Origin: Candidatus Poribacteria bacterium
GTDB lineage: Bacteria > Poribacteria > WGA-4E > WGA-3G
Direction: 5' to 3'
NCBI GenBank assembly: GCA_009841255.1
Contig: VXMD01000055.1
Span: forward strand, 1-64,000
DNA: 64,000 bases
Of this stretch, positions 1 to 64,000 are shown piece after piece. Under the pieces are notes generated by a model, which did no database searches, had not been told where the DNA came from, and saw only the letters and a program-made list of their open reading frames with translations. Numbering within the stretch: the first letter of the stretch is position 1; the number at the start of each line of letters is the position of its first letter. Made by a program: the position numbers and the translations under genes.

Positions 1-82
1 GGATATGGGGGGTTGGGGATTTAGGGGGTTAAGTAATCCGAAAATAGGGAACTGAAGAGCTCTGCAAAAATCCCAAAACCGC

Positions 83-112
83 TTGACATACCATACCAAT
101 TTGTGTTAGAAT
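83..112 (+). promoter_or_regulatory. Sigma-70-type promoter for parA-like gene
   Basis: TTGACA at 83-88 and TAGAAT at 107-112 are separated by 18 nt, close to the housekeeping consensus. The predicted start of transcription near 119 leaves a leader of about 40 nt before the ATG at 162, which has a GAGAGAGGG ribosome-binding site. Bases 1-82 show no gene. Confidence 0.6.
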
Positions 113-161
113 ATAAGACATCTTTTCACAAGTTTCCTCATTTTTGAGAGAGGGTGGCACT

Positions 162-1190
162 ATGACAGCTTACGCATTTTGGAACAACAAAGGAGGGGTT
201 GGCAAGAGTTTCTTAAGCTTTGTTGCAGCAACCGAGTATGCACATGCTTATCCAGACACAGATGTGTATGTTATAGATCTGTGTCCACAAGCGAACATCT
301 CTGAAATTTTGCTTGCTAATCCCGATGTGATTCATAAACTGATAGGGCAAACACCCCGGGCTACAGTTGCAGGCTACCTTGAAGCACGCCTAAATTCACC
401 TTTCCGACCCCTCAAGGATGTGTTCTCCTACGTGTGTCGTCCTCAGGACTTTAATGCAAAACTTCCGGTCAATTTACTTTTAGTGTGTGGTGATAATCTG
501 CTGGAAATTTTGTCAGGAGCGATTCGCCAGACATCTCAGTTTGATCTTCCGGAAGACGCGTGGAAACAGGTACTCAGTTGGATCAAAGACTTGACCGTTG
601 CCTTGCGTCAGCGGAGCGGGAACAGAGATATGATTTTTATTATTGACTGTAATCCGAGTTTTGCTATCTATACCCAATTGGCACTCGCCTCCGCAGAGAA
701 CGTTGTCGTGCCTTTTACTTCTGATGATGGTTCACGTCGGGCTGTGGAGAGTGTCATCGCGCTGCTCTATGGCAACGGTATGGGTAACCCAAAAATGGAA
801 ACTTACGCCCAACTCAACTTTGCCAAAAGAGCGAAAGAAGAGGGGATCGCAATTCCGAAACTTCACACTTTCGTCAATAACCGTATCATGCACCATGAAG
901 ATAAAACAAGCAAGGCTTTTGAGGGTGTGAGTGTATCTATCAAGAAAACTCTGGATGATCTTCACAAAAAACATCGTCAAGTCTATGCAACCCCAAGAGC
1001 CTTACCGAGCGAAAGGTTCATAGAAATACCTGATTATCACAGGGCCTGTGTAATGATGACGACAACAGGAATCCCCTCATATCACCTGCAACCCGGATGC
1101 AATAAGTTTCGAGGTAGGCAAGTCCAACTTGAGCCCGAGGCATTGAGACAATTTCAGGAGGCACTTGCCAACTTTGTGGCGTATCTTTAG
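162..1190 (+). CDS. ParA/MinD-like P-loop ATPase
   Basis: The 343-residue protein has a deviant Walker A motif, NNKGGVGKS (residues 8-16), with the signature lysine of the ParA/MinD/Soj family. It also has a switch-I-like VIDLCPQAN (about 38-45) and a Walker B-like IIDCNPSF (161-168). Family members form ATP-dependent dimers that position DNA or protein cargo. I chose ATG 162 over an in-frame TTG at 144 because GAGAGAGGG lies 7 nt upstream. No parB-like gene or parS-like repeat is next to it; a HEPN-like gene starts 9 nt downstream, probably in the same transcript. A plain chromosome-partition role is therefore doubtful, and an accessory or defence role is possible but inferred. Confidence 0.85.
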   Translation: MTAYAFWNNKGGVGKSFLSFVAATEYAHAYPDTDVYVIDLCPQANISEILLANPDVIHKLIGQTPRATVAGYLEARLNSPFRPLKDVFSYVCRPQDFNAKLPVNLLLVCGDNLLEILSGAIRQTSQFDLPEDAWKQVLSWIKDLTVALRQRSGNRDMIFIIDCNPSFAIYTQLALASAENVVVPFTSDDGSRRAVESVIALLYGNGMGNPKMETYAQLNFAKRAKEEGIAIPKLHTFVNNRIMHHEDKTSKAFEGVSVSIKKTLDDLHKKHRQVYATPRALPSERFIEIPDYHRACVMMTTTGIPSYHLQPGCNKFRGRQVQLEPEALRQFQEALANFVAYL

Positions 1191-1199
1191 AGGTTTCTT

Positions 1200-1802
1200 G
1201 TGTCATCACCTGCAGCATTAAAGTACCTGACCGCGGCGAGTCACATACAAACACTACGCAAAACAGCAACAGATAGGCGTTTACGCCCAATGTTGCATGA
1301 TGAAATACAGGTTTACTATCACGCAGCACTTGCAGCTTACGTCGCAGCGTGGAACGCTTACATAAGTAATCTGGTGCGCGACTTTTACGACATGATAGCG
1401 GATCCGTCGAATTCCAAATTTGATGCTATACAGACACTCGCTAAACGTTCAACAGAAAGCACCTTGGCGAGATTCAATACGCCAAACTGGGAAAATACAC
1501 GGAATTTACTCATCCAATGCACCGGATACGACCCAATTGACGACTGGGTCTGGTCTCACCGTGGAATGGCAGGCTTGCAAGTTCGGGCGAGATTGAATGA
1601 AATTTTACGTGTTCGTCATAGTTTCGCACACGGTTTTGATATGCCCGATTACGATTGGACAGAATCACCGAGTGGGAAAGCTAGACTAACTAGCAAAGCC
1701 ATCCAAGACACCGAGGCTTTCTTTAAAAACCTAGTCAATGTCACGGACAGTGGCATGAAAGCACATATTGAGTCAACTTATGGACTTGATAGCACTTGGT
1801 GA
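1200..1802 (+). CDS. HEPN-like protein paired with ParA
   Basis: This is a 200-residue, mostly helical protein starting at GTG 1200, 9 nt after parA. Its C-terminal half has LNEILRVRHSFAHG (residues 132-145), which fits the R-x4-H signature of HEPN-domain RNases (R139, H144) and resembles the RiboL-PSP/MAE_28990 type 'R(N/H)xxAHG'. HEPN proteins are often RNA-cutting toxins or effectors in toxin-antitoxin and abortive-infection systems. Coupling with the ParA-like ATPase suggests a two-gene module. The family assignment rests on one motif and on fold expectation, so it is moderate. Confidence 0.5.
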   Translation: MSSPAALKYLTAASHIQTLRKTATDRRLRPMLHDEIQVYYHAALAAYVAAWNAYISNLVRDFYDMIADPSNSKFDAIQTLAKRSTESTLARFNTPNWENTRNLLIQCTGYDPIDDWVWSHRGMAGLQVRARLNEILRVRHSFAHGFDMPDYDWTESPSGKARLTSKAIQDTEAFFKNLVNVTDSGMKAHIESTYGLDSTW

Positions 1803-1847
1803 TTAATGCCAGATTAGCAAGTTTCACCGTTTTTCTGAAAGATTGTA

Positions 1848-1868
1848 GCACAAACTTTCAGTTTGTGC
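1848..1868. repeat. REP-like palindrome
   Basis: GCACAAAC, a 5-nt loop and GTTTGTGC form a perfect 8-bp hairpin 45 nt after the HEPN gene. A related palindrome occurs at 53365-53393. It could act as a transcription terminator or RNA end. The stretch between the HEPN and membrane-protein genes holds nothing else recognisable. Confidence 0.6.
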
Positions 1869-1966
1869 AGTCCTTTGATACTTTTATAGAATCCATAAAT
1901 GCTATAAATCTCGTAGGTCCGAAGTCTCTTCGCCCATGTCATCGTTGATTGATGGGGGTATGTAAT

Positions 1967-2698
1967 ATGAATGTTACTTATTCCGAAACATTATCACAGG
2001 CTTTTGTTATTGGACCAGATGAATTAAAAAAGTTAGTTGACCTACTGCAAGGGCGCATTGGTAAAGTCAGTATCAGTGCTGATTGTATAGATAAAATTGA
2101 ACGCAAATTTAGTGCCGTAAAAGAACTGATTGATTATGAAAATCCGAAGTCAAAAAGGATTTGTAGGATCTATCTGAGTGCCCGCGATGGTTTTGAAAAA
2201 TCCGCCACAATTACTTTTGGTGATTTCTCCTCTTTTAGCGGAGGTGTATCACTTAATATCACTGCCCGCGAAGACGTTGTTGTGCGGTTAAAGGATAAAA
2301 TATGGGATATCGTTGCAGGCACACGCCCATGGTATAACCCTCTCGCTGGTTTTAATTTCACCAATATAACACATTGGCTTGTTTATTTTTTCTTTATTTT
2401 TTCAGGGCTTGTTCTGATCAGATTCTTATCTTTCAAATTCGGACTTATTTCGGATTCTAAAGATGGAATAGAAATCAGATCCCAAATATGGGTGTTTATC
2501 CTCCTGCTGTCTGTTATTTTTGGTATTGTGTGTTGTATCTTTCTAACCAAACTATCCAAATGGTTATTCCCGTCAGGAGTTTTTATGATCGGTCAAGGAA
2601 AATCTCGATTTGAGACTTTGAAACGGGTTCGGTGGGGTGTAGTAATTCCTTTTGCAGTTTCATTTGCGGCTGGATGCCTACTTTTGATTTTCAAATAA
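1967..2698 (+). CDS. Unrecognised three-TM membrane protein
   Basis: I do not recognise this 243-residue protein. Residues 1-125 are soluble and mixed alpha/beta. They are followed by three hydrophobic segments near residues 128-147, 172-192 and 222-240. The helices are separated by a polar loop, and a basic stretch precedes the last one. I chose ATG 1967 over the upstream ATG 1952 and TTG 1949 because the GGGGG at 1954-1957 region then lies about 9 nt upstream. It sits between the ParA/HEPN pair and the methyltransferase, so it may be an accessory membrane component of the island, but no motif supports that. Confidence 0.6.
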   Translation: MNVTYSETLSQAFVIGPDELKKLVDLLQGRIGKVSISADCIDKIERKFSAVKELIDYENPKSKRICRIYLSARDGFEKSATITFGDFSSFSGGVSLNITAREDVVVRLKDKIWDIVAGTRPWYNPLAGFNFTNITHWLVYFFFIFSGLVLIRFLSFKFGLISDSKDGIEIRSQIWVFILLLSVIFGIVCCIFLTKLSKWLFPSGVFMIGQGKSRFETLKRVRWGVVIPFAVSFAAGCLLLIFK

Positions 2699-2763
2699 TT
2701 GCTGCATGATATGACCCTGCCCCAGAAACTCAATAGTATGATCCTAAATTGAAAGAGACACCT

Positions 2764-4653
2764 ATGCCAAAACTCACTGAACAGGAACAACAAGAAATCA
2801 TCCGCTTTATTGAGGCAGACAAACCGCTGCCCGACAAGTACCGCTTCCTGCTGTTTGAAGACAAACGCGAAGTCGAACTCGTCTGGAACGGCAAAACCAA
2901 CGAAGTTTGCAACATTGTCCTCCCTTTCCAGACGATTGAGAACGTAGACGAACCCCGTGCCGAGAAACCTTCCGAAAACAACATGCAACTCGCGCTGTTT
3001 GACACACGCGGCCGCCAACGCAAAGGCTGGACAAACAAACTCATCTGGGGTGATAACAAACTGGTTTTATCATCACTCAAGAACGGACCGCTACGCGAGA
3101 CGATTGAAGCACAAGGCGGAATCAAACTTATCTATATTGACCCACCTTTTGATGTAGGCGCGGACTTTTCCATGGATATTGAAATTGGGAACGAAACCTT
3201 TACCAAAGATCCAAATATCCTTGAAGAGATCGCCTACCGAGATACTTGGGGACAAGGAGCGGATTCGTTCCTTGCCATGATTTACGAGAGGTTGGTTCTG
3301 ATACGGGATTTGTTGGCGGAGGATGGAAGTATTTATGTACATTGCGATTGGCGAGTAAATAGTTACATCCGTCTCGCAATGGATGAGACGTTTGGTAGAA
3401 AGAATTTTTTAAACGAGATTGCTTGGTATTACGGAGGACCTTCCTCTGTAAAAGTTACTTATCCAAGAAAATACGATACTATCTTGTTGTACTCTAAAAC
3501 ACCAGATTACTTTTTTCAACAGCAAAGGGGACCTTTACCGTCCTATTTATATGAAAGAGCGCGGGAGGATAGTGACGGTAGGCAATGGGTTGACCAAAAT
3601 CTTGGAAAACTGACTGATGAAACAATTGGAAGGATGAAAAGCGAAGGTAGAATTTTTGAAACAAAAACGGGGGGATTAAGGAGAAAACAGTATTTGGATG
3701 AAATGGAAGGTGGACAGATTGATGATGTTTGGGATATTCCAATAATAAATTCGCAGGCTAATGAATCTGTTTTCTACCCAACTCAAAAACCAGAAGAACT
3801 TCTTGAACGGATTATGAAAACCTCTTCAAGAGAGGGGGATCTTATTGCCGACTTCTTCTGCGGTTCAGGCACCACTGCCGCCGTTGCTGAAAAACTGGGG
3901 CGTAAGTGGATAGCTACGGACCTCGGTAAGTTCGCTATCCATACCACCCGCAAACGGATGATTGGGGTGCAGCGTCAACTCAAAGCGGACGGTAAAGACT
4001 ACCGCGCCTTTGAAATCCTCAATCTCGGCAAATATGAGCGTCAGCACTATATCGGTGTCAATCCAAACCTACGCGAGGAAGAACAGCAGAAACAATCGGT
4101 AGAGAGAGAAAAGGCGTTCATTGACCTCATTTTGTGTGCTTACGCTGCAGAAAAGACGGACGGTTTTACCAGTTTCCAAGGAAAGAAAGCAGGGAGACTC
4201 GTCGCAATCGGCCCGGTCAATCTGCCGGTGACGCGCCTCTTTGTGGAGGAAATTATCCTTGAGTGTCGCCGACATCAGATTACGCGTGTGGACGTTCTCG
4301 GGTTTGAGTTCGAGATGGGGCTGTTTCCGAACGTGTTAGATGAAGCGAAAAGCAAGGGACTTGACATTTCACCGAAATTCATTCCCGCCGAGGTTTTCGA
4401 CAAACGAGCGGTGGAACAAGGTCAGGTTGTATTTCATGACATGGCGTTTATTGAGGTCAAACCCCACATCCAAACAGGTGAGAAAGGCAAACCCGCGACT
4501 GTAACGGTGGAACTAACCGATTTCTCTGTCTTTTACTCCCAAGATTCTATCTCCAACGCTGATTTGATAAAAATGACCGTTATATTGTACGCTATGTTGA
4601 AAATGAGTTTATGCATCGTCCTGAGATACCTGAAATGTCTTCGGAATTATTGA
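2764..4653 (+). CDS. Type III-like DNA adenine methyltransferase, C-terminally truncated
   Basis: Beta-class N6-adenine methyltransferase. The catalytic motif DPPF (residues 126-129) precedes the S-adenosylmethionine motif DFFCGSGT (about 362-369), the order seen in type III Mod subunits. The intervening region should hold target recognition. After FYSQDSISNA (about residue 599) the family-like sequence stops and the frame runs into about 30 unrelated residues that overlap the next gene. Relatives continue with a long C-terminal region and are followed by a Res helicase-nuclease; neither is here. ATG 2764 is preferred over TTG 2749. It may still methylate DNA as an orphan enzyme, or it may be dead. 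Confidence 0.8.
   Translation: MPKLTEQEQQEIIRFIEADKPLPDKYRFLLFEDKREVELVWNGKTNEVCNIVLPFQTIENVDEPRAEKPSENNMQLALFDTRGRQRKGWTNKLIWGDNKLVLSSLKNGPLRETIEAQGGIKLIYIDPPFDVGADFSMDIEIGNETFTKDPNILEEIAYRDTWGQGADSFLAMIYERLVLIRDLLAEDGSIYVHCDWRVNSYIRLAMDETFGRKNFLNEIAWYYGGPSSVKVTYPRKYDTILLYSKTPDYFFQQQRGPLPSYLYERAREDSDGRQWVDQNLGKLTDETIGRMKSEGRIFETKTGGLRRKQYLDEMEGGQIDDVWDIPIINSQANESVFYPTQKPEELLERIMKTSSREGDLIADFFCGSGTTAAVAEKLGRKWIATDLGKFAIHTTRKRMIGVQRQLKADGKDYRAFEILNLGKYERQHYIGVNPNLREEEQQKQSVEREKAFIDLILCAYAAEKTDGFTSFQGKKAGRLVAIGPVNLPVTRLFVEEIILECRRHQITRVDVLGFEFEMGLFPNVLDEAKSKGLDISPKFIPAEVFDKRAVEQGQVVFHDMAFIEVKPHIQTGEKGKPATVTVELTDFSVFYSQDSISNADLIKMTVILYAMLKMSLCIVLRYLKCLRNY
4553..4565. other. Apparent deletion/recombination junction
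   Basis: Up to about 4560 the methyltransferase frame reads like its family. From 4563 a different frame begins abruptly with coding-like sequence, FDKNDRYIVRYVENEF, that continues into the GHKL ATPase. An in-frame TGA at 4560-4562 closes that second frame immediately upstream. Two truncated genes therefore abut here, which is most simply explained by a deletion, a recombination event or an assembly join. Confidence 0.6.
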
Positions 4654-5099
4654 AGAAACTCAGTGAGAGCATTTCTGAGATATTTGAAAATGCGATCTAT
4701 CATTCGCGCAGTAAGTTGGGAATTTTTAGTTGTGGTCAATTTTTCCCTGCAAAAGAACAGCTTGATTTTACAGTGGTGGATCTAGGAATTGGCATACGTC
4801 GGAATATAAAAAGGTGTATAGGGCTTGATTTTTCGTCAGAAAAAGCGATTATCTGGGCTACCGAGGGCAATACCACAACTAGGGGTGGCAATGTTCCCGG
4901 TGGATTAGGACTGAAATTGCTTGGGGAGTTCATTGATTTGAATCAGGGTTGCATTAAGATTGTATCAGATGCTGGTTATTGGCAACGAGAAAGCGGAGAA
5001 GTCTTTACTGTACCGTTAAACTATCGATTCCCCGGCACAGTTGTAAGTGTGGAAATCAACACTGCAGATACGTTTGCTTACAGACTTGTTTCTGACTAG
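4611..5099 (+). CDS. GHKL (HATPase) ATP-binding protein, N-terminally truncated
   Basis: The 162-residue protein carries the hallmarks of a GHKL/histidine-kinase-like ATPase fold: an N-box SEIFENAIYHS (about residues 21-31), a G1-like DLGIGI, and a glycine-rich lid with NVPGGLGL. No phospho-acceptor histidine domain is present. Coding-like sequence extends upstream of the only ATG to 4563, where it meets the truncated methyltransferase, so the N-terminus seems lost. It is followed at 31 nt by a STAS-like gene and then by a PIN gene. GHKL ATPase plus STAS pairs are known from partner-switching regulation, and a similar role is inferred. ATG 4611 overlaps the methyltransferase end. Confidence 0.65.
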   Translation: MHRPEIPEMSSELLKKLSESISEIFENAIYHSRSKLGIFSCGQFFPAKEQLDFTVVDLGIGIRRNIKRCIGLDFSSEKAIIWATEGNTTTRGGNVPGGLGLKLLGEFIDLNQGCIKIVSDAGYWQRESGEVFTVPLNYRFPGTVVSVEINTADTFAYRLVSD

Positions 5100-5130
5100 G
5101 TGCAGAAGTTGTCATTTTAAGGAGGTAATC

Positions 5131-5496
5131 ATGCCAGAAAGTATTAAGATATCCGTATTTGGAATTGTAGGTAGCCCTTTGTGCGTGGCTTCCAGCGACG
5201 GGCAGGAGATATATAACCGCCTCAACGCAGCTCTTGAAGCGAATCGAGAGGTAGCACTTTCATTTCACAACGTCACAGCTCTTACCTCTGCTTTCTTGAA
5301 TGCAGCAATTGGTCAGTTGTATGGAACATTCAGTGAAGAAAAAATAACATCTTTGCTGATGATGGAGAATATGGAGCAAGAGGATAGGGATTTACTGGAA
5401 CGTGTCGTTGATAATGCCAAATTGTATTTTGAAAATCCGCCCAGATTCAATCAAGCAATTCGGGAAATACTAGAGGAGGAAGAAGATGAACTATAA
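5131..5496 (+). CDS. STAS-like protein (DUF4325 type)
   Basis: 121 residues starting at ATG 5131, with a strong AAGGAGG 6 nt upstream; longer upstream starts are rejected for lack of such a site. The stretch VALSFHNVTALTSAFLNAAI (about residues 43-62) matches the core of the STAS-like DUF4325 family, a small alpha/beta domain commonly encoded beside a GHKL ATPase, as here. The C-terminus is very acidic (EILEEEEDEL). Its stop codon overlaps the PIN gene by 11 nt, implying translational coupling. The probable role is as a switch partner of the neighbouring ATPase; the link to the PIN effector is inferred. Confidence 0.7.
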   Translation: MPESIKISVFGIVGSPLCVASSDGQEIYNRLNAALEANREVALSFHNVTALTSAFLNAAIGQLYGTFSEEKITSLLMMENMEQEDRDLLERVVDNAKLYFENPPRFNQAIREILEEEEDEL

Positions 5497-6034
5497 AGCA
5501 GCGGAGGTGCGTAACTACAACTTTACCGACGAGGACCAACTATTTCTGGATACCAATATCTGGTTTTACATCTTCGGTCCGCAGGAACCGAAGTATCAGA
5601 GAAATCGTTGGATGAGAATCTATTCTGGTGCTTTTAAGCGTATCTTGAAAGCGAAAAGCCAGATTTACATTGATGTTCTCGTCCTTTCAGAATTCATCAA
5701 CAGATACGCCAGATTAAAATGGAATGTTGACGCACCTCTGGATACTGAATTCAAAGATTTTCGCACAAGCCAAGATTTCGAGCTAGTTGCTCGGAATATT
5801 ACTGCTGATGTCAAGCGTCTTTTGAACCATTGTATACGGATCAAAAGTGGCTTTGCAGCGTTAGACATAGATGCGCTGCTGAATGATTATGCCACTGGTG
5901 ATTTCGATTTCAATGATCAAGTCATAACAGAAATATGCAAAAATAACAGATTCACCTTAATCACAAACGACAGCGATTTCAAAACGCAGGCAATACCTAT
6001 TCTCACTGCAAATCACTCTTTATTGAGAAATTGA
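5486..6034 (+). CDS. PIN-domain protein (probable RNase)
   Basis: 182 residues. The conserved acidic residues of the PIN fold are visible: D in LFLDTNIW (about residue 22), E in VLSEFINR (about 68), and two aspartates near the C-terminus in DFNDQVITEI and LITNDSDF. PIN domains are metal-dependent RNases, often VapC-type toxins. Here the usual small DNA-binding antitoxin is absent, and the gene overlaps the STAS-like gene instead. I infer that the GHKL/STAS pair may control this nuclease. The protein is longer than typical VapC (about 130 residues), with an insertion in the middle. Confidence 0.75.
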   Translation: MNYKAAEVRNYNFTDEDQLFLDTNIWFYIFGPQEPKYQRNRWMRIYSGAFKRILKAKSQIYIDVLVLSEFINRYARLKWNVDAPLDTEFKDFRTSQDFELVARNITADVKRLLNHCIRIKSGFAALDIDALLNDYATGDFDFNDQVITEICKNNRFTLITNDSDFKTQAIPILTANHSLLRN

Positions 6035-6140
6035 TAAACTTTCGTTGCAATTATCCTGATACAATTCTTAACTCACCTTGCACAAATTCACTGTTAAGGT
6101 GTTCAACATTTTCGACAATGACGATTGTAGAGATATCAGT

Positions 6141-7538
6141 ATGAGCCTGACAGTAAAGTTAAAAAATATCGGTATCCTAAAGCAAGCAGAATTCTCGCTG
6201 GGGGATTTGACCATCATCTGTGGTGAAAATAACACCGGCAAAACTTACGCTGCTTACGCACTGTACGGTTTTTTAAAGTCTTGGCATAATTTGATCCGTA
6301 TTCCGGTTAGTGATCATCAGGTCCATACTTTGCTTACAGATAGTTATCTTAATATAGAGTTAGCACAATATGTCAAGAAAACTGATCAGATACTTGCAGA
6401 GGCCTGTAAACGGTATTCTGAGCAACTGGATAGTGTTTTTGCGGCACCTAAAGGGACATTTCAGGACAGTGAGTTTCACATCAAGCCAAACACAGTTCAT
6501 GTACCCCCCAAAGGAAGTGTCATAGACCGAATCATAAGCCATAACGAGCAGTTTCTTATCTCTTCGAGGAGAAAGCGGAGTGAAGAACTGATACTTACTT
6601 TAACCGCCAACAGACAGGAAGGAAGGGAAATTGATCCTGTTCTAGTAAAGGATCGCATGAGTTTTATAATCAACAGGGTTGTTTTTTCCTGTTGTTTTCC
6701 TCGTAACTTAATCTCCTCAGCTGAGCGCACCGGCGTGGCTACTTTTCGGAAGGAACTGAACTTCGCTCGGGACCGATTGCTTAAGGAAATGTCGCAAGCC
6801 AACCCAAAAATGGATCCACTCGAACTGCTGTTAAAATCGTATCAAAACTACCCCTTGCCAATAGAAGCCAATGCAGACTTTACACGCCAACTCGAAGATA
6901 TCGGCAAGAACAAAAGTTTCATCGCCAAAGAACACCCTGAAATTTTGAAAGACTTCGCGGATATTATCGGGGGCGAATATGTCATTACACAAAACGATCA
7001 GCTCCACTATATCCCGAAAGGGACGCGGCGTAAATTGACAATGGTTGAAAGTTCAAGTGCCGCCCGTGCCCTCTTAGACCTCAGTTTTTATCTCAATTGT
7101 ATTGCCGAAAAGGGGGACCTGCTAATGGTAGACGAACCTGAATTAAGCCTACACCCAGAAAATCAACGCCGTATCGCCAGACTCTTCGCACGGCTTGCGA
7201 ATATAGGTGTTAAGGTCTTCGTGACGACCCATAGCGATTACATCGTCAAAGAACTGAATACGCTCATCATGCTCAATCACGACAAGCCTCACTTGAAAAG
7301 AGTTGCCGAAGAAAACGGTTATCAGGACAGTGAGTTAATTCAGGCGGATCAGGTCAAACTATACGTAGCGGAAAAAGCGTTAATGCCATTGGAAGAAGGA
7401 CAAAAGAGACGGAGAAGGGGGCATACACTCGTACCAGCCAATATTGATCCTGAACTCGGCATTGAGGTACCTAGTTTTGACAAGACGATCGATGACATGA
7501 ACAGGATTCAGGGAGATATTGTGTGGGGGGCAGAGTAA
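6141..7538 (+). CDS. AAA/ABC-type ATPase (OLD/SMC-like), putative defence ATPase
   Basis: The 465-residue ATPase has Walker A GENNTGKT (residues 28-35), Walker B LLMVDEPELSLHP (about 327-339) and a following VFVTTHSDYIV, the arrangement of AAA_15/AAA_21 OLD-like proteins. A long helical insertion separates the two halves. I chose ATG 6141 over a TTG at 6078 because the family normally starts a few residues before 'LKNIG'. It overlaps the next gene by 16 nt, so the two products probably act together. ATPases of this kind drive several two-gene phage-defence systems (for example Septu- or Gabija-like), but no TOPRIM domain is visible here and the exact system is unassigned. Confidence 0.75.
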   Translation: MSLTVKLKNIGILKQAEFSLGDLTIICGENNTGKTYAAYALYGFLKSWHNLIRIPVSDHQVHTLLTDSYLNIELAQYVKKTDQILAEACKRYSEQLDSVFAAPKGTFQDSEFHIKPNTVHVPPKGSVIDRIISHNEQFLISSRRKRSEELILTLTANRQEGREIDPVLVKDRMSFIINRVVFSCCFPRNLISSAERTGVATFRKELNFARDRLLKEMSQANPKMDPLELLLKSYQNYPLPIEANADFTRQLEDIGKNKSFIAKEHPEILKDFADIIGGEYVITQNDQLHYIPKGTRRKLTMVESSSAARALLDLSFYLNCIAEKGDLLMVDEPELSLHPENQRRIARLFARLANIGVKVFVTTHSDYIVKELNTLIMLNHDKPHLKRVAEENGYQDSELIQADQVKLYVAEKALMPLEEGQKRRRRGHTLVPANIDPELGIEVPSFDKTIDDMNRIQGDIVWGAE

Positions 7539-8104
7539 GTTTCGTGAATGACATACAGATATTGCAAGAAATGCTCGCCCCTGCTGCCCAAGTTATATTA
7601 CAACCGGGACCCGGTAGACCTTCCGCTCAATTGACTGACTTACAATCTGGTACAACTGTAGAAATAAAAGGGCTGCCTCATAATTCCATTGTTATTAGAG
7701 CGGAAGATTTTGAGAATCCCCTTACTATCTTCAATGGATCAAAGGGTGAACGTAAGCGAGCGGATTTTGTTATTGTCTCGAATGATGAGAGCGACAGAAA
7801 GTGGGTTATTTGTGTTGAAACTCAGGGCGGAAATAAAGCAAAAGGAGAAGTTACTGCACAATTGAAAGGTGCAGCGTGTTTTATTGGTTATTGCAAATGT
7901 ATAGGAAAATCGTTTTGGAGATCCCACGGATTTCTCGATGGATATCAGTACCGGTTTGTAAGCATTGCAGGTCTTAATATGAAAAAAATAGGAATAAAAC
8001 CCATTCAATCCGAAAAAGGGCCACACGATCATCCTGAAAATTTTCGGAGAATCTTACGGCATCCCATCATCCACTTTCATAGATTAATTCATCCGATATC
8101 TTAA
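7523..8104 (+). CDS. Small nuclease-like partner of the AAA ATPase
   Basis: 193 residues starting at GTG 7523, with GGGAGA 6 nt upstream. The central stretch RADFVIVSND, then WVICVETQGGNK and a following QLKGA resemble the core of PD-(D/E)xK nuclease-like proteins: a buried D, an E-x-K-type strand, then a helix with QL. The third catalytic position reads Q, not K (V-E-T-Q), so activity is uncertain. The tight overlap with the ATPase gene is typical of a two-subunit module. Without a profile search this remains a pattern-based guess; it could equally be a non-catalytic adaptor. Confidence 0.4.
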   Translation: MGGRVSFVNDIQILQEMLAPAAQVILQPGPGRPSAQLTDLQSGTTVEIKGLPHNSIVIRAEDFENPLTIFNGSKGERKRADFVIVSNDESDRKWVICVETQGGNKAKGEVTAQLKGAACFIGYCKCIGKSFWRSHGFLDGYQYRFVSIAGLNMKKIGIKPIQSEKGPHDHPENFRRILRHPIIHFHRLIHPIS

Positions 8105-8195
8105 AGGGTAATAGACTGACTTTGCTATTGATAACATTAATTTTTCAATAGGCACATGAACCCGTATTTCTCTATCGAACATGAAAGGAAAAGCA

Positions 8196-9071
8196 ATGGC
8201 ACACACAAGCGAAGCATTAACCGATTTAGACTGGCACCCACTCTCCAATGAGGACATACAGCACTTTGACGATAAAGGCTACCTCATCATCCGGAACGTG
8301 CTGGACTCGGAGACGGTTGACAAACTGATTGAAGTGAGCGATCGACTCATAGCGAGTGATCTGCGTGAGAAACGCCAAACATACCCCAACGGCTTATACG
8401 ACGGCTTCCGAAATTGCGTCGCTACTGATGATGCCTTCATCCCACTACTGGCGCACAAGACGATGCTCTCCGTTGTGACGCAACTTCTCGGTGCCCACTT
8501 GCAACTGGTGGTCTCGCACCTGATATACAAATACCCCGATCCACCGGGCACACCCGATACCGCTCGCGTCCCGGGGTGGCATCGAGACTACGGCACTGCG
8601 ACAAAGGTCCTTGGCGACAAGGTGCCTCGCGTTTTACTAAAATGCGCCTACTACCTGACCGATTTGAGTGAATCCAACTCCGGTGCAACACTCGTTGTCC
8701 CCGGAAGCAACAATCTTCCTGATCCGATTCCCGTCCCAGAAGGGCAGACGGATCCAGAGGGTGCATTTGAACCGAGTTTACGTCCTGGAGATTGCCTGCT
8801 GTTTGAGAACCGTATCATGCACGCAGGAGGTGCGAACTTAACCGATCAGATTCGTAAAGCTGTGATGTTCGGCTATGGGTACCGATGGCTGATGCCGCTG
8901 GACTATCGAACGCAGGAACAGACGTTATTGGATAAACTATCGCCACTGGGTCAGTATCTGGTTGGAGAACCCTTCAAGAAGACGAAAGAATATTATGCCG
9001 GTGGTGGTGACAGCCCGCTCGCTGCATGGTGTGAAGAGCACGGTGTTCCAGCGATAAGACCAATCCATTAA
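8196..9071 (+). CDS. Phytanoyl-CoA dioxygenase (PhyH) family protein, copy A1
   Basis: The 291-residue member of the Fe(II)/2-oxoglutarate dioxygenase superfamily has the HxD iron motif in GWHRDYG (H129, D131), a distal H in IMHAGG (H209), and an R about 11 residues later for 2-oxoglutarate. All metal ligands are present, so it is probably active; the substrate is unknown. ATG 8196 is chosen over ATG 8181 because AAAGGAAA precedes it, and the paralogue at 9280 has the matching start. The two are clearly tandem duplicates with the same length and the same spacing of motifs. Confidence 0.85.
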   Translation: MAHTSEALTDLDWHPLSNEDIQHFDDKGYLIIRNVLDSETVDKLIEVSDRLIASDLREKRQTYPNGLYDGFRNCVATDDAFIPLLAHKTMLSVVTQLLGAHLQLVVSHLIYKYPDPPGTPDTARVPGWHRDYGTATKVLGDKVPRVLLKCAYYLTDLSESNSGATLVVPGSNNLPDPIPVPEGQTDPEGAFEPSLRPGDCLLFENRIMHAGGANLTDQIRKAVMFGYGYRWLMPLDYRTQEQTLLDKLSPLGQYLVGEPFKKTKEYYAGGGDSPLAAWCEEHGVPAIRPIH

Positions 9072-9076
9072 CCGAT

Positions 9077-9217
9077 CTATGTCAATGTAATAACGTCTTT
9101 TTTTACAACCTCTTGGTGCACTTGAGAGATGAACGCCAGCGTTTCTGGCAAGAGCCGTTCTCTAATCTCTTCAGACACCCGACGCTCGCCACGGTGTTGC
9201 CGTCTGTAACGTAAAGT
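9077..9217 (-). pseudogene. 3' remnant of a PhyH gene (copy B1)
   Basis: The last 46 codons and stop of a minus-strand PhyH gene survive here. They read TLRYRRQHRGERRVSEEI and, at the end, VVKKDVITLT, nearly matching the C-terminus of the intact gene at 10209-11015. The rest of the gene is gone; the upstream region is replaced by the leader of the next plus-strand PhyH gene. This shows that an ancestral A(+)/B(-) gene pair was duplicated and then one B copy was mostly deleted. Confidence 0.8.
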
Positions 9218-9279
9218 ACGAAACATTGAGCACAAAAGATAAAGCATTGTCCCCGCTCCAAAACATCGGAGGAAAATCA

Positions 9280-10155
9280 ATGGCACACGCAAACGAAGCA
9301 GCAATTGACCTCGACTGGCACCCACTCTCTGATGAAGAGATCCGCCATTTTGACGACACAGGCTATCTCATCGTCCGAAATGTGTTGGACTCGGATAAGA
9401 TTGAAGAACTGATTGAGGCAAGCGATCAGCTCATGGCGAGTGATCGGCGTGAGAACCGCCAACACAACTCCAACAACCGATACGACAGTTTCCGAAATTG
9501 CGTCTCTATTGACGATGCCTTCATCCCTTTACTCACGCAGAAGACCATCCTCCCCATCGTGGTGCAACTTCTCGGTGCACACTTGCAACTGATGACTTCA
9601 CACCTGATATACAAACACCCAGACCCACCCGACACACCCGACACCGCCCGTATGCCGGGGTGGCATCGGGATTACGCCATGGCGACGAAAACACACGGCA
9701 ACAAGTTACCACGCATTCTATTAAAATGCGCTTACTACTTCACCGATCTGAGTGAACCCAATTCCGGCGCAACGCTCGTCGCCCCCGGTAGCAATCAACT
9801 GCTCGAACGGGTGCCCATTCCAGCAGGACAAGCAGATCCAGAGGGTGCCCTCGAACCGAGTTTACAACCCGGGGATTGCCTGCTGTTTGAAAACCGTATT
9901 TTCCATGCCGGAGGTGCAAACTTAACGGACCAGACCCGCAAAGGTGTGATGTTCGGTTATGGGTATCGTTGGGTGATGCCGATGGATTATCGGACACAGG
10001 AACAGACCTTGTTGGATAAACTAACGCCACTCGAGCAGTATCTGGTTGGAGAACCCTTCCAGAAAACACAGGAATACCATCCCGGTGGCAGTGAAAGTCC
10101 ACTTGAGCCGTGGTGTGAGCAGCACGGTGCCCCAGCCGTGAGACCCGTCGATTAA
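9280..10155 (+). CDS. Phytanoyl-CoA dioxygenase (PhyH) family protein, copy A2
   Basis: The 291-residue paralogue of the gene at 8196 has the HxD motif GWHRDYA (H129, D131), a distal H in IFHAGG and the 2-oxoglutarate arginine in QTRKG. ATG 9280 has GGAGGAAAATCA directly upstream. The two copies differ mainly in the N-terminal helix, residues 60-70 and the C-terminal tail, so they may have diverged in substrate. Its 3' end faces the 3' end of the B2 gene on the other strand, with two REP-like repeats between them. Confidence 0.85.
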   Translation: MAHANEAAIDLDWHPLSDEEIRHFDDTGYLIVRNVLDSDKIEELIEASDQLMASDRRENRQHNSNNRYDSFRNCVSIDDAFIPLLTQKTILPIVVQLLGAHLQLMTSHLIYKHPDPPDTPDTARMPGWHRDYAMATKTHGNKLPRILLKCAYYFTDLSEPNSGATLVAPGSNQLLERVPIPAGQADPEGALEPSLQPGDCLLFENRIFHAGGANLTDQTRKGVMFGYGYRWVMPMDYRTQEQTLLDKLTPLEQYLVGEPFQKTQEYHPGGSESPLEPWCEQHGAPAVRPVD

Positions 10156-10162
10156 CGCATTT

Positions 10163-10209
10163 GTGGGAGGGGTTGTAACCCCAATGTGGGAGAGGTTTGT
10201 AACCCCGAT
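10163..10209. repeat. Two REP-like palindromes in tandem
   Basis: GTGGGAGGGGTTGTAACCCC and GTGGGAGAGGTTTGTAACCCC follow each other. Each can form a short hairpin. They lie between convergent genes, where they could end transcription from both sides, and belong to the family also seen at 17650, 46700 and 56732. Confidence 0.7.
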
Positions 10210-11015
10210 TACGTCAATGTAATAACGTCTTTTTTAACGATCTCTTTCGTGTCATAGTGCCCCGCCTGGGAGATGAGTTCCAGCGTTTCCGGCGACAACC
10301 GCGATCTAACCTCTTCCGACACCCGACTCTCGCCACGGTGTTGCGGTCTATAGCGTAAGGTCAGGACACAACGATACCGATCTTTCGGCTTCCAAGGCAG
10401 GGCACCGTGCGTCAAGAGTTCAGAGATGATTACGAAATCCCCCGCCTTCGGCGTGATGTTAACGACCCCTTCTGGAAGATCATCGGCATCCTTAATTCTT
10501 CCGTTGTTGTAGAGGTGTTCCGGACGATCGAAAAAGGTCTTGTGCGTACCCGGAACGACTAACAACCCACCATCCCCTGGATGCACATCGTACAGGTAGG
10601 GAAAAACGACAAAATCGTCGCAAAAAATGCGACCGTTTCGGACCTCATAACGGTTGCAGTGCCATCCGAAATCCTCGCGTGCGCAATGCAAGCGGAGTCC
10701 TTCCTCTGACTCTGACGCACCTGCCCGATCTGCAATCATTGTTCCGCGCAGCAACTGCGGTTTGTTATTCGTCAGTTCCTTGATGATGGGCCAGGTGGAT
10801 CGGTGCATCGTGAGTGCCTCTAAGGGTTTCGCAAAGGCGAAACCGTTTGGGAGGTTTTTTTCGCTGGAATTAAATCCCGGTGGGAGCTCTTCGGTAGGCG
10901 TATTGATGTATTCATTCGCCGCTTCTTGCGCTGCCTTCAACTCTTCCTCGCTCATGACATTCTTTAAGTGAAGGTAACCGGTAACATCGAAAAGATACCG
11001 TTGTTCAGGGGTCAT
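10209..11015 (-). CDS. PhyH-like family protein, copy B2 (iron site uncertain)
   Basis: 268 residues with the overall PhyH layout: N-terminal TGYLHLKNVMSEEELK, a middle double-stranded beta-helix with HPGDGGLLVVPGTHK, then AGDFVIISELLTHGALPW, which would supply the distal H. The expected HxD is not obvious; candidates are LHCARED and GWHCNRYEV (H-x-N). It may thus be a variant or non-classical member. GTG 11018 and ATG 11015 are both possible; ATG is preferred, with AAAGGAG upstream. The same minus-strand direction as the enolase-superfamily gene upstream suggests a shared transcript, although 120 nt separate them. Confidence 0.7.
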   Translation of the reverse strand: MTPEQRYLFDVTGYLHLKNVMSEEELKAAQEAANEYINTPTEELPPGFNSSEKNLPNGFAFAKPLEALTMHRSTWPIIKELTNNKPQLLRGTMIADRAGASESEEGLRLHCAREDFGWHCNRYEVRNGRIFCDDFVVFPYLYDVHPGDGGLLVVPGTHKTFFDRPEHLYNNGRIKDADDLPEGVVNITPKAGDFVIISELLTHGALPWKPKDRYRCVLTLRYRPQHRGESRVSEEVRSRLSPETLELISQAGHYDTKEIVKKDVITLT

Positions 11016-11135
11016 CACAACATTTCACTCCTTTGAACGCGCATTGTTCCACAAGTCCACACGCGACTTGCGCCATTGCGCTACTACAAACCAAAATTAT
11101 AAACCACGCTCAACTATCCAGCAGGCTCCTGACTT

Positions 11136-12404
11136 CTAAGAAGTAGGTGATTCCCACACGGGCCAGTCATTCTCCTGTAACTGCTTGAAAAGCTTGTCAA
11201 AGACTTCACTCCCGTCATCTTCCCATTCATCCAGACGCACACCTGGAGCATAAGATTCGTCCACACCCTGCTTCATAAGGCGTTCCGCTTGCTGTAGATT
11301 CCGGTAATAGTGCTTAATACCATCGGGTAAGGTGACAACAGAAATATGCCGCTTCCATGTCGGTTCAGACGTTCCGGAATACCGTTGCACAGCATCCTCA
11401 TCCAACACAACACCGAGACCGGGACCTTCTGGCACCTGCATAAATCCGCGCTGGACTTTGTGCGGCGTAACAATTAGATCATTTTCGTAAGCGTGACTCG
11501 CCGTGACACCCGGTAGCGTGGCTGTCGGTATCACAGCCCCGAGGTGACACGCAAATGCCGCTGTAATACCGGTGCCAACATACTGGAGCAGGATTGGCGT
11601 ATTCGCGGCGGCGAAAGCCCACCCCGACGCCAACGCACTTTTAATGCTTTCATGGCTACACAGCGCACCGTCAAAATCACCTGCCCGAAGCCCAATCCAC
11701 GGACCAGAGGGCTGACGCGACGCACCTTCCCGGATAACACCAACACCGTGCAGATAGAACGGAATCCGAATCTCCTGATGCAACCGTCGCCAGCCCTCCA
11801 CGTCATAAGCAAAAATCGGTTCTTCAAGCCCCTTGACAACAGAAATTTCCTCCAGTTCCCGTAGGATGGGGAGTGCCTTCTCAACGTTGATGAGCGAGCC
11901 GTTGAAATCGAACTCCACGCGAAAGTCAGGAGGCGCGACTTCTTGGATCGCATATGACTGCTCAACGACATCGTAGAAGGCGCGCGCCTTACACTTCAAA
12001 CCGCGATATCCGCGTTCAGCGGCGATCTGAACCTCAGCAGCGGTATCTTCAGGGGACATACACGGCATCCACCACCCCATCGCAACCCACTGTCGGACCT
12101 GCTGACCCATCAATTTCCATGCCGGCAAGCCGAGATGTTTCCCCATCAGGTCGTAGCACGCCATGTCAAGATTAAAACGTCCTTCACCCATGACGTGATC
12201 GAACGGATTCGTGCCGAGATAGGTGTCCAGCACCTCCTGATCAAACGGCGGTCCTGGGTTCTCTCCGAGACCGACGAGACCGGTATCGGTATAAAATTTG
12301 TAGATCGTGACCAACTCGGTCATCGCGAAGTGGTAGTACCTCTTGCGAATTCGTTCCTCGTAAGGCACACGTAATGGAATAGATTCAATCTCGGTAATTT
12401 TCAT
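11136..12404 (-). CDS. Mandelate racemase/muconate-lactonizing-enzyme family protein
   Basis: The 422-residue enolase-superfamily protein has an N-terminal capping domain (MKITEIESIPLRVPY), a K-x-K catalytic base motif in GLKCKA (about residues 155-160), and metal ligands in EFDFNG and GLEEPI within the TIM barrel. These enzymes abstract an alpha-proton of a carboxylate, most often dehydrating sugar acids. It starts 12 nt after the dehydrogenase gene, so the two form an operon for oxidation and dehydration of an unidentified sugar or sugar acid. The C-terminal 60 residues are longer than in many relatives. Confidence 0.8.
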   Translation of the reverse strand: MKITEIESIPLRVPYEERIRKRYYHFAMTELVTIYKFYTDTGLVGLGENPGPPFDQEVLDTYLGTNPFDHVMGEGRFNLDMACYDLMGKHLGLPAWKLMGQQVRQWVAMGWWMPCMSPEDTAAEVQIAAERGYRGLKCKARAFYDVVEQSYAIQEVAPPDFRVEFDFNGSLINVEKALPILRELEEISVVKGLEEPIFAYDVEGWRRLHQEIRIPFYLHGVGVIREGASRQPSGPWIGLRAGDFDGALCSHESIKSALASGWAFAAANTPILLQYVGTGITAAFACHLGAVIPTATLPGVTASHAYENDLIVTPHKVQRGFMQVPEGPGLGVVLDEDAVQRYSGTSEPTWKRHISVVTLPDGIKHYYRNLQQAERLMKQGVDESYAPGVRLDEWEDDGSEVFDKLFKQLQENDWPVWESPTS

Positions 12405-12416
12405 CTGTTCCTATCC

Positions 12417-13490
12417 TCACGGCACTAACTGCACCTTAATCGAATCCGCCCCTTTCTGAACCATCTCAAAGCCTGTGAGATAGTCTTCCAACGGCAGTTG
12501 ATGTGTCACAATATGCTCGACCTCGATTAAACCGCGGTGGATATAGTCAATCGCCAAGGGGTACGCATACGGCCCCAAGTGCGAACCGTGGATATTCAAC
12601 TCCTTTGTGTCCCCAATAATCGTCCAGTCCACTGTTACCGGTTCCCGCATAACGCTGAATTCAACGAAGGTACCCGCCTTTCGAATCATGTGTAGCCCCT
12701 GTTCAACTGCCTTCGGGTGTCCTGTCGCCTCAATATAGACATCACACCCGTATCCCTCCGTAAGGTCTAACACCTCTTGAACGGCATCCGTTTCCGAGGG
12801 ATTGATTCCAATATCCGCTCCCAACTTTTTGGCGACCTCTAACCGGTTCGGCATCAAGTCAATCGCGATGAGTACACCCGGATTTTTCAACTTCGCCGCG
12901 CCGATCATACCGAGTCCAAGCGTGCCTGCTCCGGCAACGACGACAACATCACCGAATTCGATGTCTCCGCGCTGAACGGCATGAATAGAACAAGCAAGCG
13001 GTTCAATCACTGCTGCACTCGCTGTCGGAATATCGGAAGGTACCTTGTAAACAAGCGAGCGTGCCGGAAACTTCATATAGTCCGCCATACCACCGTTGAC
13101 CACCGGTTGAAATCCGTAGATGTTGTGGACTTGGCAGAGCCAATACTTCCCGGTTCGACAATACCGACACTCCCAACACGGAACGATCTGCTCTGCGATG
13201 GCCGTATCACCGATTTCAAGTTTATACTTCTCACCTGCCCCCGGACCGAGTTCTACGACCTCACCGATGAATTCGTGCCCAGCAATAACGGGTGCCTCTA
13301 CGTAGGGTTTACGATGTTCATCACCCCAGAAAAGCGGCGCGCCAGTATAACACTTAATATCGCTTGCACAGACCCCGCAAGCGTCCACCTTAATGACAAC
13401 TTCACCGGGACCCGCCTCCGGCAGTGGGACCTCTTCGAGGCGGTAATCCCACGGTTCGCGACACATAATCGCTCGCATCGTTTTCGACAT
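12417..13490 (-). CDS. Zinc-dependent medium-chain alcohol/polyol dehydrogenase
   Basis: The 357-residue protein has a catalytic zinc site in GVCASDIKCYTG and GHEFIGEV, a structural zinc site with four cysteines (PCWECRYCRTGKYWLC), and an NAD(P) fold around VVAGAGTLGLGMIGAA. It resembles threonine/sorbitol dehydrogenases; the substrate is probably a sugar or polyol. ATG 13490 is chosen over an upstream start at 13532 because the family begins near MRAIMC. GGGAGG lies 14 nt upstream, a little far. It is the first gene of the operon with the enolase-superfamily enzyme. Confidence 0.85.
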   Translation of the reverse strand: MSKTMRAIMCREPWDYRLEEVPLPEAGPGEVVIKVDACGVCASDIKCYTGAPLFWGDEHRKPYVEAPVIAGHEFIGEVVELGPGAGEKYKLEIGDTAIAEQIVPCWECRYCRTGKYWLCQVHNIYGFQPVVNGGMADYMKFPARSLVYKVPSDIPTASAAVIEPLACSIHAVQRGDIEFGDVVVVAGAGTLGLGMIGAAKLKNPGVLIAIDLMPNRLEVAKKLGADIGINPSETDAVQEVLDLTEGYGCDVYIEATGHPKAVEQGLHMIRKAGTFVEFSVMREPVTVDWTIIGDTKELNIHGSHLGPYAYPLAIDYIHRGLIEVEHIVTHQLPLEDYLTGFEMVQKGADSIKVQLVP

Positions 13491-13539
13491 TTTTCTAACT
13501 ATCGCCTCCCAAACGACATAAGATAGCATCAAAACCCGT

Positions 13540-13714
13540 AGCCTGCAACAATACGCAGAAATACGCAGAAATGCCCAAGCAAAGACCCCCGATGACTCTC
13601 ACTGCGAGGCAACACGCGCATTCAGCGTTGATTCGCAAAAACACGCAGGCGGATTTAAGGAACGCACCTCAAAGTTGAAACGTAGGTCATTCCTCCGCAC
13701 GGTAAAATTAAAAA
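13540..13714. repeat. Dispersed repeat (CCGCAAGGTAAAATTAAAAA family), copy 1
   Basis: This copy has the pieces seen elsewhere: GTAGCCTGCAACAATACGCAG, AACACGCAGGCGGATT and a terminal core CCGCACGGTAAAATTAAAAA (13695-13714). The core overlaps the stop codon of the SpoU-type methyltransferase gene. Related copies end at 14232 (reverse), 16855, 17009, 18714, 24844 and 29185 (reverse). Confidence 0.7.
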
Positions 13715-14172
13715 TGTAAGATGTGATAGGCAGCGATACCGAGCGAAACATGAACGTTCAGGGAGGCTCCCGTTCCATACATCGGCAGATAAATTACCAT
13801 ATCACAGGCGGCAAGCGTTCGTTTCGTTATGCCATGATCCTCGTGCCCTACGATGAGACAGATTTTGTCTGGATAGTCCACCGCATCGTAACGGATGGAT
13901 TGTGCAGTGACTTCTAAAGCACAACTCGTGTAACCATCGGCTTTAAGCGACGTAATTGCGTCTGCGGCTTGCTCCGTGTATCGCCATTTCACCCGTCGGT
14001 GTTTCCCGCGCGCCACTTTGCGCAGCAATGGGTGGGGCGGTTGCGCGCTGATACCTGTTAAAATCAGTTCTTTCACACGGCAGGCGTCCGCTATCCGAAA
14101 CGCGGAACCGACATTCACCGGGTCTTGTACGTCTTGCAGAATAAAAACCAGTTCTCTTTCCGGCGGTTTCAC
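13708..14172 (-). CDS. SpoU/TrmH-family RNA 2'-O-methyltransferase
   Basis: The 154-residue SPOUT methyltransferase has motif 1 NVGSAFRIADA (residues 18-28), motif 2 LIVGHEDHGI and motif 3 LPMYGTGASLNVHVS forming the trefoil-knot AdoMet site. Its length equals that of the minimal TrmL/TrmH-like catalytic core, without an extra RNA-binding domain. It probably methylates a ribose in tRNA or rRNA. The start is GTG 14172; the frame is open upstream to a TAA inside the dispersed repeat but has no better start. The 3' end overlaps another copy of that repeat, so both ends of this gene are bordered by it. Confidence 0.85.
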   Translation of the reverse strand: MKPPERELVFILQDVQDPVNVGSAFRIADACRVKELILTGISAQPPHPLLRKVARGKHRRVKWRYTEQAADAITSLKADGYTSCALEVTAQSIRYDAVDYPDKICLIVGHEDHGITKRTLAACDMVIYLPMYGTGASLNVHVSLGIAAYHILHF

Positions 14173-14212
14173 CTGCTTTAGAAAGTCTTTGAGCGGTTTA
14201 CCGCGTAGTTGC

Positions 14213-14232
14213 TTTTTAATTTTTCCTTGCGG
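14213..14232 (-). repeat. Dispersed repeat core, copy 2 (reverse)
   Basis: TTTTTAATTTTTCCTTGCGG is the reverse complement of the recurring core. It lies directly upstream of the SpoU-type methyltransferase gene. The following 150 bases contain degenerate repeat sequence (AACTGACAACTGACC, AACTGATAACC) and no gene. Confidence 0.7.
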
Positions 14233-14387
14233 TTAAACAACGTGAGTTGGAAACTTCACGTGCCTTTCTCAAATCCGCCCCCCGCTACGCTTACGGCCTA
14301 AGGTTTTTGAGGTTATATTAGGAGAAACCCGTTGTTAGACGAAAACCTCTTAACTGACAACTGACCACTCATAACTGATAACCACTT

Positions 14388-15164
14388 TTAAGCCGCTTTG
14401 CGTTGTATCAAACGGCGTCTCGCACTCGCACGGGCAAGCCCGACATCCAACGTGATGTGGGGATAATCGCTGATACCGAGGTTGATCGCATGTGCCGTTT
14501 CGAGGTTAAAGCCCCACTCAATCCACTCCGGCATCTCCGACTCTGGAATATCACCGGCGACGATCACCTTCATGATACTGATGCCTTTACCGAGCGAATA
14601 AGCCCGTTCAAGGTATTCCAGATGCCGGTCAAAGGGACCGCCTTCTAACATCTTCCCCTCTTTATTCGCCGTCGTCAAAATGACCTCAAGTTCAGGATGA
14701 TCAATTACCGCGTCCATCACGGGACCCGTATAGATATGTGTGGAACAGCCAATAACTCGGATTTTGCCCGCCGCTTTCGCTTCTCGGAACGCCTCGAGTG
14801 CTCCCTCTCGCGATACCAAATCTTCAGGGGAAGAGATACCGTGCAACAATAGAACATCTAAGTAATCCGTTTGCATTTCCTGAAGAGAACGCGTAATGCT
14901 TGCCTTAGCACCCTCATAATCCTTCGCGCCCGTTTTTGTTTGGATAACAACTTCGTCCCGAGAAATTTGACGGACTGCCGCTCCGAGGTGCGGTTGACTG
15001 CCATAACCTTCGGCGGTATCCCAGAACGTAATCCCTTCGTCAAGTGCCTTCAACATCAGTTTACCGCCAGCTTCATAGTTTTCGCAAGTGTTGTTAAGAT
15101 GTCCTGCCCCGAAGCAGAGGCGTGAGATTTCTAAACCCGTTTGTCCGTATGCTAAATATTCCAT
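14388..15164 (-). CDS. Aldo/keto reductase
   Basis: This 258-residue (beta/alpha)8 NADPH-dependent oxidoreductase has the catalytic tetrad visible as D and Y in FWDTAEGYG (about residues 48-56), K in VIQTKTG and H in LLLHGI. It is shorter than the usual 280-330 residues, lacking part of the C-terminal loop that sets substrate specificity. ATG 15164 has GGAGGATAAA 5 nt away, so the upstream ATG is rejected. It is transcribed alone, divergently from the NagA-like gene. The substrate is unknown. Confidence 0.85.
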   Translation of the reverse strand: MEYLAYGQTGLEISRLCFGAGHLNNTCENYEAGGKLMLKALDEGITFWDTAEGYGSQPHLGAAVRQISRDEVVIQTKTGAKDYEGAKASITRSLQEMQTDYLDVLLLHGISSPEDLVSREGALEAFREAKAAGKIRVIGCSTHIYTGPVMDAVIDHPELEVILTTANKEGKMLEGGPFDRHLEYLERAYSLGKGISIMKVIVAGDIPESEMPEWIEWGFNLETAHAINLGISDYPHITLDVGLARASARRRLIQRKAA

Positions 15165-15420
15165 TTTATCCTCCACGTCCAATCGTTACTCCCTTCAGTA
15201 GACCTTATTTAATAGTTTTCAGGGCAGGTTACTACGCACCTCTCTCGGTCATCGGTTTGCAGTTAAAGCCTGAACTATAATTTTCTTATAGCTTTAAGAT
15301 TTCCCATGATTATCGAACATTTCATTATCATGGTAATCACATAAATCCTGGTCAAAACTGGTTCAGATGTTCTTGGATATACTTTAACCGAATTTCTCCA
15401 AAAAATGCAACTCTTTTTTC

Positions 15421-15449
15421 TTGGTAACAAATCAATTTTCAGGTATCAT
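15421..15449 (+). promoter_or_regulatory. Putative promoter of nagA-like gene
   Basis: TTGGTA (15421-15426) and TATCAT (15444-15449) are 17 nt apart, about 35 nt before the ATG at 15485. The rest of the 320-base intergenic stretch holds only an AT-rich imperfect palindrome (ATGATTATC...ATTATCATGGTAATCA, about 15305-15340); a loosely similar sequence lies near 40060-40135. Confidence 0.45.
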
Positions 15450-15484
15450 AGGAATAGTCCCCGAACGTTGTGGAGGTATTCTTG

Positions 15485-16711
15485 ATGACCAAGTGTCGTC
15501 TCTTGCGAAAAAACAGTTTGGAGAGCATCACCGACTTAACCCCAGAGGCGCGGCATGTGTATAGCGGACGTACCCTTTTCCATAATACCCCTATCGAAAT
15601 CGTTCTTACTGAGGGGCGCGTTCAAACAATCCACGAAGTAGACGCCATCAATAGTAAGGTCTGGATCGCCCCTGCATTGATAGATATTCAGGTAAACGGT
15701 TTCGCTGGATTCGACCTCAACGTTGCTACGGTTACGTCAGAGGATGTATCCTCAATGGTTCGCGCCCTCTGGCGGGTCGGCACTGGTTTCTTGTGCCCGA
15801 CAGTTGTGACCGGTTCTTTCAATGGAATTAGCACCTCGCTGCGTGCTATTGTGGAAGCGTGTAAAGCGGATTCACGTGTCGCCCACTCGGTGCTTGGAAT
15901 TCATCTTGAGGGACCCTACATCTCCGGCTCGGATGGTCCGCGGGGGGCACATCCGGTAGAGCATGTTAGAGAACCAAATTGGGACGAATTCCAGCAGTGG
16001 CAGGATATTGCCGAAGGGCAAATCTCCATCGTAACGCTCGCCCCCGAGAAAAAGGGTGCCATTCCCTTTATTGAAAAGCTGGTGGCAAATGGAATCGTCG
16101 TTGCCTTGGGACACACAGATGCCTCAGCGGACAATATTCAAGCGGCAATTGACGCTGGTGCCAGACTTTCCACACATCTCGGCAATGGTGCGCACGCCTT
16201 AATCCGGCGGCACCCGAATTATATTTGGGAGCAACTCGGGGCTGATGAACTCTGGGCAAGTCTCATTGTTGATGGACATCACCTTCCCCCGACTGTCGCC
16301 AAGTCAATGATACGCGCCAAGACACTTGATCGGTGCATCCTCGTCAGCGATGCTGTCGCTTTAGCGGGAATGGAACCCGGTATCTATCAGTTCGCAGGAA
16401 AGTCGGTGGAATTGACCCCAGAACGGTGTGTCCGATTGGTCGGAACAGAGTATCTCGCCGGTTCTGCCATTGAATTGGCACGTGGTATTGAGAACAGTGT
16501 CCGGTTTGCAGGTATCTCCCTTGAAGAAGCGGTTTCACTCGCCACGCGACAACCGATGCGTCTCCTTAACGCCGAAAAACGTGTAGAGGCGCACACGAAC
16601 CTGATTCTCTTTGAATGGGATACGGCGCAACGCGAAATCCATCTACTGGCGACAATTATTGGAGACGAATTGGTATATCATTCGGAGGCTCGATCTACGG
16701 AAGATTTTTAA
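15485..16711 (+). CDS. nagA: N-acetylglucosamine-6-phosphate deacetylase-like amidohydrolase
   Basis: The 408-residue amidohydrolase-superfamily protein has DIQVNGFAGFDLN (about 68-80) at the NagA position, metal-binding HLEGPYIS, VALGHTDA and THLGNGAH, and the catalytic aspartate in VSDAVALAG. NagA removes acetate from GlcNAc-6-phosphate during amino-sugar recycling. ATG 15485 has GGAGG 8 nt upstream. No nagB or nagE is adjacent, so it stands alone. Other HxH-type deacetylases are possible, but the order of motifs fits NagA best. Confidence 0.75.
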   Translation: MTKCRLLRKNSLESITDLTPEARHVYSGRTLFHNTPIEIVLTEGRVQTIHEVDAINSKVWIAPALIDIQVNGFAGFDLNVATVTSEDVSSMVRALWRVGTGFLCPTVVTGSFNGISTSLRAIVEACKADSRVAHSVLGIHLEGPYISGSDGPRGAHPVEHVREPNWDEFQQWQDIAEGQISIVTLAPEKKGAIPFIEKLVANGIVVALGHTDASADNIQAAIDAGARLSTHLGNGAHALIRRHPNYIWEQLGADELWASLIVDGHHLPPTVAKSMIRAKTLDRCILVSDAVALAGMEPGIYQFAGKSVELTPERCVRLVGTEYLAGSAIELARGIENSVRFAGISLEEAVSLATRQPMRLLNAEKRVEAHTNLILFEWDTAQREIHLLATIIGDELVYHSEARSTEDF

Positions 16712-16737
16712 TTTATGGGCTTAATACCGCTCCGCTT

Positions 16738-16855
16738 ACGCTATGTTCTTAGAGGTTACGAAACCGTGAGCCTGCAACAACGGCGCAGGCGGTTCAAGAA
16801 AAAGGCACGCTACAGATGTAAACCGCGTTGTTTATCCGTAAGGTAAAATTAAAAA
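16738..16855 (+). repeat. Dispersed repeat, copy 3
   Basis: CGAAACCGTGAGCCTGCAAC through GGCGCAGGCGGTTCAAG to the core CCGTAAGGTAAAATTAAAAA (16836-16855). The left part closely matches the copy at 18590-18714. It lies between the NagA-like and TPR genes. Confidence 0.75.
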
Positions 16856-16884
16856 ACGAAAACCAAGCCCCTAAGCGTAGTGGA

Positions 16885-16923
16885 GGGGTATTTGCTTGGG
16901 GTATTTGCTTGGGGTATTTGCTT
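16885..16923 (+). repeat. 13-nt tandem repeat x3
   Basis: GGGGTATTTGCTT occurs three times without interruption. Because 13 is not a multiple of three, the stretch is unlikely to be coding; this argues for a start of the TPR gene downstream of it. Confidence 0.85.
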
Positions 16924-16962
16924 GGGTGTTTCTGCGTATTTCTTCAACTCGTGAGAAGGCAT

Positions 16963-18567
16963 GTGAAAAATAAAACTCATATTATTCAGCCGCAAGGTAA
17001 AATTAAAAATTGGTGCGTAGGGAGTCTTTTCGCCTTTTGCTTCGTGGTCCCACTCGCGGCACAACAGACACATCAAGAGACTGAATACTACGAACGCGGG
17101 ATGCGCGCAATTCGGTTAGGCCTTTACGACGAAGCACTCGCCGATTTTCAGCGCGTTTTGCAATTGAATCCACAAAACGCCGAGGCATACTGCGAACTCG
17201 GTGCGGTTTACAGACTCAAGGAAAAAACCGACGACGCGTTGGAGGCATATCTTCACGCCCTGGAATTACCGGCATCCTCACGAACCCACGGCACTGCACA
17301 TCTCTGTTTGGCACGGCTTTACCGTGCACAAGGTAGGTTCGCCGACGCTGAAAACCACGGGCAACATGCTGTCTCTATGCTACCAAAGAACGCCGAACCT
17401 TTCTTCCGACTCGCCGATACTTACGTCCAAAGAGGAAAGTTGGCGTTGGCGAAACGTGCGTATCAACAAGCACTGGCATTGGATGAAAACCTTGCACCCG
17501 TCTATCAGGGATTGGGCAAAATTGCGTTCCTACAGGACAGATTAGCGGAAGCCTCTCAGTATTACCGGAAGGCGCTTACGCTCGCGCCGTACCACGCCGA
17601 AACCCATTACAACCTCGGTCTTGTTCATCGGCGTTTGGGACAGCGTTCCGTAGGAGGGGTTTCTAACCCCGATGCCTTACAGAATCTTGTGGAAGCGAAA
17701 AATCTGATGACCTCTTTTCAGCGGGTGAAAGCCTATAATGAACAGACGAATCGATACCGCAGACGCTTGTTGGAGCAACCCACTGCCCTGGAACCACGCA
17801 TGAAGTTAGCAGAAGCACACATTGAGATTGGTAATCCCAAGGAGGCAATTCGCGTCTATCAAATCGCTACAGCGTTGCATCCCGAGGTCCTTCCGCTCTA
17901 CCATAATTTGGGTGGACTTTACATGCAGACGGGACAATTCCCAGAAGCAATTTCGGCGTTTCAACGTCTCATTCAACGTGATGATACGGATGCCGAAGCA
18001 CATCTCCATCTCGGTTGGTTGCATGCGCGCCAACGCAAATTCACTGCGGCACAAACTTATCTTCAAGTCGCGATTCAACGCAATAAAAATTTAACCCCTG
18101 CCTACTACGGACTCGCAGAAGTCTACGCACAACAACACATGTTTGCCGACGCGATTGCTGTCTACCAACAGTTAATATCCATTCATCCCAATGACGCAAA
18201 GGCGTGGGTGCGCCGGGGTGTTCTCCATCTCAAACAGCAGCAGATCTCAGATGCTATTTTCGCCTTTACGCAAGCAATTGTCGTGGACGAAAACTCAGCA
18301 GATGCGCATAACAACCTCGCGTGGCTGTATGCAACGCAAGGTGAGCACCTGAAGCGCGCCGTTGAATTGGCAGAACGTGCTGTTGCGTTAGACATGAATG
18401 CCGCTCGCTTGGATACCCTCGCTTATGCATACTATCGCTACGGCGCATATACGGAGGCGGAGCAGACGATCTTACGCGCAATTGACTTAGAACCGAACAA
18501 TACTGCCTACAAAGATCGCTTGAATGAGATTCGGCAGGCGATGGACGCTCCGCAAAAGCGTTTTTAA
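16963..18567 (+). CDS. Secreted tetratricopeptide-repeat (TPR) protein
   Basis: A signal-peptide-like start (NWCVGSLFAFCFVVPLAAQ) is followed by about a dozen TPR units with the A/G-Y-A-P spacing, such as EAYCELGAVYRLKEK and AHNNLAWLYATQGE. TPRs are protein-protein binding scaffolds, probably periplasmic here. The start is uncertain: GTG 16963 or GTG 16951 is preferred over an upstream TTG, because a tandem repeat occupies the region between. The signal-peptide n-region is encoded by the dispersed-repeat core, and a REP-like palindrome is inserted in frame (17650-17673). The next gene encodes an FG-GAP/ASPIC protein, a common partner of TPR proteins. Confidence 0.8.
   Translation: MKNKTHIIQPQGKIKNWCVGSLFAFCFVVPLAAQQTHQETEYYERGMRAIRLGLYDEALADFQRVLQLNPQNAEAYCELGAVYRLKEKTDDALEAYLHALELPASSRTHGTAHLCLARLYRAQGRFADAENHGQHAVSMLPKNAEPFFRLADTYVQRGKLALAKRAYQQALALDENLAPVYQGLGKIAFLQDRLAEASQYYRKALTLAPYHAETHYNLGLVHRRLGQRSVGGVSNPDALQNLVEAKNLMTSFQRVKAYNEQTNRYRRRLLEQPTALEPRMKLAEAHIEIGNPKEAIRVYQIATALHPEVLPLYHNLGGLYMQTGQFPEAISAFQRLIQRDDTDAEAHLHLGWLHARQRKFTAAQTYLQVAIQRNKNLTPAYYGLAEVYAQQHMFADAIAVYQQLISIHPNDAKAWVRRGVLHLKQQQISDAIFAFTQAIVVDENSADAHNNLAWLYATQGEHLKRAVELAERAVALDMNAARLDTLAYAYYRYGAYTEAEQTILRAIDLEPNNTAYKDRLNEIRQAMDAPQKRF
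16990..17009 (+). repeat. Dispersed repeat core, copy 4 (inside TPR gene)
   Basis: CCGCAAGGTAAAATTAAAAA is read as PQGKIKN and forms the basic n-region of the TPR protein's signal peptide. In the gene at 18675 the same core is read in another frame as IRKVKLK. Confidence 0.75.
17650..17673 (+). repeat. REP-like palindrome inside TPR coding sequence
   Basis: GTAGGAGGGGTTTCTAACCCC followed by GAT is a member of the intergenic palindrome family. Here it encodes about eight residues (SVGGVSNPD) in a loop between two TPR units and keeps the frame open. Confidence 0.8.
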
Positions 18568-18589
18568 TTTATGGGCTTAAGTTCTTTGA

Positions 18590-18714
18590 GGTTACGAAAC
18601 CGTGAGCCTGCAACAATACGCAGAAACACCCCAGCAAAAACACGCAGGCGATTCAAGTGAAAGGCACTCCAAAGATGAAACTCGCATTATTCATCCGCAA
18701 GGTAAAATTAAAAA
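18590..18714 (+). repeat. Dispersed repeat, copy 5
   Basis: CGAAACCGTGAGCCTGCAAC, ACACCCCAGCAAAAACACGC, and the core CCGCAAGGTAAAATTAAAAA (18695-18714). The right part includes the ATG and first 13 codons (MKLALFIRKVKLK) of the FG-GAP/ASPIC gene. Confidence 0.8.
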
Positions 18715-20360
18715 TCCGTTTTTCTTTTCTTATATGTGCCTTTCTCGCGTCGTCTGTGGCATACGCTGTCACTTTTGTTGAAGTCGCTGAAGAATCTGGG
18801 ATTCACTTCAAGCATACCGACGGCGAAAGCGGCAAACGCTTCTTTAATGAGCAATACGGATCCGGCGGCGGCTTCTTCGATTACGATAACGACGGATATC
18901 TGGACCTCTACCTTATCAATGCCTGTTCACAGGGAGAGCAAACGGCATCCCTCCCACTGCCTACGAATGTCCTTTATCACAATAATGGGGACGGGTCATT
19001 TACAGATGTCACCCGTAGTGCAGGTGTGGGCGATACCCGCTACGGTGTCGGTGCAACCACCGGCGATTACGATAACGATGGCGACATAGACCTCTACCTC
19101 ACCAACTTTGGCAGCAATGCCCTTTACCGTAACAATGGGGACGGCACCTTCACCGATGTCGCGGTGTTCGCACAGGTTGCAGACACCGGATGGGGGACGA
19201 GTTGTGCCTTCGCTGATTTCGACAACGACGGATTTCTTGAACTTTATGTGAGCAATTATGCGAAATACACTCCTGACACCGATAAACCGTGTTATCGACA
19301 CGATATTTCAGTCTACTGCGGTCCCAGTTCTTATCCCCCTCAATCAGATCTATTTTACCGTAACAACGGGAATGGCACTTTTACGGATCTCACCGAACAA
19401 AACGGTTTGCTAAGCGTGCCTGCTGCACACGGTCTCGGCGTTGCCATTGGAGACAGTGATAACGATGGTGACATTGACATCTACGTCGCCAACGATCAGG
19501 ATTTTAACTTCCTCTTTGAAAACCGCGGTGACGGCACCTTTGAAGAGGCTGGGTTGCTTTCTGGTGTCAGCTGCAGCGATATGGGAAAAGCAGAAGCGGG
19601 AATGGGGGTCGCCTTCGCAGACTACGACAACGATGGCAAGTTAGATCTCACCGTCAGCAACTTTCAGAACGAGACGAATACCCTCTATCACAATGAAGGG
19701 GACAACTTTTTCATTGATACCACGATTCCCGCTGGAATTGCTGAACACACGCATCGTTACCTCGGTTGGGGTATCGGTTTTCTCGATTACGATAACGACG
19801 GCTATAAAGATATATTCGTCGCAAACGGACATACGATGGATAACATCGCTGAGGTCGATCGGTCTACGACGACACCACAGCAAAACCTACTCTTTCGGAA
19901 TTTAGGCAATGGGGAATTTGCGAATGTCACGGCACAGATGGGAGAAGGCTTCGCACTGCTTAAAACCAGTCGCGCCGCCGCTTTCAGCGATTATGACAAC
20001 GATGGCGATATTGATATCCTCCTCACGAACTGGAATCAAACCGTCGATCTCCTGAGAAACGATGGCGGGAATCGAAACAATTGGATACAGGTGCAAACGG
20101 TCGGTACGAAAAGCAACCGTTCCGGTATCGGTGCACGTATCAAAGTTGTTACCGGTGAACTCACACAGTATGCGGAGGTGAAGAGTAGTGGAAGTTATCT
20201 CGCCTTCAGCGACTTGCGCGTTCATTTCGGCTTGAAAGACGCTGAAAATATCAACGTATTGGAGATCCGTTGGAACAGCGGAATCGTTGATACCGCAACC
20301 AATCTTCCTGTGAATCGACGCTTTATCGCAGTTGAGGGGAAAGAAATTGTTGCCAAATAA
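18675..20360 (+). CDS. Secreted FG-GAP/VCBS-repeat and ASPIC/UnbV protein (CRTAC1-like)
   Basis: 561 residues: signal peptide (FSFLICAFLASSVAYA), then an integrin-like propeller of repeats each containing a calcium-binding DYDNDGxxDL motif (for example FFDYDNDGYLDLYLIN, TGDYDNDGDIDLYLTN), and a C-terminal ASPIC/UnbV domain (about residues 470-555, including GIGARIKV and LEIRWNSG). At least seven calcium loops are visible. The protein is probably exported and calcium-dependent. It follows the TPR gene at 107 nt with a dispersed repeat between them. ATG 18675 is chosen over GTG 18657; the repeat supplies the start. Confidence 0.9.
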   Translation: MKLALFIRKVKLKIRFSFLICAFLASSVAYAVTFVEVAEESGIHFKHTDGESGKRFFNEQYGSGGGFFDYDNDGYLDLYLINACSQGEQTASLPLPTNVLYHNNGDGSFTDVTRSAGVGDTRYGVGATTGDYDNDGDIDLYLTNFGSNALYRNNGDGTFTDVAVFAQVADTGWGTSCAFADFDNDGFLELYVSNYAKYTPDTDKPCYRHDISVYCGPSSYPPQSDLFYRNNGNGTFTDLTEQNGLLSVPAAHGLGVAIGDSDNDGDIDIYVANDQDFNFLFENRGDGTFEEAGLLSGVSCSDMGKAEAGMGVAFADYDNDGKLDLTVSNFQNETNTLYHNEGDNFFIDTTIPAGIAEHTHRYLGWGIGFLDYDNDGYKDIFVANGHTMDNIAEVDRSTTTPQQNLLFRNLGNGEFANVTAQMGEGFALLKTSRAAAFSDYDNDGDIDILLTNWNQTVDLLRNDGGNRNNWIQVQTVGTKSNRSGIGARIKVVTGELTQYAEVKSSGSYLAFSDLRVHFGLKDAENINVLEIRWNSGIVDTATNLPVNRRFIAVEGKEIVAK

Positions 20361-20375
20361 AAATTTTATTTTTCC

Positions 20376-20404
20376 TTGACAAAAATAGTGACATAATGTA
20401 TTAT
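20376..20404 (+). promoter_or_regulatory. Strong sigma-70-type promoter of LamG operon
   Basis: TTGACA (20376-20381) and TATTAT (20399-20404), spacer 17 nt. Transcription would start near 20411, giving an unusually long leader of about 365 nt before the GTG at 20778. Confidence 0.75.
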
Positions 20405-20521
20405 TTTGTAACATAATTATCGTTTTTGCGTCAGATTTCTTATATTACGAATTGAATTTGTATATGCATGGGATGAAAAGATCGGCGTGAAGTGGGTAGA
20501 TTGTTACAATAATCAAACTAC

Positions 20522-20582
20522 GGGAGATCCTTCTTAGTGTTTTAGTCTGTGATAGCGATAGAAACACCAAAAAGGACCTCCC
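20522..20582 (+). promoter_or_regulatory. Long hairpin in the leader of the LamG gene
   Basis: GGGAGATCCTTCTTAGTGTTT (first arm, 20522-20542) pairs with the arm at 20562-20582 over 21 positions with three mismatches; the loop is 19 nt. It lies about 110 nt into the predicted leader and just before a second structured element. Confidence 0.65.
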
Positions 20583-20590
20583 ACGGTATT

Positions 20591-20686
20591 GCAAGCAAAA
20601 CCGCCAAGTGCTTGTGTCTGTTTAGGTAGCAACTTGGGTTATTGGAATTGTGTAAGTTTCCAAAGAGGCATCTCTGTTTTGCTTGC
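20591..20686 (+). ncRNA. Candidate structured leader RNA (multi-branch)
   Basis: A perfect 11-bp closing stem (GCAAGCAAAAC 20591-20601 with GTTTTGCTTGC 20676-20686) encloses three smaller stems: CCAAGT/ACTTGG (20604/20632), TTGGAA/TTCCAA (20642/20658) and AGAG/CTCT (20664/20672). A cloverleaf-like fold of 96 nt in a 5' leader could be a cis-regulatory RNA. It is not a tRNA: no standard D- or T-arm spacing or anticodon arm is seen. I do not recognise it as a known riboswitch. Confidence 0.45.
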
Positions 20687-20777
20687 TTATTAGACAAATT
20701 TTTTCGGAAAAGGTTTACTTTTTTCGTTAAAATTTTTTTCAGATAATACCGCAGTCCACTAAAGGAGGAAAATTCAA

Positions 20778-21614
20778 GTGAGACTATCTATTTCGATACT
20801 CGCCATCGTTGTATTGGCGATCGGTATTTCAGTTTCTGCGTTCGCAGACATAAATGATGGCGTTGTTGCCGCCTGGACATTCGACGATGGCAAGGTAACG
20901 GATGCCATTGCTAAGGCACACGGTGAACTCTTCAAGGGAGCTACAATTACCAATGATGGTAAATTTGGCAAGGCGTTGGATGTTGATGGCAACCAAGATT
21001 CACGGGCAGATATTGAGTTCAACGATAAACTTGAGTCGATTATTGAAGGCGCACATACTGTCTCCTATTGGCTCTATGTCCGAGAGGGAAGAAACCACTC
21101 CGGCGTTTGGAAAGGCGAAAAGGTCGGTTGGGGGGCAAACTTCACCTTCCGGATGGTGACAACCAGTGATACCGGTTTGACGTGGGGAACATGCAGTGGC
21201 GGTGCTGAAAACTGGTTCGCCACGGATGGTGCCATTGAACCCGATACGTGGTTCCATCTCTGCCAGACAGCAGATGGTGAGGAGGCAATTGGATACGTAA
21301 CGCCAGAGGGCGGGAAAACCGAAATACCTGTGAGTGGTCAACAAAATCCGAAACTCGCGCCGGAACCCTACAATTTGTTCAAAGATCGTCCTTTGGAACT
21401 CGGAGCAGGTCGAGGTATCGGTGGTAATGATGGTAACGATACGTTCCTTGATGGCATCATCGACGATGTTATCATCTGGGACCGCGCCCTCACTGAAGAT
21501 GAAGTCAAGGAACTCGGAAGTGGCAAACGTCCAGAGAAAGCACTCGCTGTCAAAGCGGAAGGTAAATTAGCCACCACCTGGGGAAAGGTCAAATCCTACC
21601 ATCATCACCGCTAA
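20778..21614 (+). CDS. Secreted LamG-domain protein 1
   Basis: 278 residues: signal peptide (IVVLAIGISVSAFA), then a LamG/concanavalin-like jelly roll beginning VVAAWTFDDGKVTDA, with the terminal strand DGIIDDVIIWDRALTEDEV that is typical of LamG-like domains. These domains bind glycans or surface ligands. GTG 20778 has a perfect AAAGGAGG upstream. The C-terminus carries the recurrent tail EGKLATTWGKVK, followed by a histidine-rich SYHHHR. It is about 43% like the next gene by eye and probably co-transcribed with it. Long structured leader upstream. Confidence 0.85.
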   Translation: MRLSISILAIVVLAIGISVSAFADINDGVVAAWTFDDGKVTDAIAKAHGELFKGATITNDGKFGKALDVDGNQDSRADIEFNDKLESIIEGAHTVSYWLYVREGRNHSGVWKGEKVGWGANFTFRMVTTSDTGLTWGTCSGGAENWFATDGAIEPDTWFHLCQTADGEEAIGYVTPEGGKTEIPVSGQQNPKLAPEPYNLFKDRPLELGAGRGIGGNDGNDTFLDGIIDDVIIWDRALTEDEVKELGSGKRPEKALAVKAEGKLATTWGKVKSYHHHR

Positions 21615-21702
21615 GTAGGATTGAAAGGTTAAAAAATAGAGCGGGTTTGTGAGATTCTACCGCAAATCTGCTCAATTCGGTTAAAACGATAAGGAGCTTA
21701 TC

Positions 21703-22542
21703 ATGAAGCAAATTTGTCTGTTTTTCATTTTAGCACTTATAGTCTTCAGTGCCAATAGCTACGCCGGGCTTGACGAGGGTCTCGTCTCTGCCTGGACCTT
21801 TGACGACGGCACAGCGAACGATGCCATCGGAGATAACGATGGCGAATTTGTGAACGGTGCCAGCACCACAGATGGGGAATTCGGGATGGCACTTAACCTT
21901 GAAAACCCCGAGAATCCTGCAACCGGTGATAACAGTGGACAGTATGTCGAAATTCCCTCATCCTCCAGTCTTGAAAAAGAGGACGGTATCTTTTCTGTCT
22001 CCTTATGGGTCTACGTCAGAGCCGGGGGTGGCAGGAACCACGCTGGGATGTTCTTCAAAGGCAACAAGGTCGGTTGGGGTGACCACTTCATGGTACGGAT
22101 GTGTACCACGAACGCCACTAACATGACTTGGGGCAGCTGCTGGGCAGGCAGTGAAGGTTGGTTCGCCACCGACAACGTTTACGCCGAAGAGGAATGGGTT
22201 CATGTCGCTTACGTCGTTGATGGTTCAGAAGCAACAGCGTATGTGACCTCTTCCGTTACCGGTGATACTACAGTTCCCGCCAGTGGACAGCAGAACCCGA
22301 GACCAATTGAGACCCCACTGCTGACGTTCCCAGAACGTCCGGTTGAAATCGGTGTCGGACGGCAAGTCGGCGGTAATGCTGGCAACGACTTCTGGATTGA
22401 TGGCATGATTGACGAGGTCTATTTCTGGGAACGCGCCCTCAGTGAAGACGAAGTCCGTGACCTTGCTGGTGGCGCGACTGTCGTTGCTGTGGAAGCGCAG
22501 GGCAAACTCGCGACCACGTGGGCACACATCAAGAAACGCTAA
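21703..22542 (+). CDS. Secreted LamG-domain protein 2
   Basis: 279 residues with a signal peptide (FFILALIVFSANSYA) and a LamG domain (LVSAWTFDDGTANDA ... DGMIDEVYFWERALSEDEV). It is a tandem paralogue of LamG protein 1, 88 nt downstream, with AAGGAG before ATG 21703. It has extra residues after the first strand (LENPENPATGDN). The tail is QGKLATTWAHIKKR, a variant of the recurrent C-terminal motif in which G is replaced by A. A strong terminator follows. Confidence 0.85.
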   Translation: MKQICLFFILALIVFSANSYAGLDEGLVSAWTFDDGTANDAIGDNDGEFVNGASTTDGEFGMALNLENPENPATGDNSGQYVEIPSSSSLEKEDGIFSVSLWVYVRAGGGRNHAGMFFKGNKVGWGDHFMVRMCTTNATNMTWGSCWAGSEGWFATDNVYAEEEWVHVAYVVDGSEATAYVTSSVTGDTTVPASGQQNPRPIETPLLTFPERPVEIGVGRQVGGNAGNDFWIDGMIDEVYFWERALSEDEVRDLAGGATVVAVEAQGKLATTWAHIKKR

Positions 22543-22561
22543 GGTGTCATTAACCTAAGAC

Positions 22562-22600
22562 AAAAAGGCTCCGGATTTTATCGATCCAGAGCCTTTTTGT
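22562..22600 (+). terminator. Intrinsic terminator after LamG genes
   Basis: AAAAAGGCTC-CGGAT, a 7-nt loop, then ATCC-GAGCCTTTTTG form a stem of about 14 bp with one mismatch, flanked by A and T runs. It ends the LamG1-LamG2 transcript. Confidence 0.85.
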
Positions 22601-22633
22601 TTATCAAATACTGTAGTATCGGAGGGATACGCA

Positions 22634-23020
22634 ATGAACGGTTATTACGGCATTGGGGAAGTCTTCGTAAAAGTCGCCAACCTCGAGCGAGCAGCGGAGT
22701 TTTACCGAGATCTGCTCGGATTTGAAGTCATCGAGCGCAACAACCGGCAACTTTATATCTACTTAGAAAACGGACATCTTGTGCTTAAAGAAGCCGGAAG
22801 TCCCGGGCATGATGCAGGCGGACCTATGCATTTCGCCTTTGTGACAAGCACAGAACGGATTAACCAACTCGTCGAACAATTCACCTCTCTGCCTTACCGC
22901 ACTCGTGGTCCGTTTGACTTTGATGACCCGCGCGGTAAATGCCGGGCTTTCTTCATTTTCGATCCGGACAAAAATGAAATTGAGTTTAATGATCTCTACT
23001 GTCCAGAAAGTTCGACTTAG
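22634..23020 (+). CDS. VOC/glyoxalase-family protein
   Basis: 128 residues forming one vicinal-oxygen-chelate domain: two beta-alpha-beta-beta-beta units, starting GEVFVKVANLERAAEFYRDLLGFEV and ending FIFDPDKNEIEF. Metal ligands would be H (in GPMHFAF) and E (in NEIEF); the first-position H/Q is replaced by V. Members include glyoxalase I, extradiol dioxygenases and fosfomycin-resistance enzymes; the specific reaction is unknown. GGAGGG precedes ATG 22634. It lies 31 nt upstream of a PhyH gene and is probably co-transcribed, which suggests a joint oxidative pathway. Confidence 0.8.
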   Translation: MNGYYGIGEVFVKVANLERAAEFYRDLLGFEVIERNNRQLYIYLENGHLVLKEAGSPGHDAGGPMHFAFVTSTERINQLVEQFTSLPYRTRGPFDFDDPRGKCRAFFIFDPDKNEIEFNDLYCPESST

Positions 23021-23051
23021 GGAATACCACCCTATCCCGAGGAAACCGAAA

Positions 23052-23846
23052 ATGTCAACTTCTTCAGAAATTGATGCCTTTGTTGAAGACGGATATATTA
23101 TTCGTAAGGGCGCACTCTCCAAAACCGACATCCAAATCTATCGAAATGCTATTGATCGGATACTTCACAAGTGTCGTATTGAAGGGTTACACGCCGATCA
23201 TCTACGCTACATAGACGGCGAACGTGATGACATCTGGGGTGTCAATAATATCTTCCATCCAAGCATTCGTGAACGGGCACTCGTTGATGCGCTCGCACAT
23301 CCGCAGATATTGGATGTCATTGAAGCACTCATTGGGCAAAGGTTACGGTATTACCTCTGTACCCTCCTCGTCAGTTCCGAACAGAAACCGTATCATATCA
23401 ACTGGCATCGGGATGCCGCATCGGATGGAGAAGTCCCACTTGAAACCCTCCGCAGCCGGCTCAGAAGCCATGTTCAACTCAACGGTGCCCTCTATGACGA
23501 TGAGACCCTTTACATCGTCCCAGGTAGTCATCGGCGTGAACTCACAGAGGCTGAACGCACTGTTATACGACAAACACCAAAAGCAGCGATGCCGGATCAA
23601 CTTGTCGTCAAGCTGAAAGCCGGTGACATCGTCTTTTACAATTCAAGCCTGCTCCACAAAGGATACAACCTTTCGGGCGCAAAACGACAGACGCTGCACT
23701 ATGCTGTTCTCACCGCACCGCCGGAGAACGAACCCCGGAATCCACAGAGTCCCACCAGTCAAGAATGGCTCAACGAACCCACTTTTTTAGGGAGCCTTCC
23801 CGAACGGCTCAAACCACTTTTCGACAATTGGTTGAAATACGGATAG
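23052..23846 (+). CDS. Phytanoyl-CoA dioxygenase (PhyH) family protein
   Basis: The 264-residue Fe(II)/2-oxoglutarate dioxygenase has the HxD motif in NWHRDAA (H119, D121) and a distal H in SSLLHKGYNLSG, followed by an arginine in KRQTLHYA. It is only distantly related to the pair at 8.2-10.2 kb. ATG 23052 with GAGGAAA upstream is preferred over longer starts inside the VOC gene. All metal ligands are present. Substrate unknown. Confidence 0.85.
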   Translation: MSTSSEIDAFVEDGYIIRKGALSKTDIQIYRNAIDRILHKCRIEGLHADHLRYIDGERDDIWGVNNIFHPSIRERALVDALAHPQILDVIEALIGQRLRYYLCTLLVSSEQKPYHINWHRDAASDGEVPLETLRSRLRSHVQLNGALYDDETLYIVPGSHRRELTEAERTVIRQTPKAAMPDQLVVKLKAGDIVFYNSSLLHKGYNLSGAKRQTLHYAVLTAPPENEPRNPQSPTSQEWLNEPTFLGSLPERLKPLFDNWLKYG

Positions 23847-23879
23847 CCTACTCAGACATTCCTCTGTTACGTTATCCCC

Positions 23880-24611
23880 TTAAGTCTTATGGCAAACCAT
23901 CGCAGTGATCCAACAGAACCGCTTGAAGAATGGAAGGCATTTGAGGAGAGCTGTATCAATAGTTTTGAAGATGCGGAGACTCCACCGATAAAATAGTGGG
24001 ATAGAAATATATTTCTGCCAGAACAGGGCACTCACTGCAGAGAGATGAAACTCACGATGCTCTAACTTTTCAAATTCAGCACCGACCGTTTCAATGTCCC
24101 TCACTGAAAAATAGCGCAACTTGCCGGAATACTTCAGGAACATTTTCCGATACAGCCACACTATCGGATGGTAGCGCATATTTTCCATGAAAATCGCCTT
24201 TCCCCCCGGTTTCAGAACGCGGTAGCACTCTTTCGCAGTTTGCTTGTGATCTGTGAAAACCAATACGGATTTGGAGATAATAAAATCGAAGGTATTATCG
24301 GGAAAGGCAAGGTGCGTCGCGTCCATCAACGCAAAATTAACCGCCTCAGCGACGTCGTGTTCAGCGGCGCGCGCCTGCGCTTCAACGAGTCGAAATGGCA
24401 GTAAATCTATCCCGACAACAGAGGCGCCCTGTTTCGCCAACAGTGCCGCTGTTCCCCCTGTCCCAGTGCCGAGTTCAAGAACCCTTTTCCCTTCCAATCT
24501 CCCCATTTTCGGGAGGACGTACTCGAAAACAGGGAGATAGAAATCTTCCCACCAGAGCAAAAGGTCAGTTTCAACACTACTGGATTTTGTAGGCGCGAGT
24601 TTTACTTGCAA
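23880..24611 (-). CDS. Class I SAM-dependent methyltransferase
   Basis: The 243-residue protein has the AdoMet-binding glycine loop VLELGTGTGGTAA (about residues 44-56), an acidic GIDLLPFRL strand, DATHLAFPDNTFDFIIS (motif II/III region) and a post-motif CYRVLKPGGKAIF. It belongs to the UbiE/Methyltransf_11 type. The C-terminal 60 residues contain a hydrophobic, aromatic helix. The start is TTG 24611, lying inside a tandem-duplicated DNA segment, with no clear ribosome-binding site. It follows the sugar-isomerase gene on the same strand. Confidence 0.8.
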   Translation of the reverse strand: MQVKLAPTKSSSVETDLLLWWEDFYLPVFEYVLPKMGRLEGKRVLELGTGTGGTAALLAKQGASVVGIDLLPFRLVEAQARAAEHDVAEAVNFALMDATHLAFPDNTFDFIISKSVLVFTDHKQTAKECYRVLKPGGKAIFMENMRYHPIVWLYRKMFLKYSGKLRYFSVRDIETVGAEFEKLEHREFHLSAVSALFWQKYISIPLFYRWSLRIFKTIDTALLKCLPFFKRFCWITAMVCHKT

Positions 24612-24836
24612 TTCTTAACCAAAAACGCAACTTGCCACAACGACGCAAGCGGATATACAGAGAGGAACACCCCATCAAAAACCCGCGTTGTTCTTCCGCT
24701 TCACCACTGCTGGATTTTGTAGGCGCGAGTTTTACTTACAATTCTTAACCAAAAACGTAGCTTGCAACAACGGCGCAAGCGGATATACAGAGCGGAACAC
24801 CCTATCAAAAACCTGCGTTGTTCTTCCGCAAGGTAC
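24577..24836. repeat. 130-bp tandem duplication, two copies
   Basis: Sequence beginning TGGATTTTGTAGGCGCGAGT at 24581 recurs at 24711, a period of 130 bp, with a few differences (for example GACGCAAG versus GGCGCAAG). The first copy contains the 5' end of the methyltransferase gene; in the second the same frame is closed (TTG-TAA). Its right end contains the dispersed-repeat core (24826-24844). Confidence 0.85.
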
Positions 24837-24838
24837 AA

Positions 24839-25600
24839 TTAAAAGATTTTCCCCATCTTTCGTAGATTTTCGATACAGCGTTCAGCACATTCAAGAGGCG
24901 GATAAGCGTAACTTTCTTGCTCAACGATGTACCATTCGGTACCACCGACGGTTTCACAGGCATGAAACACAGCCTCCCACGGAATTTCACCTTCACCGAC
25001 GTTCGCCTTGTCATTCGTGGAGGAATACTCTTTAAGGTGCACCAATTTCGATCTACCGGGGTAGCGTTCAATATACGATACAGGATCAGCACCGGCGCGA
25101 AGGGCATGACCGATATCAATCTGCATCACAACATCGTCGCGGGTGTTACTGCCGAATACATCCCACGGGACCTCGCCTTCCATCGGTTCAAATTCACGGG
25201 TGTGGTTATGATAACCCGTAAACATCCCTTGATCAGCGATTTTTTCGGCAATATCGTTGAAGATTTTTGCCGTGTTAAGCCACGCTTGCTGTGAACCCTG
25301 GTACTCTCCCGAGAGTCCTGGAACAATTAAATACGGATTGCCAAGCCCCTTGTTGAACGCAACCGTTTTAGCGAGTTCGTCGCCGAGAAGTGTGTCTATT
25401 CCCGTATGCGTTCCAGCAACTTTCAGTCCGAGATCCTCGCACATCCCGCGCAATTCCTCGGCAGTCCGGTCATAGTAACCCGCAAACTCAACGCCTTCAT
25501 ACCCCATTTGGGCGACCGCTTGGAGCGTTAAAGATAGGTCACCCGCACAATCATCTCTAACGGAATACAGTTGTAACGCAATCGGAATTCTATCGCTCAT
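24839..25600 (-). CDS. Sugar phosphate isomerase/epimerase (xylose-isomerase-like TIM barrel)
   Basis: 253 residues. IALQLYSVRDD begins the barrel. Probable metal ligands are E in YEGVEFAGYYD, E in the YHNHTREFEP stretch, D in QIDIGHALRAG and E in VEQESYAY. The pattern is that of AP_endonuc_2-type isomerases such as 3-keto-sugar or inosose epimerases. GGAGAACTTT precedes ATG 25600. It is the third gene of a minus-strand cluster behind a Zn-dehydrogenase and a Gfo/Idh/MocA oxidoreductase, consistent with catabolism of a sugar through a keto intermediate. The stop codon overlaps a dispersed repeat. Confidence 0.85.
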   Translation of the reverse strand: MSDRIPIALQLYSVRDDCAGDLSLTLQAVAQMGYEGVEFAGYYDRTAEELRGMCEDLGLKVAGTHTGIDTLLGDELAKTVAFNKGLGNPYLIVPGLSGEYQGSQQAWLNTAKIFNDIAEKIADQGMFTGYHNHTREFEPMEGEVPWDVFGSNTRDDVVMQIDIGHALRAGADPVSYIERYPGRSKLVHLKEYSSTNDKANVGEGEIPWEAVFHACETVGGTEWYIVEQESYAYPPLECAERCIENLRKMGKIF

Positions 25601-25653
25601 AAAGTTCTCCTGACCCTGTTGTAAGCATAGTTTGAAACCACGTCTATGTTCGT

Positions 25654-26673
25654 TTACGACATCGGCAAGTTGACAACCTGCCCACTATCCGCTGATACTA
25701 ATCCCGCTTCGAGGATCTCTTGGGCATCCCGGCTCACCTTGGCATTACACAGGCCCTCAATCGACTCACCTGTCTCTAAGCAGTGGATGAAGTATTCCGC
25801 GGCGTTGCGTTTGCCCTCCGGAAGTGGTTCAGGGGTGACGACTTCAGCATCACCATTTGCTGGATGTAGATGAACTTCGTTGCCGCTTACCATCAGTGCC
25901 CCCTCAGTGCCATAGACCACCGGATTCGGTGTAATATAACCCACCTTTTGCGTCCAAGACGCTTCCGTGAGTCCGAAGGCATTCCCGTATTTCATGAGGA
26001 TAACGGCGTTATCGTCAGGAACCGGGTAATCCTTAACGAAGGTGTCACGGAACGCTGTTACCTGCTGCGGCAGACCGAGGAGGTAGGCACACATATCAGC
26101 ACAATAACAGCAGTAATCCATCAAGGCACCCGCTCCATTTTTCTCCTCATCGTAGAGCCACTCGTAGAAGTAGCGAGAGCATCCGATCTCCATCGGTCCG
26201 TTGTGTGCGGAACGCCATTTGAAATAGAAAATGTCACCGATTGCCCCGTCTTTGATGAGGTTCATCGCAGTGTTGAGGGGTGGGCTCCACGCCGTGGGCC
26301 AGTTCACCATCAATAGGGTGCCAGCGTTCTCCGCGGCGGCAAGCATCCGATCCGCTTGCGAGAGACGCGCCGCCATCGGTTTTTCGGATACGACATGGAT
26401 ACCTTTTGCCACGGCAGCCTCCACAATGTCAGCACCCGCGTTGTTCTCCGCTGCCGCTTGGACAATATCTAATTCCTCTTTCTCCACCATTTCTTGCCAA
26501 GAATCATAGACGTTCTCAATACCGACTTCTGCGCTAAACTGGGCGCGCAATTCCGCATTCACATCGCCGGCAGCGACAATCTCAACGTTTGGATGTGTCT
26601 TCCAATAGCGAAGTTCACCCCATACATGATCATGCACAAGGGATGCGAAGCCGACGCGATACGTTTTTGCCAT
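25654..26673 (-). CDS. Gfo/Idh/MocA-family oxidoreductase
   Basis: The 339-residue NAD(P)-dependent oxidoreductase has an N-terminal Rossmann fold (YRVGFASLVHDHVW) in which the usual GxGxxG is modified, the family motif SEKPMA (about 94-99), and a C-terminal catalytic alpha/beta domain with CYCADMCAYLLG. Family members oxidise hydroxyls of sugars or inositols. GGAGA is 10 nt upstream of ATG 26673. It sits 53 nt before the isomerase gene, and the two most likely act consecutively on the same sugar. Confidence 0.85.
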   Translation of the reverse strand: MAKTYRVGFASLVHDHVWGELRYWKTHPNVEIVAAGDVNAELRAQFSAEVGIENVYDSWQEMVEKEELDIVQAAAENNAGADIVEAAVAKGIHVVSEKPMAARLSQADRMLAAAENAGTLLMVNWPTAWSPPLNTAMNLIKDGAIGDIFYFKWRSAHNGPMEIGCSRYFYEWLYDEEKNGAGALMDYCCYCADMCAYLLGLPQQVTAFRDTFVKDYPVPDDNAVILMKYGNAFGLTEASWTQKVGYITPNPVVYGTEGALMVSGNEVHLHPANGDAEVVTPEPLPEGKRNAAEYFIHCLETGESIEGLCNAKVSRDAQEILEAGLVSADSGQVVNLPMS

Positions 26674-26822
26674 TAATGATGTCTCCTAATAGTTATCAGT
26701 TCTGATAGCAGTCAGCAATCAGAACGTTCGTTTCGTTCACTCTTGATTATTCGTAAAGAGCAGTTTGCGGCGGTTAGAAACGTTTGCAACTGCCACATGC
26801 CCTACCGATAGCTGACAGCCCC

Positions 26823-27875
26823 TTATTCCTCAGCGCGAACCGCAATTTTAATCGCCGTTTCACCTTTAATACGGTAGTCCCCATTGAGAGCATGAAAACC
26901 ATCTGCGACCTGTGAGAGTGGCAGTTGATGGCTAATCATATCGGCGAACGGCAAATCGCTCTGTTCAAGAAGTGGCAAGCCGCGGACAAAGTGCTCGTAA
27001 CTGCTTCCCCAGATCGCCTCTACACGCAGATTTTTACGCATCAGCAACTGGTTAATATTGAAGTCAATTGACCCCATATCCACAAAATGCCCCACCTCAA
27101 CAAAGGTCCCACTGCGCCGGGTGTACCCTAATCCTTCCGGCGTGGCAGGCAGAAAACCTGCACATTCAAAAACAACATCTGCCCCCTCTTTGCGCGGGGT
27201 CTCTGCTTGCACGAGTTCTGTGCGCCCCTCGACAGAAGTGACGTCCTCGATGTTAATTGTTACGTCGGCTCCGAGGCGTTTCGCGAGTTCCAACCGTCCG
27301 GCGGGTCCGCCGACCATAATTACTTTCGCAGCACCGCTCAATTTTGCGCAGGCAAGCGTCACAAGTCCGATAGCACCGGAACCCTGCACAACGACAGTGT
27401 CTCCCAGTTTTATCTCACCGCGCATTGCAGCATGAACACCGACAGTAAAGGGCTCCGTGAGCACAGCAACCTCAGGCGACGCCTCAGTCTTCATGAAACA
27501 AGTGTTCGGATAATTGAGATACATATAATCCGCAAACCCGCCACGGAAATGGGGTGCCTCATCCGGATTCCACTGAAAGCCGTAAGCCCCGTAGTTTGTT
27601 CCGGGTGCGAAGATAACCCTGTCTCCCTCTTTAACCGGTTTACCCACATAGTCGGTTTCAACACCTGTACCCAGTGCCTCGATAATACCGACGTTTTCAT
27701 GTCCCAATAGAACTTCCTGTTGGAAACCGTTCTGCCAGTTATGCAGATCTGTCCCACAAATACCTGCTAACTCCTGACGGAGCAACACCGTGTTAGGCTC
27801 AGGTTCGGGGATCGGATATTCACGGATTTCAAAATCTTGTCCGTGGGCAACCACGGCTCGCCCTGTCCGACTCAT
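26823..27875 (-). CDS. Zinc-type alcohol dehydrogenase without the four-cysteine structural site
   Basis: The 350-residue medium-chain dehydrogenase has a catalytic zinc site in GICGTDLHNWQNG and LGHENVG and a nucleotide fold around VVVQGSGAIGLVTLA. The lobe that normally carries four structural cysteines reads FAPGTNYGAYGFQWNPDEAP and has none, so the structural zinc is absent. Substrate unknown; the neighbours suggest sugar or polyol oxidation. AAGGAGAACCAAAT precedes ATG 27875. It is the first gene of the cluster with the oxidoreductase and isomerase. Confidence 0.85.
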   Translation of the reverse strand: MSRTGRAVVAHGQDFEIREYPIPEPEPNTVLLRQELAGICGTDLHNWQNGFQQEVLLGHENVGIIEALGTGVETDYVGKPVKEGDRVIFAPGTNYGAYGFQWNPDEAPHFRGGFADYMYLNYPNTCFMKTEASPEVAVLTEPFTVGVHAAMRGEIKLGDTVVVQGSGAIGLVTLACAKLSGAAKVIMVGGPAGRLELAKRLGADVTINIEDVTSVEGRTELVQAETPRKEGADVVFECAGFLPATPEGLGYTRRSGTFVEVGHFVDMGSIDFNINQLLMRKNLRVEAIWGSSYEHFVRGLPLLEQSDLPFADMISHQLPLSQVADGFHALNGDYRIKGETAIKIAVRAEE

Positions 27876-27942
27876 ATTTGGTTCTCCTTAGGTTCATTTT
27901 TTTGATAGCGCGCGTTCAAAGCGCGCTACCGCTTCACTTCCT

Positions 27943-28230
27943 TCATACATATCTCCGCTTCTTCCGCGAGATCAGCACAATAGCTATAATAGCAACGATG
28001 AGGATTGGCACCCAGAACGCTTTTAAAATTGACCAGAAAATGGTAAATCCGATCCAGAGCAGAACTTCGACCCCAACGATAATTGCCGTTTTATGCCACG
28101 GAAAGCTCGCGCCATATTGTTTACTCAAACGGTGTGCATACAGCCACGAAACACCTATAGTGCCAACAATAGTCAGAAGGAATAGTAAATTAACGAGATT
28201 TTGGATACCTTCTAAAATGAAATTCACCAT
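27943..28230 (-). CDS. Small membrane protein, three predicted TM helices
   Basis: I do not recognise this 95-residue protein. Hydrophobic stretches lie near residues 10-30 (LVNLLFLLTIVGTIGVSWLY), 48-66 and 68-88 (WVPILIVAIIAIVLI), and it ends in the basic SRKKRRYV, suggesting a cytoplasmic C-terminus. AAAGGGAGC lies upstream of ATG 28230. It stands between fdhD and the dehydrogenase cluster on the same strand. Confidence 0.6.
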   Translation of the reverse strand: MVNFILEGIQNLVNLLFLLTIVGTIGVSWLYAHRLSKQYGASFPWHKTAIIVGVEVLLWIGFTIFWSILKAFWVPILIVAIIAIVLISRKKRRYV

Positions 28231-28325
28231 GATAATTTTGCTCCCTTTAAGTTTTAGTTACCCCTATAGAGACACCCTGTCTCAAAAAGATAGCAAAACT
28301 TATCAACACGCCTACTTTCGGACTT

Positions 28326-29165
28326 TCATGCTTCATGCCAAATTCGCTCCGGGCAACTATAGACCGCCATACTTTGTCCGCGCATGAAACCTATTAATGT
28401 GAGGTTCCCCTCTTTGGCGAGGTCCACAGCGAGTGTAGATGCAGCGGAGACAGCAACGATAATCGGGATACGCGCAAAGAGTGCTTTCTGAACAATTTCA
28501 AAACTGGCGCGTCCGCTTACCATCAGAATATGTTGCTCAAGTGGAACCAAGCCAGATAGTAACGCCTGCCCAATGACTTTATCGACAGCGTTGTGTCTGC
28601 CAATGTCCTCTCTGATAATCAGGAGTTCACCGTTTGCATCGAATAACCCAGCGGCGTGGAGCCCACCCGTTCTTTCAAAAACGAACTGTGCTTTTCTTAA
28701 CCGATCGTTGAGTTTATAGAACACCTCTTGATTCACATGGAATCCTGAATTCAACGGCGGCACCTGCTGTCTAACGGAGTCAATCGTCATTTTGCCACAG
28801 AGTCCGCAACTTGCATTCGCGTGAAAATTCCGCTGCCATCCCGATTCGGCATCCAGGTCCAGTTCCTCCGTAAGACGAACGTTGACGATATTCTGCAACG
28901 ATGATAAACCCGCAGGCTGTGTTTCAGCGGGATCTTCATCACAATAGGCAATGATTTCGATGTCATCGCCAGAGGTTATGAGGCTTTCCGTATAAAGAAA
29001 ACCCGCAGCGAGTTCAAAATCGTGTCCAGGGGTCCGCATTACGACGATTAAACTCTGCTGTCCTACCCGAATCTCAAGCGGTTCTTCAACAACCAACTCA
29101 TCCTCGATCTGAGTAGGCTCGGTAGCCGCCCAACGCGTAATAAGTTTGGTAGATGTCGGTTGCAT
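28326..29165 (-). CDS. fdhD: Formate dehydrogenase accessory sulfurtransferase FdhD
   Basis: 279 residues. FdhD transfers sulfur from a cysteine desulfurase to the molybdenum cofactor of formate dehydrogenases. The catalytic CxxC is in ANASCGLCGKM (about residues 117-127), with the conserved REDIGRHNAVDKVIG and SGRASFEIVQKA later. The length is typical. No formate dehydrogenase gene is in the window. The dispersed-repeat core CCGCAAGGTAAATTTAAAAA ends immediately before the ATG, and its AAGG may act as the ribosome-binding site. Confidence 0.95.
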   Translation of the reverse strand: MQPTSTKLITRWAATEPTQIEDELVVEEPLEIRVGQQSLIVVMRTPGHDFELAAGFLYTESLITSGDDIEIIAYCDEDPAETQPAGLSSLQNIVNVRLTEELDLDAESGWQRNFHANASCGLCGKMTIDSVRQQVPPLNSGFHVNQEVFYKLNDRLRKAQFVFERTGGLHAAGLFDANGELLIIREDIGRHNAVDKVIGQALLSGLVPLEQHILMVSGRASFEIVQKALFARIPIIVAVSAASTLAVDLAKEGNLTLIGFMRGQSMAVYSCPERIWHEA

Positions 29166-29185
29166 TTTTTAAATTTACCTTGCGG
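29165..29185 (-). repeat. Dispersed repeat core, copy 7 (reverse), at fdhD start
   Basis: TTTTTTAAATTTACCTTGCGG is the reverse complement of the core with one change. Only this right end of the element is recognisable. It separates fdhD from the TPR/propeller gene. Confidence 0.65.
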
Positions 29186-29201
29186 TTAAGGCACAGAGAT
29201 T

Positions 29202-31277
29202 TCATTGGGCGTTCATGGTTGCTAAGCCGTTAGAAGTCGCCAACCATACTCTATTGTTCACCACAACGAGAGACTCTACTATTAGTTCACCCGCGAGGAT
29301 TTGAGGTGTCGTTGTGTATTGCCACACATCGGCAGAGCGTGTGTGGTGTGTGTAAAGATCTTTATTCGTCGCTATCCACAAAATTAACGGAATTTGTGGT
29401 GTGGGCGGCAGTGGTTCAATTTCTAAGCCTTCTATTTCTGGTTCAATTTCTAAGCCTTCTGTCCCTGGTGAAAATTCAGGTATTGTCGGATCCGGTATTT
29501 CTTCCACCGGTTCCGCCTCAGGTTCTTCCTTAACTATCGGTGAAGTATCCAGAGCACCTCTGATGTAGATGTTCCTTAAATCGTTTTCATTTTCTATGCC
29601 TGTGTCAAGCGTTGTCGATTTTCCATTCCCGCCATCCAGGTCTGCTCGAAAATAACCGTTAGATTTTTCATCCGGGTTGAACCATGTAAAGAGCAACTGC
29701 TCTTCCGCAATATCCAGTCCCACAATCTTCATGCCTTCTCGGATTTCTGTAGAGTGGTAGGAATCCCACTCCTCTTTTTCCCGGTTAAACATTATGACCT
29801 CCCCTTCTGATGAGGCACCCCAAACCGTTTGAGGTGTTAATAACAAAGTCTCAATGTCGTCTGCCGGCAAAGGACTATTGTGGGTATTGTAATAGAGAAA
29901 AGGTTCAATACCGCCGCGAATCCTTCGTATAACTCCGGTATCTGTGGCGAACCAAACCTCCGCTTCATCCATCTTAATGTCCTTAACCCAAGCAGGAAAT
30001 CCTTCCGCTGGGGAATAGTTTGGAATTTCCTCTGTTAGTTGATTATAGTGAATTGCTCCTTGGGAACGCGTGCCAATCCATACTTCTTCCGAGTTCGCCG
30101 CGATGGCTGTGACATCCGGTACATTCCCCAAAGCGGTGTTAACAAGTTCAGCGGCGGGTTCAAACGGGATCCACTTGTCAAACGCAGTCTCGAATAACAT
30201 TATCCCTTTTGGCGTACCAATCCATAATCGCGTACGATCAGTCGTTATCGCTTGAATGTGGTTGTCGGGGAGCCCATTCGCATCGGTGTAAACCGTCCAT
30301 TTCGTCTGATCCAGAATCTGTTTGGCGCGTTCCTTTATGTTTTCATCATCACTAATCTCGATGACGAGAATTGCTATACTGGCAGCTTCTTCCAACCTAC
30401 CCAATTTTAAGTTGCCAGCCCCACGGATGAGGTGTGCCTCATAGATCCACTCACTTTCCGGATAACGCGTAACAAATCTATCTAAGGTGTGGAGGGCACT
30501 TTCCAACTGGTCCATATCCGCCTGCAGCTTTCCAATCAGGAAAAGTGCTTTTTCGTGGTATGCCAAGTCGGGATGATCTTTGATTGCGGATTCGAGAAGG
30601 GATAATCCGGCACTGGGGTCCGCCAGTTGTTCGATGCGCAGAAATCCAGTGAGATATTTCAACCCTGATGCCTCTGGGTGCTCTGGGTAATAAGTGAGAA
30701 CCAGTTGGTAACTATCCACCGCTACATCGTAAGCCTCGTTCGCGAGGGCAATATCCCCGAGTTCATGAAAGAATGGCACAAGGTCGAAATTTGGGGCATC
30801 AAGGATGGCTACAAAACGAAATCGTTCCAATGCGTTCGTATTGTCCCCATTTGCTTTGTAAAGTAATCCGAGTTGGTAGTGTGCATCCGGATATTTCGGA
30901 AATTCTTCAATAGCGGCTTCAAATCGCCCTTGTGCGTTTTCAGGAAGCCCTAACTCCAGTAACGTAAGTCCATTGTGAAAATGCTTTGCGGCGGCTCGGT
31001 TCGGAACGTGCGCCAAATCTGACGTAAACTTGAGCGTGTGACCCGCCAAGGGGAGTCGTAAAATCTGCCCGTTATACTCAATCTCAAAGTGGGTGTTGGT
31101 GGCACTGCGCCAACTGCCGGTGAGTCTATCACCGTTTTCAGTGTCCACAATGACGTATTGTTGGCTATAGACAACAGACTGAGAAACGAATAGGATGACC
31201 AATGTTATCAATGTAAGTAGATAATAAACTTTCTGTTTTTTAATTTGTGTATTTTTTATCCGTTTTTGATGCAACAT
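29202..31277 (-). CDS. Secreted TPR and two-component-regulator-type propeller protein
   Basis: 691 residues: a signal peptide (LLTLITLVILFVSQSVVYS), a beta-rich stretch, then about six TPR-like repeats (residues 90-310, e.g. YPDAHYQLGLLYKANGD), then a beta-propeller like the sensor domain of hybrid two-component regulators (DANGLPDNHIQAITTD, RLWIGTPKGIMLFE, VWFATDTGVIRR). A low-complexity linker with EGLEIEP twice precedes the last blades. No kinase or DNA-binding part follows, so it is a stand-alone ligand-sensing or scaffold protein, probably periplasmic or lipid-free outer surface. Confidence 0.8.
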   Translation of the reverse strand: MLHQKRIKNTQIKKQKVYYLLTLITLVILFVSQSVVYSQQYVIVDTENGDRLTGSWRSATNTHFEIEYNGQILRLPLAGHTLKFTSDLAHVPNRAAAKHFHNGLTLLELGLPENAQGRFEAAIEEFPKYPDAHYQLGLLYKANGDNTNALERFRFVAILDAPNFDLVPFFHELGDIALANEAYDVAVDSYQLVLTYYPEHPEASGLKYLTGFLRIEQLADPSAGLSLLESAIKDHPDLAYHEKALFLIGKLQADMDQLESALHTLDRFVTRYPESEWIYEAHLIRGAGNLKLGRLEEAASIAILVIEISDDENIKERAKQILDQTKWTVYTDANGLPDNHIQAITTDRTRLWIGTPKGIMLFETAFDKWIPFEPAAELVNTALGNVPDVTAIAANSEEVWIGTRSQGAIHYNQLTEEIPNYSPAEGFPAWVKDIKMDEAEVWFATDTGVIRRIRGGIEPFLYYNTHNSPLPADDIETLLLTPQTVWGASSEGEVIMFNREKEEWDSYHSTEIREGMKIVGLDIAEEQLLFTWFNPDEKSNGYFRADLDGGNGKSTTLDTGIENENDLRNIYIRGALDTSPIVKEEPEAEPVEEIPDPTIPEFSPGTEGLEIEPEIEGLEIEPLPPTPQIPLILWIATNKDLYTHHTRSADVWQYTTTPQILAGELIVESLVVVNNRVWLATSNGLATMNAQ
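29413..29460 (-). repeat. 27-nt in-frame coding duplication
   Basis: GGTTCAATTTCTAAGCCTTC occurs at 29413 and 29440, a period of 27 nt. It encodes the repeated EGLEIEP linker of the TPR/propeller protein. Confidence 0.8.
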
Positions 31278-31469
31278 AATATATTTACCTTCTTTCTATG
31301 GTTTTCAGTTTTCAGTTAAAAGAAGGTTTTCTTAAACGAAAACCTCTTAACCGACGACTGAAAGGAAATCTGCGTGGCAGATCTCCGTACTGATAACCAT
31401 TTTATAGCGTTATAATATCAGAAAACACCAGAAAAGTCAAGAACGTTTGAGACGCACTCAGGGCTATTC

Positions 31470-31496
31470 TGTAGAAGGGAACTCCGATTCCCGACG
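31470..31496. repeat. REP-like palindrome (GTAGAAGGGAACTCCGATTCCCGACG type)
   Basis: TGTAGAAGGGAACTCCGATT with following CCCGACG is a member of the short palindrome family also at 46671, 46728 and 48751. It lies between divergent genes. Confidence 0.65.
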
Positions 31497-31511
31497 CTTT
31501 CTAATCACTGC

Positions 31512-31540
31512 TTGATATAGAACCAACTATCCCTTATAAT
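31512..31540 (+). promoter_or_regulatory. Consensus promoter directly before hrpB
   Basis: TTGATA (31512-31517) and TATAAT (31535-31540) with a 17-nt spacer. The ATG is at 31551, only 10 nt after the -10 box, and no Shine-Dalgarno sequence is present (ATTACTTGTC). The mRNA would be nearly leaderless. Confidence 0.75.
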
Positions 31541-31550
31541 ATTACTTGTC

Positions 31551-33941
31551 ATGAACGAAATCGCGCTTCCAATTACAGAATTAAAAGAGACGTTCCAGGA
31601 GGCAATCGCAGCAGGTCCTGTGGTGGTTGTCGCACCGACCGGTAGCGGAAAATCGACACAGATTCCGTCATGGTGTGCTGAACTCTCAGACGCGCCGGTA
31701 CTTGTCGTCGAACCGAGACGTGTCGCATGCCGTTCGCTCGCACGGTGGGTGGCAAAACAGCACGGTGAACCGTTAGGACGTTCCGTCGGTTATACGGTCC
31801 GCTTTGAAGACGTTGGCTCCGATGCTTTAACCCGCATACGTTTCGTCACACCCGGTGTCGCTTTGCGGTATGCCGCCGGATCGGAATTGGATCAATACGG
31901 AACCATCATCTTGGACGAATTCCACGAACGCGGTGTGGAGGCAGACCTCTTTCTCGCGATATGCCGAAAAAAACGGAACGATGCGCGACTCGTTATCATG
32001 TCTGCCACGATTGCTGCACAACACCTTGCCCGGTTTATCGGTGGACGCGTGCTACGGGCGGAGGGGCGCGTCTACCCTGTTAAAGTGCAGTATCTCGGTG
32101 GGACAGTCGTCCCGACATCCCGCGATTTAGTGGAACGCGTAGAAAAAGGCGTGCGTCGCGCCCTCAAAGCGACCACCGGAAATGTCTTGGTTTTCCTGCC
32201 GGGCAAGGGTGAGATTAATGAGTGTCACGATGCACTCCGCAAACTACGACACATCGAGATTGTTCCCCTACACGGAGATCTGCCCTCCAATACACAGGAC
32301 ATCGCATTTGAAACAGGTTCCCAACACCGCCGCGTTATTCTCGCAACCAACGTCGCTGAGACCTCCGTCACACTTCCCGATATCACTGCCGTTGTGGATA
32401 CAGGTTTAGTGCGCCAACGTATCCATCAAAATCGACGTATTGTTTTAGCATTACGTCCGATATCTCAAGCATCAGCCGAGCAGCGTCGCGGACGCGCAGG
32501 TCGCCTCGGACCCGGAATCTGCTACAGACTCTGGGAGGAACACGGACAACTTGAACAGGAAACACTGCCAGAGGTGCGGCGAGAGGATTTGACGCAATTT
32601 GTGCTGACGGTCGTCTCAACCGGCTTTCGCCCACAGGATCTGACGTTTCTTGATGCTCCGCCTGACTTCGCAGTGGAACGCGCGCAAACTGCTTTGCAGA
32701 GTTGGGGCGCCCTCTCCAACGACGGCATGCTTACAGCCGAAGGCGCGAAGATCTGCGCGTTACCCATCAATCCACTCCATGCCCGATTGCTCGTAAAAGC
32801 CCCACCGTCCCTCCGACGCGATCTCATCGACTTGATTGCGACTGTGGAACGTCCCGCCCCTCTATGGCAGCGTATGACACGCATGCCGATGGAGAAGCAA
32901 GATGCCGTCCGAACTGCCCGTCAGAAAGACCTATTTCGCGATGGGTGTGATGCAACGACAGCAATCCGAACGTTACGCTCCGGCGATGAAAACCGCCATC
33001 ACCTCCATAAAACCGCCATCACCGAGTGCCGCAGAATAGCGACGCAGCTCAGGGCTTTCTTTCAGTTGCCACCTGTGACGCAAGAAAACGTATCACCGCA
33101 ACCTAACCGAGCCGCGCTGATCGCTTATTTTTTGCAGGAATGGGACGCTTGTGCTTACGTACGCAGACGAAAGGGAAACGCATGGGGAAATGAACAAGGA
33201 GAGGTCTTGCTTGATGCTGATTCGCTGCTTCCAGAAGGACAGCACGCTGCCTTGATCTTGGAAACCGTTGGTGTTGGCAAAGGCACACGCGTTCAATTGC
33301 TCGGACGCACTGCCATGCCTTGTGCTTTCGCCGATTTCGTTGATGCTGGGATTGGAACCTCGCAACTCACCGCTCCCAGATTGGAGGGCGAGGACATCGT
33401 CGCAGAAGTCGTAACCGAATATGCGGGAAGAGAGATCGGGCGCGAACGTCGTCCACTCCACGGAGCATTGCTCAGAGATGCCCTGGCATCTCTCATTCTC
33501 TCTGGTTCTCTGTTCCCCAGCGTCGGTCAGCAACTCACACGAGCGATCGAGGCGTGGAAGTTGCATTGTGCCTTCAACGCTGACACGGCTATCTCGGAAA
33601 CCAACGATATGACACCACATACATGGTTGGTCTCGCAACTCGCTTTGTTAGGTATAGAAGTTGCAGAGGAGTGGCAACTCCTCTCTATAGAAGATCTAAC
33701 CTTTACTGAGATAGACACCGACACCATCGCTGAAATTGAAGCACAATATCCGAGAGAATTTTCTGTCAACGGTGCAAAGTTCAGCGTGGAATATTCCCCT
33801 ACTGAAAAGTTAGTCACGTTGCAATGGCAGCGCGGCATCCGTCAACCCACGTTGAGTACAATCCTACTACCGCGCTGGAACAATTGGAAAGTCCAAGTTG
33901 ACCTCCGAGGGCAGCTACGGACGGTGCGCTCCGCTTCTTAA
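31551..33941 (+). CDS. hrpB: ATP-dependent RNA helicase HrpB
   Basis: The 796-residue DEAH/DExH-box helicase has motif I APTGSGKST (about residues 28-36), motif II DEFHER, motif III SAT, motif V ATNVAETSVTLP and motif VI QRRGRAGRLGPG. Helicase-associated HA2 and C-terminal HrpB domains follow (PHTWLVSQLALLGIEVAEEW; IRQPTLSTILLPRW). The length is close to that of E. coli HrpB. It probably remodels RNA; the exact role of HrpB is not well defined. The mRNA may be leaderless. Its stop codon overlaps the stop of the convergent TolB-like gene. Confidence 0.9.
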   Translation: MNEIALPITELKETFQEAIAAGPVVVVAPTGSGKSTQIPSWCAELSDAPVLVVEPRRVACRSLARWVAKQHGEPLGRSVGYTVRFEDVGSDALTRIRFVTPGVALRYAAGSELDQYGTIILDEFHERGVEADLFLAICRKKRNDARLVIMSATIAAQHLARFIGGRVLRAEGRVYPVKVQYLGGTVVPTSRDLVERVEKGVRRALKATTGNVLVFLPGKGEINECHDALRKLRHIEIVPLHGDLPSNTQDIAFETGSQHRRVILATNVAETSVTLPDITAVVDTGLVRQRIHQNRRIVLALRPISQASAEQRRGRAGRLGPGICYRLWEEHGQLEQETLPEVRREDLTQFVLTVVSTGFRPQDLTFLDAPPDFAVERAQTALQSWGALSNDGMLTAEGAKICALPINPLHARLLVKAPPSLRRDLIDLIATVERPAPLWQRMTRMPMEKQDAVRTARQKDLFRDGCDATTAIRTLRSGDENRHHLHKTAITECRRIATQLRAFFQLPPVTQENVSPQPNRAALIAYFLQEWDACAYVRRRKGNAWGNEQGEVLLDADSLLPEGQHAALILETVGVGKGTRVQLLGRTAMPCAFADFVDAGIGTSQLTAPRLEGEDIVAEVVTEYAGREIGRERRPLHGALLRDALASLILSGSLFPSVGQQLTRAIEAWKLHCAFNADTAISETNDMTPHTWLVSQLALLGIEVAEEWQLLSIEDLTFTEIDTDTIAEIEAQYPREFSVNGAKFSVEYSPTEKLVTLQWQRGIRQPTLSTILLPRWNNWKVQVDLRGQLRTVRSAS

Positions 33942-34900
33942 TCCACTTTAATTTTTCCCCAAACGGTTGTTAGCAACTGTGGTTGTGGCTGGACAGGCAA
34001 CGTAACAAATGCTGGATTGAACCAAGACGGTGTGAAACTTAAACCACGACGCGTCAGTTGTTTCTTCCGTCGAGTCTGCAAATCAATTGTGACAATTTGA
34101 CGATCCCGTTCTACCGCCTCCTCCACATAAACCAACTTTTCGCCATCCGGGGACCACGCCAACTGAAAGATACCCAGTGCAGGTTTACCAATTTGTTTCA
34201 ATCCGCTTCCATCGCGATTTGCGACATAAATTGCGTCCCTATCCCCGAGCCCCCATTTTAACCAAGAAAATGCAAGTTTTGTACCATCCGGGGACCACGC
34301 TGGATTGTACATCCACGGCTGTTCATTCGGCAGAAACGCTCGTTCCGTACGAGTGCGGAGTTCGGCAATGTATATACGACGACTCTCTGCCCCAGCAACG
34401 AAAGCGATCTCCTCTCCGTCGGGGGACCACGATGGATTACCACCCTGCACCTCCGCTAACGCCACCTGAACACCACCGATACCCTGTATCGTCGCGGTTT
34501 GGATGCTCCATTGCGGCATTTCTGCATGATACGCAATCCTTTGTCCATCCGGGGACCATGTCGGTTCGATTCTCTGTGCCATTTTCTTAAAAACCCGCCG
34601 TACATTTCGTCCATCAGCATCCATCAAAAAGAGATCGTGCATGCCGTCACGGTTGGAAACAAAAAGAATGTGTTCACCTGTCGGCGACCAGACCGGGGAG
34701 AAATCATCGGCTTTATGTTGGGTTAAGTTAACCTGATCGCTCCCATCGGGATTCATAATGTAAATGTCCAACATACCGTTGCGATATGACGAGAACGCAA
34801 TCTTCTCAGTTTTCGGTACCCTCGCGGACAAGGGATAAACGCTCGCTAAGACGAATGCGAAACTCAGACCACAAAGAACAAAAAAACGTGTGATTTTCAT
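33938..34900 (-). CDS. Secreted TolB-like (PD40) beta-propeller protein 1
   Basis: 320 residues: signal peptide (FFVLCGLSFAFVLASVYPLSA), then about six PD40 blades marked by W(S/T)P(D/T)G motifs, such as SPVWSPTGEHILFVSNRDG and PTWSPDGQRIAY. These blades resemble the C-terminal domain of TolB; TolB's own N-terminal domain is absent, so this is not TolB. It ends in QLLTTVWGKIKVD, a variant of the recurrent C-terminal tail. GGAGAAAAATTTT precedes ATG 34900. Paralogue of the next gene and of the one at 52319. Confidence 0.85.
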   Translation of the reverse strand: MKITRFFVLCGLSFAFVLASVYPLSARVPKTEKIAFSSYRNGMLDIYIMNPDGSDQVNLTQHKADDFSPVWSPTGEHILFVSNRDGMHDLFLMDADGRNVRRVFKKMAQRIEPTWSPDGQRIAYHAEMPQWSIQTATIQGIGGVQVALAEVQGGNPSWSPDGEEIAFVAGAESRRIYIAELRTRTERAFLPNEQPWMYNPAWSPDGTKLAFSWLKWGLGDRDAIYVANRDGSGLKQIGKPALGIFQLAWSPDGEKLVYVEEAVERDRQIVTIDLQTRRKKQLTRRGLSFTPSWFNPAFVTLPVQPQPQLLTTVWGKIKVD

Positions 34901-34936
34901 AAAATTTTTCTCCTGTAACGCAGCACTGATGGCGAA

Positions 34937-35923
34937 TCAGTCCTGTATTTTGATTCTGCCCCACGTTGTCGTCAGCAGATGTGGCTGCGGCTGAACAGGG
35001 TACGCAAACGCCGGGTCAAACCAATCCGCTTCATGATTGTCCCCTGAGTGCGTAAGTTGCACGGAGTTGCGACCGTGGATATCGGTTTTGAAGAGTTGCA
35101 TAGAAAATTGGTTCGGACGTATGACGAAATCCGTGTGGATGAGCTGATCACCGTCTGGAGACCAAGTGGATTCCGTAGCAACCGCCTTTTCATTTTTGAC
35201 AATCCGATGAAGTCCTGTGCCATCACGATTCACGGTGTAGAGTTGCGCTCTTGTCCACTGAAGAAACCCTTGATGGAACGCCCCATCGATCTCAGAAAAG
35301 GCGATTTTATCCCCGTGTGGGGACCAAGTTGGATAAACGATCCACGGCATCCTATTTTGTAGAAGTGTCTCTGGGGTATGTGTCCGCAGATCGAAAATGC
35401 GAAGTCGCGCGTGTTGAACGCCACCACTCACAAAGGCTATCTCATGACCATCAGGCGACCAATTCGGCATAAACCCATCCGTTAATTTCCGAGCGGATCT
35501 GCCATCTCTTGTGGCAATGTAGATCGCTTGATTCGGTTCCTCCCCTTGGACGTAGGCAATCTTTTTCCCATCGGGTGACCAGGTTGGGTGTGTTCTGCTT
35601 TCTCCGCTGTTGAATACCTTCCGAACACCTCTGCCATCTGCGTCCATAACGTATAAATCATAGGGTCCATCCCGATTTGAGACAAACAGGATTTGCTCTC
35701 CATTCGGGGACCAGACCGGATCCCACTCTTCGGCAGCATTCCGGCTCAAGTTAACCTGCTTGCTTCCGTCTGGATTCATCGTGTAGATTTCGCAGTTTCC
35801 ATCTCGGCTTGACGTAAACACTATTTTCGTAGTCGCCGGGGCTTCCGCCCAAGCACGACCTACGTGAGTGAACACCAGTGCCAAACCAACCCAGCAAAAA
35901 ATAAAAATACGTACACTTTTCAT
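34937..35923 (-). CDS. Secreted TolB-like (PD40) beta-propeller protein 2
   Basis: 328 residues with a signal peptide (FIFCWVGLALVFTHVGRAWA) and PD40 blades (KIVFTSSRDGNCEIYTMNPD, DPVWSPNGEQILFVSN, HPTWSPDGKKIAYVQ). It is in tandem with TolB-like protein 1, which is 36 nt downstream, so the two are probably one transcript. The C-terminal tail is HLLTTTWGRIKIQD. GGGAGGAAATTTT precedes the ATG. Ligand unknown; it probably lies in the periplasm or on the surface. Confidence 0.85.
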   Translation of the reverse strand: MKSVRIFIFCWVGLALVFTHVGRAWAEAPATTKIVFTSSRDGNCEIYTMNPDGSKQVNLSRNAAEEWDPVWSPNGEQILFVSNRDGPYDLYVMDADGRGVRKVFNSGESRTHPTWSPDGKKIAYVQGEEPNQAIYIATRDGRSARKLTDGFMPNWSPDGHEIAFVSGGVQHARLRIFDLRTHTPETLLQNRMPWIVYPTWSPHGDKIAFSEIDGAFHQGFLQWTRAQLYTVNRDGTGLHRIVKNEKAVATESTWSPDGDQLIHTDFVIRPNQFSMQLFKTDIHGRNSVQLTHSGDNHEADWFDPAFAYPVQPQPHLLTTTWGRIKIQD

Positions 35924-35992
35924 AAAATTTCCTCCCGATAGAACAACACGTAAATACGCTCACTTGTGTCTGTTTTTAGATATTTGCTCGAA

Positions 35993-36637
35993 CTATTCAA
36001 CCTGCTCGAAGGAGCAGCGGATGTTACCGCGGTGGAGCCACCCGTCGGGGGTCAATACCATACCGAGATCTAATGTCAAATCCATCTGTTTCTCTTTCAT
36101 GGAGATTCTCGGTATGTCTATCTTTAGTATTGTAGAGAGGGTTTCTCCATCACTTAAAAGTACCTGCTGCGGAATGCCCTTTGCGAAATTGAATAAGAGA
36201 TCGGGTATCTTGGTACCGGAGGTTGGATAGAAATGGATCCTGCCGCTCTTCGGTTTATCCTCCGTATGGACTGCCCTTGTTGTATATGTTCCGTGGGTCT
36301 TCGTCATCATCTTTTCGATTTGGTAATTGTAAGCGGTATCGCCGCTTTTCCAGAACCGAAGTGTAAGTCCCTTAAGCCTGCGAGCGGTGCGTGCGGCTTT
36401 CACTTTCAAAATGTCTTCGCTCCCCCCTCGCTCCTCAACGACGAGTTCAAGAAATCGCCACTTACCGAGCATGTCGTCCGATAAAAAGTCTCGGCTGCGT
36501 TTTAACATATCTTTTCGGCGGACGTCTTCATACGCCTCACGACGGGTATCTCGCTCGTGTTGCATCTGCTGGTATTTCGCAGAGGTGCAACCCGTGAGGA
36601 CCAGAACCATGACACCAAGTCCCATTAAAATTTTCAC
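35993..36637 (-). CDS. Tandem lipoprotein paralogue 1 (divergent)
   Basis: 214 residues from GTG 36637, two bases after the stop of the previous gene. A signal peptide ends in the lipobox VLTGC (C17). A short coiled-coil stretch follows (KYQQMQHERDTRREAYEDVR), then LGKWRFLEL and a beta-rich domain with LDLGMVLTPDGWLHRG near the end. The layout matches the four genes upstream, but the middle (KYNYQIEKMMTKT region) is the most divergent of the set. The family is not recognised. Membrane-attached, periplasm-facing or surface-exposed is inferred. Confidence 0.7.
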   Translation of the reverse strand: MKILMGLGVMVLVLTGCTSAKYQQMQHERDTRREAYEDVRRKDMLKRSRDFLSDDMLGKWRFLELVVEERGGSEDILKVKAARTARRLKGLTLRFWKSGDTAYNYQIEKMMTKTHGTYTTRAVHTEDKPKSGRIHFYPTSGTKIPDLLFNFAKGIPQQVLLSDGETLSTILKIDIPRISMKEKQMDLTLDLGMVLTPDGWLHRGNIRCSFEQVE

Positions 36638-36639
36638 AC

Positions 36640-37545
36640 CTATTCGATCCGTTTGAAAGTGCATCGCAGTCCTCCGGTTCGCATCCACCCTGTCGGTGTC
36701 AATTCCATATCCCCGTACAGGACTAAATAGAGCGTGTCCTCCGTCACCGTAATTCCTGCGATTGAAGCAATCATATAGGTGGCTCTTGCGGAGGCTTTCC
36801 GTCCGCCTTGTGCTCCCATTCTGCGTATTCTTTCGGCATCCGCCCGTTTCTTTTTCGCAACCATCTGTTTGATAGGTTCGGAACCGAATAGGAACTCAAG
36901 CATTTCCGGTCCCGTCTGTCGATTAAAACTAATGAATGGGAGTGGATCGTCGCCATACCGCTTGGTAGTGACGGAACACCGTCCCGTGACATTTGTGCCA
37001 CGATTACTGCCGCTGTAATGATACGAGCCGCGGTCCTCGGAAAATTCGATTGTTAAGTTCTTACGCGTAGATGCGACGAGTGCGGCTTTTGCACCGAGCA
37101 TTTGTTGATTGGATTCCTCATCCATCACCTCAATGGGTGGCAGACGGGTCGCATCCGCCTCCGGAGCCTGAGCCGCTACCTCTGGATTTGGAGGGTTTTG
37201 TGATTCCCCTTGTTCGGATGCGTTAGGAGCTGTTGGTTGCCCGCTTGTAGCACTTTTAGAAACTGCCGCCCCAGAAGAAGTCGGGGCGTTGACTGTTTGC
37301 TGAGACATTGGGCTTGTTCGCCGTGCAGTAACATTGCCTTTTTCGACCTCTAAACCGACATACTGCCATTTGCCGACAAGAAGGTCTTTTACGGCTTCTT
37401 TAACCCTTTCCGGATTGTGTTTTTGACGCGCCGCATCATAAGCCTCAATTAAGCGTTCTCGTTCATACTGCGTTTCCGGGGATACCAGCGTTCCACAACT
37501 TGTGAACACCATCACCAAAATACCCAAGACTATTAATATTTTCAT
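36640..37545 (-). CDS. Tandem lipoprotein paralogue 2
   Basis: 301 residues from ATG 37545 (AAGGAGG upstream; the earlier start at 37605 lacks one). Lipobox MVFTSC (C17), coiled-coil QYERERLIEAYDAARQKH, then VGKWQYVGLEVE. Uniquely long insert of about 75 residues rich in S, T, P, A and Q (SPMSQQTVNAPTSSGAAVSK...), then the shared core: RKNLTIEF, GRCSVTTKRYGDDPLPFISF, TGPEMLEFLFGS, and the C-terminal LYGDMELTPTGWMRTGGLRC. Function unknown. Probably translated in series with paralogue 1. Confidence 0.75.
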   Translation of the reverse strand: MKILIVLGILVMVFTSCGTLVSPETQYERERLIEAYDAARQKHNPERVKEAVKDLLVGKWQYVGLEVEKGNVTARRTSPMSQQTVNAPTSSGAAVSKSATSGQPTAPNASEQGESQNPPNPEVAAQAPEADATRLPPIEVMDEESNQQMLGAKAALVASTRKNLTIEFSEDRGSYHYSGSNRGTNVTGRCSVTTKRYGDDPLPFISFNRQTGPEMLEFLFGSEPIKQMVAKKKRADAERIRRMGAQGGRKASARATYMIASIAGITVTEDTLYLVLYGDMELTPTGWMRTGGLRCTFKRIE

Positions 37546-37677
37546 CGACGTTCCTCCTTCTTTATCACAAAATAGTCCATTATAGTTTACCAAGCCCTTG
37601 AACACAGCAAAGGTGCCAAAATCCGAGAAATCTGTGAAATTCGTGTCAATCCGTGATTCAGACAGCCAACCTAACCC

Positions 37678-38607
37678 CTATTCGATCCGCTTAAAGGCGC
37701 ATCGCATACCACCCGTTCGTATCCACCCTTTGGGTGTTAGTTGCATATCTCCATGTAAAATTAGATAGAGTGTGTCGTCTGTCAGCTCAATTCCCAATGC
37801 TGACGTTGGGACGTAGGAGACCCCTTTGGGGGACGCCTTTTCGCTGCCTCCCCCACCCAATCTACGGATGTTTTCATCCTTGTCCCACCAGAGGGGTTGG
37901 TTGGTCCTTACATAATTTCTCCCTTCCATCCTCTGCATATTTTCGGCAAACGCTTGCTTGCCTCTGGTGGACCTAAGCCTTGCGGGTTCGGAAGTAAACA
38001 GGAACTCAAGCATTTTCGGACCTGTGCGCCGTTTGAACCGGATAAGCAGCATAGGGATATCATCTACTCGCGGGGCAATGACACTGCATTGCCCTGTGAC
38101 TTTTCTGCCACGGTTGCTGCCTCGGTAATAAAAGGATGTCCGCTCCTCATAAAATTCGAGCGTTAAATTTCTACGGTTCGCCGCCGCTAAAGCCATCTTC
38201 GCCGCCGCTATCTTTTGATTGTCTTCACGCTGCTCGACTGTGATGGGAGATAATTGCACCCGCTCCGCTTCGGATGCCTCCGCCTCCAGGTCAAGCTGCG
38301 GCAATTCAGGCGATGCTGTTTGTGTACTGGCACCGGAAGACTGTCCTGTTTCACCATTTTCGGAGGTTGAGGTCGCCGTTTGGGTGTTGACGGTCTCCCT
38401 TCCAATTTCTATGCTGATAAACTGCCATTTGCCAGCCAACTGTGCCTTTATCTCACTTTTCATCTCCTCTGGATCGTATTTCATGCGCGCATCTTCGTAA
38501 TCTTCAATTGACTCATCACGTTTCTGCTGTATTTCCTGATATAGCGCGCTGGTACAACTCGTAAACACTACTAACACGCAGATAGTGAACGACATTAGCA
38601 TTTTCAC
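37678..38607 (-). CDS. Tandem lipoprotein paralogue 3
   Basis: 309 residues from GTG 38607 with GGAGAG 8 nt upstream. Lipobox VVFTSC (C18). Coiled-coil YQEIQQKRDESIEDYEDARM, AGKWQFISIEI, an S/T/Q-rich linker like that of paralogue 2, then RRNLTLEF, GQCSVIAPRVDDIPMLLIRF, TGPKMLEFLFTS and LHGDMQLTPKGWIRTGGMRC. An additional charged insert (WWDKDENIRRLGGGGSEK) is present before the last strands. Paralogues 2 and 3 are the closest pair. Function unknown. Confidence 0.75.
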   Translation of the reverse strand: MKMLMSFTICVLVVFTSCTSALYQEIQQKRDESIEDYEDARMKYDPEEMKSEIKAQLAGKWQFISIEIGRETVNTQTATSTSENGETGQSSGASTQTASPELPQLDLEAEASEAERVQLSPITVEQREDNQKIAAAKMALAAANRRNLTLEFYEERTSFYYRGSNRGRKVTGQCSVIAPRVDDIPMLLIRFKRRTGPKMLEFLFTSEPARLRSTRGKQAFAENMQRMEGRNYVRTNQPLWWDKDENIRRLGGGGSEKASPKGVSYVPTSALGIELTDDTLYLILHGDMQLTPKGWIRTGGMRCAFKRIE

Positions 38608-38710
38608 GGTTTTCTCTCCTTCATACGCGTAATTCGAGGTTTTAAACCCCTCTCACAAGAAGTGGAGTTTGAAGTTTTATGCCTCTCCCACAAAAGGGAC
38701 CTCTACAGTC

Positions 38711-39340
38711 TTATTTAATCCGTTGGAAAATACAGCGGATCCCGCCGCTTCGAGCCCAACCGTTAGGAGTCAATTCCATATCTCCAAACATAATCAGGTA
38801 TAACTTGTCATCCGTCACCGAAATACCGAGCCAATTGTCTTCAGCGGCTTTCATGGAAACGGTATCTTGGTTTTTCAATCTACTTGCGGACATATTCGTT
38901 AAAAAATCGTAGAGGGGCAAGCCTGTGTCCCGAAAAACCCGCAGATAGGGAAAGGGTTCATCGCCGTAACGCTTTGAACTGATTTTGAAACTTCCCGTCA
39001 CCTCTGTATCCCCATTTTTACCCTTATATCGGCGGAACACATTTCGATCCATAAAGAAATCAAGCGTGAGATTTTGGCGAACCGTCGCATGGAGCTCAGC
39101 CTTTAACGCCGCCATCTCTTCGCTGACTTCGCCGTCAGCAACCTCCATATCCAGAAATTGCCATGTACCAATCAGTTTCTCGGTTAAGGTGGTTTCCAAT
39201 TGCCGCGGGTCGTGTTTTCTGAGCGCATCTTCATGGGCTGCGCGTAGCCGATCGCGTTCATTCTGCATCGCTTGGTACTCCACACTGGTGCACCCGCCAA
39301 AAACCAGTATGACGAAGGTAAAGACGCTTAATACTTTCAT
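38711..39340 (-). CDS. Tandem lipoprotein paralogue 4
   Basis: 209 residues; lipobox LVFGGC (C17); EYQAMQNERDRLRAAHEDAL coiled-coil; IGTWQFLDMEVADG; RQNLTLDFFMDR; SFKISSKRYGDEPFPYLRV; C-terminal MFGDMELTPNGWARSGGIRC. This is the compact form, with no S/T/P linker. Its ATG overlaps the TGA stop of paralogue 5 (ATGA), so translation is coupled. Family unrecognised. Confidence 0.75.
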   Translation of the reverse strand: MKVLSVFTFVILVFGGCTSVEYQAMQNERDRLRAAHEDALRKHDPRQLETTLTEKLIGTWQFLDMEVADGEVSEEMAALKAELHATVRQNLTLDFFMDRNVFRRYKGKNGDTEVTGSFKISSKRYGDEPFPYLRVFRDTGLPLYDFLTNMSASRLKNQDTVSMKAAEDNWLGISVTDDKLYLIMFGDMELTPNGWARSGGIRCIFQRIK

Positions 39341-39966
39341 TTCGCAATCCTTTCAAAATAACACCGCACGCCACCACTTTGCACCCAGCCGTTAGGACTC
39401 AATTGCATCTTGCCGTGCATCGTAAGATATAACCTATCTTCTGTAACCGAAATACTAATCTCTTTCGCTGTATCAAGCCCAGACGCACCGGACAAACCAA
39501 GCGTCCTTCCATCGGAATTTGCCGCGAAGAGGAGTTGCGACATCTCCAGACCCGAGCGTCTGATGAACCGAATAAAGGGAAAGGGTTCGTCGCCATATCG
39601 CACCGTGATGACAGTGAATTGACCCGATACCTCTGCGTTCCCGTTTTCGCCACGGTAGTTATATATACCTTTTTCTTCAAAGAATTCGAGTGCGAGATTC
39701 TTCAGGTCAAGCGCGTAAAGAGCGGCTTTGGTCTCCGCAATCTCCTCGCTGACACCACTTTCCTCTATTTCGAGATTCAGGAACTTCCACTTCCCGAGGA
39801 GTGTGTCGGTTATGTTGGTTTTGAGTTTGAGTTCGTTGTGTTCTTCGCGAAGGTCTTCATAATTCTTGAGTAGCTGGTCGCGTTCTGCTTGCATTTTTTG
39901 GTACTCGGCACTCGTGCAACCGGCGAGCATGAGAGCGCAGATACCAAAAATAATCCAAGTTTTCAT
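39337..39966 (-). CDS. Tandem lipoprotein paralogue 5 (first in array)
   Basis: 209 residues; GGGAGGCACC before ATG 39966; lipobox LMLAGC (C17); EYQKMQAERDQLLKNYEDLR coiled-coil; LGKWKFLNLEIEE; LKNLALEFFEEKGIYNYRG; QFTVITVRYGDEPFPFIRF; C-terminal MHGKMQLSPNGWVQSGGVRC. It is the first gene of the array and overlaps paralogue 4 by four bases. The shared core (GKW, a beta-sandwich-like region, T-P-N-G-W) could be a small ligand-binding barrel; that is a guess. Confidence 0.75.
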   Translation of the reverse strand: MKTWIIFGICALMLAGCTSAEYQKMQAERDQLLKNYEDLREEHNELKLKTNITDTLLGKWKFLNLEIEESGVSEEIAETKAALYALDLKNLALEFFEEKGIYNYRGENGNAEVSGQFTVITVRYGDEPFPFIRFIRRSGLEMSQLLFAANSDGRTLGLSGASGLDTAKEISISVTEDRLYLTMHGKMQLSPNGWVQSGGVRCYFERIAK

Positions 39967-40146
39967 CGGTGCCTCCCTTTGTGATAGACGTGCGTATACA
40001 GGATAGGGTTTCCTGCTGTATTATACCAGAGCCGTCAGCAAATGGCAAACCTTCAGTTTTGATCAGGATTATTGTGATTTATGTAATTCACCACGAATCA
40101 TAGTAAATCTGATAATCATGTAAATCATAGTTCAGACTTTTTACCC

Positions 40147-42606
40147 TCAAAATTCAAGCGTCAATCCGAAATAAATGATCAGCGGCAGTTGCGGAGCATC
40201 AAAGACTTCACGCTCAATGCCAACTTCCTGACCTTGGACGTCGAGGGTTGCCTCTTCAAAAATGAACCTTATCTCATTTTTTCGGTTGTATACATTCAGC
40301 ACATCGAGGAATCCACCCACATGCACTCCCCAGAGTCTCCATTTATAACTCACCCGAAGGTCTAATTTATGATAGGGTGCGAGTTCGGTGCTTAATTGTT
40401 CGTCGGCACTCGCCAAAAGCGGATTCAAGCCACGTGTGACGGGGTCTTGGATGAGAACGATGGAACTGATAGGTACTTCAGAGGTGCCACTGAGATACTG
40501 CCACTTCGCACCGATCTCAAAATTCGCCGTGAAGTTATAGTTAGCAACCACACTAACGATGTGCGTGTTATCGAAGAGGTAAGGTTGATAGACAGTGTTT
40601 GGAGTCTCGCGGCGTTCAGCATGCGTATATGCATACGAAATCCAACCGAAGAACTTATCCGGAATCCGATGCCGTAAGAATGCCTCCGCACCCCCAACGT
40701 ACGCCGTCCCCTGATTGAGATAGTTCGAGACTTCATCGGGGGTTACCAACCTCTGGGCATCCTTGTAATAGGTGGCAAGTTTAAGTTCGGTCCGAGATGA
40801 GAGTTCGTGTTCCAATTCCATGATATAGTGCCGCGTGAGACTCGATGCCAACGCCCGGTTGCCGTTTTCTGCTAACAGGTGAGAGGGTTGTGGGCTCTGT
40901 TCATAATGTCCATACGCGAAGCGGAGATTGGAACCGCCCGGCAGTATGAAACTTACACTTCCGCGCGGTTGAATGGATATCTGCTCTGTCACATTCAGGT
41001 AGTCAAATCGAACACCAAGAGCTACAGATAGGAACTCAAGTGGATCGTATCGTCCCTGCACGTATCCTTCCGCCCGATAAAAATTGTGCCCAAATTCATC
41101 GTGTATCTCCTCAACAGTGCGCTCCGTAATCTCATGAGTGCCGTCACTCCGTCTGGCTACTGTGACGGAATCTTCATTTTCCTGTGCATACTCAAGGACT
41201 TCCGGCAGTTCCGCTGGGTCCTCTAACTCACGTGTTTCGTATTCTGGAAACCTGCCATCCTCAAAACTGTTCGCGGGACTAAAGGAGAGAAGAAAGCCCG
41301 GTTCAAATTGAAACTTTGGCGTTACCTGATAGGATATGTCCTCGCGAAGTGTATAGACCGGGACGTTAATCTTTACATCGTAGTGTCCATAGTCAGCGGA
41401 ATGCACCCATTCCCCATCGGGGTTCCGAGAAAATCGCTCCCTGACTGGAGCTTCAAGGGTAATGGTGAGAAAATTGAAAGAACGGGTCAGCGATAAATGT
41501 GAGGTGAGGTCTTCGGTAAAGTCCGAGCGAAGATGGATCCCTTGCCCATCAAAACCGTTTTTGAAAAGCACAGAGGCGCGTGCCCTTTCAATATCCTCGG
41601 GCACTGTTTCGCCTTCAATTTCAAATTCTTCAAATTCGCTGTCTTCTTCCACAATTTTAAAATGATCGGTTGCAGCGAAGGCGTTGAGGGTGAGATGATG
41701 GTTTCCCCCAAGTGAGTGAGCAAATTTAAGCTGATAATCCGAAAAATAGGGAAACTGCTGTTTCTGTCCAGTCTGCGCCTCAATAACCGGTCCAGCGATG
41801 AGATCTAAGTAGCTGCGCCGTCCAGAGACAGAGACATATCCCTTGTCACCGATTCTGGCTTCAAGGAGTCCTTCGGAATAGAGAATATTCAAGTTAAATT
41901 TCCCATCTAACCGCTCCTCAATGCTGTTCCGTGTATGGATGTCAAGCACAGCTTGCGAATCCAGTCCGAATTCGGCACCGTAACCGCCGGCGTAGATGTC
42001 AATCGTTTCAATGGTCTCTGAACTGATGGTTGACAATAAACCGCCCCAGTGAAACGGATAGCCGAGCGGTGTCCTATCGAGATAATAAAGGTTTGAACCC
42101 GGTTCACTGCCCCGGATATAGAGGACCCCGAAGTAATCATTTGGGATACCGATACTCGGAAGCGTCATGAGTCCTTTAAGGGTGTCATTGAAGCTGCCGG
42201 GGATACGGAGGAGTTCACTCCCACGGATTTCCGTGCGACTCACCGTCGGTGGGAGGCGTTTCCCTTCTACAACAACTGTTTCAAGCGTAAAGGCAACACC
42301 GAGGTGTATTTTGACCTCAGTCGTATCGCCACTGCTGATGTCTATCGACACTTTCGTGGGCGCGGCTTCCGCGGGATGGGTTACTATGAAAGTATAGGTG
42401 CCTTCAGGCAGTTCCGTAAACTGAAAGACCCCATTTTCGTCGGTTTTTTGGTGCTGGTCGGTTTCGAGGATATGGACATCAGCGTCTATAAGGACTCTTC
42501 CTGTGCTTCGCTGATAGACGGTTCCTTGAATATCGCCGATTTGGGCTAAGACAGAGAGTGGCATGGTGATAAACGCAAACAGAACTATAATGAATTGTGG
42601 CTTCAT
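40147..42606 (-). CDS. TonB-dependent outer-membrane receptor
   Basis: 819 residues: signal peptide (IVLFAFITMPLSVLAQ), an N-terminal carboxypeptidase-regulatory-like domain (GDIQGTVYQRSTGRVLIDAD, about 23-105), a plug domain (VVVEGKRLPP ... VLYIRGSEPGSNLYYLDRTP) and a 22-strand-type barrel that ends in aromatic LTLEF, the usual outer-membrane insertion signal. Such receptors import large substrates with energy from TonB-ExbB-ExbD. No SusD-like, ABC or TonB gene is adjacent, so the substrate is unknown. It shows that the cell has an outer membrane. Two direct repeats upstream may be an operator. Confidence 0.9.
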   Translation of the reverse strand: MKPQFIIVLFAFITMPLSVLAQIGDIQGTVYQRSTGRVLIDADVHILETDQHQKTDENGVFQFTELPEGTYTFIVTHPAEAAPTKVSIDISSGDTTEVKIHLGVAFTLETVVVEGKRLPPTVSRTEIRGSELLRIPGSFNDTLKGLMTLPSIGIPNDYFGVLYIRGSEPGSNLYYLDRTPLGYPFHWGGLLSTISSETIETIDIYAGGYGAEFGLDSQAVLDIHTRNSIEERLDGKFNLNILYSEGLLEARIGDKGYVSVSGRRSYLDLIAGPVIEAQTGQKQQFPYFSDYQLKFAHSLGGNHHLTLNAFAATDHFKIVEEDSEFEEFEIEGETVPEDIERARASVLFKNGFDGQGIHLRSDFTEDLTSHLSLTRSFNFLTITLEAPVRERFSRNPDGEWVHSADYGHYDVKINVPVYTLREDISYQVTPKFQFEPGFLLSFSPANSFEDGRFPEYETRELEDPAELPEVLEYAQENEDSVTVARRSDGTHEITERTVEEIHDEFGHNFYRAEGYVQGRYDPLEFLSVALGVRFDYLNVTEQISIQPRGSVSFILPGGSNLRFAYGHYEQSPQPSHLLAENGNRALASSLTRHYIMELEHELSSRTELKLATYYKDAQRLVTPDEVSNYLNQGTAYVGGAEAFLRHRIPDKFFGWISYAYTHAERRETPNTVYQPYLFDNTHIVSVVANYNFTANFEIGAKWQYLSGTSEVPISSIVLIQDPVTRGLNPLLASADEQLSTELAPYHKLDLRVSYKWRLWGVHVGGFLDVLNVYNRKNEIRFIFEEATLDVQGQEVGIEREVFDAPQLPLIIYFGLTLEF

Positions 42607-42666
42607 TCAGTGGCTGTGACCTCCGATCCGGACATTGACTAATTCAACGTTTAATTGAATTTTGGG

Positions 42667-42717
42667 TTGACATAAGATTCATTTTCAATTGGCTTTTTAG
42701 TTGATACAAGATTCATT
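42667..42717 (-). promoter_or_regulatory. Direct repeats upstream of TonB receptor
   Basis: TTGACATAAGATTCATT (42667-42683) and TTGATACAAGATTCATT (42701-42717) are repeated with a period of 34 bp, about 60-110 nt upstream of the receptor start. They could bind a regulator; 34 bp is roughly three helical turns. Confidence 0.45.
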
Positions 42718-42733
42718 CCTTCGTCAGTACGCA

Positions 42734-42772
42734 GAAGAGCCAAGTGCATGCTATGCATACACCTGGCTCTTC
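42734..42772. terminator. Stem-loop between NHL and TonB-receptor genes
   Basis: GAAGAGCCA (42734-42742) pairs with TGGCTCTTC (42764-42772); the loop contains a nested TGCAT/ATGCA palindrome. There is no T tract on either side, so it is not a classical intrinsic terminator, but it lies just after the NHL gene. Confidence 0.5.
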
Positions 42773-42826
42773 CAAATCAAGTATGGTTTCGTATTTGCTG
42801 GGCGGATTTCTAACCTCGCCTAACGC

Positions 42827-43840
42827 CTATTCCTGATGCAACGTAACCGACCGACGCGGTGGCGAAAACTGCTGCGGTGTCAGCGGTACCGCCATATTCC
42901 GATAAACCTGAACCCGGTAGGATCCGAAGTCCGGCACGAACATCAGCCCATCGTCGCTGACAGCGACGGATTTGGGGGAACGCAGGTATTTCTGCGGTTC
43001 CAAGTCCGCCATATCTCGCATCCGATTTGGACTGCCGTTCGTCATCATGTAATCCTGTGAGACCTTTGACAAGGTAGCATCGCCGAGGAATTTCTGCACA
43101 TACCGCCCTTCAGCGTTGAAGAGTTGAATACGGTCATTCCCTCGGTCAGCAACATAGATATCACCGTTCAGATCAACGTCAATTCCGGCGGGACGATTGA
43201 GTTCGCCGTTCCCGCTGCCAGATTTACCGAATGCGAATAGAAATTCTCCTTCGGCGTTGAACTTCTGCACCCTGTCATTTCGCCAATCCGAAACGTAGAC
43301 CTCGCCGAGTTCGTCTACGGCGACGCCCCACGGCATGTTGAATTCACCTTCACCGTCGCCATAACTCCCCCACCCTAAGAGGAAGTTACCGTCTTTCGTG
43401 AACTTCTGTACCCGATGGCTCAGACTGTCAGCAATGTAAAGATTTCCTTCTGGATCGAAAGCCATACCAGAGGGTCCATTGAGCTGCCCAGGATCGGTGC
43501 CGTGTTCACCCCACGTACCGATGTGTTCACCTTCACTGTTAAAGGCGACAATCCGATGCAGGTATTCATCGGACACATAGAGGTTCTCTTCACTGTTGGC
43601 GGTAATCGTCACGGGCCATGTGAATTGACCATCGCCTTGTCCATAACCGCCCATTGTGCCAAGGTCTTCGTCATCAACGTGATATTTTCGTATCATTGCC
43701 GTGCCATCGCTACGGCACATGATATATAGACGCCCCTCTTTTCCGACTGCGATATCGACCGGAAAATTGGTCGTTCGCCGCATGCTTAGGGTCTTGTGAA
43801 ATGGATACCCCGCACGCAGCAAGCCGTAAGGTCTGCCCAT
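42827..43840 (-). CDS. NHL-repeat beta-propeller protein
   Basis: 337 residues with five to six NHL repeats of the form GPSGMAFDPEGNLYIADSLS, W-G-V-A-V-D and R-V-Q-K-F; HRVQKF and NDRVQKF recur. It has no signal peptide, so it is probably cytoplasmic or exported by an unknown route. NHL propellers act as binding platforms or peptidyl lyase-like enzymes; here the function is unknown. CAGGAGGCAATT precedes ATG 43840. The DUF1501 gene is 55 nt upstream on the same strand, so the three genes may form an operon with DUF1800. Confidence 0.85.
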   Translation of the reverse strand: MGRPYGLLRAGYPFHKTLSMRRTTNFPVDIAVGKEGRLYIMCRSDGTAMIRKYHVDDEDLGTMGGYGQGDGQFTWPVTITANSEENLYVSDEYLHRIVAFNSEGEHIGTWGEHGTDPGQLNGPSGMAFDPEGNLYIADSLSHRVQKFTKDGNFLLGWGSYGDGEGEFNMPWGVAVDELGEVYVSDWRNDRVQKFNAEGEFLFAFGKSGSGNGELNRPAGIDVDLNGDIYVADRGNDRIQLFNAEGRYVQKFLGDATLSKVSQDYMMTNGSPNRMRDMADLEPQKYLRSPKSVAVSDDGLMFVPDFGSYRVQVYRNMAVPLTPQQFSPPRRSVTLHQE

Positions 43841-43895
43841 AATTGCCTCCTGCAGTTATCCGTAAGTCATTTAATAGCAAATTTCAGTTTGCAAG

Positions 43896-45038
43896 CTACA
43901 CTGAAAACGGATGAATCTGTTCAAAATTCCCACCGACAATATGCGTCGGGTCCACACCCATCCACTGCTCAAGGAGCGTTCCGTAAATACCCCGGAAGTC
44001 GATAGTGTGCTCCAGGTCCTCGCCGTGTACCCAACGGGACGGATCGAGAGACGGATATTCCGAGTAGAGTCCGCCCTTCACCTTATCACCGATGATGAAC
44101 GCACCACCGCCGGTGCCATGGTCAGTGCCGCTGGCGTTATCTCGGATACGTCTGCCGAATTCCGTGAAGACGTACATAACGATCTCCTCGGAGGCGTTCT
44201 GTGCCCGTAGATCCGTGAAGAACGCTTGAATGGCTTCCGTGAGTTCTGTCAGTAGTCGTGGGTGCGTCGGGACCTCGTTGGCGTGGTTATCGTAACCGCC
44301 GTGCTGCGTGTAGAAAACGCGTGTACCGAGATTGGCGAGGTGGACCCGTGCGACATCCCGTAGGCTCTTTGCGATCGAACTTTGTGGATATTCCACTTCG
44401 GATTTATACAGTGCCGGTGCCTTCTTGAGTTCATCAGCACCTTTAATTACATCTAATCCGGTTTGGCTGAGGTAGTCCATCACGATACCAGTGCCAACCG
44501 TGCTACTGTACATCCCTTTGAATATCTCAAGTGCTTTTGTCCGGTGTGCTTCATCGCCAATGCTGGTCATCAATCCGTAGTTATCCAAATCACCAACAGA
44601 GGTGACCGGAATCCCAGAGAGCGCACAGGCGCGCGGAAGTCCTTGTCCGAAACTGACACCTGTTAAGACGTTATGGCTCTGCGGATCGAGTTCACGGACG
44701 AGTCTGCCGACCCAACCTTCATCACCGATTTTCAACGGTTCGCAGGTATGCCAGATATCCATTGCCCGAAAATGTGAACGGTTTGAATCGGGATAGCCGA
44801 TTCCTTGCACAACGGCGACCTCCCCAGCGTCAAACATCGCTTTCAGTGGCGCAGCCTGCGGGTGCCAGCCTAACTTGTCGTCTACCTCTGACGGTAGCAC
44901 GTCTTCAGTTTTAATGCCGACAACCGGACGGGAATCGTGATAAATCCCGCTTGTGTAGGGGATGAGTGTGTTCATGAAGTCGTTGCCGCCTGACAGTTGC
45001 ACAACGACAAGAACCGGGTCTTTCTTGATCGTACTCAT
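43896..45038 (-). CDS. DUF1501 family protein
   Basis: 380 residues from ATG 45038 (GGAGACATCGAC upstream; the earlier start at 45071 is rejected). Matches the DUF1501 pattern, an alkaline-phosphatase-like fold: VVVQLSGGNDFMNTLIPY near the N-terminus, GIGYPDSNRSHFRAMDIW in the middle and VYVFTEFGRRIRDNASGTDHGTGGGAF near the C-terminus. It lacks the twin-arginine signal that many members have. DUF1501 proteins are nearly always encoded beside a DUF1800 protein, as here. Their activity is unknown; a sulfatase- or phosphatase-like role is only a fold-based suggestion. Confidence 0.9.
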   Translation of the reverse strand: MSTIKKDPVLVVVQLSGGNDFMNTLIPYTSGIYHDSRPVVGIKTEDVLPSEVDDKLGWHPQAAPLKAMFDAGEVAVVQGIGYPDSNRSHFRAMDIWHTCEPLKIGDEGWVGRLVRELDPQSHNVLTGVSFGQGLPRACALSGIPVTSVGDLDNYGLMTSIGDEAHRTKALEIFKGMYSSTVGTGIVMDYLSQTGLDVIKGADELKKAPALYKSEVEYPQSSIAKSLRDVARVHLANLGTRVFYTQHGGYDNHANEVPTHPRLLTELTEAIQAFFTDLRAQNASEEIVMYVFTEFGRRIRDNASGTDHGTGGGAFIIGDKVKGGLYSEYPSLDPSRWVHGEDLEHTIDFRGIYGTLLEQWMGVDPTHIVGGNFEQIHPFSV

Positions 45039-45091
45039 GTCGATGTCTCCTATGTTTGCAACCACGGTCACGTGACCAGAATTACAAACGA

Positions 45092-46477
45092 TTAGCCAAG
45101 TTGATACTCTCTTGAAGCCACGATTAACTGGAGCATACTCACGACTCGCGCTGCGTTCTCCTCCGCAGCGTCATCATCTCCGAGGTTGAGTTCACCGTCC
45201 ACTTCCGCAAATTGGGTGAGATACTCACGAGTGGTATCCCCTATCGTCAGCGGTCCTGTGAATTCAAGGCATTTGTTCACAAACGCTTCGGGCGAGAGTG
45301 AACCCCCGTTGTTTTTCAGGCGTGTGATGATGTCCTGAATTCCGGGTTTCGATGCGTCGCTGACTTCACTAACCGCAAAGTTGACGCGAGCGGTCAGCAG
45401 ACCACCATCGATCCACTCTTTACCGGTATGCCAGCCTTCTACGGTCGGTGGATCCATGAGTTTCTGTCCCATCAATTGCGTGGCATTGGCATATTGTCCC
45501 ATTCCGGGTTGCGGCCCCTGGAAGGTACCCACCAGTTTCACGATCCCCATGACAAGTTCCGTCGGACTTTTGACCTTCTTGAATTGGGCTTCTTTGAAGA
45601 AGTCGGAATTGAAAAGGACACCGAGGACGTGAGAGATATGCCCATCGGATGCCATGAATGCGTCTGCGAGTGTCTCAATCGCATCTGGATCCTGCGGCGG
45701 CGTCACGTTCCACGACGGCACCTGTGGCTCATCTGCGACAAAGAAATTATAGAGGTGTCTGGAGACGAATCTGGCACACGCGGGTTGCTCGACGATGATG
45801 TCAATGATGTCCTCACCGTTGAGGTTTCCAGTATGCCCGAGGAAGGTTTTCTCGCAGTCGTCGTGTTCCGCTTCATCGAACAAAAAAGGTGGTGTGTAGT
45901 AACCGTGCGGATACAATGGAATCGGCTGCCCGAATGTCCAACCTGTAAAAGCGAGCGCACAGCTCTTTATGTCGTCTTCACTGTAGTTGCCTACCCCTAA
46001 TGAGAAAAGTTCGAGGAGTTCCCTCCCGTAATTTTCGTTGGGTTCACCCTTGCGATTTTCGTTATTGTCGAGCCAGAAGATCATCGCTGGATCTTTGGAG
46101 AGTTCGAGGAGAATGTCCCGCATCTTGCCCATACCGACACGCCGAAGCATATCAATCTGGTTTGAGGACGCGAGGATATGTTGATTCTTGCCTAACCCCG
46201 TTGCAAAGACATGGTGCCAGAAGAGCGCCATCTTCTCTTGAAGCGGACATCTACTATTCAGCATCCGATAGATCCAAATGCCGACATAAGCCCCTTCACC
46301 GCCGAAGTAGCGTTCTAAAATATCTTCATCAATGGAGGTCCCGCGTTCAGGATGGACGAGATCGTCAACAACGTTCTCGTAGCCTTTTTCGACGTAGGCT
46401 TCCAGTTCGGTGCGGGTTGTTCCAAACCCTGCGCGGCGCATGAGGTGCGCCATTAACGCAACATCGTTCGTTGACAT
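45092..46477 (-). CDS. DUF1800 family protein
   Basis: 461 residues from ATG 46477 (GGAGGTGAAC upstream). The N-terminal HLMRRAGFGTTRTELEAY and WHHVFATGL, YGRELLELFSLG, FTGW and VKSPTELVMGIVKLVG are the conserved blocks of DUF1800. The family occurs with DUF1501 in Planctomycetes, Poribacteria and others, and its biochemical role is not known. It is the first gene of the DUF1800-DUF1501-NHL transcript; a promoter lies 120 nt upstream. Confidence 0.9.
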   Translation of the reverse strand: MSTNDVALMAHLMRRAGFGTTRTELEAYVEKGYENVVDDLVHPERGTSIDEDILERYFGGEGAYVGIWIYRMLNSRCPLQEKMALFWHHVFATGLGKNQHILASSNQIDMLRRVGMGKMRDILLELSKDPAMIFWLDNNENRKGEPNENYGRELLELFSLGVGNYSEDDIKSCALAFTGWTFGQPIPLYPHGYYTPPFLFDEAEHDDCEKTFLGHTGNLNGEDIIDIIVEQPACARFVSRHLYNFFVADEPQVPSWNVTPPQDPDAIETLADAFMASDGHISHVLGVLFNSDFFKEAQFKKVKSPTELVMGIVKLVGTFQGPQPGMGQYANATQLMGQKLMDPPTVEGWHTGKEWIDGGLLTARVNFAVSEVSDASKPGIQDIITRLKNNGGSLSPEAFVNKCLEFTGPLTIGDTTREYLTQFAEVDGELNLGDDDAAEENAARVVSMLQLIVASREYQLG

Positions 46478-46595
46478 GTTCACCTCCGATACGTTCATCG
46501 TGAGGAGGTCCCTCACATTAGTAACTTTCGATGGAATACCGTTCTGATGTTCGGTTTCAGTAGGACTGGAGAAACCGCGATAAGAATGCCTATAT

Positions 46596-46623
46596 CTTAT
46601 AATTAAAGCGAAAAAAATGTCAA
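46596..46623 (-). promoter_or_regulatory. Sigma-70-type promoter for DUF1800 operon
   Basis: On the minus strand TTGACA (46623-46618) and TATAAG (46601-46596) with a 16-nt AT-rich spacer, about 120 nt before ATG 46477. Confidence 0.6.
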
Positions 46624-46641
46624 GTTTTTTGTTTCTTCAAC

Positions 46642-46753
46642 CGTAGGGATCTGTTTCCCTGTAGAAGGAATCTCCGAATTGCGACTGCCACATACGGTAG
46701 GTGCGGTTTTCTAACCGCACCGATCCTGTAGGAGAGATCTCTGAATCCCGACT
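46642..46753. repeat. Cluster of REP-like palindromes
   Basis: Three related palindromes follow each other: GTAGAAGGAATCTCCGAATT, GTAGGTGCGGTTTTCTAACC (ending CGCACC) and GTAGGAGAGATCTCTGAATC. They fill most of the divergent intergenic region between the DUF1800 and LamG genes, together with a degenerate AACTGATAACCGAAAACCG stretch. Confidence 0.7.
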
Positions 46754-46790
46754 CGTAACTGATAACCGAAAACCGAAAACTGATAACTAA

Positions 46791-46850
46791 TTTTTACATT
46801 TTTTTCAGATTATGCACAATTCCCATTCTAAAATTGTGTCTTTAATAATA
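46791..46850 (+). promoter_or_regulatory. Conserved promoter-like element, copy 1 (LamG3-LamG4)
   Basis: ATTATGCAC (46809-46817), 18 nt, then GTGTCTTTAATAAT (46836-46849), preceded by TTTTTACATT. Conservation continues into the leader (CTCTTAGGTCGAACACACG). Other copies: 48801, 53447, 56826 and 62181. Confidence 0.65.
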
Positions 46851-46918
46851 AAAGGGACTCTCTTACTAAGTACTCTTAGGTCGAACACACGTTTTTTAGA
46901 CGAAAAAGGAGATAAAAA

Positions 46919-47800
46919 ATGATACACCGACATATCCTGACCTGCTTCTTTTTGCTTACACTAATTCCGCTAAGTGCCAAAGCATTTCCACCCGCTTCAC
47001 CCGCCGGAGGCAACTATCTAACCCTTGATGGCATGGACGACTACGCCGTTTTGGACTTTAAGACCTTCGGTGTCCTCTTGCCGAAAGGCACAGAGGAATT
47101 CACTGTGGAAGCCTGGGTCTATCCGACTACACCGCCTGCCGGGAATATATATGCCATGATTCTCAGCCAACAGGTGGAGATGCAAGTCGGCAACGATAAC
47201 GGGGAACGAGATCACTTGAAACAACATATCAATTGGCAGACGGGTGATTTATTCCTATTCATTAAAACGCATATTATGGTTGGAGGAATTCACCCCGCTA
47301 CGAAAGGGAGGGTAGTAGCACTTTCCCCGAACCGGTGGCATCACATCGCATATCAGTCAGATGGAAGAGCGCAAGCAAACATTGTTAACGATTTCGCGAT
47401 GGTAAGGGAATGGCCGATAGGATGGCCGATCGCACACGATCTCTCACACTTCGAGCATCCAAAGGATTTTACACTTGGCGGGTTTGGAGAGAAAATTAAG
47501 TTGCCTCACGGTGATCACTTTCGGGGACCCTTTGCGGGATATATTGATGAGGTCCGCATCTCGACGGTGGCTCGTTATGATGTCAGCAAAGACGGATTTA
47601 CGCCAAGTCATAAATTCAAAAAAGACCGGCACACACTCGCGTTGTGGCATTTTGATGAACCGGGTGGAAGACGGAACTTCTCAGATGCATCGGGCAATAA
47701 ACATCATTTGGTCGGCGAAGGTGGAGCGAGGACCAGCATTCCACTCGCAGTCGAACCGCACGGAAAACTCACCACAACATGGGGACGACTCAAGCAATGA
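46919..47800 (+). CDS. Secreted LamG-domain protein 3
   Basis: 293 residues: signal peptide (ILTCFFLLTLIPLSAKA), then a LamG/concanavalin-like fold starting GNYLTLDGMDDYAVLDFKTF and ending ALWHFDEPGGRRNFSDASGN, with the internal AYIDEVRIS strand. Tail: GKLTTTWGRLKQ. AAAAAGGAG precedes ATG 46919. Tandem duplicate of the next gene (about 70% identical by eye), more divergent between residues 80 and 150. Likely a glycan- or surface-binding protein, transcribed from the conserved element upstream. Confidence 0.85.
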   Translation: MIHRHILTCFFLLTLIPLSAKAFPPASPAGGNYLTLDGMDDYAVLDFKTFGVLLPKGTEEFTVEAWVYPTTPPAGNIYAMILSQQVEMQVGNDNGERDHLKQHINWQTGDLFLFIKTHIMVGGIHPATKGRVVALSPNRWHHIAYQSDGRAQANIVNDFAMVREWPIGWPIAHDLSHFEHPKDFTLGGFGEKIKLPHGDHFRGPFAGYIDEVRISTVARYDVSKDGFTPSHKFKKDRHTLALWHFDEPGGRRNFSDASGNKHHLVGEGGARTSIPLAVEPHGKLTTTWGRLKQ

Positions 47801-47867
47801 AGACATGCACCACGCTTTACAATGAAACTCGCAGATTTTTCTTTTTGCACGAAAAAGGAGATAAAAG

Positions 47868-48743
47868 ATGGGACACCGACAAATTCTGATATGCTTCTTT
47901 TTACTCACATTAGTTCCGCTGAGTGCTAAAGCCTTTCCACCCGCTTCACCGGCAGGTGGAAACTATTTAGTTCTCGATGGCGTGGACGACTACGCCGTTT
48001 TAGACTTTAAAACCTTTGGTGTCCTCTTGCCGAAAGGCATAGACGAATTCACCGTTGAAGCGTGGGTCTATCCGACCACGCCGCTTGACAAGGATACCTA
48101 CGCAGCAGTTCTTAGCCAACAGGTGCAGATAAATGTCGTAAATGGTGATCAAGAGGGATGGGAAGACGACAAGAAGCGTATTGATTGGCAAAAGGGAGAT
48201 TTAATTTTAATGCTTCGAGCGCACCTTGATATTGGGGGAGGGGGCGCTGTGACACCGTTCCGTCCGGTAGCACTCCCCCCGAACCAATGGCATCACATCG
48301 CTTATCAGGCGAAAGGAAGAGAGACAGCAACTATCGTTAACGATTTTGTACACATCTTACCGCAAAGCACAACGCTCGCACATGATCTCTCAGAATTCAA
48401 GCGTCCAAAGGATTTTACACTTGGCGGATTTGGAAAGAAAATTGAGTTTCATCCCGGTTACTTTTGGGGTTCTTTTGCAGGATATATTGATGAAGTTCGC
48501 ATCTCAACGACTGCTCGTTACAATGTGGGCAAAGACGGGTTTACGCCGCGTAATAAATTTAAAAAAGACAAGGAGACACTCGCGTTGTGGCATTTTGATG
48601 AACCCGGTGGAAGACAGATATTCTCAGACGCATCGGGCAATTCACATCATCTGGTGGGTGAAAATGGGGCGAGGACCAGCATTCCACTCGCAGTCGAAGT
48701 CAAAGGCAAACTCGCGACGACATGGGGACGACTCAAGCAATGA
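47868..48743 (+). CDS. Secreted LamG-domain protein 4
   Basis: 291 residues, duplicate of LamG protein 3: signal peptide ILICFFLLTLVPLSAKA, then GNYLVLDGVDDYAVLDFKTF and LAGYIDEVRIS-like strand; C-terminal GKLATTWGRLKQ. Even the 20 nt before the start (AAAAAGGAGATAAAA) are duplicated, but the promoter element is not, so both genes depend on the element at 46791. Divergence is concentrated in surface loops (residues 75-140), as expected if ligands differ. Confidence 0.85.
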   Translation: MGHRQILICFFLLTLVPLSAKAFPPASPAGGNYLVLDGVDDYAVLDFKTFGVLLPKGIDEFTVEAWVYPTTPLDKDTYAAVLSQQVQINVVNGDQEGWEDDKKRIDWQKGDLILMLRAHLDIGGGGAVTPFRPVALPPNQWHHIAYQAKGRETATIVNDFVHILPQSTTLAHDLSEFKRPKDFTLGGFGKKIEFHPGYFWGSFAGYIDEVRISTTARYNVGKDGFTPRNKFKKDKETLALWHFDEPGGRQIFSDASGNSHHLVGENGARTSIPLAVEVKGKLATTWGRLKQ

Positions 48744-48750
48744 ATCCCTT

Positions 48751-48776
48751 GTAGGAGGGATCTCCGAATCCCGATG
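48751..48776. repeat. REP-like palindrome
   Basis: GTAGGAGGGATCTCCGAATC followed by CCGATGC, a member of the family at 31470 and 46671-46753, directly after LamG protein 4. Confidence 0.7.
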
Positions 48777-48800
48777 CTTAACTGAAAATTGATAACTAAT

Positions 48801-48857
48801 TTTCACATTTCTTGAAAATATGCACAATCTCCATCCGAAAAATGTGTCTTTAATAAT
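48801..48857 (+). promoter_or_regulatory. Conserved promoter-like element, copy 2 (WD40 gene)
   Basis: ATATGCAC (48818-48825), 18 nt, GTGTCTTTAATAAT (48844-48857). The following leader AGGTCTCTTTCTGAACGCTC is nearly identical to copy 3. Confidence 0.65.
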
Positions 48858-48982
48858 AGAAGAGGTCTCTTTCTGAACGCTCTTAGATCGAAGATACGTT
48901 TTTTACACCAAAAAGAAAATAAGGAAAGGAGACGGCGTTCCCTCCCCTAAATAAATTCGAGGATTTCCACGCCGAAGATTTG

Positions 48983-51019
48983 ATGAAAAGCACAATTGTT
49001 AATCGAAAAAGCTTGGTAGTGATTTTAGGTGTTGTGTTGATAAGCGTTGGCGCGCAGGGCATTAGTTATAGTCAAACTGCGGACGAATACCCCCCGTCAT
49101 CACGTATCCATCTACTCAGTGACGGAATTAAAGCATCCCTTGCGTGGCCAGGAGGAGGAATAATAGTTTATTCTACAAGAAATCGAAGAACTGATTCTGT
49201 CGATTCAGTCCGCAACTCCAAATGGCAGAGGCGGGATGATTCAACGAGCCCCTGGGTTGATGTTCCTGACTCAGAAAGAGCTACCGGATTATACGGCTAT
49301 GTGGTAACGCTTTCCGGTGAATACAGATGGGTTGGCGAGATTAAAGTGGAGGGTGTATGGGGAAAATACAGCAGCAGGAATATTCTTCAGCTCACGCCAG
49401 AAGGAACAGGGACGAGCATTCCAGCAGAAGCAGAGGGTATCCCGAGCGAACGACACAAGTTGGCACTTGAGGGACATACACATTATGTCCTTGCCGTAGC
49501 GTTCTCCCCTGATGGTCGCACCTTAGCGAGTGGGAGTCGGAACGGAAAGATCCGGTTGTGGGATACCGACACCGGCGAACACAAGCTGACGCTTGAAGGG
49601 CATACAGATGGTGTCACTTGCTTAGCATTCTCCCCAGATGGTCACACGCTGGCGAGTGGGAGTTGGGACGATACGATTCGGTTGTGGGACGCAAAAACCG
49701 GGCAACACCTACAGACACTCGAGGAGCATACAGATGGTGTCCGTTCTGTAGTGTTCTCCCCCGATGGGCTCACCTTAGCGAGTGGCGGTTACGACAATAT
49801 ACTTCGGTTGTGGGATGCTGAAACCGGGCAACACAAGCCGGCGCTTGAGGGGCATACGGATTATATCCGTTCCGTAGTGTTCTCTCCCGATGGGCTCATG
49901 CTGGCGAGTGGGAGTTATGACCGGACGATTCGGTTGTGGGATACCGACACCGGCGAACACAAGCTGACTCTTGAGGGACATACGGATGGTGTCCTTTCCG
50001 TAGCGTTCTCTCCTGACGGTCGCACCTTAGCGAGTGGGAGTTATGACCGGACGATTCGATTGTGGGATGTGGAAACCGAGCAACACCTGCAGACACTTGA
50101 GGGGCACACGAGTAATGTCTTGTCTGTAGCGTTCTCTCCTGATGGAAGCACACTGGCGAGTGGGGGTGAGGACAATACATTTCTGTTGTATGATGATACG
50201 GTTCGATTGTGGGATGCGAAAACCGGGCAATACCTGCAGACGCTTAGAGGGCACACGGATGGTGTCACTTCCGTGGCCTTCTCCCGGGATGGCCGTACGC
50301 TGGCGAGTGGGAGTTATGACAATACGATTCAAGTGTGGGAACTGGCACCCGCCATGCCCACTGTCGAACCATCTCAACCCGATACGCCCGTCAGTGAACC
50401 CGTCCAACTCGCAGGCGATCTCAACGCCGATGGTGTCGTCAATATCCAGGATCTCGTCCTCGTTGCGTCTCAGTTCGGTCAAACTGGGCAGCATGCAGCA
50501 GACATCAATGAAGATGGTATGGTCAACATTCAAGACCTGGTCTTGGTGGCAGGGGCGTTCGATACGACTGCGTCGGCACCCGCTGTACATCCACAAGTCG
50601 TTGAGACGCTCACCGCAGGAGAGGTCCAAGGGTGGTTGCGCCGTGCAAAGCAATTTGAACATAAAGACACAACGGTTGCCAGAGGGATTGAGGTGTTGAA
50701 AGATCTCTTGGCACTTCTGACCCCAGCAGAAACCGTCCTGTTGCACAACTACCCGAATCCGTTCAATCCAGAAACATGGATCCCCTACCAGTTAAAAACA
50801 CCGGCAGAAGTTCGCATCGCGATTCACGATCCGCGTGGCGTTCTGGTGCGTGAACTGTCACTCGGGTATCAAGTAGCGGGTCGGTATACCTCGCGCGCCC
50901 GTGCAGCGTATTGGGATGGCCGGAATACAGTCGGTGAACCAGTCGCCAGTGGTCTGTATTTTTATACACTTACCGCCGGGGATTTCTCAGCGACGCGCCG
51001 GATGGTGATTTTGAAGTAG
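48983..51019 (+). CDS. Secreted WD40 propeller-dockerin protein with FlgD/T9SS-like C-terminus
   Basis: 678 residues. Signal peptide (VVILGVVLISVGAQGISYS); an Ig-like or mixed domain (about 35-150); seven WD40 blades of 42 residues (about 157-460), each with GHTDGVxSVAFSPDGxTLAS and IRLWD; blade six has an insert FLLYDD; a dockerin-like pair of calcium loops (DLNADGVVNIQDLVLVA and DINEDGMVNIQDLVLVA); and a C-terminal beta domain with LLHNYPNPFNPETWIPYQL and ending ATRRMVILK, which resembles type IX secretion/FlgD-like sorting modules. It probably reaches the surface by that route. ATG 48983 is preferred to the adjacent TTG. Confidence 0.85.
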   Translation: MKSTIVNRKSLVVILGVVLISVGAQGISYSQTADEYPPSSRIHLLSDGIKASLAWPGGGIIVYSTRNRRTDSVDSVRNSKWQRRDDSTSPWVDVPDSERATGLYGYVVTLSGEYRWVGEIKVEGVWGKYSSRNILQLTPEGTGTSIPAEAEGIPSERHKLALEGHTHYVLAVAFSPDGRTLASGSRNGKIRLWDTDTGEHKLTLEGHTDGVTCLAFSPDGHTLASGSWDDTIRLWDAKTGQHLQTLEEHTDGVRSVVFSPDGLTLASGGYDNILRLWDAETGQHKPALEGHTDYIRSVVFSPDGLMLASGSYDRTIRLWDTDTGEHKLTLEGHTDGVLSVAFSPDGRTLASGSYDRTIRLWDVETEQHLQTLEGHTSNVLSVAFSPDGSTLASGGEDNTFLLYDDTVRLWDAKTGQYLQTLRGHTDGVTSVAFSRDGRTLASGSYDNTIQVWELAPAMPTVEPSQPDTPVSEPVQLAGDLNADGVVNIQDLVLVASQFGQTGQHAADINEDGMVNIQDLVLVAGAFDTTASAPAVHPQVVETLTAGEVQGWLRRAKQFEHKDTTVARGIEVLKDLLALLTPAETVLLHNYPNPFNPETWIPYQLKTPAEVRIAIHDPRGVLVRELSLGYQVAGRYTSRARAAYWDGRNTVGEPVASGLYFYTLTAGDFSATRRMVILK

Positions 51020-51052
51020 CGGTGTTATTCACAAAATATGGAGGCACTCTCA

Positions 51053-52155
51053 ATGTCAAGTGTGTTTAATTCTAAAAGAGCCATCGTTATGGGGGGCGTT
51101 GTTCTCCTTTTTTTCCTTATGCAAATAGAATCCTTTGCGGTTCAGGAGTGGAAAGTGATAACGCAGATTCCCACCAAGAGATGGGAATTCTCTACCGCAG
51201 TCGTAGACGATAAGATTTATATCATCGGGGGCAGTCTCTTTGAAAACCATGCGGGTCCCTTTGGACTTTCAACTGTTGAGGTCTATGACACGCAAACCAA
51301 CACATGGCAGCGAGTCGCAGATATGCCAACGCCACGCACGAATGCAAAAGCGGCTGTCGTCAATGGCATGATCTATGTCTTTGGGGGTATAATTCAAAAG
51401 ACAAATTCCTTCAGAATTGGAAAATGGCGGATCACGTAGAGGCATACGATCCACGCACAGATACATGGACCGAAAAAAAGGAGATGCCCATTTCTCGCTT
51501 CTACTTCGGTCTGGGTGTGGTTGCTGGAAAAGTCTATCTCATTGGGGGGACAGCAGGTCTGGGTGAGGGACAGGAACAACGGATGGACCGCGTTGACATT
51601 TATGATCCTGCCACCGATACATGGACGAAGGGTCCCAAAATGCCGACCCGGCGCAATCCTGGGGGTGTGGCGGTTGTCAGCACCCGTATTTATGCCATTG
51701 GCGGAGAAGGATGGCCACTCCCTCAAGCGTGGGGCGCAGATCAGTTTCTGGGGAGTATTGAGGAATATGACCCGATAAACCGTCAATGGGAAAAAAAGAA
51801 GGATATGTTAGCACCCAAAAATTGGTTCTCGAGTGTTGTTGTTGAGGGTGCCATCTATCTGATTGGGGGTTACACACGCGAAGGCGGTTTGCAGGAAGTA
51901 GCAACTGTGAATGTATATCATCCACGGACGGAGACGTGGCGGGAGATTTCAGCATTGCCAAACCCTCTTGGTGCTTTTGATGCAGCGGCGGTCAACGGAA
52001 AGATTTATGTCCTCGGAAGTCTTAGTACAGATGCAGGTGTGCGATTTTCTACAGACGTTCTCGTCTACGATACCGGTTTTCGTGCCGTTGAAGCAACAGG
52101 TAAAATGCTGACACGCTGGAGTGAGCTCAAAGCCGAACTGCAAAATCAACCGTAG
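51053..52155 (+). pseudogene. Secreted Kelch-repeat protein 1, frame broken at a poly-G tract
   Basis: ATG 51053 (GGAGG 8 nt upstream), signal peptide (VVLLFFLMQIESFAV), then Kelch blades with DDKIYIIGGSLF and WQRVADMPTPRTNAKAAVV. The frame ends at 51439 after YVFGG; from 51388 a second frame continues exactly where the first should (YNSKDKFLQNWKMADHVEAY) to 52155. One extra G in the run at 51383-51387 would join them. Tail: GKMLTRWSELKAELQ. Either a contingency-type switch, a real mutation or a sequencing error. Confidence 0.75.
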
Positions 52156-52318
52156 TGCGACGTTGGCATCCAGAACATGCTTCCATCGTCTTGAAAATAC
52201 TTTCTCAATGACTCTTATAAATTCTCTCAAGTTCGTAGAACATGGCTCGTAAACCTCAGTTTGTCCGACACGTTACAACACGACAGACGCTTCTAAAGTA
52301 TTCATGGGGGATGTAGTA

Positions 52319-53314
52319 GTGAAAATAGTAAGACTGTTGGTGTATGCTATAACGAATCTATTGGTGCTGAATGTAAGCGTTTCTCCACTTTTTGCCGAAG
52401 CACCGACAACTCCCAAAATCTTGTTTACCTCCGTCCGTGATCGGAATTACGAAGTTTACATCATGAACGCAGATGGCAGCAATCAGGTGAATCTGACGCG
52501 AAATCCCGCAGATGATTTCCAAGCCATCTGGTCTCCCACCGGCGAACAAATTCTTTTCGTCTCCGATCGTAACGATGGTATTTATGACCTGTATCTGATG
52601 AATCCTGATGGATCCGATATCCGACGCGTCTTCAAGAGAAAAAGAAAAATCAATAGAAGTCATCCAACATGGTCGCCCGACAGCAAACAGATCGCTTATA
52701 AGGGTATAGACTGGAATTGCTCCAAGTCAACGATTTACATTGCGACTTTGGGAGAACAAGACGAGCAGGAGTTCGTCATAGATGGCACTGACCCGGCGTG
52801 GGCACCCGATGGAACGGGAATCGCTTGCAGTATAGAGGAACGCCTTACATTTGTCAATCTCCACACACGGGCGCGAAAACAATTCCTACCTAAGAAAGCG
52901 ATACAGTGGCAACGGCGTCCGTCTTGGTCGACGACAGGTGATAAACTCGTCTTTTCAGGGAACAACCATGCGGTCGTCTTGGATAGGCAGGGACGCAATG
53001 AATGGATGAACAAAAATACAATCTTTATTATCAACCGAGACGGCACGGGTCTCCACCAGCTTGTTGATGAAACGGGTTCGTACGCGTGGTCTCCTGAGTT
53101 GTCGCCGGATGGACAAGAAGTCCTTTATACACAGGGAATTAATGGAGCGCACCAGATTTTCAAAATTGATGTGCGCAGCGGCATTCGGGTTCAGTTGACG
53201 GATAATGTATGGAATTTTGGCGGGGATTGGTTCGATCCTGCGCACGCCTTGCCAGTTTCACTACAACCCCACTTGCTAACTGCGACCTGGGGAGAAGTAA
53301 AAACATCGGAATGA
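52319..53314 (+). CDS. Secreted TolB-like (PD40) beta-propeller protein 3
   Basis: 331 residues from GTG 52319 (GGGGGA upstream; ATG 52304 is less likely since paralogues start MK-x-R). Signal peptide (VYAITNLLVLNVSVSPLFA), PD40 blades KILFTSVRDRNYEVYIMNAD, QAIWSPTGEQILFVSDRND and HPTWSPDSKQIAY. Tail: HLLTATWGEVKTSE. It is a plus-strand paralogue of the two proteins at 33.9-35.9 kb. The gene is 163 nt after the Kelch gene and may depend on its promoter. Confidence 0.85.
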   Translation: MKIVRLLVYAITNLLVLNVSVSPLFAEAPTTPKILFTSVRDRNYEVYIMNADGSNQVNLTRNPADDFQAIWSPTGEQILFVSDRNDGIYDLYLMNPDGSDIRRVFKRKRKINRSHPTWSPDSKQIAYKGIDWNCSKSTIYIATLGEQDEQEFVIDGTDPAWAPDGTGIACSIEERLTFVNLHTRARKQFLPKKAIQWQRRPSWSTTGDKLVFSGNNHAVVLDRQGRNEWMNKNTIFIINRDGTGLHQLVDETGSYAWSPELSPDGQEVLYTQGINGAHQIFKIDVRSGIRVQLTDNVWNFGGDWFDPAHALPVSLQPHLLTATWGEVKTSE

Positions 53315-53364
53315 GATGCGAACATGCTTTCGGAATCTGTGATGCCTACTCTGAGGAGGTTTCA

Positions 53365-53393
53365 TGTAGTATAAACTGTTAGTTTGTGCTACA
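53365..53393. repeat. REP-like palindrome
   Basis: TGTAGTATAAACTGTTAGTT with following TGTGCTACA forms a 12-bp stem with two G-U pairs. It is related to the palindrome at 1848. Confidence 0.6.
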
Positions 53394-53446
53394 GTATCCC
53401 CAACTCACCTTAATTTATGAACTGTTAACCGAAAACAGATGACTAA

Positions 53447-53505
53447 TTTTTACATTTTTCTCAGATTATGCACACTTTCCACCCTAAAAATGTGTCTTTA
53501 AAACA
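53447..53505 (+). promoter_or_regulatory. Conserved promoter-like element, copy 3 (Kelch2-sigma1)
   Basis: ATTATGCAC (53465-53473), 18 nt, GTGTCTTTAAAACAA (53492-53506), after TTTTTACATTTTTCTCAG. The leader TTCTCTTTCTGAACGCTCTT matches copy 2. Kelch protein 2 starts about 70 nt downstream. Confidence 0.65.
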
Positions 53506-53573
53506 ACAAAAGGGGTTCTCTTTCTGAACGCTCTTATGTCAAACTCACGTTATAGACATCTAAGGAGAACATG

Positions 53574-54644
53574 ATGTTCGCAAAATACAGGTATTTGCAA
53601 TGGGTTTCTATCCTCTTATTTGTTGTTGTGTCTAATAGTTTTGCTGGGGGTTGGAAACAGGTAACCGAGTTACCAATATGGAGAATGGGGGATGCCCCTG
53701 CTGTTGTCAAGGGTAAAATTTATCTCATCGGTGGTTTCGACCACCATAAAAATTTAGGCGGGCGCGCACCTGCGCTTTCGACAGTAGATGTCTACGACAC
53801 ACAGATGAACACATGGCACACCGCTGCAAATATGCCGACACCGCGGGTTGCACCCCAAACCGCAGTCTTTTCCAACGAAATCTATGTGTTTGGGGGGTAT
53901 GATCGTAAGGGACCCCGGGGGGCATTTAGATATAAAAACAACGTTGAGATGTATAACCCTGGCACCGATACATGGGTCAAGAAACGGAATATGCCAACGC
54001 TTCGTGAGGGTTTCACCACCGCGGTCGTTAATGGAAAGATATACGTCATCGGTGGAAGAATTCACAAAAACAAACTGGGCGCGGGAGTCGCTACAGGTCT
54101 TGTTGAGGTCTACGATCCGTTGACCAATAGATGGCAGAAGCGCGCAGACATGCCGACAGAACGAGGCGAGACCGATGCTGTCGTTATAGACGGTAAAATT
54201 TATGTTCTTGGCGGTTATACGTGGCGGATGGTCCCCGGCCTTGCCGAACGTTTTGTTACACGTATTGAAGAATATAATCCGAAAACCGACAAATGGCGTA
54301 AACTCCCTGACATGCCAATGTTCAAAGGTTGGTTCGCAACCGTTGCTGTTGATAATGAAATTTATACATTAGGGGGTATGAATCTGGAGCATCATAGGGT
54401 TGCGTACATCAGCGATGTTGATGTTTACAATCCAACAGTTGGCAAATGGCGCAAAGTAGAATCAATGACACTCCTAAAAGGGACAACGGCAGTGGTTGTG
54501 AAGGGGACAATCTATGCCTTAGGTGGTGTCATAGGAGGCGGAAGATTTTCGCCAATCGTTGAAGCGTATGATACCGGTTTTCTGGCGGTTGACCCCAGAG
54601 ATAAACTGCTAATACATTGGGGAAAATTGAAAAAATCCGATTAA
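53574..54644 (+). CDS. Secreted Kelch-repeat protein 2
   Basis: 356 residues. Signal peptide (WVSILLFVVVSNSFAG), then six Kelch blades, each with GKIYVIGG-like and W-x-x-x-x-D-M-P motifs (e.g. GKIYVLGGYTWRM, NRWQKRADMPTERGETDAV). Tail: DKLLIHWGKLKKSD. GGAG lies 6 nt from ATG 53574 (an adjacent ATG at 53571 is also possible). The stop codon touches the leader of the sigma-Kelch gene; this pair is likely one operon under promoter element 3. A G6 run encodes one FGG motif (53892-53897). Confidence 0.85.
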   Translation: MFAKYRYLQWVSILLFVVVSNSFAGGWKQVTELPIWRMGDAPAVVKGKIYLIGGFDHHKNLGGRAPALSTVDVYDTQMNTWHTAANMPTPRVAPQTAVFSNEIYVFGGYDRKGPRGAFRYKNNVEMYNPGTDTWVKKRNMPTLREGFTTAVVNGKIYVIGGRIHKNKLGAGVATGLVEVYDPLTNRWQKRADMPTERGETDAVVIDGKIYVLGGYTWRMVPGLAERFVTRIEEYNPKTDKWRKLPDMPMFKGWFATVAVDNEIYTLGGMNLEHHRVAYISDVDVYNPTVGKWRKVESMTLLKGTTAVVVKGTIYALGGVIGGGRFSPIVEAYDTGFLAVDPRDKLLIHWGKLKKSD

Positions 54645-54686
54645 GTGGAGATAGCTAAATTTGCTCGCGCACCGTGGAGGATTCTG

Positions 54687-56540
54687 ATGGTAACAGACGA
54701 TGTTCAACTCATTCGTAGAATTTTGTCAGACGATGACGAGGCGTTTAGCATCTTGGTCCAAAAGTACCAAAAGAGTGTTCATGCGCTTGTGTGGCGGAAA
54801 GTTAACGACTTTCACTATGCCGAGGAAATTACGCAAGATACCTTCCTGCAAGCATACAAGAAACTCTCGACCCTCAAAAATCCCAACCAATTTGCCGGGT
54901 GGCTCTATGTCATTGCGAATCGGCTTTGCATTAATTGGCTCCAACGCCACAAACCTGCGATGCAATCGTTGGAGGACACACCTATGGAAGAAATAGAGGA
55001 ATCCGCTTACAATCACTACGCCGCGGAACAGCGTGAAGCCGAAGGTACCAAATATCGCTATGAAATCGTCCAAAAACTCCTGTCTAAACTACCGGAGAGT
55101 GAACGCACAGTCGTGACCCTCTACTACCTCGGTGAAATGACGGCGAAGGAGATTAGCAAATTCTTAGGTGTCTCGGTAAACACGATTACCAGTCGACTGC
55201 GGCGGGCACGAGAGCGTTTGCAGAAGGACCAAGAACGCTTGGTTCAAGAAGTGCTCGGCGGCGTGCAGTTATCCAGCAACCTTACCGAAAACATCATGCG
55301 ACAAATCGCCGACGTGAAACCGATACCGCCACCGGTTGCAAAACCCCTGCTCCCGTGGGGTGCTTTCGGTATCGCGACGCTTCTGGTTGCTTTGCTGTTA
55401 GGGGCGACCGGTCAATACCTCGTCCGCTTCCAGAGACCCTACAGTTTCGATGCGGTTTCCGAACCCACGATTGAAATTATTGACACTTTCATCGTTCTCG
55501 ATGTCGATTCAAAACCCGACCTACGAAACCAAGTCGGACGCGCGACTTCCGCCGATAAAAACGTCGGGGCAGGACTGCAGGCTTCCGAGACGCGCACGGT
55601 ATCCGATACACAAGGAAATTCTCTTAGATTTTCTACAGCACAGTGGACGCAGAAAGCGGACATGCCAACAGTCCGGGCTAACTTTGCTACCGCAGTTGTG
55701 GATGGAGAAATATTCGCAATAGGGGGCCAAATTCGGGCCGAAACGGACGAATTTGGGGAATTGGCTCTTTCAAAGGTAGAAATGTACGACCCAGAAACCG
55801 ATACATGGGAACGAAAGGCGGATATGCCGACAGCTCGGTCTGCTGCATCTACCTCGGTTGTGGATGGGAAAATCTATGCCATTGGTGGAGAAGAAGTAGA
55901 GAAAATTAAGGTCTATAAGGGTTGGGTGAACAAGATTAAAAATCTGCCAACCGTAGAAATGTATGATCCGTCGACGGACACGTGGACGCAGAAAGCAGAT
56001 ATGCCGACAGCTCGGTCTTACTTTTCTACCTCGGTTATGGATGGGAAAATCTATGCCATTGGTGGCACATCAATTTTTAATGAACAGTACCGGTTGGAAA
56101 CTGTGGAGGTATATGATCCGTCAACGGATATATGGACAAAAGCCAGAGATATGAACCAAGCACGTTCTTGTGCCGCGCTCAGTGTTGTGAATGGAGAAAT
56201 TTATGCTATGGGTGGATGGGGATTGTCCAAGATTCAGGACCAGCCAGATCCGATTCTTTCCAGTGTTGAAGTTTTCAATCTAAAAATGAATCAATGGCAG
56301 GAAAGAACAGGGATGGTCGCCCCGAAAACGAGTCACACATCGAGTGTAATCGATGGCAAAATCTATGTCATGGGGGGTTACTTTCGAGAAGGTGAGGAAT
56401 ATAAGACCCTCTCAACGATTGAAATCTACGATCCCGCAACCGACCATTGGACCCAAGAGCCGGACATGCTGATTGGAAGATCCGGACATACGACTGAAGT
56501 CATAGAGGGGCAAATTTATATTTTCGGGGGGGGACAGTAA
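54687..56540 (+). CDS. ECF-type sigma factor fused through a TM helix to a Kelch propeller (sigma1)
   Basis: 617 residues. Sigma-70 region 2 (about 8-85: DDEAFSILVQKYQKSVHAL ... YAEEITQDTFLQAYKKL ... FAGWLYVIANRLCINWL) and region 4 (about 133-180: LPESERTVVTLYYLGEMTAKEI ... SRLRRARERL). Then PIPPPVAKPLLPWGAFG leads into a hydrophobic helix (about 228-248), a linker, and a Kelch domain from about residue 325 (GEIFAIGG, GKIYAIGG). The sigma part would be cytoplasmic and the propeller outside. ATG 54687 has GGAGG 6 nt upstream. A G8 run (56526-56533) causes the stop; with G7 the frame continues to 56625 (DSNNFYKGLTSVEVYDPRTV...STGKL). Confidence 0.85.
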   Translation: MVTDDVQLIRRILSDDDEAFSILVQKYQKSVHALVWRKVNDFHYAEEITQDTFLQAYKKLSTLKNPNQFAGWLYVIANRLCINWLQRHKPAMQSLEDTPMEEIEESAYNHYAAEQREAEGTKYRYEIVQKLLSKLPESERTVVTLYYLGEMTAKEISKFLGVSVNTITSRLRRARERLQKDQERLVQEVLGGVQLSSNLTENIMRQIADVKPIPPPVAKPLLPWGAFGIATLLVALLLGATGQYLVRFQRPYSFDAVSEPTIEIIDTFIVLDVDSKPDLRNQVGRATSADKNVGAGLQASETRTVSDTQGNSLRFSTAQWTQKADMPTVRANFATAVVDGEIFAIGGQIRAETDEFGELALSKVEMYDPETDTWERKADMPTARSAASTSVVDGKIYAIGGEEVEKIKVYKGWVNKIKNLPTVEMYDPSTDTWTQKADMPTARSYFSTSVMDGKIYAIGGTSIFNEQYRLETVEVYDPSTDIWTKARDMNQARSCAALSVVNGEIYAMGGWGLSKIQDQPDPILSSVEVFNLKMNQWQERTGMVAPKTSHTSSVIDGKIYVMGGYFREGEEYKTLSTIEIYDPATDHWTQEPDMLIGRSGHTTEVIEGQIYIFGGGQ

Positions 56541-56731
56541 CAACTTTTATAAGGGGCTTACGAGTGTCGAAGTTTACGACCCAAGAACAGTTTCCCAGCG
56601 CGCCAATTCAACAGGAAAGCTGTGAAAACAGTGCGAACCTATTAAAATCGGATTTACGCATTTCCCTTTAAAGTCCCCCTGATAAAGAGGATTAGGGGTT
56701 TCCATTGGCAACTAACCACTGTTTTTCCGCT

Positions 56732-56760
56732 GGCGAGGTTTCTAACCTCGCCTTTTCTGT
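56732..56760 (+). terminator. REP-derived intrinsic terminator
   Basis: GGCGAGGTT-TCT-AACCTCGCC makes a 9-bp stem followed by TTTTCTGTT. It lies 100 nt after the end of the sigma1 frame. The rest of 56541-56825 shows only the frameshifted tail (to 56625) and no further gene. Confidence 0.75.
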
Positions 56761-56825
56761 TACGATCTCTCGATCGCGCCCTTGAATTTTCTTGTGGTCG
56801 GATTAAAACTCAAATTTCTCCTACC

Positions 56826-56874
56826 GTTTTCAAATTATGCACCCTTTCCGTCCCTAAAGTGTGTCTTTAATAAT
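56826..56874 (+). promoter_or_regulatory. Conserved promoter-like element, copy 4 (protease-sigma2)
   Basis: ATTATGCAC (56834-56842), 18 nt, GTGTCTTTAATAAT (56861-56874). The start of the protease-TPR gene is 48 nt further. Confidence 0.65.
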
Positions 56875-56921
56875 AGGGGAATGTAATCACAACAATATTT
56901 AAGATAAAAGAGCATATTCGG

Positions 56922-58775
56922 ATGAAATTGTCTCACAAAACGTTAGTGTTAGTCGGATGCTTAGCACTCGGTTTCCTGTTGTCCGATTCTCAAGGGCTTG
57001 TACTGCAGGACACGCTGATCGACGAAAGCGCTACATCGTTGAACCGTCATCGACAAACTGTGCGAATCGGAAAAGCCGCTACGGTGATCCTAATTGTTAA
57101 CGCCGTTGATGGGACAATCGGCAATGGCAGCGGTTTCTTCATTCAACCGGATCTGATTGTCACCAATATCCATGTCCTCGCTGGTATTCGTGGTGAGTCC
57201 TATACTTGGGAGATAAGAGCGGTTAACCAACCGACGCAATATACGATCACAGGTGTTGTGGCGAGCGATCCGGAGCATGATCTGGTTATCTTAAAGGTCG
57301 AAGGTAAAGCAACAGAGGTTCTCCAACTTGGGGATAGTGATACAGTAAAACTTGGCGAAAAGGTTATCGCCGTAGGCACCCACGGAAGCATCCATAAGGA
57401 TGCCCTGGGTAAAGTCATAGAAGGCACAGTAAGCCGGATCACCGACGATTTCTTCCGCGTGAAAACCACACTCCTTCCCGGATACAGTGGCGGTCCGGTT
57501 CTGAATAGCAACGGAAAAGTGATAGGGATTTGTGCGGAGGGAGGCGAAAGTAAGAGTTCAGGATCTGTTATCCCTTCAAGTCATCTCAGCGCATTGCTTA
57601 AAAATAAATCTGAGCAAGAAAAATCTTCCGAAGAATGGCGAGAGGAACCTATGATACGTGCCTATGCGCTCGCCAATCGAGGCGATGCAGAGAAGGTCCT
57701 GGGAAGTACTAAGGATGCCATTGCGGCTTACGACGCGGCTATACGCCTAATGCCGGATTTTGCGACTGCTTATGCCAAACGCGGATCCGCAAAATATAAT
57801 TTAGGAGACTATAAGGGGTCTATCAAAGACCACAACGCAGCCATTGGCATGGGACTCGATTATGCGGCTGCCTACGTAAATCGTGGTGTTGCAAAAAGGA
57901 ACTTGCGAGACTATAAAGGTGCCATCCAAGACTATAATACCGCAATTCGCCTTGATCCGGAGCATGTTGAAGCTTATATTAACCGCGGAAATGCAAAGTC
58001 GGATTTGGGAAATTATGAAACGGCGATTGAAGACTACAGTACGGCAATTCGTCTAAAACCGAAAGGCATTATGCTTCCGCTCGCCTATGTTAGACGAGCC
58101 AGCGCGAAATCAGACGCAGGGGACAATAAAGGAACTGTCACAGATTATGACGAAGCGGTCCGCCTGAAGCCAAGCAACCTTGGTATCCTTACCATCGCCT
58201 ATCTCAACCGCGGACGCGCAAAGTTTGATTTAGGAGACACGAAGCGGGCCATTGAAGACTACAATGAAGTTATTCGTCTAAAACCAAAGAATGCGGTTCT
58301 CGCTAGGGCATACGTCCATCGTGCTAACGCAAAGTCTAAATTGAACGACAATCAGGGTGCCATCAAAGATCACGATAAAGCGGTCCGTCTTGTCCCAGAG
58401 GACATTGACTTTGTCGCACATGTCTACGGCAGGCGAGCCGCTGTGAAATTGAAACTAACTGACAACAAGGGCGCGATTGAAGATTGTGACGCGGCGATCC
58501 TGCTTGACCCTGGTCTCGCTGAAGTTTACAAAACCCGAGGCGAGGCAAGATCGAACTTGGGGAATCATAGTGGTGCTACCGAGGACTATGATGCAGCAGT
58601 TCAGCTCAGACCTGATTATGCCGAAGCCTACTATAAACGCGGGTGTGCAAAGGTTGAAATAGGGAACGCCTTGGAAGCAAAGGTGGATCTCCGAACCGCG
58701 TTGAAACTTGCGAAGTGGGAGAGCGATCAAGCTCTCAAGGCGGGCATTGAGGAAAAACTTCGTCTTTTGAAATGA
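56922..58775 (+). CDS. HtrA-like serine protease-TPR protein
   Basis: 617 residues. Signal peptide (LVLVGCLALGFLLSDSQG), a trypsin-like domain (about 45-225) with H in IVTNIHVLAG, D in DPEHDLVILK and S in LLPGYSGGPVLN, then about ten TPR units (about 245-610), such as AYAKRGSAKYNLGDYKGSIK and DYNTAIRLDPEHVEAYINRG. No PDZ domain. Catalytic triad complete, so probably an active periplasmic protease with a TPR substrate-binding array. It is encoded 56 nt before sigma2 and could process its partner; this is inferred. The signal-peptide region has no lipobox. Confidence 0.85.
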   Translation: MKLSHKTLVLVGCLALGFLLSDSQGLVLQDTLIDESATSLNRHRQTVRIGKAATVILIVNAVDGTIGNGSGFFIQPDLIVTNIHVLAGIRGESYTWEIRAVNQPTQYTITGVVASDPEHDLVILKVEGKATEVLQLGDSDTVKLGEKVIAVGTHGSIHKDALGKVIEGTVSRITDDFFRVKTTLLPGYSGGPVLNSNGKVIGICAEGGESKSSGSVIPSSHLSALLKNKSEQEKSSEEWREEPMIRAYALANRGDAEKVLGSTKDAIAAYDAAIRLMPDFATAYAKRGSAKYNLGDYKGSIKDHNAAIGMGLDYAAAYVNRGVAKRNLRDYKGAIQDYNTAIRLDPEHVEAYINRGNAKSDLGNYETAIEDYSTAIRLKPKGIMLPLAYVRRASAKSDAGDNKGTVTDYDEAVRLKPSNLGILTIAYLNRGRAKFDLGDTKRAIEDYNEVIRLKPKNAVLARAYVHRANAKSKLNDNQGAIKDHDKAVRLVPEDIDFVAHVYGRRAAVKLKLTDNKGAIEDCDAAILLDPGLAEVYKTRGEARSNLGNHSGATEDYDAAVQLRPDYAEAYYKRGCAKVEIGNALEAKVDLRTALKLAKWESDQALKAGIEEKLRLLK

Positions 58776-58831
58776 ATTATGGTAACATGTAAAGCGCAAC
58801 CAAGTCTGTTCGCACATCATGGAGGATCCTG

Positions 58832-61800
58832 ATGATAGAAAACGAGGTCCAACTAATTCAAAAAGTTCTATCAGGCGACGATGAGGCATTTGGTGTCTTG
58901 GTCGAAAAATATCGAAAGGGTGTTCATGCACTCGTATGGCGGAAGATTGGTGATTTTCACTATGCTGAAGAAATTACGCAAGACGTTTTCCTCCAAGTAT
59001 ACAAGAAACTTGGGACCCTCAAAAACCCCAATCAGTTTGCCGGATGGCTGTATGTCATTGTAAATCGACTTTGCATTAATTGGCTCAACAGACACAAGCC
59101 TACGACGCAATCACTCGAGGCAACAAGTATAAAAGAGATAGAGGAATTTTCTTATGCCTGTTATGTTTCCGAGCAACGCGAAACAGAAGCCCTTGAGCAT
59201 CGGGATGCAATCGTTAGAAAATTGCTGGAGAAACTCCCGGAGAGCGAACGCACAGTGGTGACGCTCTACTATCTCGGCGAGATGACAACAAAGGAGATCG
59301 GCAAATTCCTGGGTGTATCCGTGAACACAATTAAGAGCCGACTCCGCCGGGCGCGGAAACGCTTGCTGGATGACCAAGAATTCTTAGTTAAAAAAATTCT
59401 CGGCGGTGTACAGTTATCGGAAAATCTAACAAGCCATATCATGCGACAGATCGCCGACCTGAAACCGACACCACCCCCGGTTGCGAAACCCATGCTCCCG
59501 TGGGTTGCTTTTGGCACTGCCATCCTTCTGTTCGCTCTGCTGTTAGGCGCAAGTCATCCCTACCTCACCCGTTTTCAACACCCGTATAGTTTCGAGGCAG
59601 AATCCGAGCCGACCATTGAAATCATTGATGTGGCTGTTACGCTTAATATTGATTCAAAACCGAATGTCCGGAATCAGATTGGAAGTGCCGTGTCCCCGGG
59701 TAAAAGCAATAGGGCGGGTTTACAGTTTCCTGACGCGCATTTGACAACCGCTATGGAAGCGGATGTCCCCGCTAAATTCTCTACAGCGCAGTGGGCACAG
59801 GCAAGCGGGCCCCAAGGAACCCCAATCTTTGACACCTTTGCTGCGTCTGATGGCACACTCTATGTCAATACACAAACGGGCATCTACAGATCGACAGCGA
59901 ATGCTCCTATTTGGACGCGCATCAACACAGATATCCCAACGCCTGGGGGCTATATGTCTATGGCAGAGCATAATGGCATTCTCTATATCGTCTCTGCTGA
60001 TGAAATTTTCGCTTCGAGCAATAATGGCGAGACATGGAACATTCTTTGTCTTCGGCCAAAGGGACGTCGTCTTGTTGGACTGATAGTCGCCGATGCACCG
60101 CAAATCACCGGTTCGCGAACAGGCATTACAATGTATCTTGCGTTTCGAGATAAAGGCCTCTTCCGATTTACGGATGCCGGCACACAATGGGACTCGCTTA
60201 ACGACGGGTTGTCAGGCAAACGTATTCACGCAGTGGCGGAAATCGGAAACACCGTATTTGCTGGCACAAACGCCGGACTCTACCGTCTCAACGCAGAACG
60301 GTGGGAACAGGTGCCAGTGGAAACCTTCAAAACTCCACAATCTTTTGAAGACAAGACACTTGCTAACACAGCCAGCGGGTTCTATCTCCCCAACGCAGAA
60401 CGGTGGGAACAGGTGCCGATGCCATTCTCCAATGCTATCCATTTTCTGAAGGTCTTTGAAAACAACCTCTATGTTGGAGTGGGTTCGGCTAACTCTGTAT
60501 GGCACTCAACTGAAATGAAAGCGCGGATCAGCGCGAATCCAAACGCTCACCACAGTTCGATTTTTCACTCAGATGACTTGGGTGAATCATGGACGGAGAT
60601 AACACCTAAAGGTGGATCCCTCTTTTTTACTGGATCTGGTATGGAGTTTTGGGTAGCTGGTGAGACGCTTATCGCACAGGGTACTGAGCAATTCCGTTCA
60701 ACGGATGCGGGGAAAACGTGGACCAAACTTGGCGTTAACACGCGCGCCTTGACGGGTCCTAATTCGCGACATATAGGTGTGAACGGAAAAATTTTTTATG
60801 TCGTTGGCACGAACGGGATTTATCGAACAATTGACGCTGGTGAATCGTGGCACCCATTTATGGATGGGATCATAGGGACGAGCATAGGAAGTTTGGTGGC
60901 ATTCAACAACCAACTTTATGCGTATACCTACCCCGACATTGTCCAATCCACCGATGCCGGGGAATCGTGGAAAAGCATTCTGATGGATTCCAAATCGACA
61001 GGGAAAAAACAGTCTCCCGCTAAATTCTCCTCTAATTCAAACTTGGTGGTCGCAGAAGGAACCCTTTATGGGATCGCGGATGAAGACGAGAATCTGCGTA
61101 TCTACCGGTTATCTACGGATACCAATGTATTTGTTCCAATTCAAGGAATACCTGCTTTTTACAAAGAAATGCTGTCCACCGAATTGTGGAAATCTGTTGC
61201 AGAGGCAAAACTCTCGTTACCTGATGAAACGAGAATGGATCCTAACTTGGTAAAGGCATTGCGCGGTACTGTAACCCAAGCGATAACCGGTGGATTCGCA
61301 ATGAGTAATGGGACGTTCTATACAGAATACCAGCGAGTGCTTTTCAAATGGAAACCCGGCGATTCAGAATGGATAAATACGGGATTGATAGACCTCGCCG
61401 AACAGTCAAGACCCACGTCTTGGAGAAGAGGGTTCAGATTGGCGGTTTCAGGGAAGGCTGTCTACGTGGGAAAACGGGATGGCAAGTTGTTTCAATCACT
61501 TGACGAAGGGAATAGTTGGAGAGACATCACATCAATCCTTCCGCTCCGCTTTACCTACTTCAAAGAGATAGTTTTTGCGGGATCAACGATCTACGTCGCA
61601 ACGGACGAAGGCGTTTTGGCTTCACAGAACGGCGAACACTGGCGCGTGCTCACCGATGAAATAGGTGTCCGTCCCGTTATAGATAGACTCACTGTCCATC
61701 ATACCAACGTTTATGGTGCCGGTGATGCCGGGGTCTATCGTTTAGATGACCATAGAAGATGGCATCAGATTTCCTCAAGTGTTCCAGATAACGTGAGCTC

Positions 61801-61882
61801 TCTTGTGGTTAGTAATGACAAACTTTACATTGCCACCCAGCAAGGCAAAATGTTTCACATTCCCCTTGAAAAACCACAGTAG
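58832..61882 (+). CDS. ECF-type sigma factor fused through a TM helix to a BNR-like propeller (sigma2)
   Basis: 1016 residues. Regions 2 and 4 closely resemble sigma1 (YAEEITQDVFLQVYKKLGTL; LPESERTVVTLYYLGEMTTK), and so do the linker (PTPPPVAKPMLPWVAFG) and TM helix (about 226-246). From about residue 310 on, the ectodomain differs: repeated sialidase/Ycf48-like blades (GIYRSTANAPIWTRIN, STDAGKTWTKLG, TIDAGESWHPFMDG) form one or two large propellers. An internal duplication, NAERWEQVPV/NAERWEQVPM, is visible. GGAGG precedes ATG 58832. Second gene of the protease operon. Confidence 0.85.
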   Translation: MIENEVQLIQKVLSGDDEAFGVLVEKYRKGVHALVWRKIGDFHYAEEITQDVFLQVYKKLGTLKNPNQFAGWLYVIVNRLCINWLNRHKPTTQSLEATSIKEIEEFSYACYVSEQRETEALEHRDAIVRKLLEKLPESERTVVTLYYLGEMTTKEIGKFLGVSVNTIKSRLRRARKRLLDDQEFLVKKILGGVQLSENLTSHIMRQIADLKPTPPPVAKPMLPWVAFGTAILLFALLLGASHPYLTRFQHPYSFEAESEPTIEIIDVAVTLNIDSKPNVRNQIGSAVSPGKSNRAGLQFPDAHLTTAMEADVPAKFSTAQWAQASGPQGTPIFDTFAASDGTLYVNTQTGIYRSTANAPIWTRINTDIPTPGGYMSMAEHNGILYIVSADEIFASSNNGETWNILCLRPKGRRLVGLIVADAPQITGSRTGITMYLAFRDKGLFRFTDAGTQWDSLNDGLSGKRIHAVAEIGNTVFAGTNAGLYRLNAERWEQVPVETFKTPQSFEDKTLANTASGFYLPNAERWEQVPMPFSNAIHFLKVFENNLYVGVGSANSVWHSTEMKARISANPNAHHSSIFHSDDLGESWTEITPKGGSLFFTGSGMEFWVAGETLIAQGTEQFRSTDAGKTWTKLGVNTRALTGPNSRHIGVNGKIFYVVGTNGIYRTIDAGESWHPFMDGIIGTSIGSLVAFNNQLYAYTYPDIVQSTDAGESWKSILMDSKSTGKKQSPAKFSSNSNLVVAEGTLYGIADEDENLRIYRLSTDTNVFVPIQGIPAFYKEMLSTELWKSVAEAKLSLPDETRMDPNLVKALRGTVTQAITGGFAMSNGTFYTEYQRVLFKWKPGDSEWINTGLIDLAEQSRPTSWRRGFRLAVSGKAVYVGKRDGKLFQSLDEGNSWRDITSILPLRFTYFKEIVFAGSTIYVATDEGVLASQNGEHWRVLTDEIGVRPVIDRLTVHHTNVYGAGDAGVYRLDDHRRWHQISSSVPDNVSSLVVSNDKLYIATQQGKMFHIPLEKPQ

Positions 61883-62054
61883 ATGCGATTTCCTGAGGGA
61901 AACACCCCAGCAAAAACACCGCATCAAATATCTCCATCTGTGCTGTCACGAGTTCTGAATCCTCTGATAAGGAGAGCTAATGGATTCCCCCTCTGACGGT
62001 TGATCGCGCTGTTTTCCCACCGGTGTGGTTTCTTGGGGAAACCCGCAGAAATAC

Positions 62055-62084
62055 CGGATTTAGTCTGGGGTTAGACTAAATCCG
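62055..62084. terminator. Perfect 12-bp stem-loop after sigma2
   Basis: CGGATTTAGTCT, loop GGGGTT, AGACTAAATCCG; followed by TTCCTTGTATTATATT. Probably ends the protease-sigma2 transcript. The surrounding 61883-62180 shows remnants of the dispersed repeat (ACACCCCAGCAAAAACACCG) but no gene. Confidence 0.65.
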
Positions 62085-62180
62085 TTCCTTGTATTATATT
62101 GCAAAAACCCCTATCAAAAACACCTCGCCTTTTTCTTTGCAGTCCCCACTGTGTTAAATTAAAATTCAAATTTCCACGAC

Positions 62181-62229
62181 TTTTTTCAAATTATGCAAGT
62201 ATTCTCCGAAAAATTGTGTCTTTAGTAAT
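62181..62229 (+). promoter_or_regulatory. Conserved promoter-like element, copy 5
   Basis: ATTATGCA (62190-62197) and GTGTCTTTAGTAAT (62216-62229); the spacing is one nt shorter than in copies 1-4. It lies about 270 nt before the ABC permease and 16 nt before a small open frame. Confidence 0.55.
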
Positions 62230-62244
62230 TGGAAGACATCGTGT

Positions 62245-62382
62245 ATGACATTCGGGTGGGTTTACGCTTTGAATACCACGTGTTACACACTTTGGAATGA
62301 AGTGCGTAAACAACGTCTCCCTGAAGACCCTTACGGTGATGTTACGAGTATAGGTAACACCAACAGCATTTTCATGGAATAG
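62245..62382 (+). CDS. Possible small ORF behind promoter element 5
   Basis: A 45-codon frame: MTFGWVYALNTTCYTLWNEV, then RKQRLPEDPYGDVTSIGNTN and SIFME. GGAAG lies 9 nt upstream of the ATG. No family is recognised. The aromatic N-terminal half and its position right behind the element are the only support; it may equally be a non-coding leader. Confidence 0.25.
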   Translation: MTFGWVYALNTTCYTLWNEVRKQRLPEDPYGDVTSIGNTNSIFME

Positions 62383-62497
62383 GACGGATAGCTGCTGGAT
62401 CCGCCTGGGAACCTTTCAAAAACTGCGGTGTGTTATTGGAGAGAAAATCGGACAGAAATCTTCACCCTATACCAATCAATTTAATGGAGAGACTTTA

Positions 62498-63940
62498 ATG
62501 TTAATAACCTTGATTCAGAAAGAGGCGATGCACCATATCCTGAGCGCACGGTTTATCGCGCTACTGCTGATGTGTGTTCTGCTCATCCCGCTCAACTTTC
62601 ATATCAATTACCATCGTTATCTCCAACGCCAAGTTGACTATCAAGAGGCGGCCAAAAAGGAAAACAATAAGGATCCTGCGGAGCAACCTTGGAAACAGAG
62701 GAAGACGACAGACCCGAATCTTGAGGTCTCCAAACTGATACTTAAGCCGACACCTTTAAGTGTCTTTGCGACCGGTTTAGAATCCGCTCTTCCGAATTCC
62801 CTCGGAATGACACGCAATGGGATAAAACGGGGCGAAGCGGCACTGTCTACCGCGCCGATCGCCTTTCTCTTAGGGCATCTCGACTTTGTGTTCGTCGTCA
62901 GTACCGTCTTCAGTCTGCTCGCCCTACTGTTTACCTTTGATGCAGTCGCGGGCGAAAGAGAAGCAGGAACACTTCGGATAACCCTCGCCAACGCCCTGCC
63001 ACGCGATATCTTTTTGTGGAGCAAACTCACCGGTGGATACCTCGTATTCATTTTACCCTTCCTAATCTCGTTAAGCATCGGTTTACTTGTGCTTGTCTGG
63101 CAGGGGTTCCCGTTGGCTGAACCCGACATCTTCCCGCGCGTCCTCTGTCTTATCCTCGCATCGTTGCTCTACATCGCTGTGTTTTTCGCGATTGGGGCAG
63201 TGATCTCGATCTATTTCGACAATTCCAAGACGGCACTCATCGTCGCCTTTACCCTTTGGGTGTTCGCCGTCCTCATCTTACCGCGGGTCGGGTTTCTTGC
63301 GGCACAAATCGTCGCACCGACTTCAACGACAGCAGAAAGCGTTTACAGGGAAAAGGCAGCGCGGCGCGCAGAAATGCGTTTCTCTCTCGAAATGAAAAGA
63401 GGCGAAATCATGGGTAGAATGATACAAGAATCTAATTCTAATGCGACGCAGGGGGAGAAAACGACCGGCTTTTTTCGGTTAGATGAAGAATTTGTCGACA
63501 AAATGAACGAGGAGATGGGCCCTCTCGAAGAGGAAGCCCGGTTAAAATACCGAGATCTCGCGACGCAACTCGACAGGCGTTATCAACAGGAAAGGAAATA
63601 CCAAGATGCAATTGGCATAAACTTTTCACGAATCACACCTACGGCTTCCTTCATCTTTCTGGCGACGGATGCTACCCAAACCGGTCAGGTGAAAAGAAAT
63701 ACCTACTTCCAAACCGGAACCCGTTATTATGAGACACTCGATACGGAAATGTTCAGTAAAATGTCAGAGGCGGCACTTATCCAGGAAGAAATCCCGGACC
63801 CGATGCCACCCCCGCTGCTCATGGAGTCAAACTTAGCGGAAACACTCCAGCACGCCGCTTTGGACGTGCTACTGCTCTGTTTCTTCGCAATTGCGCTAAC
63901 AACCGTGGCATTTCTGAAGTTCTTTCGCACAGATATTTGA
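62498..63940 (+). CDS. ABC-2-type transporter permease (large, two TM halves)
   Basis: 480 residues. N-terminal helix (FIALLLMCVLLIPLNFHINY), a periplasmic loop, then five helices between about 125 and 275 (FVFVVSTVFSLLALLFTFDA, GGYLVFILPFLISLSIGLLV, LILASLLYIAVFFAIGAVIS, TALIVAFTLWVFAVLILPRV), a long charged, partly coiled loop (about 285-440), and a final helix (ALDVLLLCFFAIALTTVAFL). VAGEREAGTLRITLANALPR is the typical ABC-2 signature region. The ATP-binding subunit is not in the window. ATGGAGAGACTTTA precedes ATG 62498. Substrate unknown. Confidence 0.85.
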   Translation: MLITLIQKEAMHHILSARFIALLLMCVLLIPLNFHINYHRYLQRQVDYQEAAKKENNKDPAEQPWKQRKTTDPNLEVSKLILKPTPLSVFATGLESALPNSLGMTRNGIKRGEAALSTAPIAFLLGHLDFVFVVSTVFSLLALLFTFDAVAGEREAGTLRITLANALPRDIFLWSKLTGGYLVFILPFLISLSIGLLVLVWQGFPLAEPDIFPRVLCLILASLLYIAVFFAIGAVISIYFDNSKTALIVAFTLWVFAVLILPRVGFLAAQIVAPTSTTAESVYREKAARRAEMRFSLEMKRGEIMGRMIQESNSNATQGEKTTGFFRLDEEFVDKMNEEMGPLEEEARLKYRDLATQLDRRYQQERKYQDAIGINFSRITPTASFIFLATDATQTGQVKRNTYFQTGTRYYETLDTEMFSKMSEAALIQEEIPDPMPPPLLMESNLAETLQHAALDVLLLCFFAIALTTVAFLKFFRTDI

Positions 63941-64000
63941 ATGGAAAGGGTCAGAGTTTGGAAATTGTGGATGGATCCAAGTGCTTGCAAACACTATTTT

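What the first reader, a model, noticed from the sequence alone, without database searches (positions are those of the whole stretch)
20376..20777. Long structured leader upstream of the LamG1-LamG2 operon
A strong promoter is followed by about 365 nt of leader with a 21-position hairpin and a separate 96-nt element with a perfect 11-bp closing stem and three inner stems. This amount of ordered pairing is unlikely by chance and matches no element I know.
Basis: seen in the sequence. Interest (0 to 1): 0.58.

Follow-up and report, generated by a model that had tools for sequence, protein, structure and literature searches.

The report
Transposon-derived RNA opposite a secretion gene

Summary
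In detail: there is a good promoter (20376-20404), a 367-nt leader, a 21-position hairpin and a 96-nt element closed by 11 bp, all beyond chance. The fold is conserved. 48 copies occur in 31 of 38 genomes of one Poribacteria genus, with tree-aware compensatory changes, and none scores above 52 bits in the other 46 genomes of the phylum. Rfam has no match.

The interpretation changes in three ways. (1) The better-supported RNA strand is minus: the consensus fold is stronger there and G-U pairs favour it 203 to 102. The conserved unpaired 3' "tail" is, on the minus strand, a promoter-like box. All 20 boxes examined away from the RNA precede one secreted-protein gene family in promoter orientation. 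(2) The hairpin and a stem arm derive from the left end of a DDE-transposase insertion sequence; the fold is also kept within vertically inherited loci. (3) 44 of 46 testable copies abut, divergently, signal-peptide genes of several families that share a C-terminal KLxTTWGxIK tag.

Most likely it is a domesticated, stress-type-promoter RNA antisense to the 5' region of secreted-protein mRNAs, down-regulating them. Regulation, transcription and sigma-factor identity are inferred.

The parts
20376..20404 (+). sigma-70-like promoter of the LamG operon, TTGACA-17-TATTAT
   Evidence: 11 of 12 consensus bases; the same cassette lies upstream of 12 of 48 copies at up to 6 of 30 mismatches, plus G007 by alignment
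20411..20777 (+). predicted 5' leader of the LamG1-LamG2 mRNA, overlapping the minus-strand RNA
   Evidence: promoter position and ORF start; fold z -4.5; start site inferred
20690..20718 (-). promoter-like box GTAAACCTTTTCCGAAAAAATTTGTCTAA read on the minus strand (-10-like GTCTAA at 20690-20695)
   Evidence: present in nearly all 48 copies; orphan copies precede one secreted gene family in promoter orientation; no conserved structure
20505..20686 (-). predicted structured RNA of about 180 nt; the 5' end falls at the closing stem; the 3' end is uncertain
   Evidence: minus-strand consensus fold and G-U bias; ends inferred
20591..20686 (-). junction domain: closing stem P2 (20591-20601/20676-20686) with inner stems
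20522..20582 (-). long hairpin P1; in relatives homologous to the RBS/start-codon hairpin of a transposase gene
20625..20641 (-). TAACCCAAGTTGCTACC, identical to the terminal inverted repeat of an insertion-sequence/MITE family; arm of stem P3
   Evidence: 67 sites in the genome against 2 for the control; 17 of 17 identical to the IS left end
20778..21614 (+). LamG1: signal peptide, Laminin_G_3, C-terminal tag GKLATTWGKVK
   Evidence: Pfam PF13385 E 1.8e-13; tag
21703..22542 (+). LamG2: signal peptide, Laminin_G_3, C-terminal tag GKLATTWAHIK
   Evidence: Pfam PF13385 E 2.1e-16; tag

Best explanation
The feature is a conserved structured RNA gene of about 180 nt on the minus strand, divergent from and overlapping the 5' leader of the LamG operon. 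It is driven by a promoter-like box at 20690-20718 that is shared with another secreted-protein gene family. It arose when the left end of an insertion sequence (terminal repeat plus the hairpin that masks the transposase start site) became joined to that promoter, and it has since been kept as an RNA. Most likely mechanism: under the condition that activates the box (probably envelope stress) the RNA is made antisense to the 5' region of the neighbouring tagged secreted-protein mRNA and lowers its output in cis, by duplex formation or transcription interference. Shown by computation: conservation, structure, strand bias, association, IS homology. Inferred: transcription, the nature of the sigma factor or regulator, and the repressive effect.
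For: 48 matches of at least 67 bits in 31 of 38 genus genomes; no match above 52 bits in the other 46 of 84 phylum genomes. Minus-strand alignment of 40 copies: consensus fold -60.2 against shuffled -14.8 +- 3.5 (z -12.9); plus strand -49.7 (z -9.5). In the 48 pairs common to both folds, G-U on minus 203 against 102 on plus; 30 sequences against 8. 88.0% of cells paired and 98 cells changed on both sides (shuffles 40.4; slid structures at most 49.8% paired). Double-compensatory branch events 11 in P1 (null 1.3, max 6) and 10 in P2-4 (null 2.2, max 9), none of 200 nulls reaching either; pairing also kept within LamG1-locus and LamG2-type-locus sets taken alone. The box: 57 sites in the genus, control 0; 20 of 20 examined boxes away from the RNA precede one gene family, 16 of them at 75-85 nt; also in another genus. 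44 of 46 testable copies lie divergently next to signal-peptide genes, 43 of 43 complete ones tagged. IS homology: 71 of 97 aligned positions, score 69 against a shuffled maximum of 26.
Against: No transcript data. No strong intrinsic terminator after P1 on the minus strand (U fraction 0.38) and no specific pairing of the RNA with its neighbour's start region (median percentile 0.53 among control genes). The box resembles an ECF promoter only by a recalled consensus, its spacer is more conserved than a sigma site needs, and the paper search for that consensus found nothing. An R-scape-like G-test gave only 1 of 61 pairs at E<0.05. RNAalifold with default scoring gave no pairs on A1; RIBOSUM scoring did. 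P2-4 compensation within LamG1 orthologues alone is weak (2 events; 29 of 200 nulls reach it). At least five LamG1 orthologues lack the unit. A plus-strand promoter cassette was found in only about 13 of 48 copies, so the overlap of the two transcripts is not shown for most.
Confidence: 0.5

Rival explanations
1. Plus-strand cis-regulatory leader (riboswitch, protein-binding or stability element) of secreted-protein mRNAs.
For: Always upstream and co-oriented with signal-peptide genes (44 of 46); plus-strand fold also well beyond shuffles (z -9.5); sigma-70 cassette conserved at two kinds of locus.
Against: Minus strand folds better in 28 of 33 copies for P1 and carries twice the G-U pairs. 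No expression platform: no RBS pairing above control, no consistent terminator in the tail (mean z -0.56), no conserved upstream ORF. Gap to the gene varies from 11 to 352 nt (386 nt in L185 by the coordinates).
Confidence: 0.22
2. Trans-acting small RNA of an envelope-stress regulon whose targets are other mRNAs; the position beside secreted-protein genes is only its genomic home.
For: Own promoter-like box shared with a secreted LTEEQ-containing protein family and, once, with a gene whose start reads like an anti-sigma-factor antagonist (by eye).
Against: 44 of 46 testable copies next to one class of genes is unexpected for a trans sRNA; no special pairing with the neighbour's start region; no target search was possible genome-wide.
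Confidence: 0.15
3. Decaying insertion-sequence remnants: the conservation reflects recent common origin of IS copies and past selection on the transposase leader hairpin.
For: P1, the terminal-repeat arm and about ten transposase codons are homologous to an IS left end.
Against: Box, P2, P3 and P4 are not in the three IS ends examined; pairing is maintained within vertically inherited LamG1 and LamG2-type loci; always beside tagged genes.
Confidence: 0.1

Closest known systems
Stress-sigma or CpxR-dependent sRNAs of enterobacteria (MicA, RybB, CpxQ; recalled, only search listings seen)
   Same: Structured RNA with a promoter-like element shared with an envelope-protein gene; tied to exported proteins.
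   Different: Here the RNA lies divergently beside its presumed target, is partly IS-derived, and has no shown expression, terminator or seed.
Cis-antisense RNAs / excludon-type overlapping divergent transcripts (recalled)
   Same: Minus-strand RNA overlapping the 5' region of the divergent gene.
   Different: Strongly structured and conserved, and repeated at many loci beside one class of genes.
Insertion sequences with an RBS-sequestering transposase leader (IS982-like by Pfam DDE_Tnp_1_3; IS10/IS50 mechanism recalled)
   Same: Terminal repeat and start-site hairpin are homologous.
   Different: No intact transposase in the unit; joined to an external promoter box; maintained under selection at host loci.

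Membership tests
Any Rfam 15 family | covariance-model score above the gathering threshold | tested here: not met
   0 matches in 64 kb; sub-threshold only at E<=5
Riboswitch / cis-acting leader | conserved structured 5' UTR upstream of functionally related genes | tested here: met
   44 of 46 testable copies upstream of signal-peptide genes
Riboswitch / cis-acting leader | structure conserved on the mRNA strand rather than its complement | tested here: not met
   minus strand favoured
Riboswitch / cis-acting leader | expression platform (terminator, or RBS sequestration) | tested here: not met
Riboswitch | ligand binding | not testable with these tools
   needs in-line probing
Antisense / stress-induced sRNA gene | own promoter facing the RNA | tested here: inconclusive
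   box in promoter orientation, 20 of 20 orphan boxes before one gene family; no transcript data
Antisense / stress-induced sRNA gene | terminator at the 3' end | tested here: inconclusive
   long hairpin but only weak U enrichment, 0.38
Antisense / stress-induced sRNA gene | regulates a target RNA | not testable with these tools
   no expression data
ECF/sigmaE-type promoter | GGAACTT-N15/16-GTCTAA (recalled) | tested here: inconclusive
   consensus CGAAC(C/T)TTTTCCGAATAGATTTG(A/T)CTAA; sigma factor unknown
IS982-like insertion sequence | terminal inverted repeat and leader of the transposase gene | tested here: met
   TIR 17/17 in the window; 71 of 97 aligned positions for G003b against an IS end
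IS982-like insertion sequence | intact transposase and both ends | tested here: not met
   the RNA copies hold only about ten recognisable transposase codons (by eye); the nearby intact transposase in L091 is DDE_Tnp_1_3

The most novel reading that the evidence does not exclude
A transposon's start-masking leader hairpin and terminal repeat have been domesticated, together with a stress-type promoter, into a regulatory RNA that stands opposite the genes of a Poribacteria-specific class of C-terminally tagged secreted proteins and tunes their output when the envelope is stressed.
Probability: 0.4. Interest if true: 0.78.

Novelty: new variant of a known kind. Interest (0 to 1): 0.6.

Why it matters
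It is a conserved structured RNA family with no Rfam entry in an uncultured sponge symbiont phylum. If true, it shows an insertion-sequence leader hairpin being recruited as a host regulatory RNA, with compensatory changes after recruitment. It also points to two further unknowns that can be tested from sequence: a promoter box shared by the RNA and an envelope-protein gene, and a C-terminal tag on well over a hundred secreted proteins of one genome.

Tried and rejected
Rejected or not supported: (a) RBS sequestration by the plus-strand P1 arm: own gene -10.15 against control genes -10.01 kcal/mol, 118 control start regions, 42 copies. The 12 LamG1 copies alone were somewhat lower (-11.9 against -10.2), not convincing. 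(b) Leader peptide: an ATG in P1 in 32 of 48 copies (the scan is loose; one or two of these are not at the homologous place), reading frames of differing length; longest minus-strand ORFs inconsistent in the 16 of 48 copies printed. (c) Attenuator: tail hairpin not consistent, mean z -0.56 over 47 of 48 copies, one too short. (d) Pairing of the minus-strand RNA with the neighbour's start region: median percentile 0.53 of 60 sampled controls per copy. (e) Default RNAalifold on A1 gave no pairs and so a sequence-only model R1; RIBOSUM scoring gave the fold used for R2. (f) R-scape-like G-test: 1 of 61 pairs. (g) Whole-unit transposon: no; only the 17-22-nt arm and the P1 region are shared with repeats. 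(h) viral contigs: 0 matches of the P1-loop pattern. (i) Pfam and NCBIfam for the LTEEQ protein: nothing above cut-off.

Selection before counts: alignment A1 left out 5 of 38 copies then known (two with internal deletions, one truncated, two near-duplicates); A4 used 40 of the 48 R2 matches. Of 57 genus boxes, 31 distinct boxes in fetched loci were examined, of which 20 were not tied to the RNA. Two copies at contig ends could not be scored for a downstream gene. Two of the 44 downstream genes (L096, L185) and one tag (L094) were read by eye because the script's pattern missed them.

Full report
OBSERVATION. The sequence is as described: promoter TTGACA-17-TATTAT at 20376-20404, GTG start of LamG1 at 20778, a 96-nt element with a perfect 11-bp closing stem at 20591-20686 and a 21-position hairpin at about 20522-20582. 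All fold better than shuffles on the plus strand (z -4.5 whole leader; -4.2 hairpin, -2.95 element), but better still, in z, on the minus strand (-7.5 and -4.75). Rfam has no match at its own thresholds.

RELATIVES. A BLAST-type search of 97 related genomes found long homologues in most same-genus genomes, often several per genome at different loci. A MAFFT alignment of 33 copies (A1) gave no pairs with default RNAalifold, but with RIBOSUM scoring gave a fold of -47.6 against column-shuffled -19.1 +- 3.5. On A1, 35 of 61 pairs have changes on both sides, 106 such cells against 41.6 in shuffles, and slid structures fall to at most 46% paired from 82.8%. A tree-aware null that redistributes substitutions gives 3-4 double-compensatory branch events against 21 observed (max 9 of 100 in each of two nulls), though pair-breaking events (170) are no fewer than in the null (165 or 146). 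A stricter R-scape-like G-test had little power: 1 of 61 pairs.

DISTRIBUTION. Covariance model R2 finds 48 matches of at least 67 bits in 31 of 38 genomes of the genus. Matches fall off below 52 bits, and in the 46 other genomes of the phylum the best is 41 bits. An exact pattern from the P1 loop hits 12 contigs among 84,980 species genomes, all 12 titled as Poribacteria, and no viral contig. The window genome has two copies, here and at C20:42519-42733.

NEIGHBOURS. Of 48 copies two end at contig ends. 44 of the other 46 are followed, on the R2 strand, by a signal-peptide gene: 42 found by script with gaps of 11-352 nt, plus L096 and L185 by eye. The genes fall into families: LamG1, LamG2-type (both Laminin_G_3), GPWLWM-type, FYADFE-type, MKRVYQF-type and MRKIYFG-type; Pfam knows only the first two. 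Apart from LamG1-LamG2-type and GPWLWM-MKRVYQF, profile comparison between families aligns mainly the last 20-30 residues (LamG2-type against MRKIYFG-type aligns 96 columns; the MKRVYQF group had taken in two GPWLWM-group sequences). All 43 complete downstream proteins end in a tag of the form V(D/E)PxGKLxTTWGxIKxx (one read by eye). This tag is far commoner than the RNA: 142 hits at E<0.01 in this genome (150 of 250 candidates scored) and 94 matches of a degenerate DNA pattern against 0 for its control. NCBIfam has no model for it among the ten proteins scanned. The paper on poribacterial single-cell genomes mentions a different tag, TIGR04183 (PMC3909097, passages only).

WHICH STRAND. On the plus-derived structure G-U cells (182) hardly exceed A-C cells (169), which is odd for a plus-strand RNA. 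Folding both strands of the same alignments indicates the direction. For P1 the consensus energy is -36.7 on minus against -27.9 on plus, and minus is lower in 28 of 33 copies; for P2-4 it is -20.3 against -19.2, minus lower in 20 of 33. With 40 copies (A4) the figures are -60.2 (z -12.9) against -49.7 (z -9.5). In the 48 pairs common to both folds, G-U on minus is 203 against 102 on plus, and 30 sequences lean to minus against 8 to plus. The minus structure has 88.0% of cells paired and 98 doubly changed cells.

THE TAIL IS A PROMOTER-LIKE BOX. The strongly conserved 3' tail shows no structure (alifold 0). Read on the minus strand it is CGAAC(C/T)TTTTCCGAATAGATTTG(A/T)CTAA, followed after a few nucleotides by the 5' arm of P2, where a transcript would start. 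It looks like an ECF-type promoter (recalled consensus; a paper search for the strings found none). The box occurs 57 times in the genus, control 0. Of 31 distinct boxes in fetched loci, 11 belong to the RNA. The other 20 all precede, in promoter orientation, one secreted protein family (MKQKFFAI...), 16 of them at 75-85 nt. It precedes the same family in three genomes of another genus, and in one more case a gene whose start reads like an anti-sigma-factor antagonist by eye. The protein contains LTEEQ and looks Spy/CpxP-like to the eye only; Pfam and NCBIfam give nothing.

TRANSPOSON ORIGIN. One arm of P3 is the terminal repeat of an inverted-repeat family. The motif has 67 sites against 2 for the control. 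Of 22 inverted pairs in fetched loci, 14 have at least 6 of 7 identical flanking bases (TANNNTA) against 3.9 expected. Weak R2 matches, many at contig ends, led to three insertion-sequence left ends: the terminal repeat, a hairpin over the ribosome site, and ATGGACTTGACTATTGTAGC..., the start of a transposase. Near one RNA copy (L091) an intact transposase with the same start is DDE_Tnp_1_3, hence IS982-like by recall. P1 of the RNA and the following transposase codons align to these ends (G003b: 71 of 97, score 69 against a shuffled maximum of 26; the window copy: the terminal repeat, score 39 against 28). Box, P2, P3 and P4 are not in the three IS ends. Pairing is kept inside vertically inherited sets. 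For LamG1 orthologues, P1 is 86.5% paired against a null maximum of 84.4 (6 double events, null 0.5), while P2-4 is weak (2 events). For LamG2-type loci both domains exceed the null maximum of pairing. So the fold was maintained after capture.

PRESENCE AND ABSENCE. Five LamG1 orthologues (G008, G022, G025, G028, G035) keep the upstream gene, a promoter-like stretch and the RBS but lack the unit (a sixth locus, G013, was not resolved), so the gene does not need it.

MECHANISM. The simplest reading that fits all of this is a minus-strand RNA, expressed from the box, antisense to the 5' region of the adjacent secreted-protein gene. Where the plus promoter cassette lies beyond the RNA (about 13 copies) the two transcripts would overlap throughout. 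Repression in cis is my inference; activation, protection or a trans role are not excluded. Tests for a plus-strand switch (RBS pairing, terminator, upstream ORF) failed.

NOVELTY. No Rfam family and no paper found for Poribacteria with riboswitch, structured RNA or noncoding RNA in relevant use (search listings). Each ingredient is of a known kind (antisense or stress sRNA, IS leader hairpin); their fusion and repeated placement beside tagged secreted proteins is new to me.

Noticed in passing
G000, about 142 places, in window 20778-21614 and 21703-22542: A C-terminal tag V(D/E)PxGKL(A/S/T)TTWGx(I/L/V)K on well over a hundred proteins of about 200-350 aa in one genome, without a model in Pfam or NCBIfam in the proteins scanned; it looks like a new sorting or anchoring signal.
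   Followed up: partly
G000, 67 sites of GGTAGCAACTTGGGTTA, e.g. L031 1500-1683: Small inverted-repeat elements of about 150-270 bp with 7-bp TANNNTA duplications, sharing ends with an IS982-like transposase element.
   Followed up: partly
L020 904-1422, L004 1619-2119 and orthologues: Secreted 170-180-aa protein family with LTEEQ and a Gly/Arg-rich C-terminus, preceded by the same box in 20 of 20 cases examined.
   Followed up: partly
L299 about 1003 (minus strand): A box-like sequence 90 nt before a gene starting MTTQIRHQNGISILEPSGKIVGDSVSELRA, which reads like an anti-sigma-factor antagonist; not family-searched.
   Followed up: no
L189 4425-4590 and L190 1501-1664: Two divergent copies without P1 and without a LamG-type neighbour; the minus-strand RNA there would be the leader of a lipoprotein-like gene MKILNPM.
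   Followed up: partly
G003, about 60 weak R2 matches, many at bases 42-300 of contigs: High-copy IS ends breaking the assembly of this genome.
   Followed up: partly
L186 and L191, downstream of the core: A second, partial P1-like hairpin between the RNA and the LamG2-type gene.
   Followed up: no
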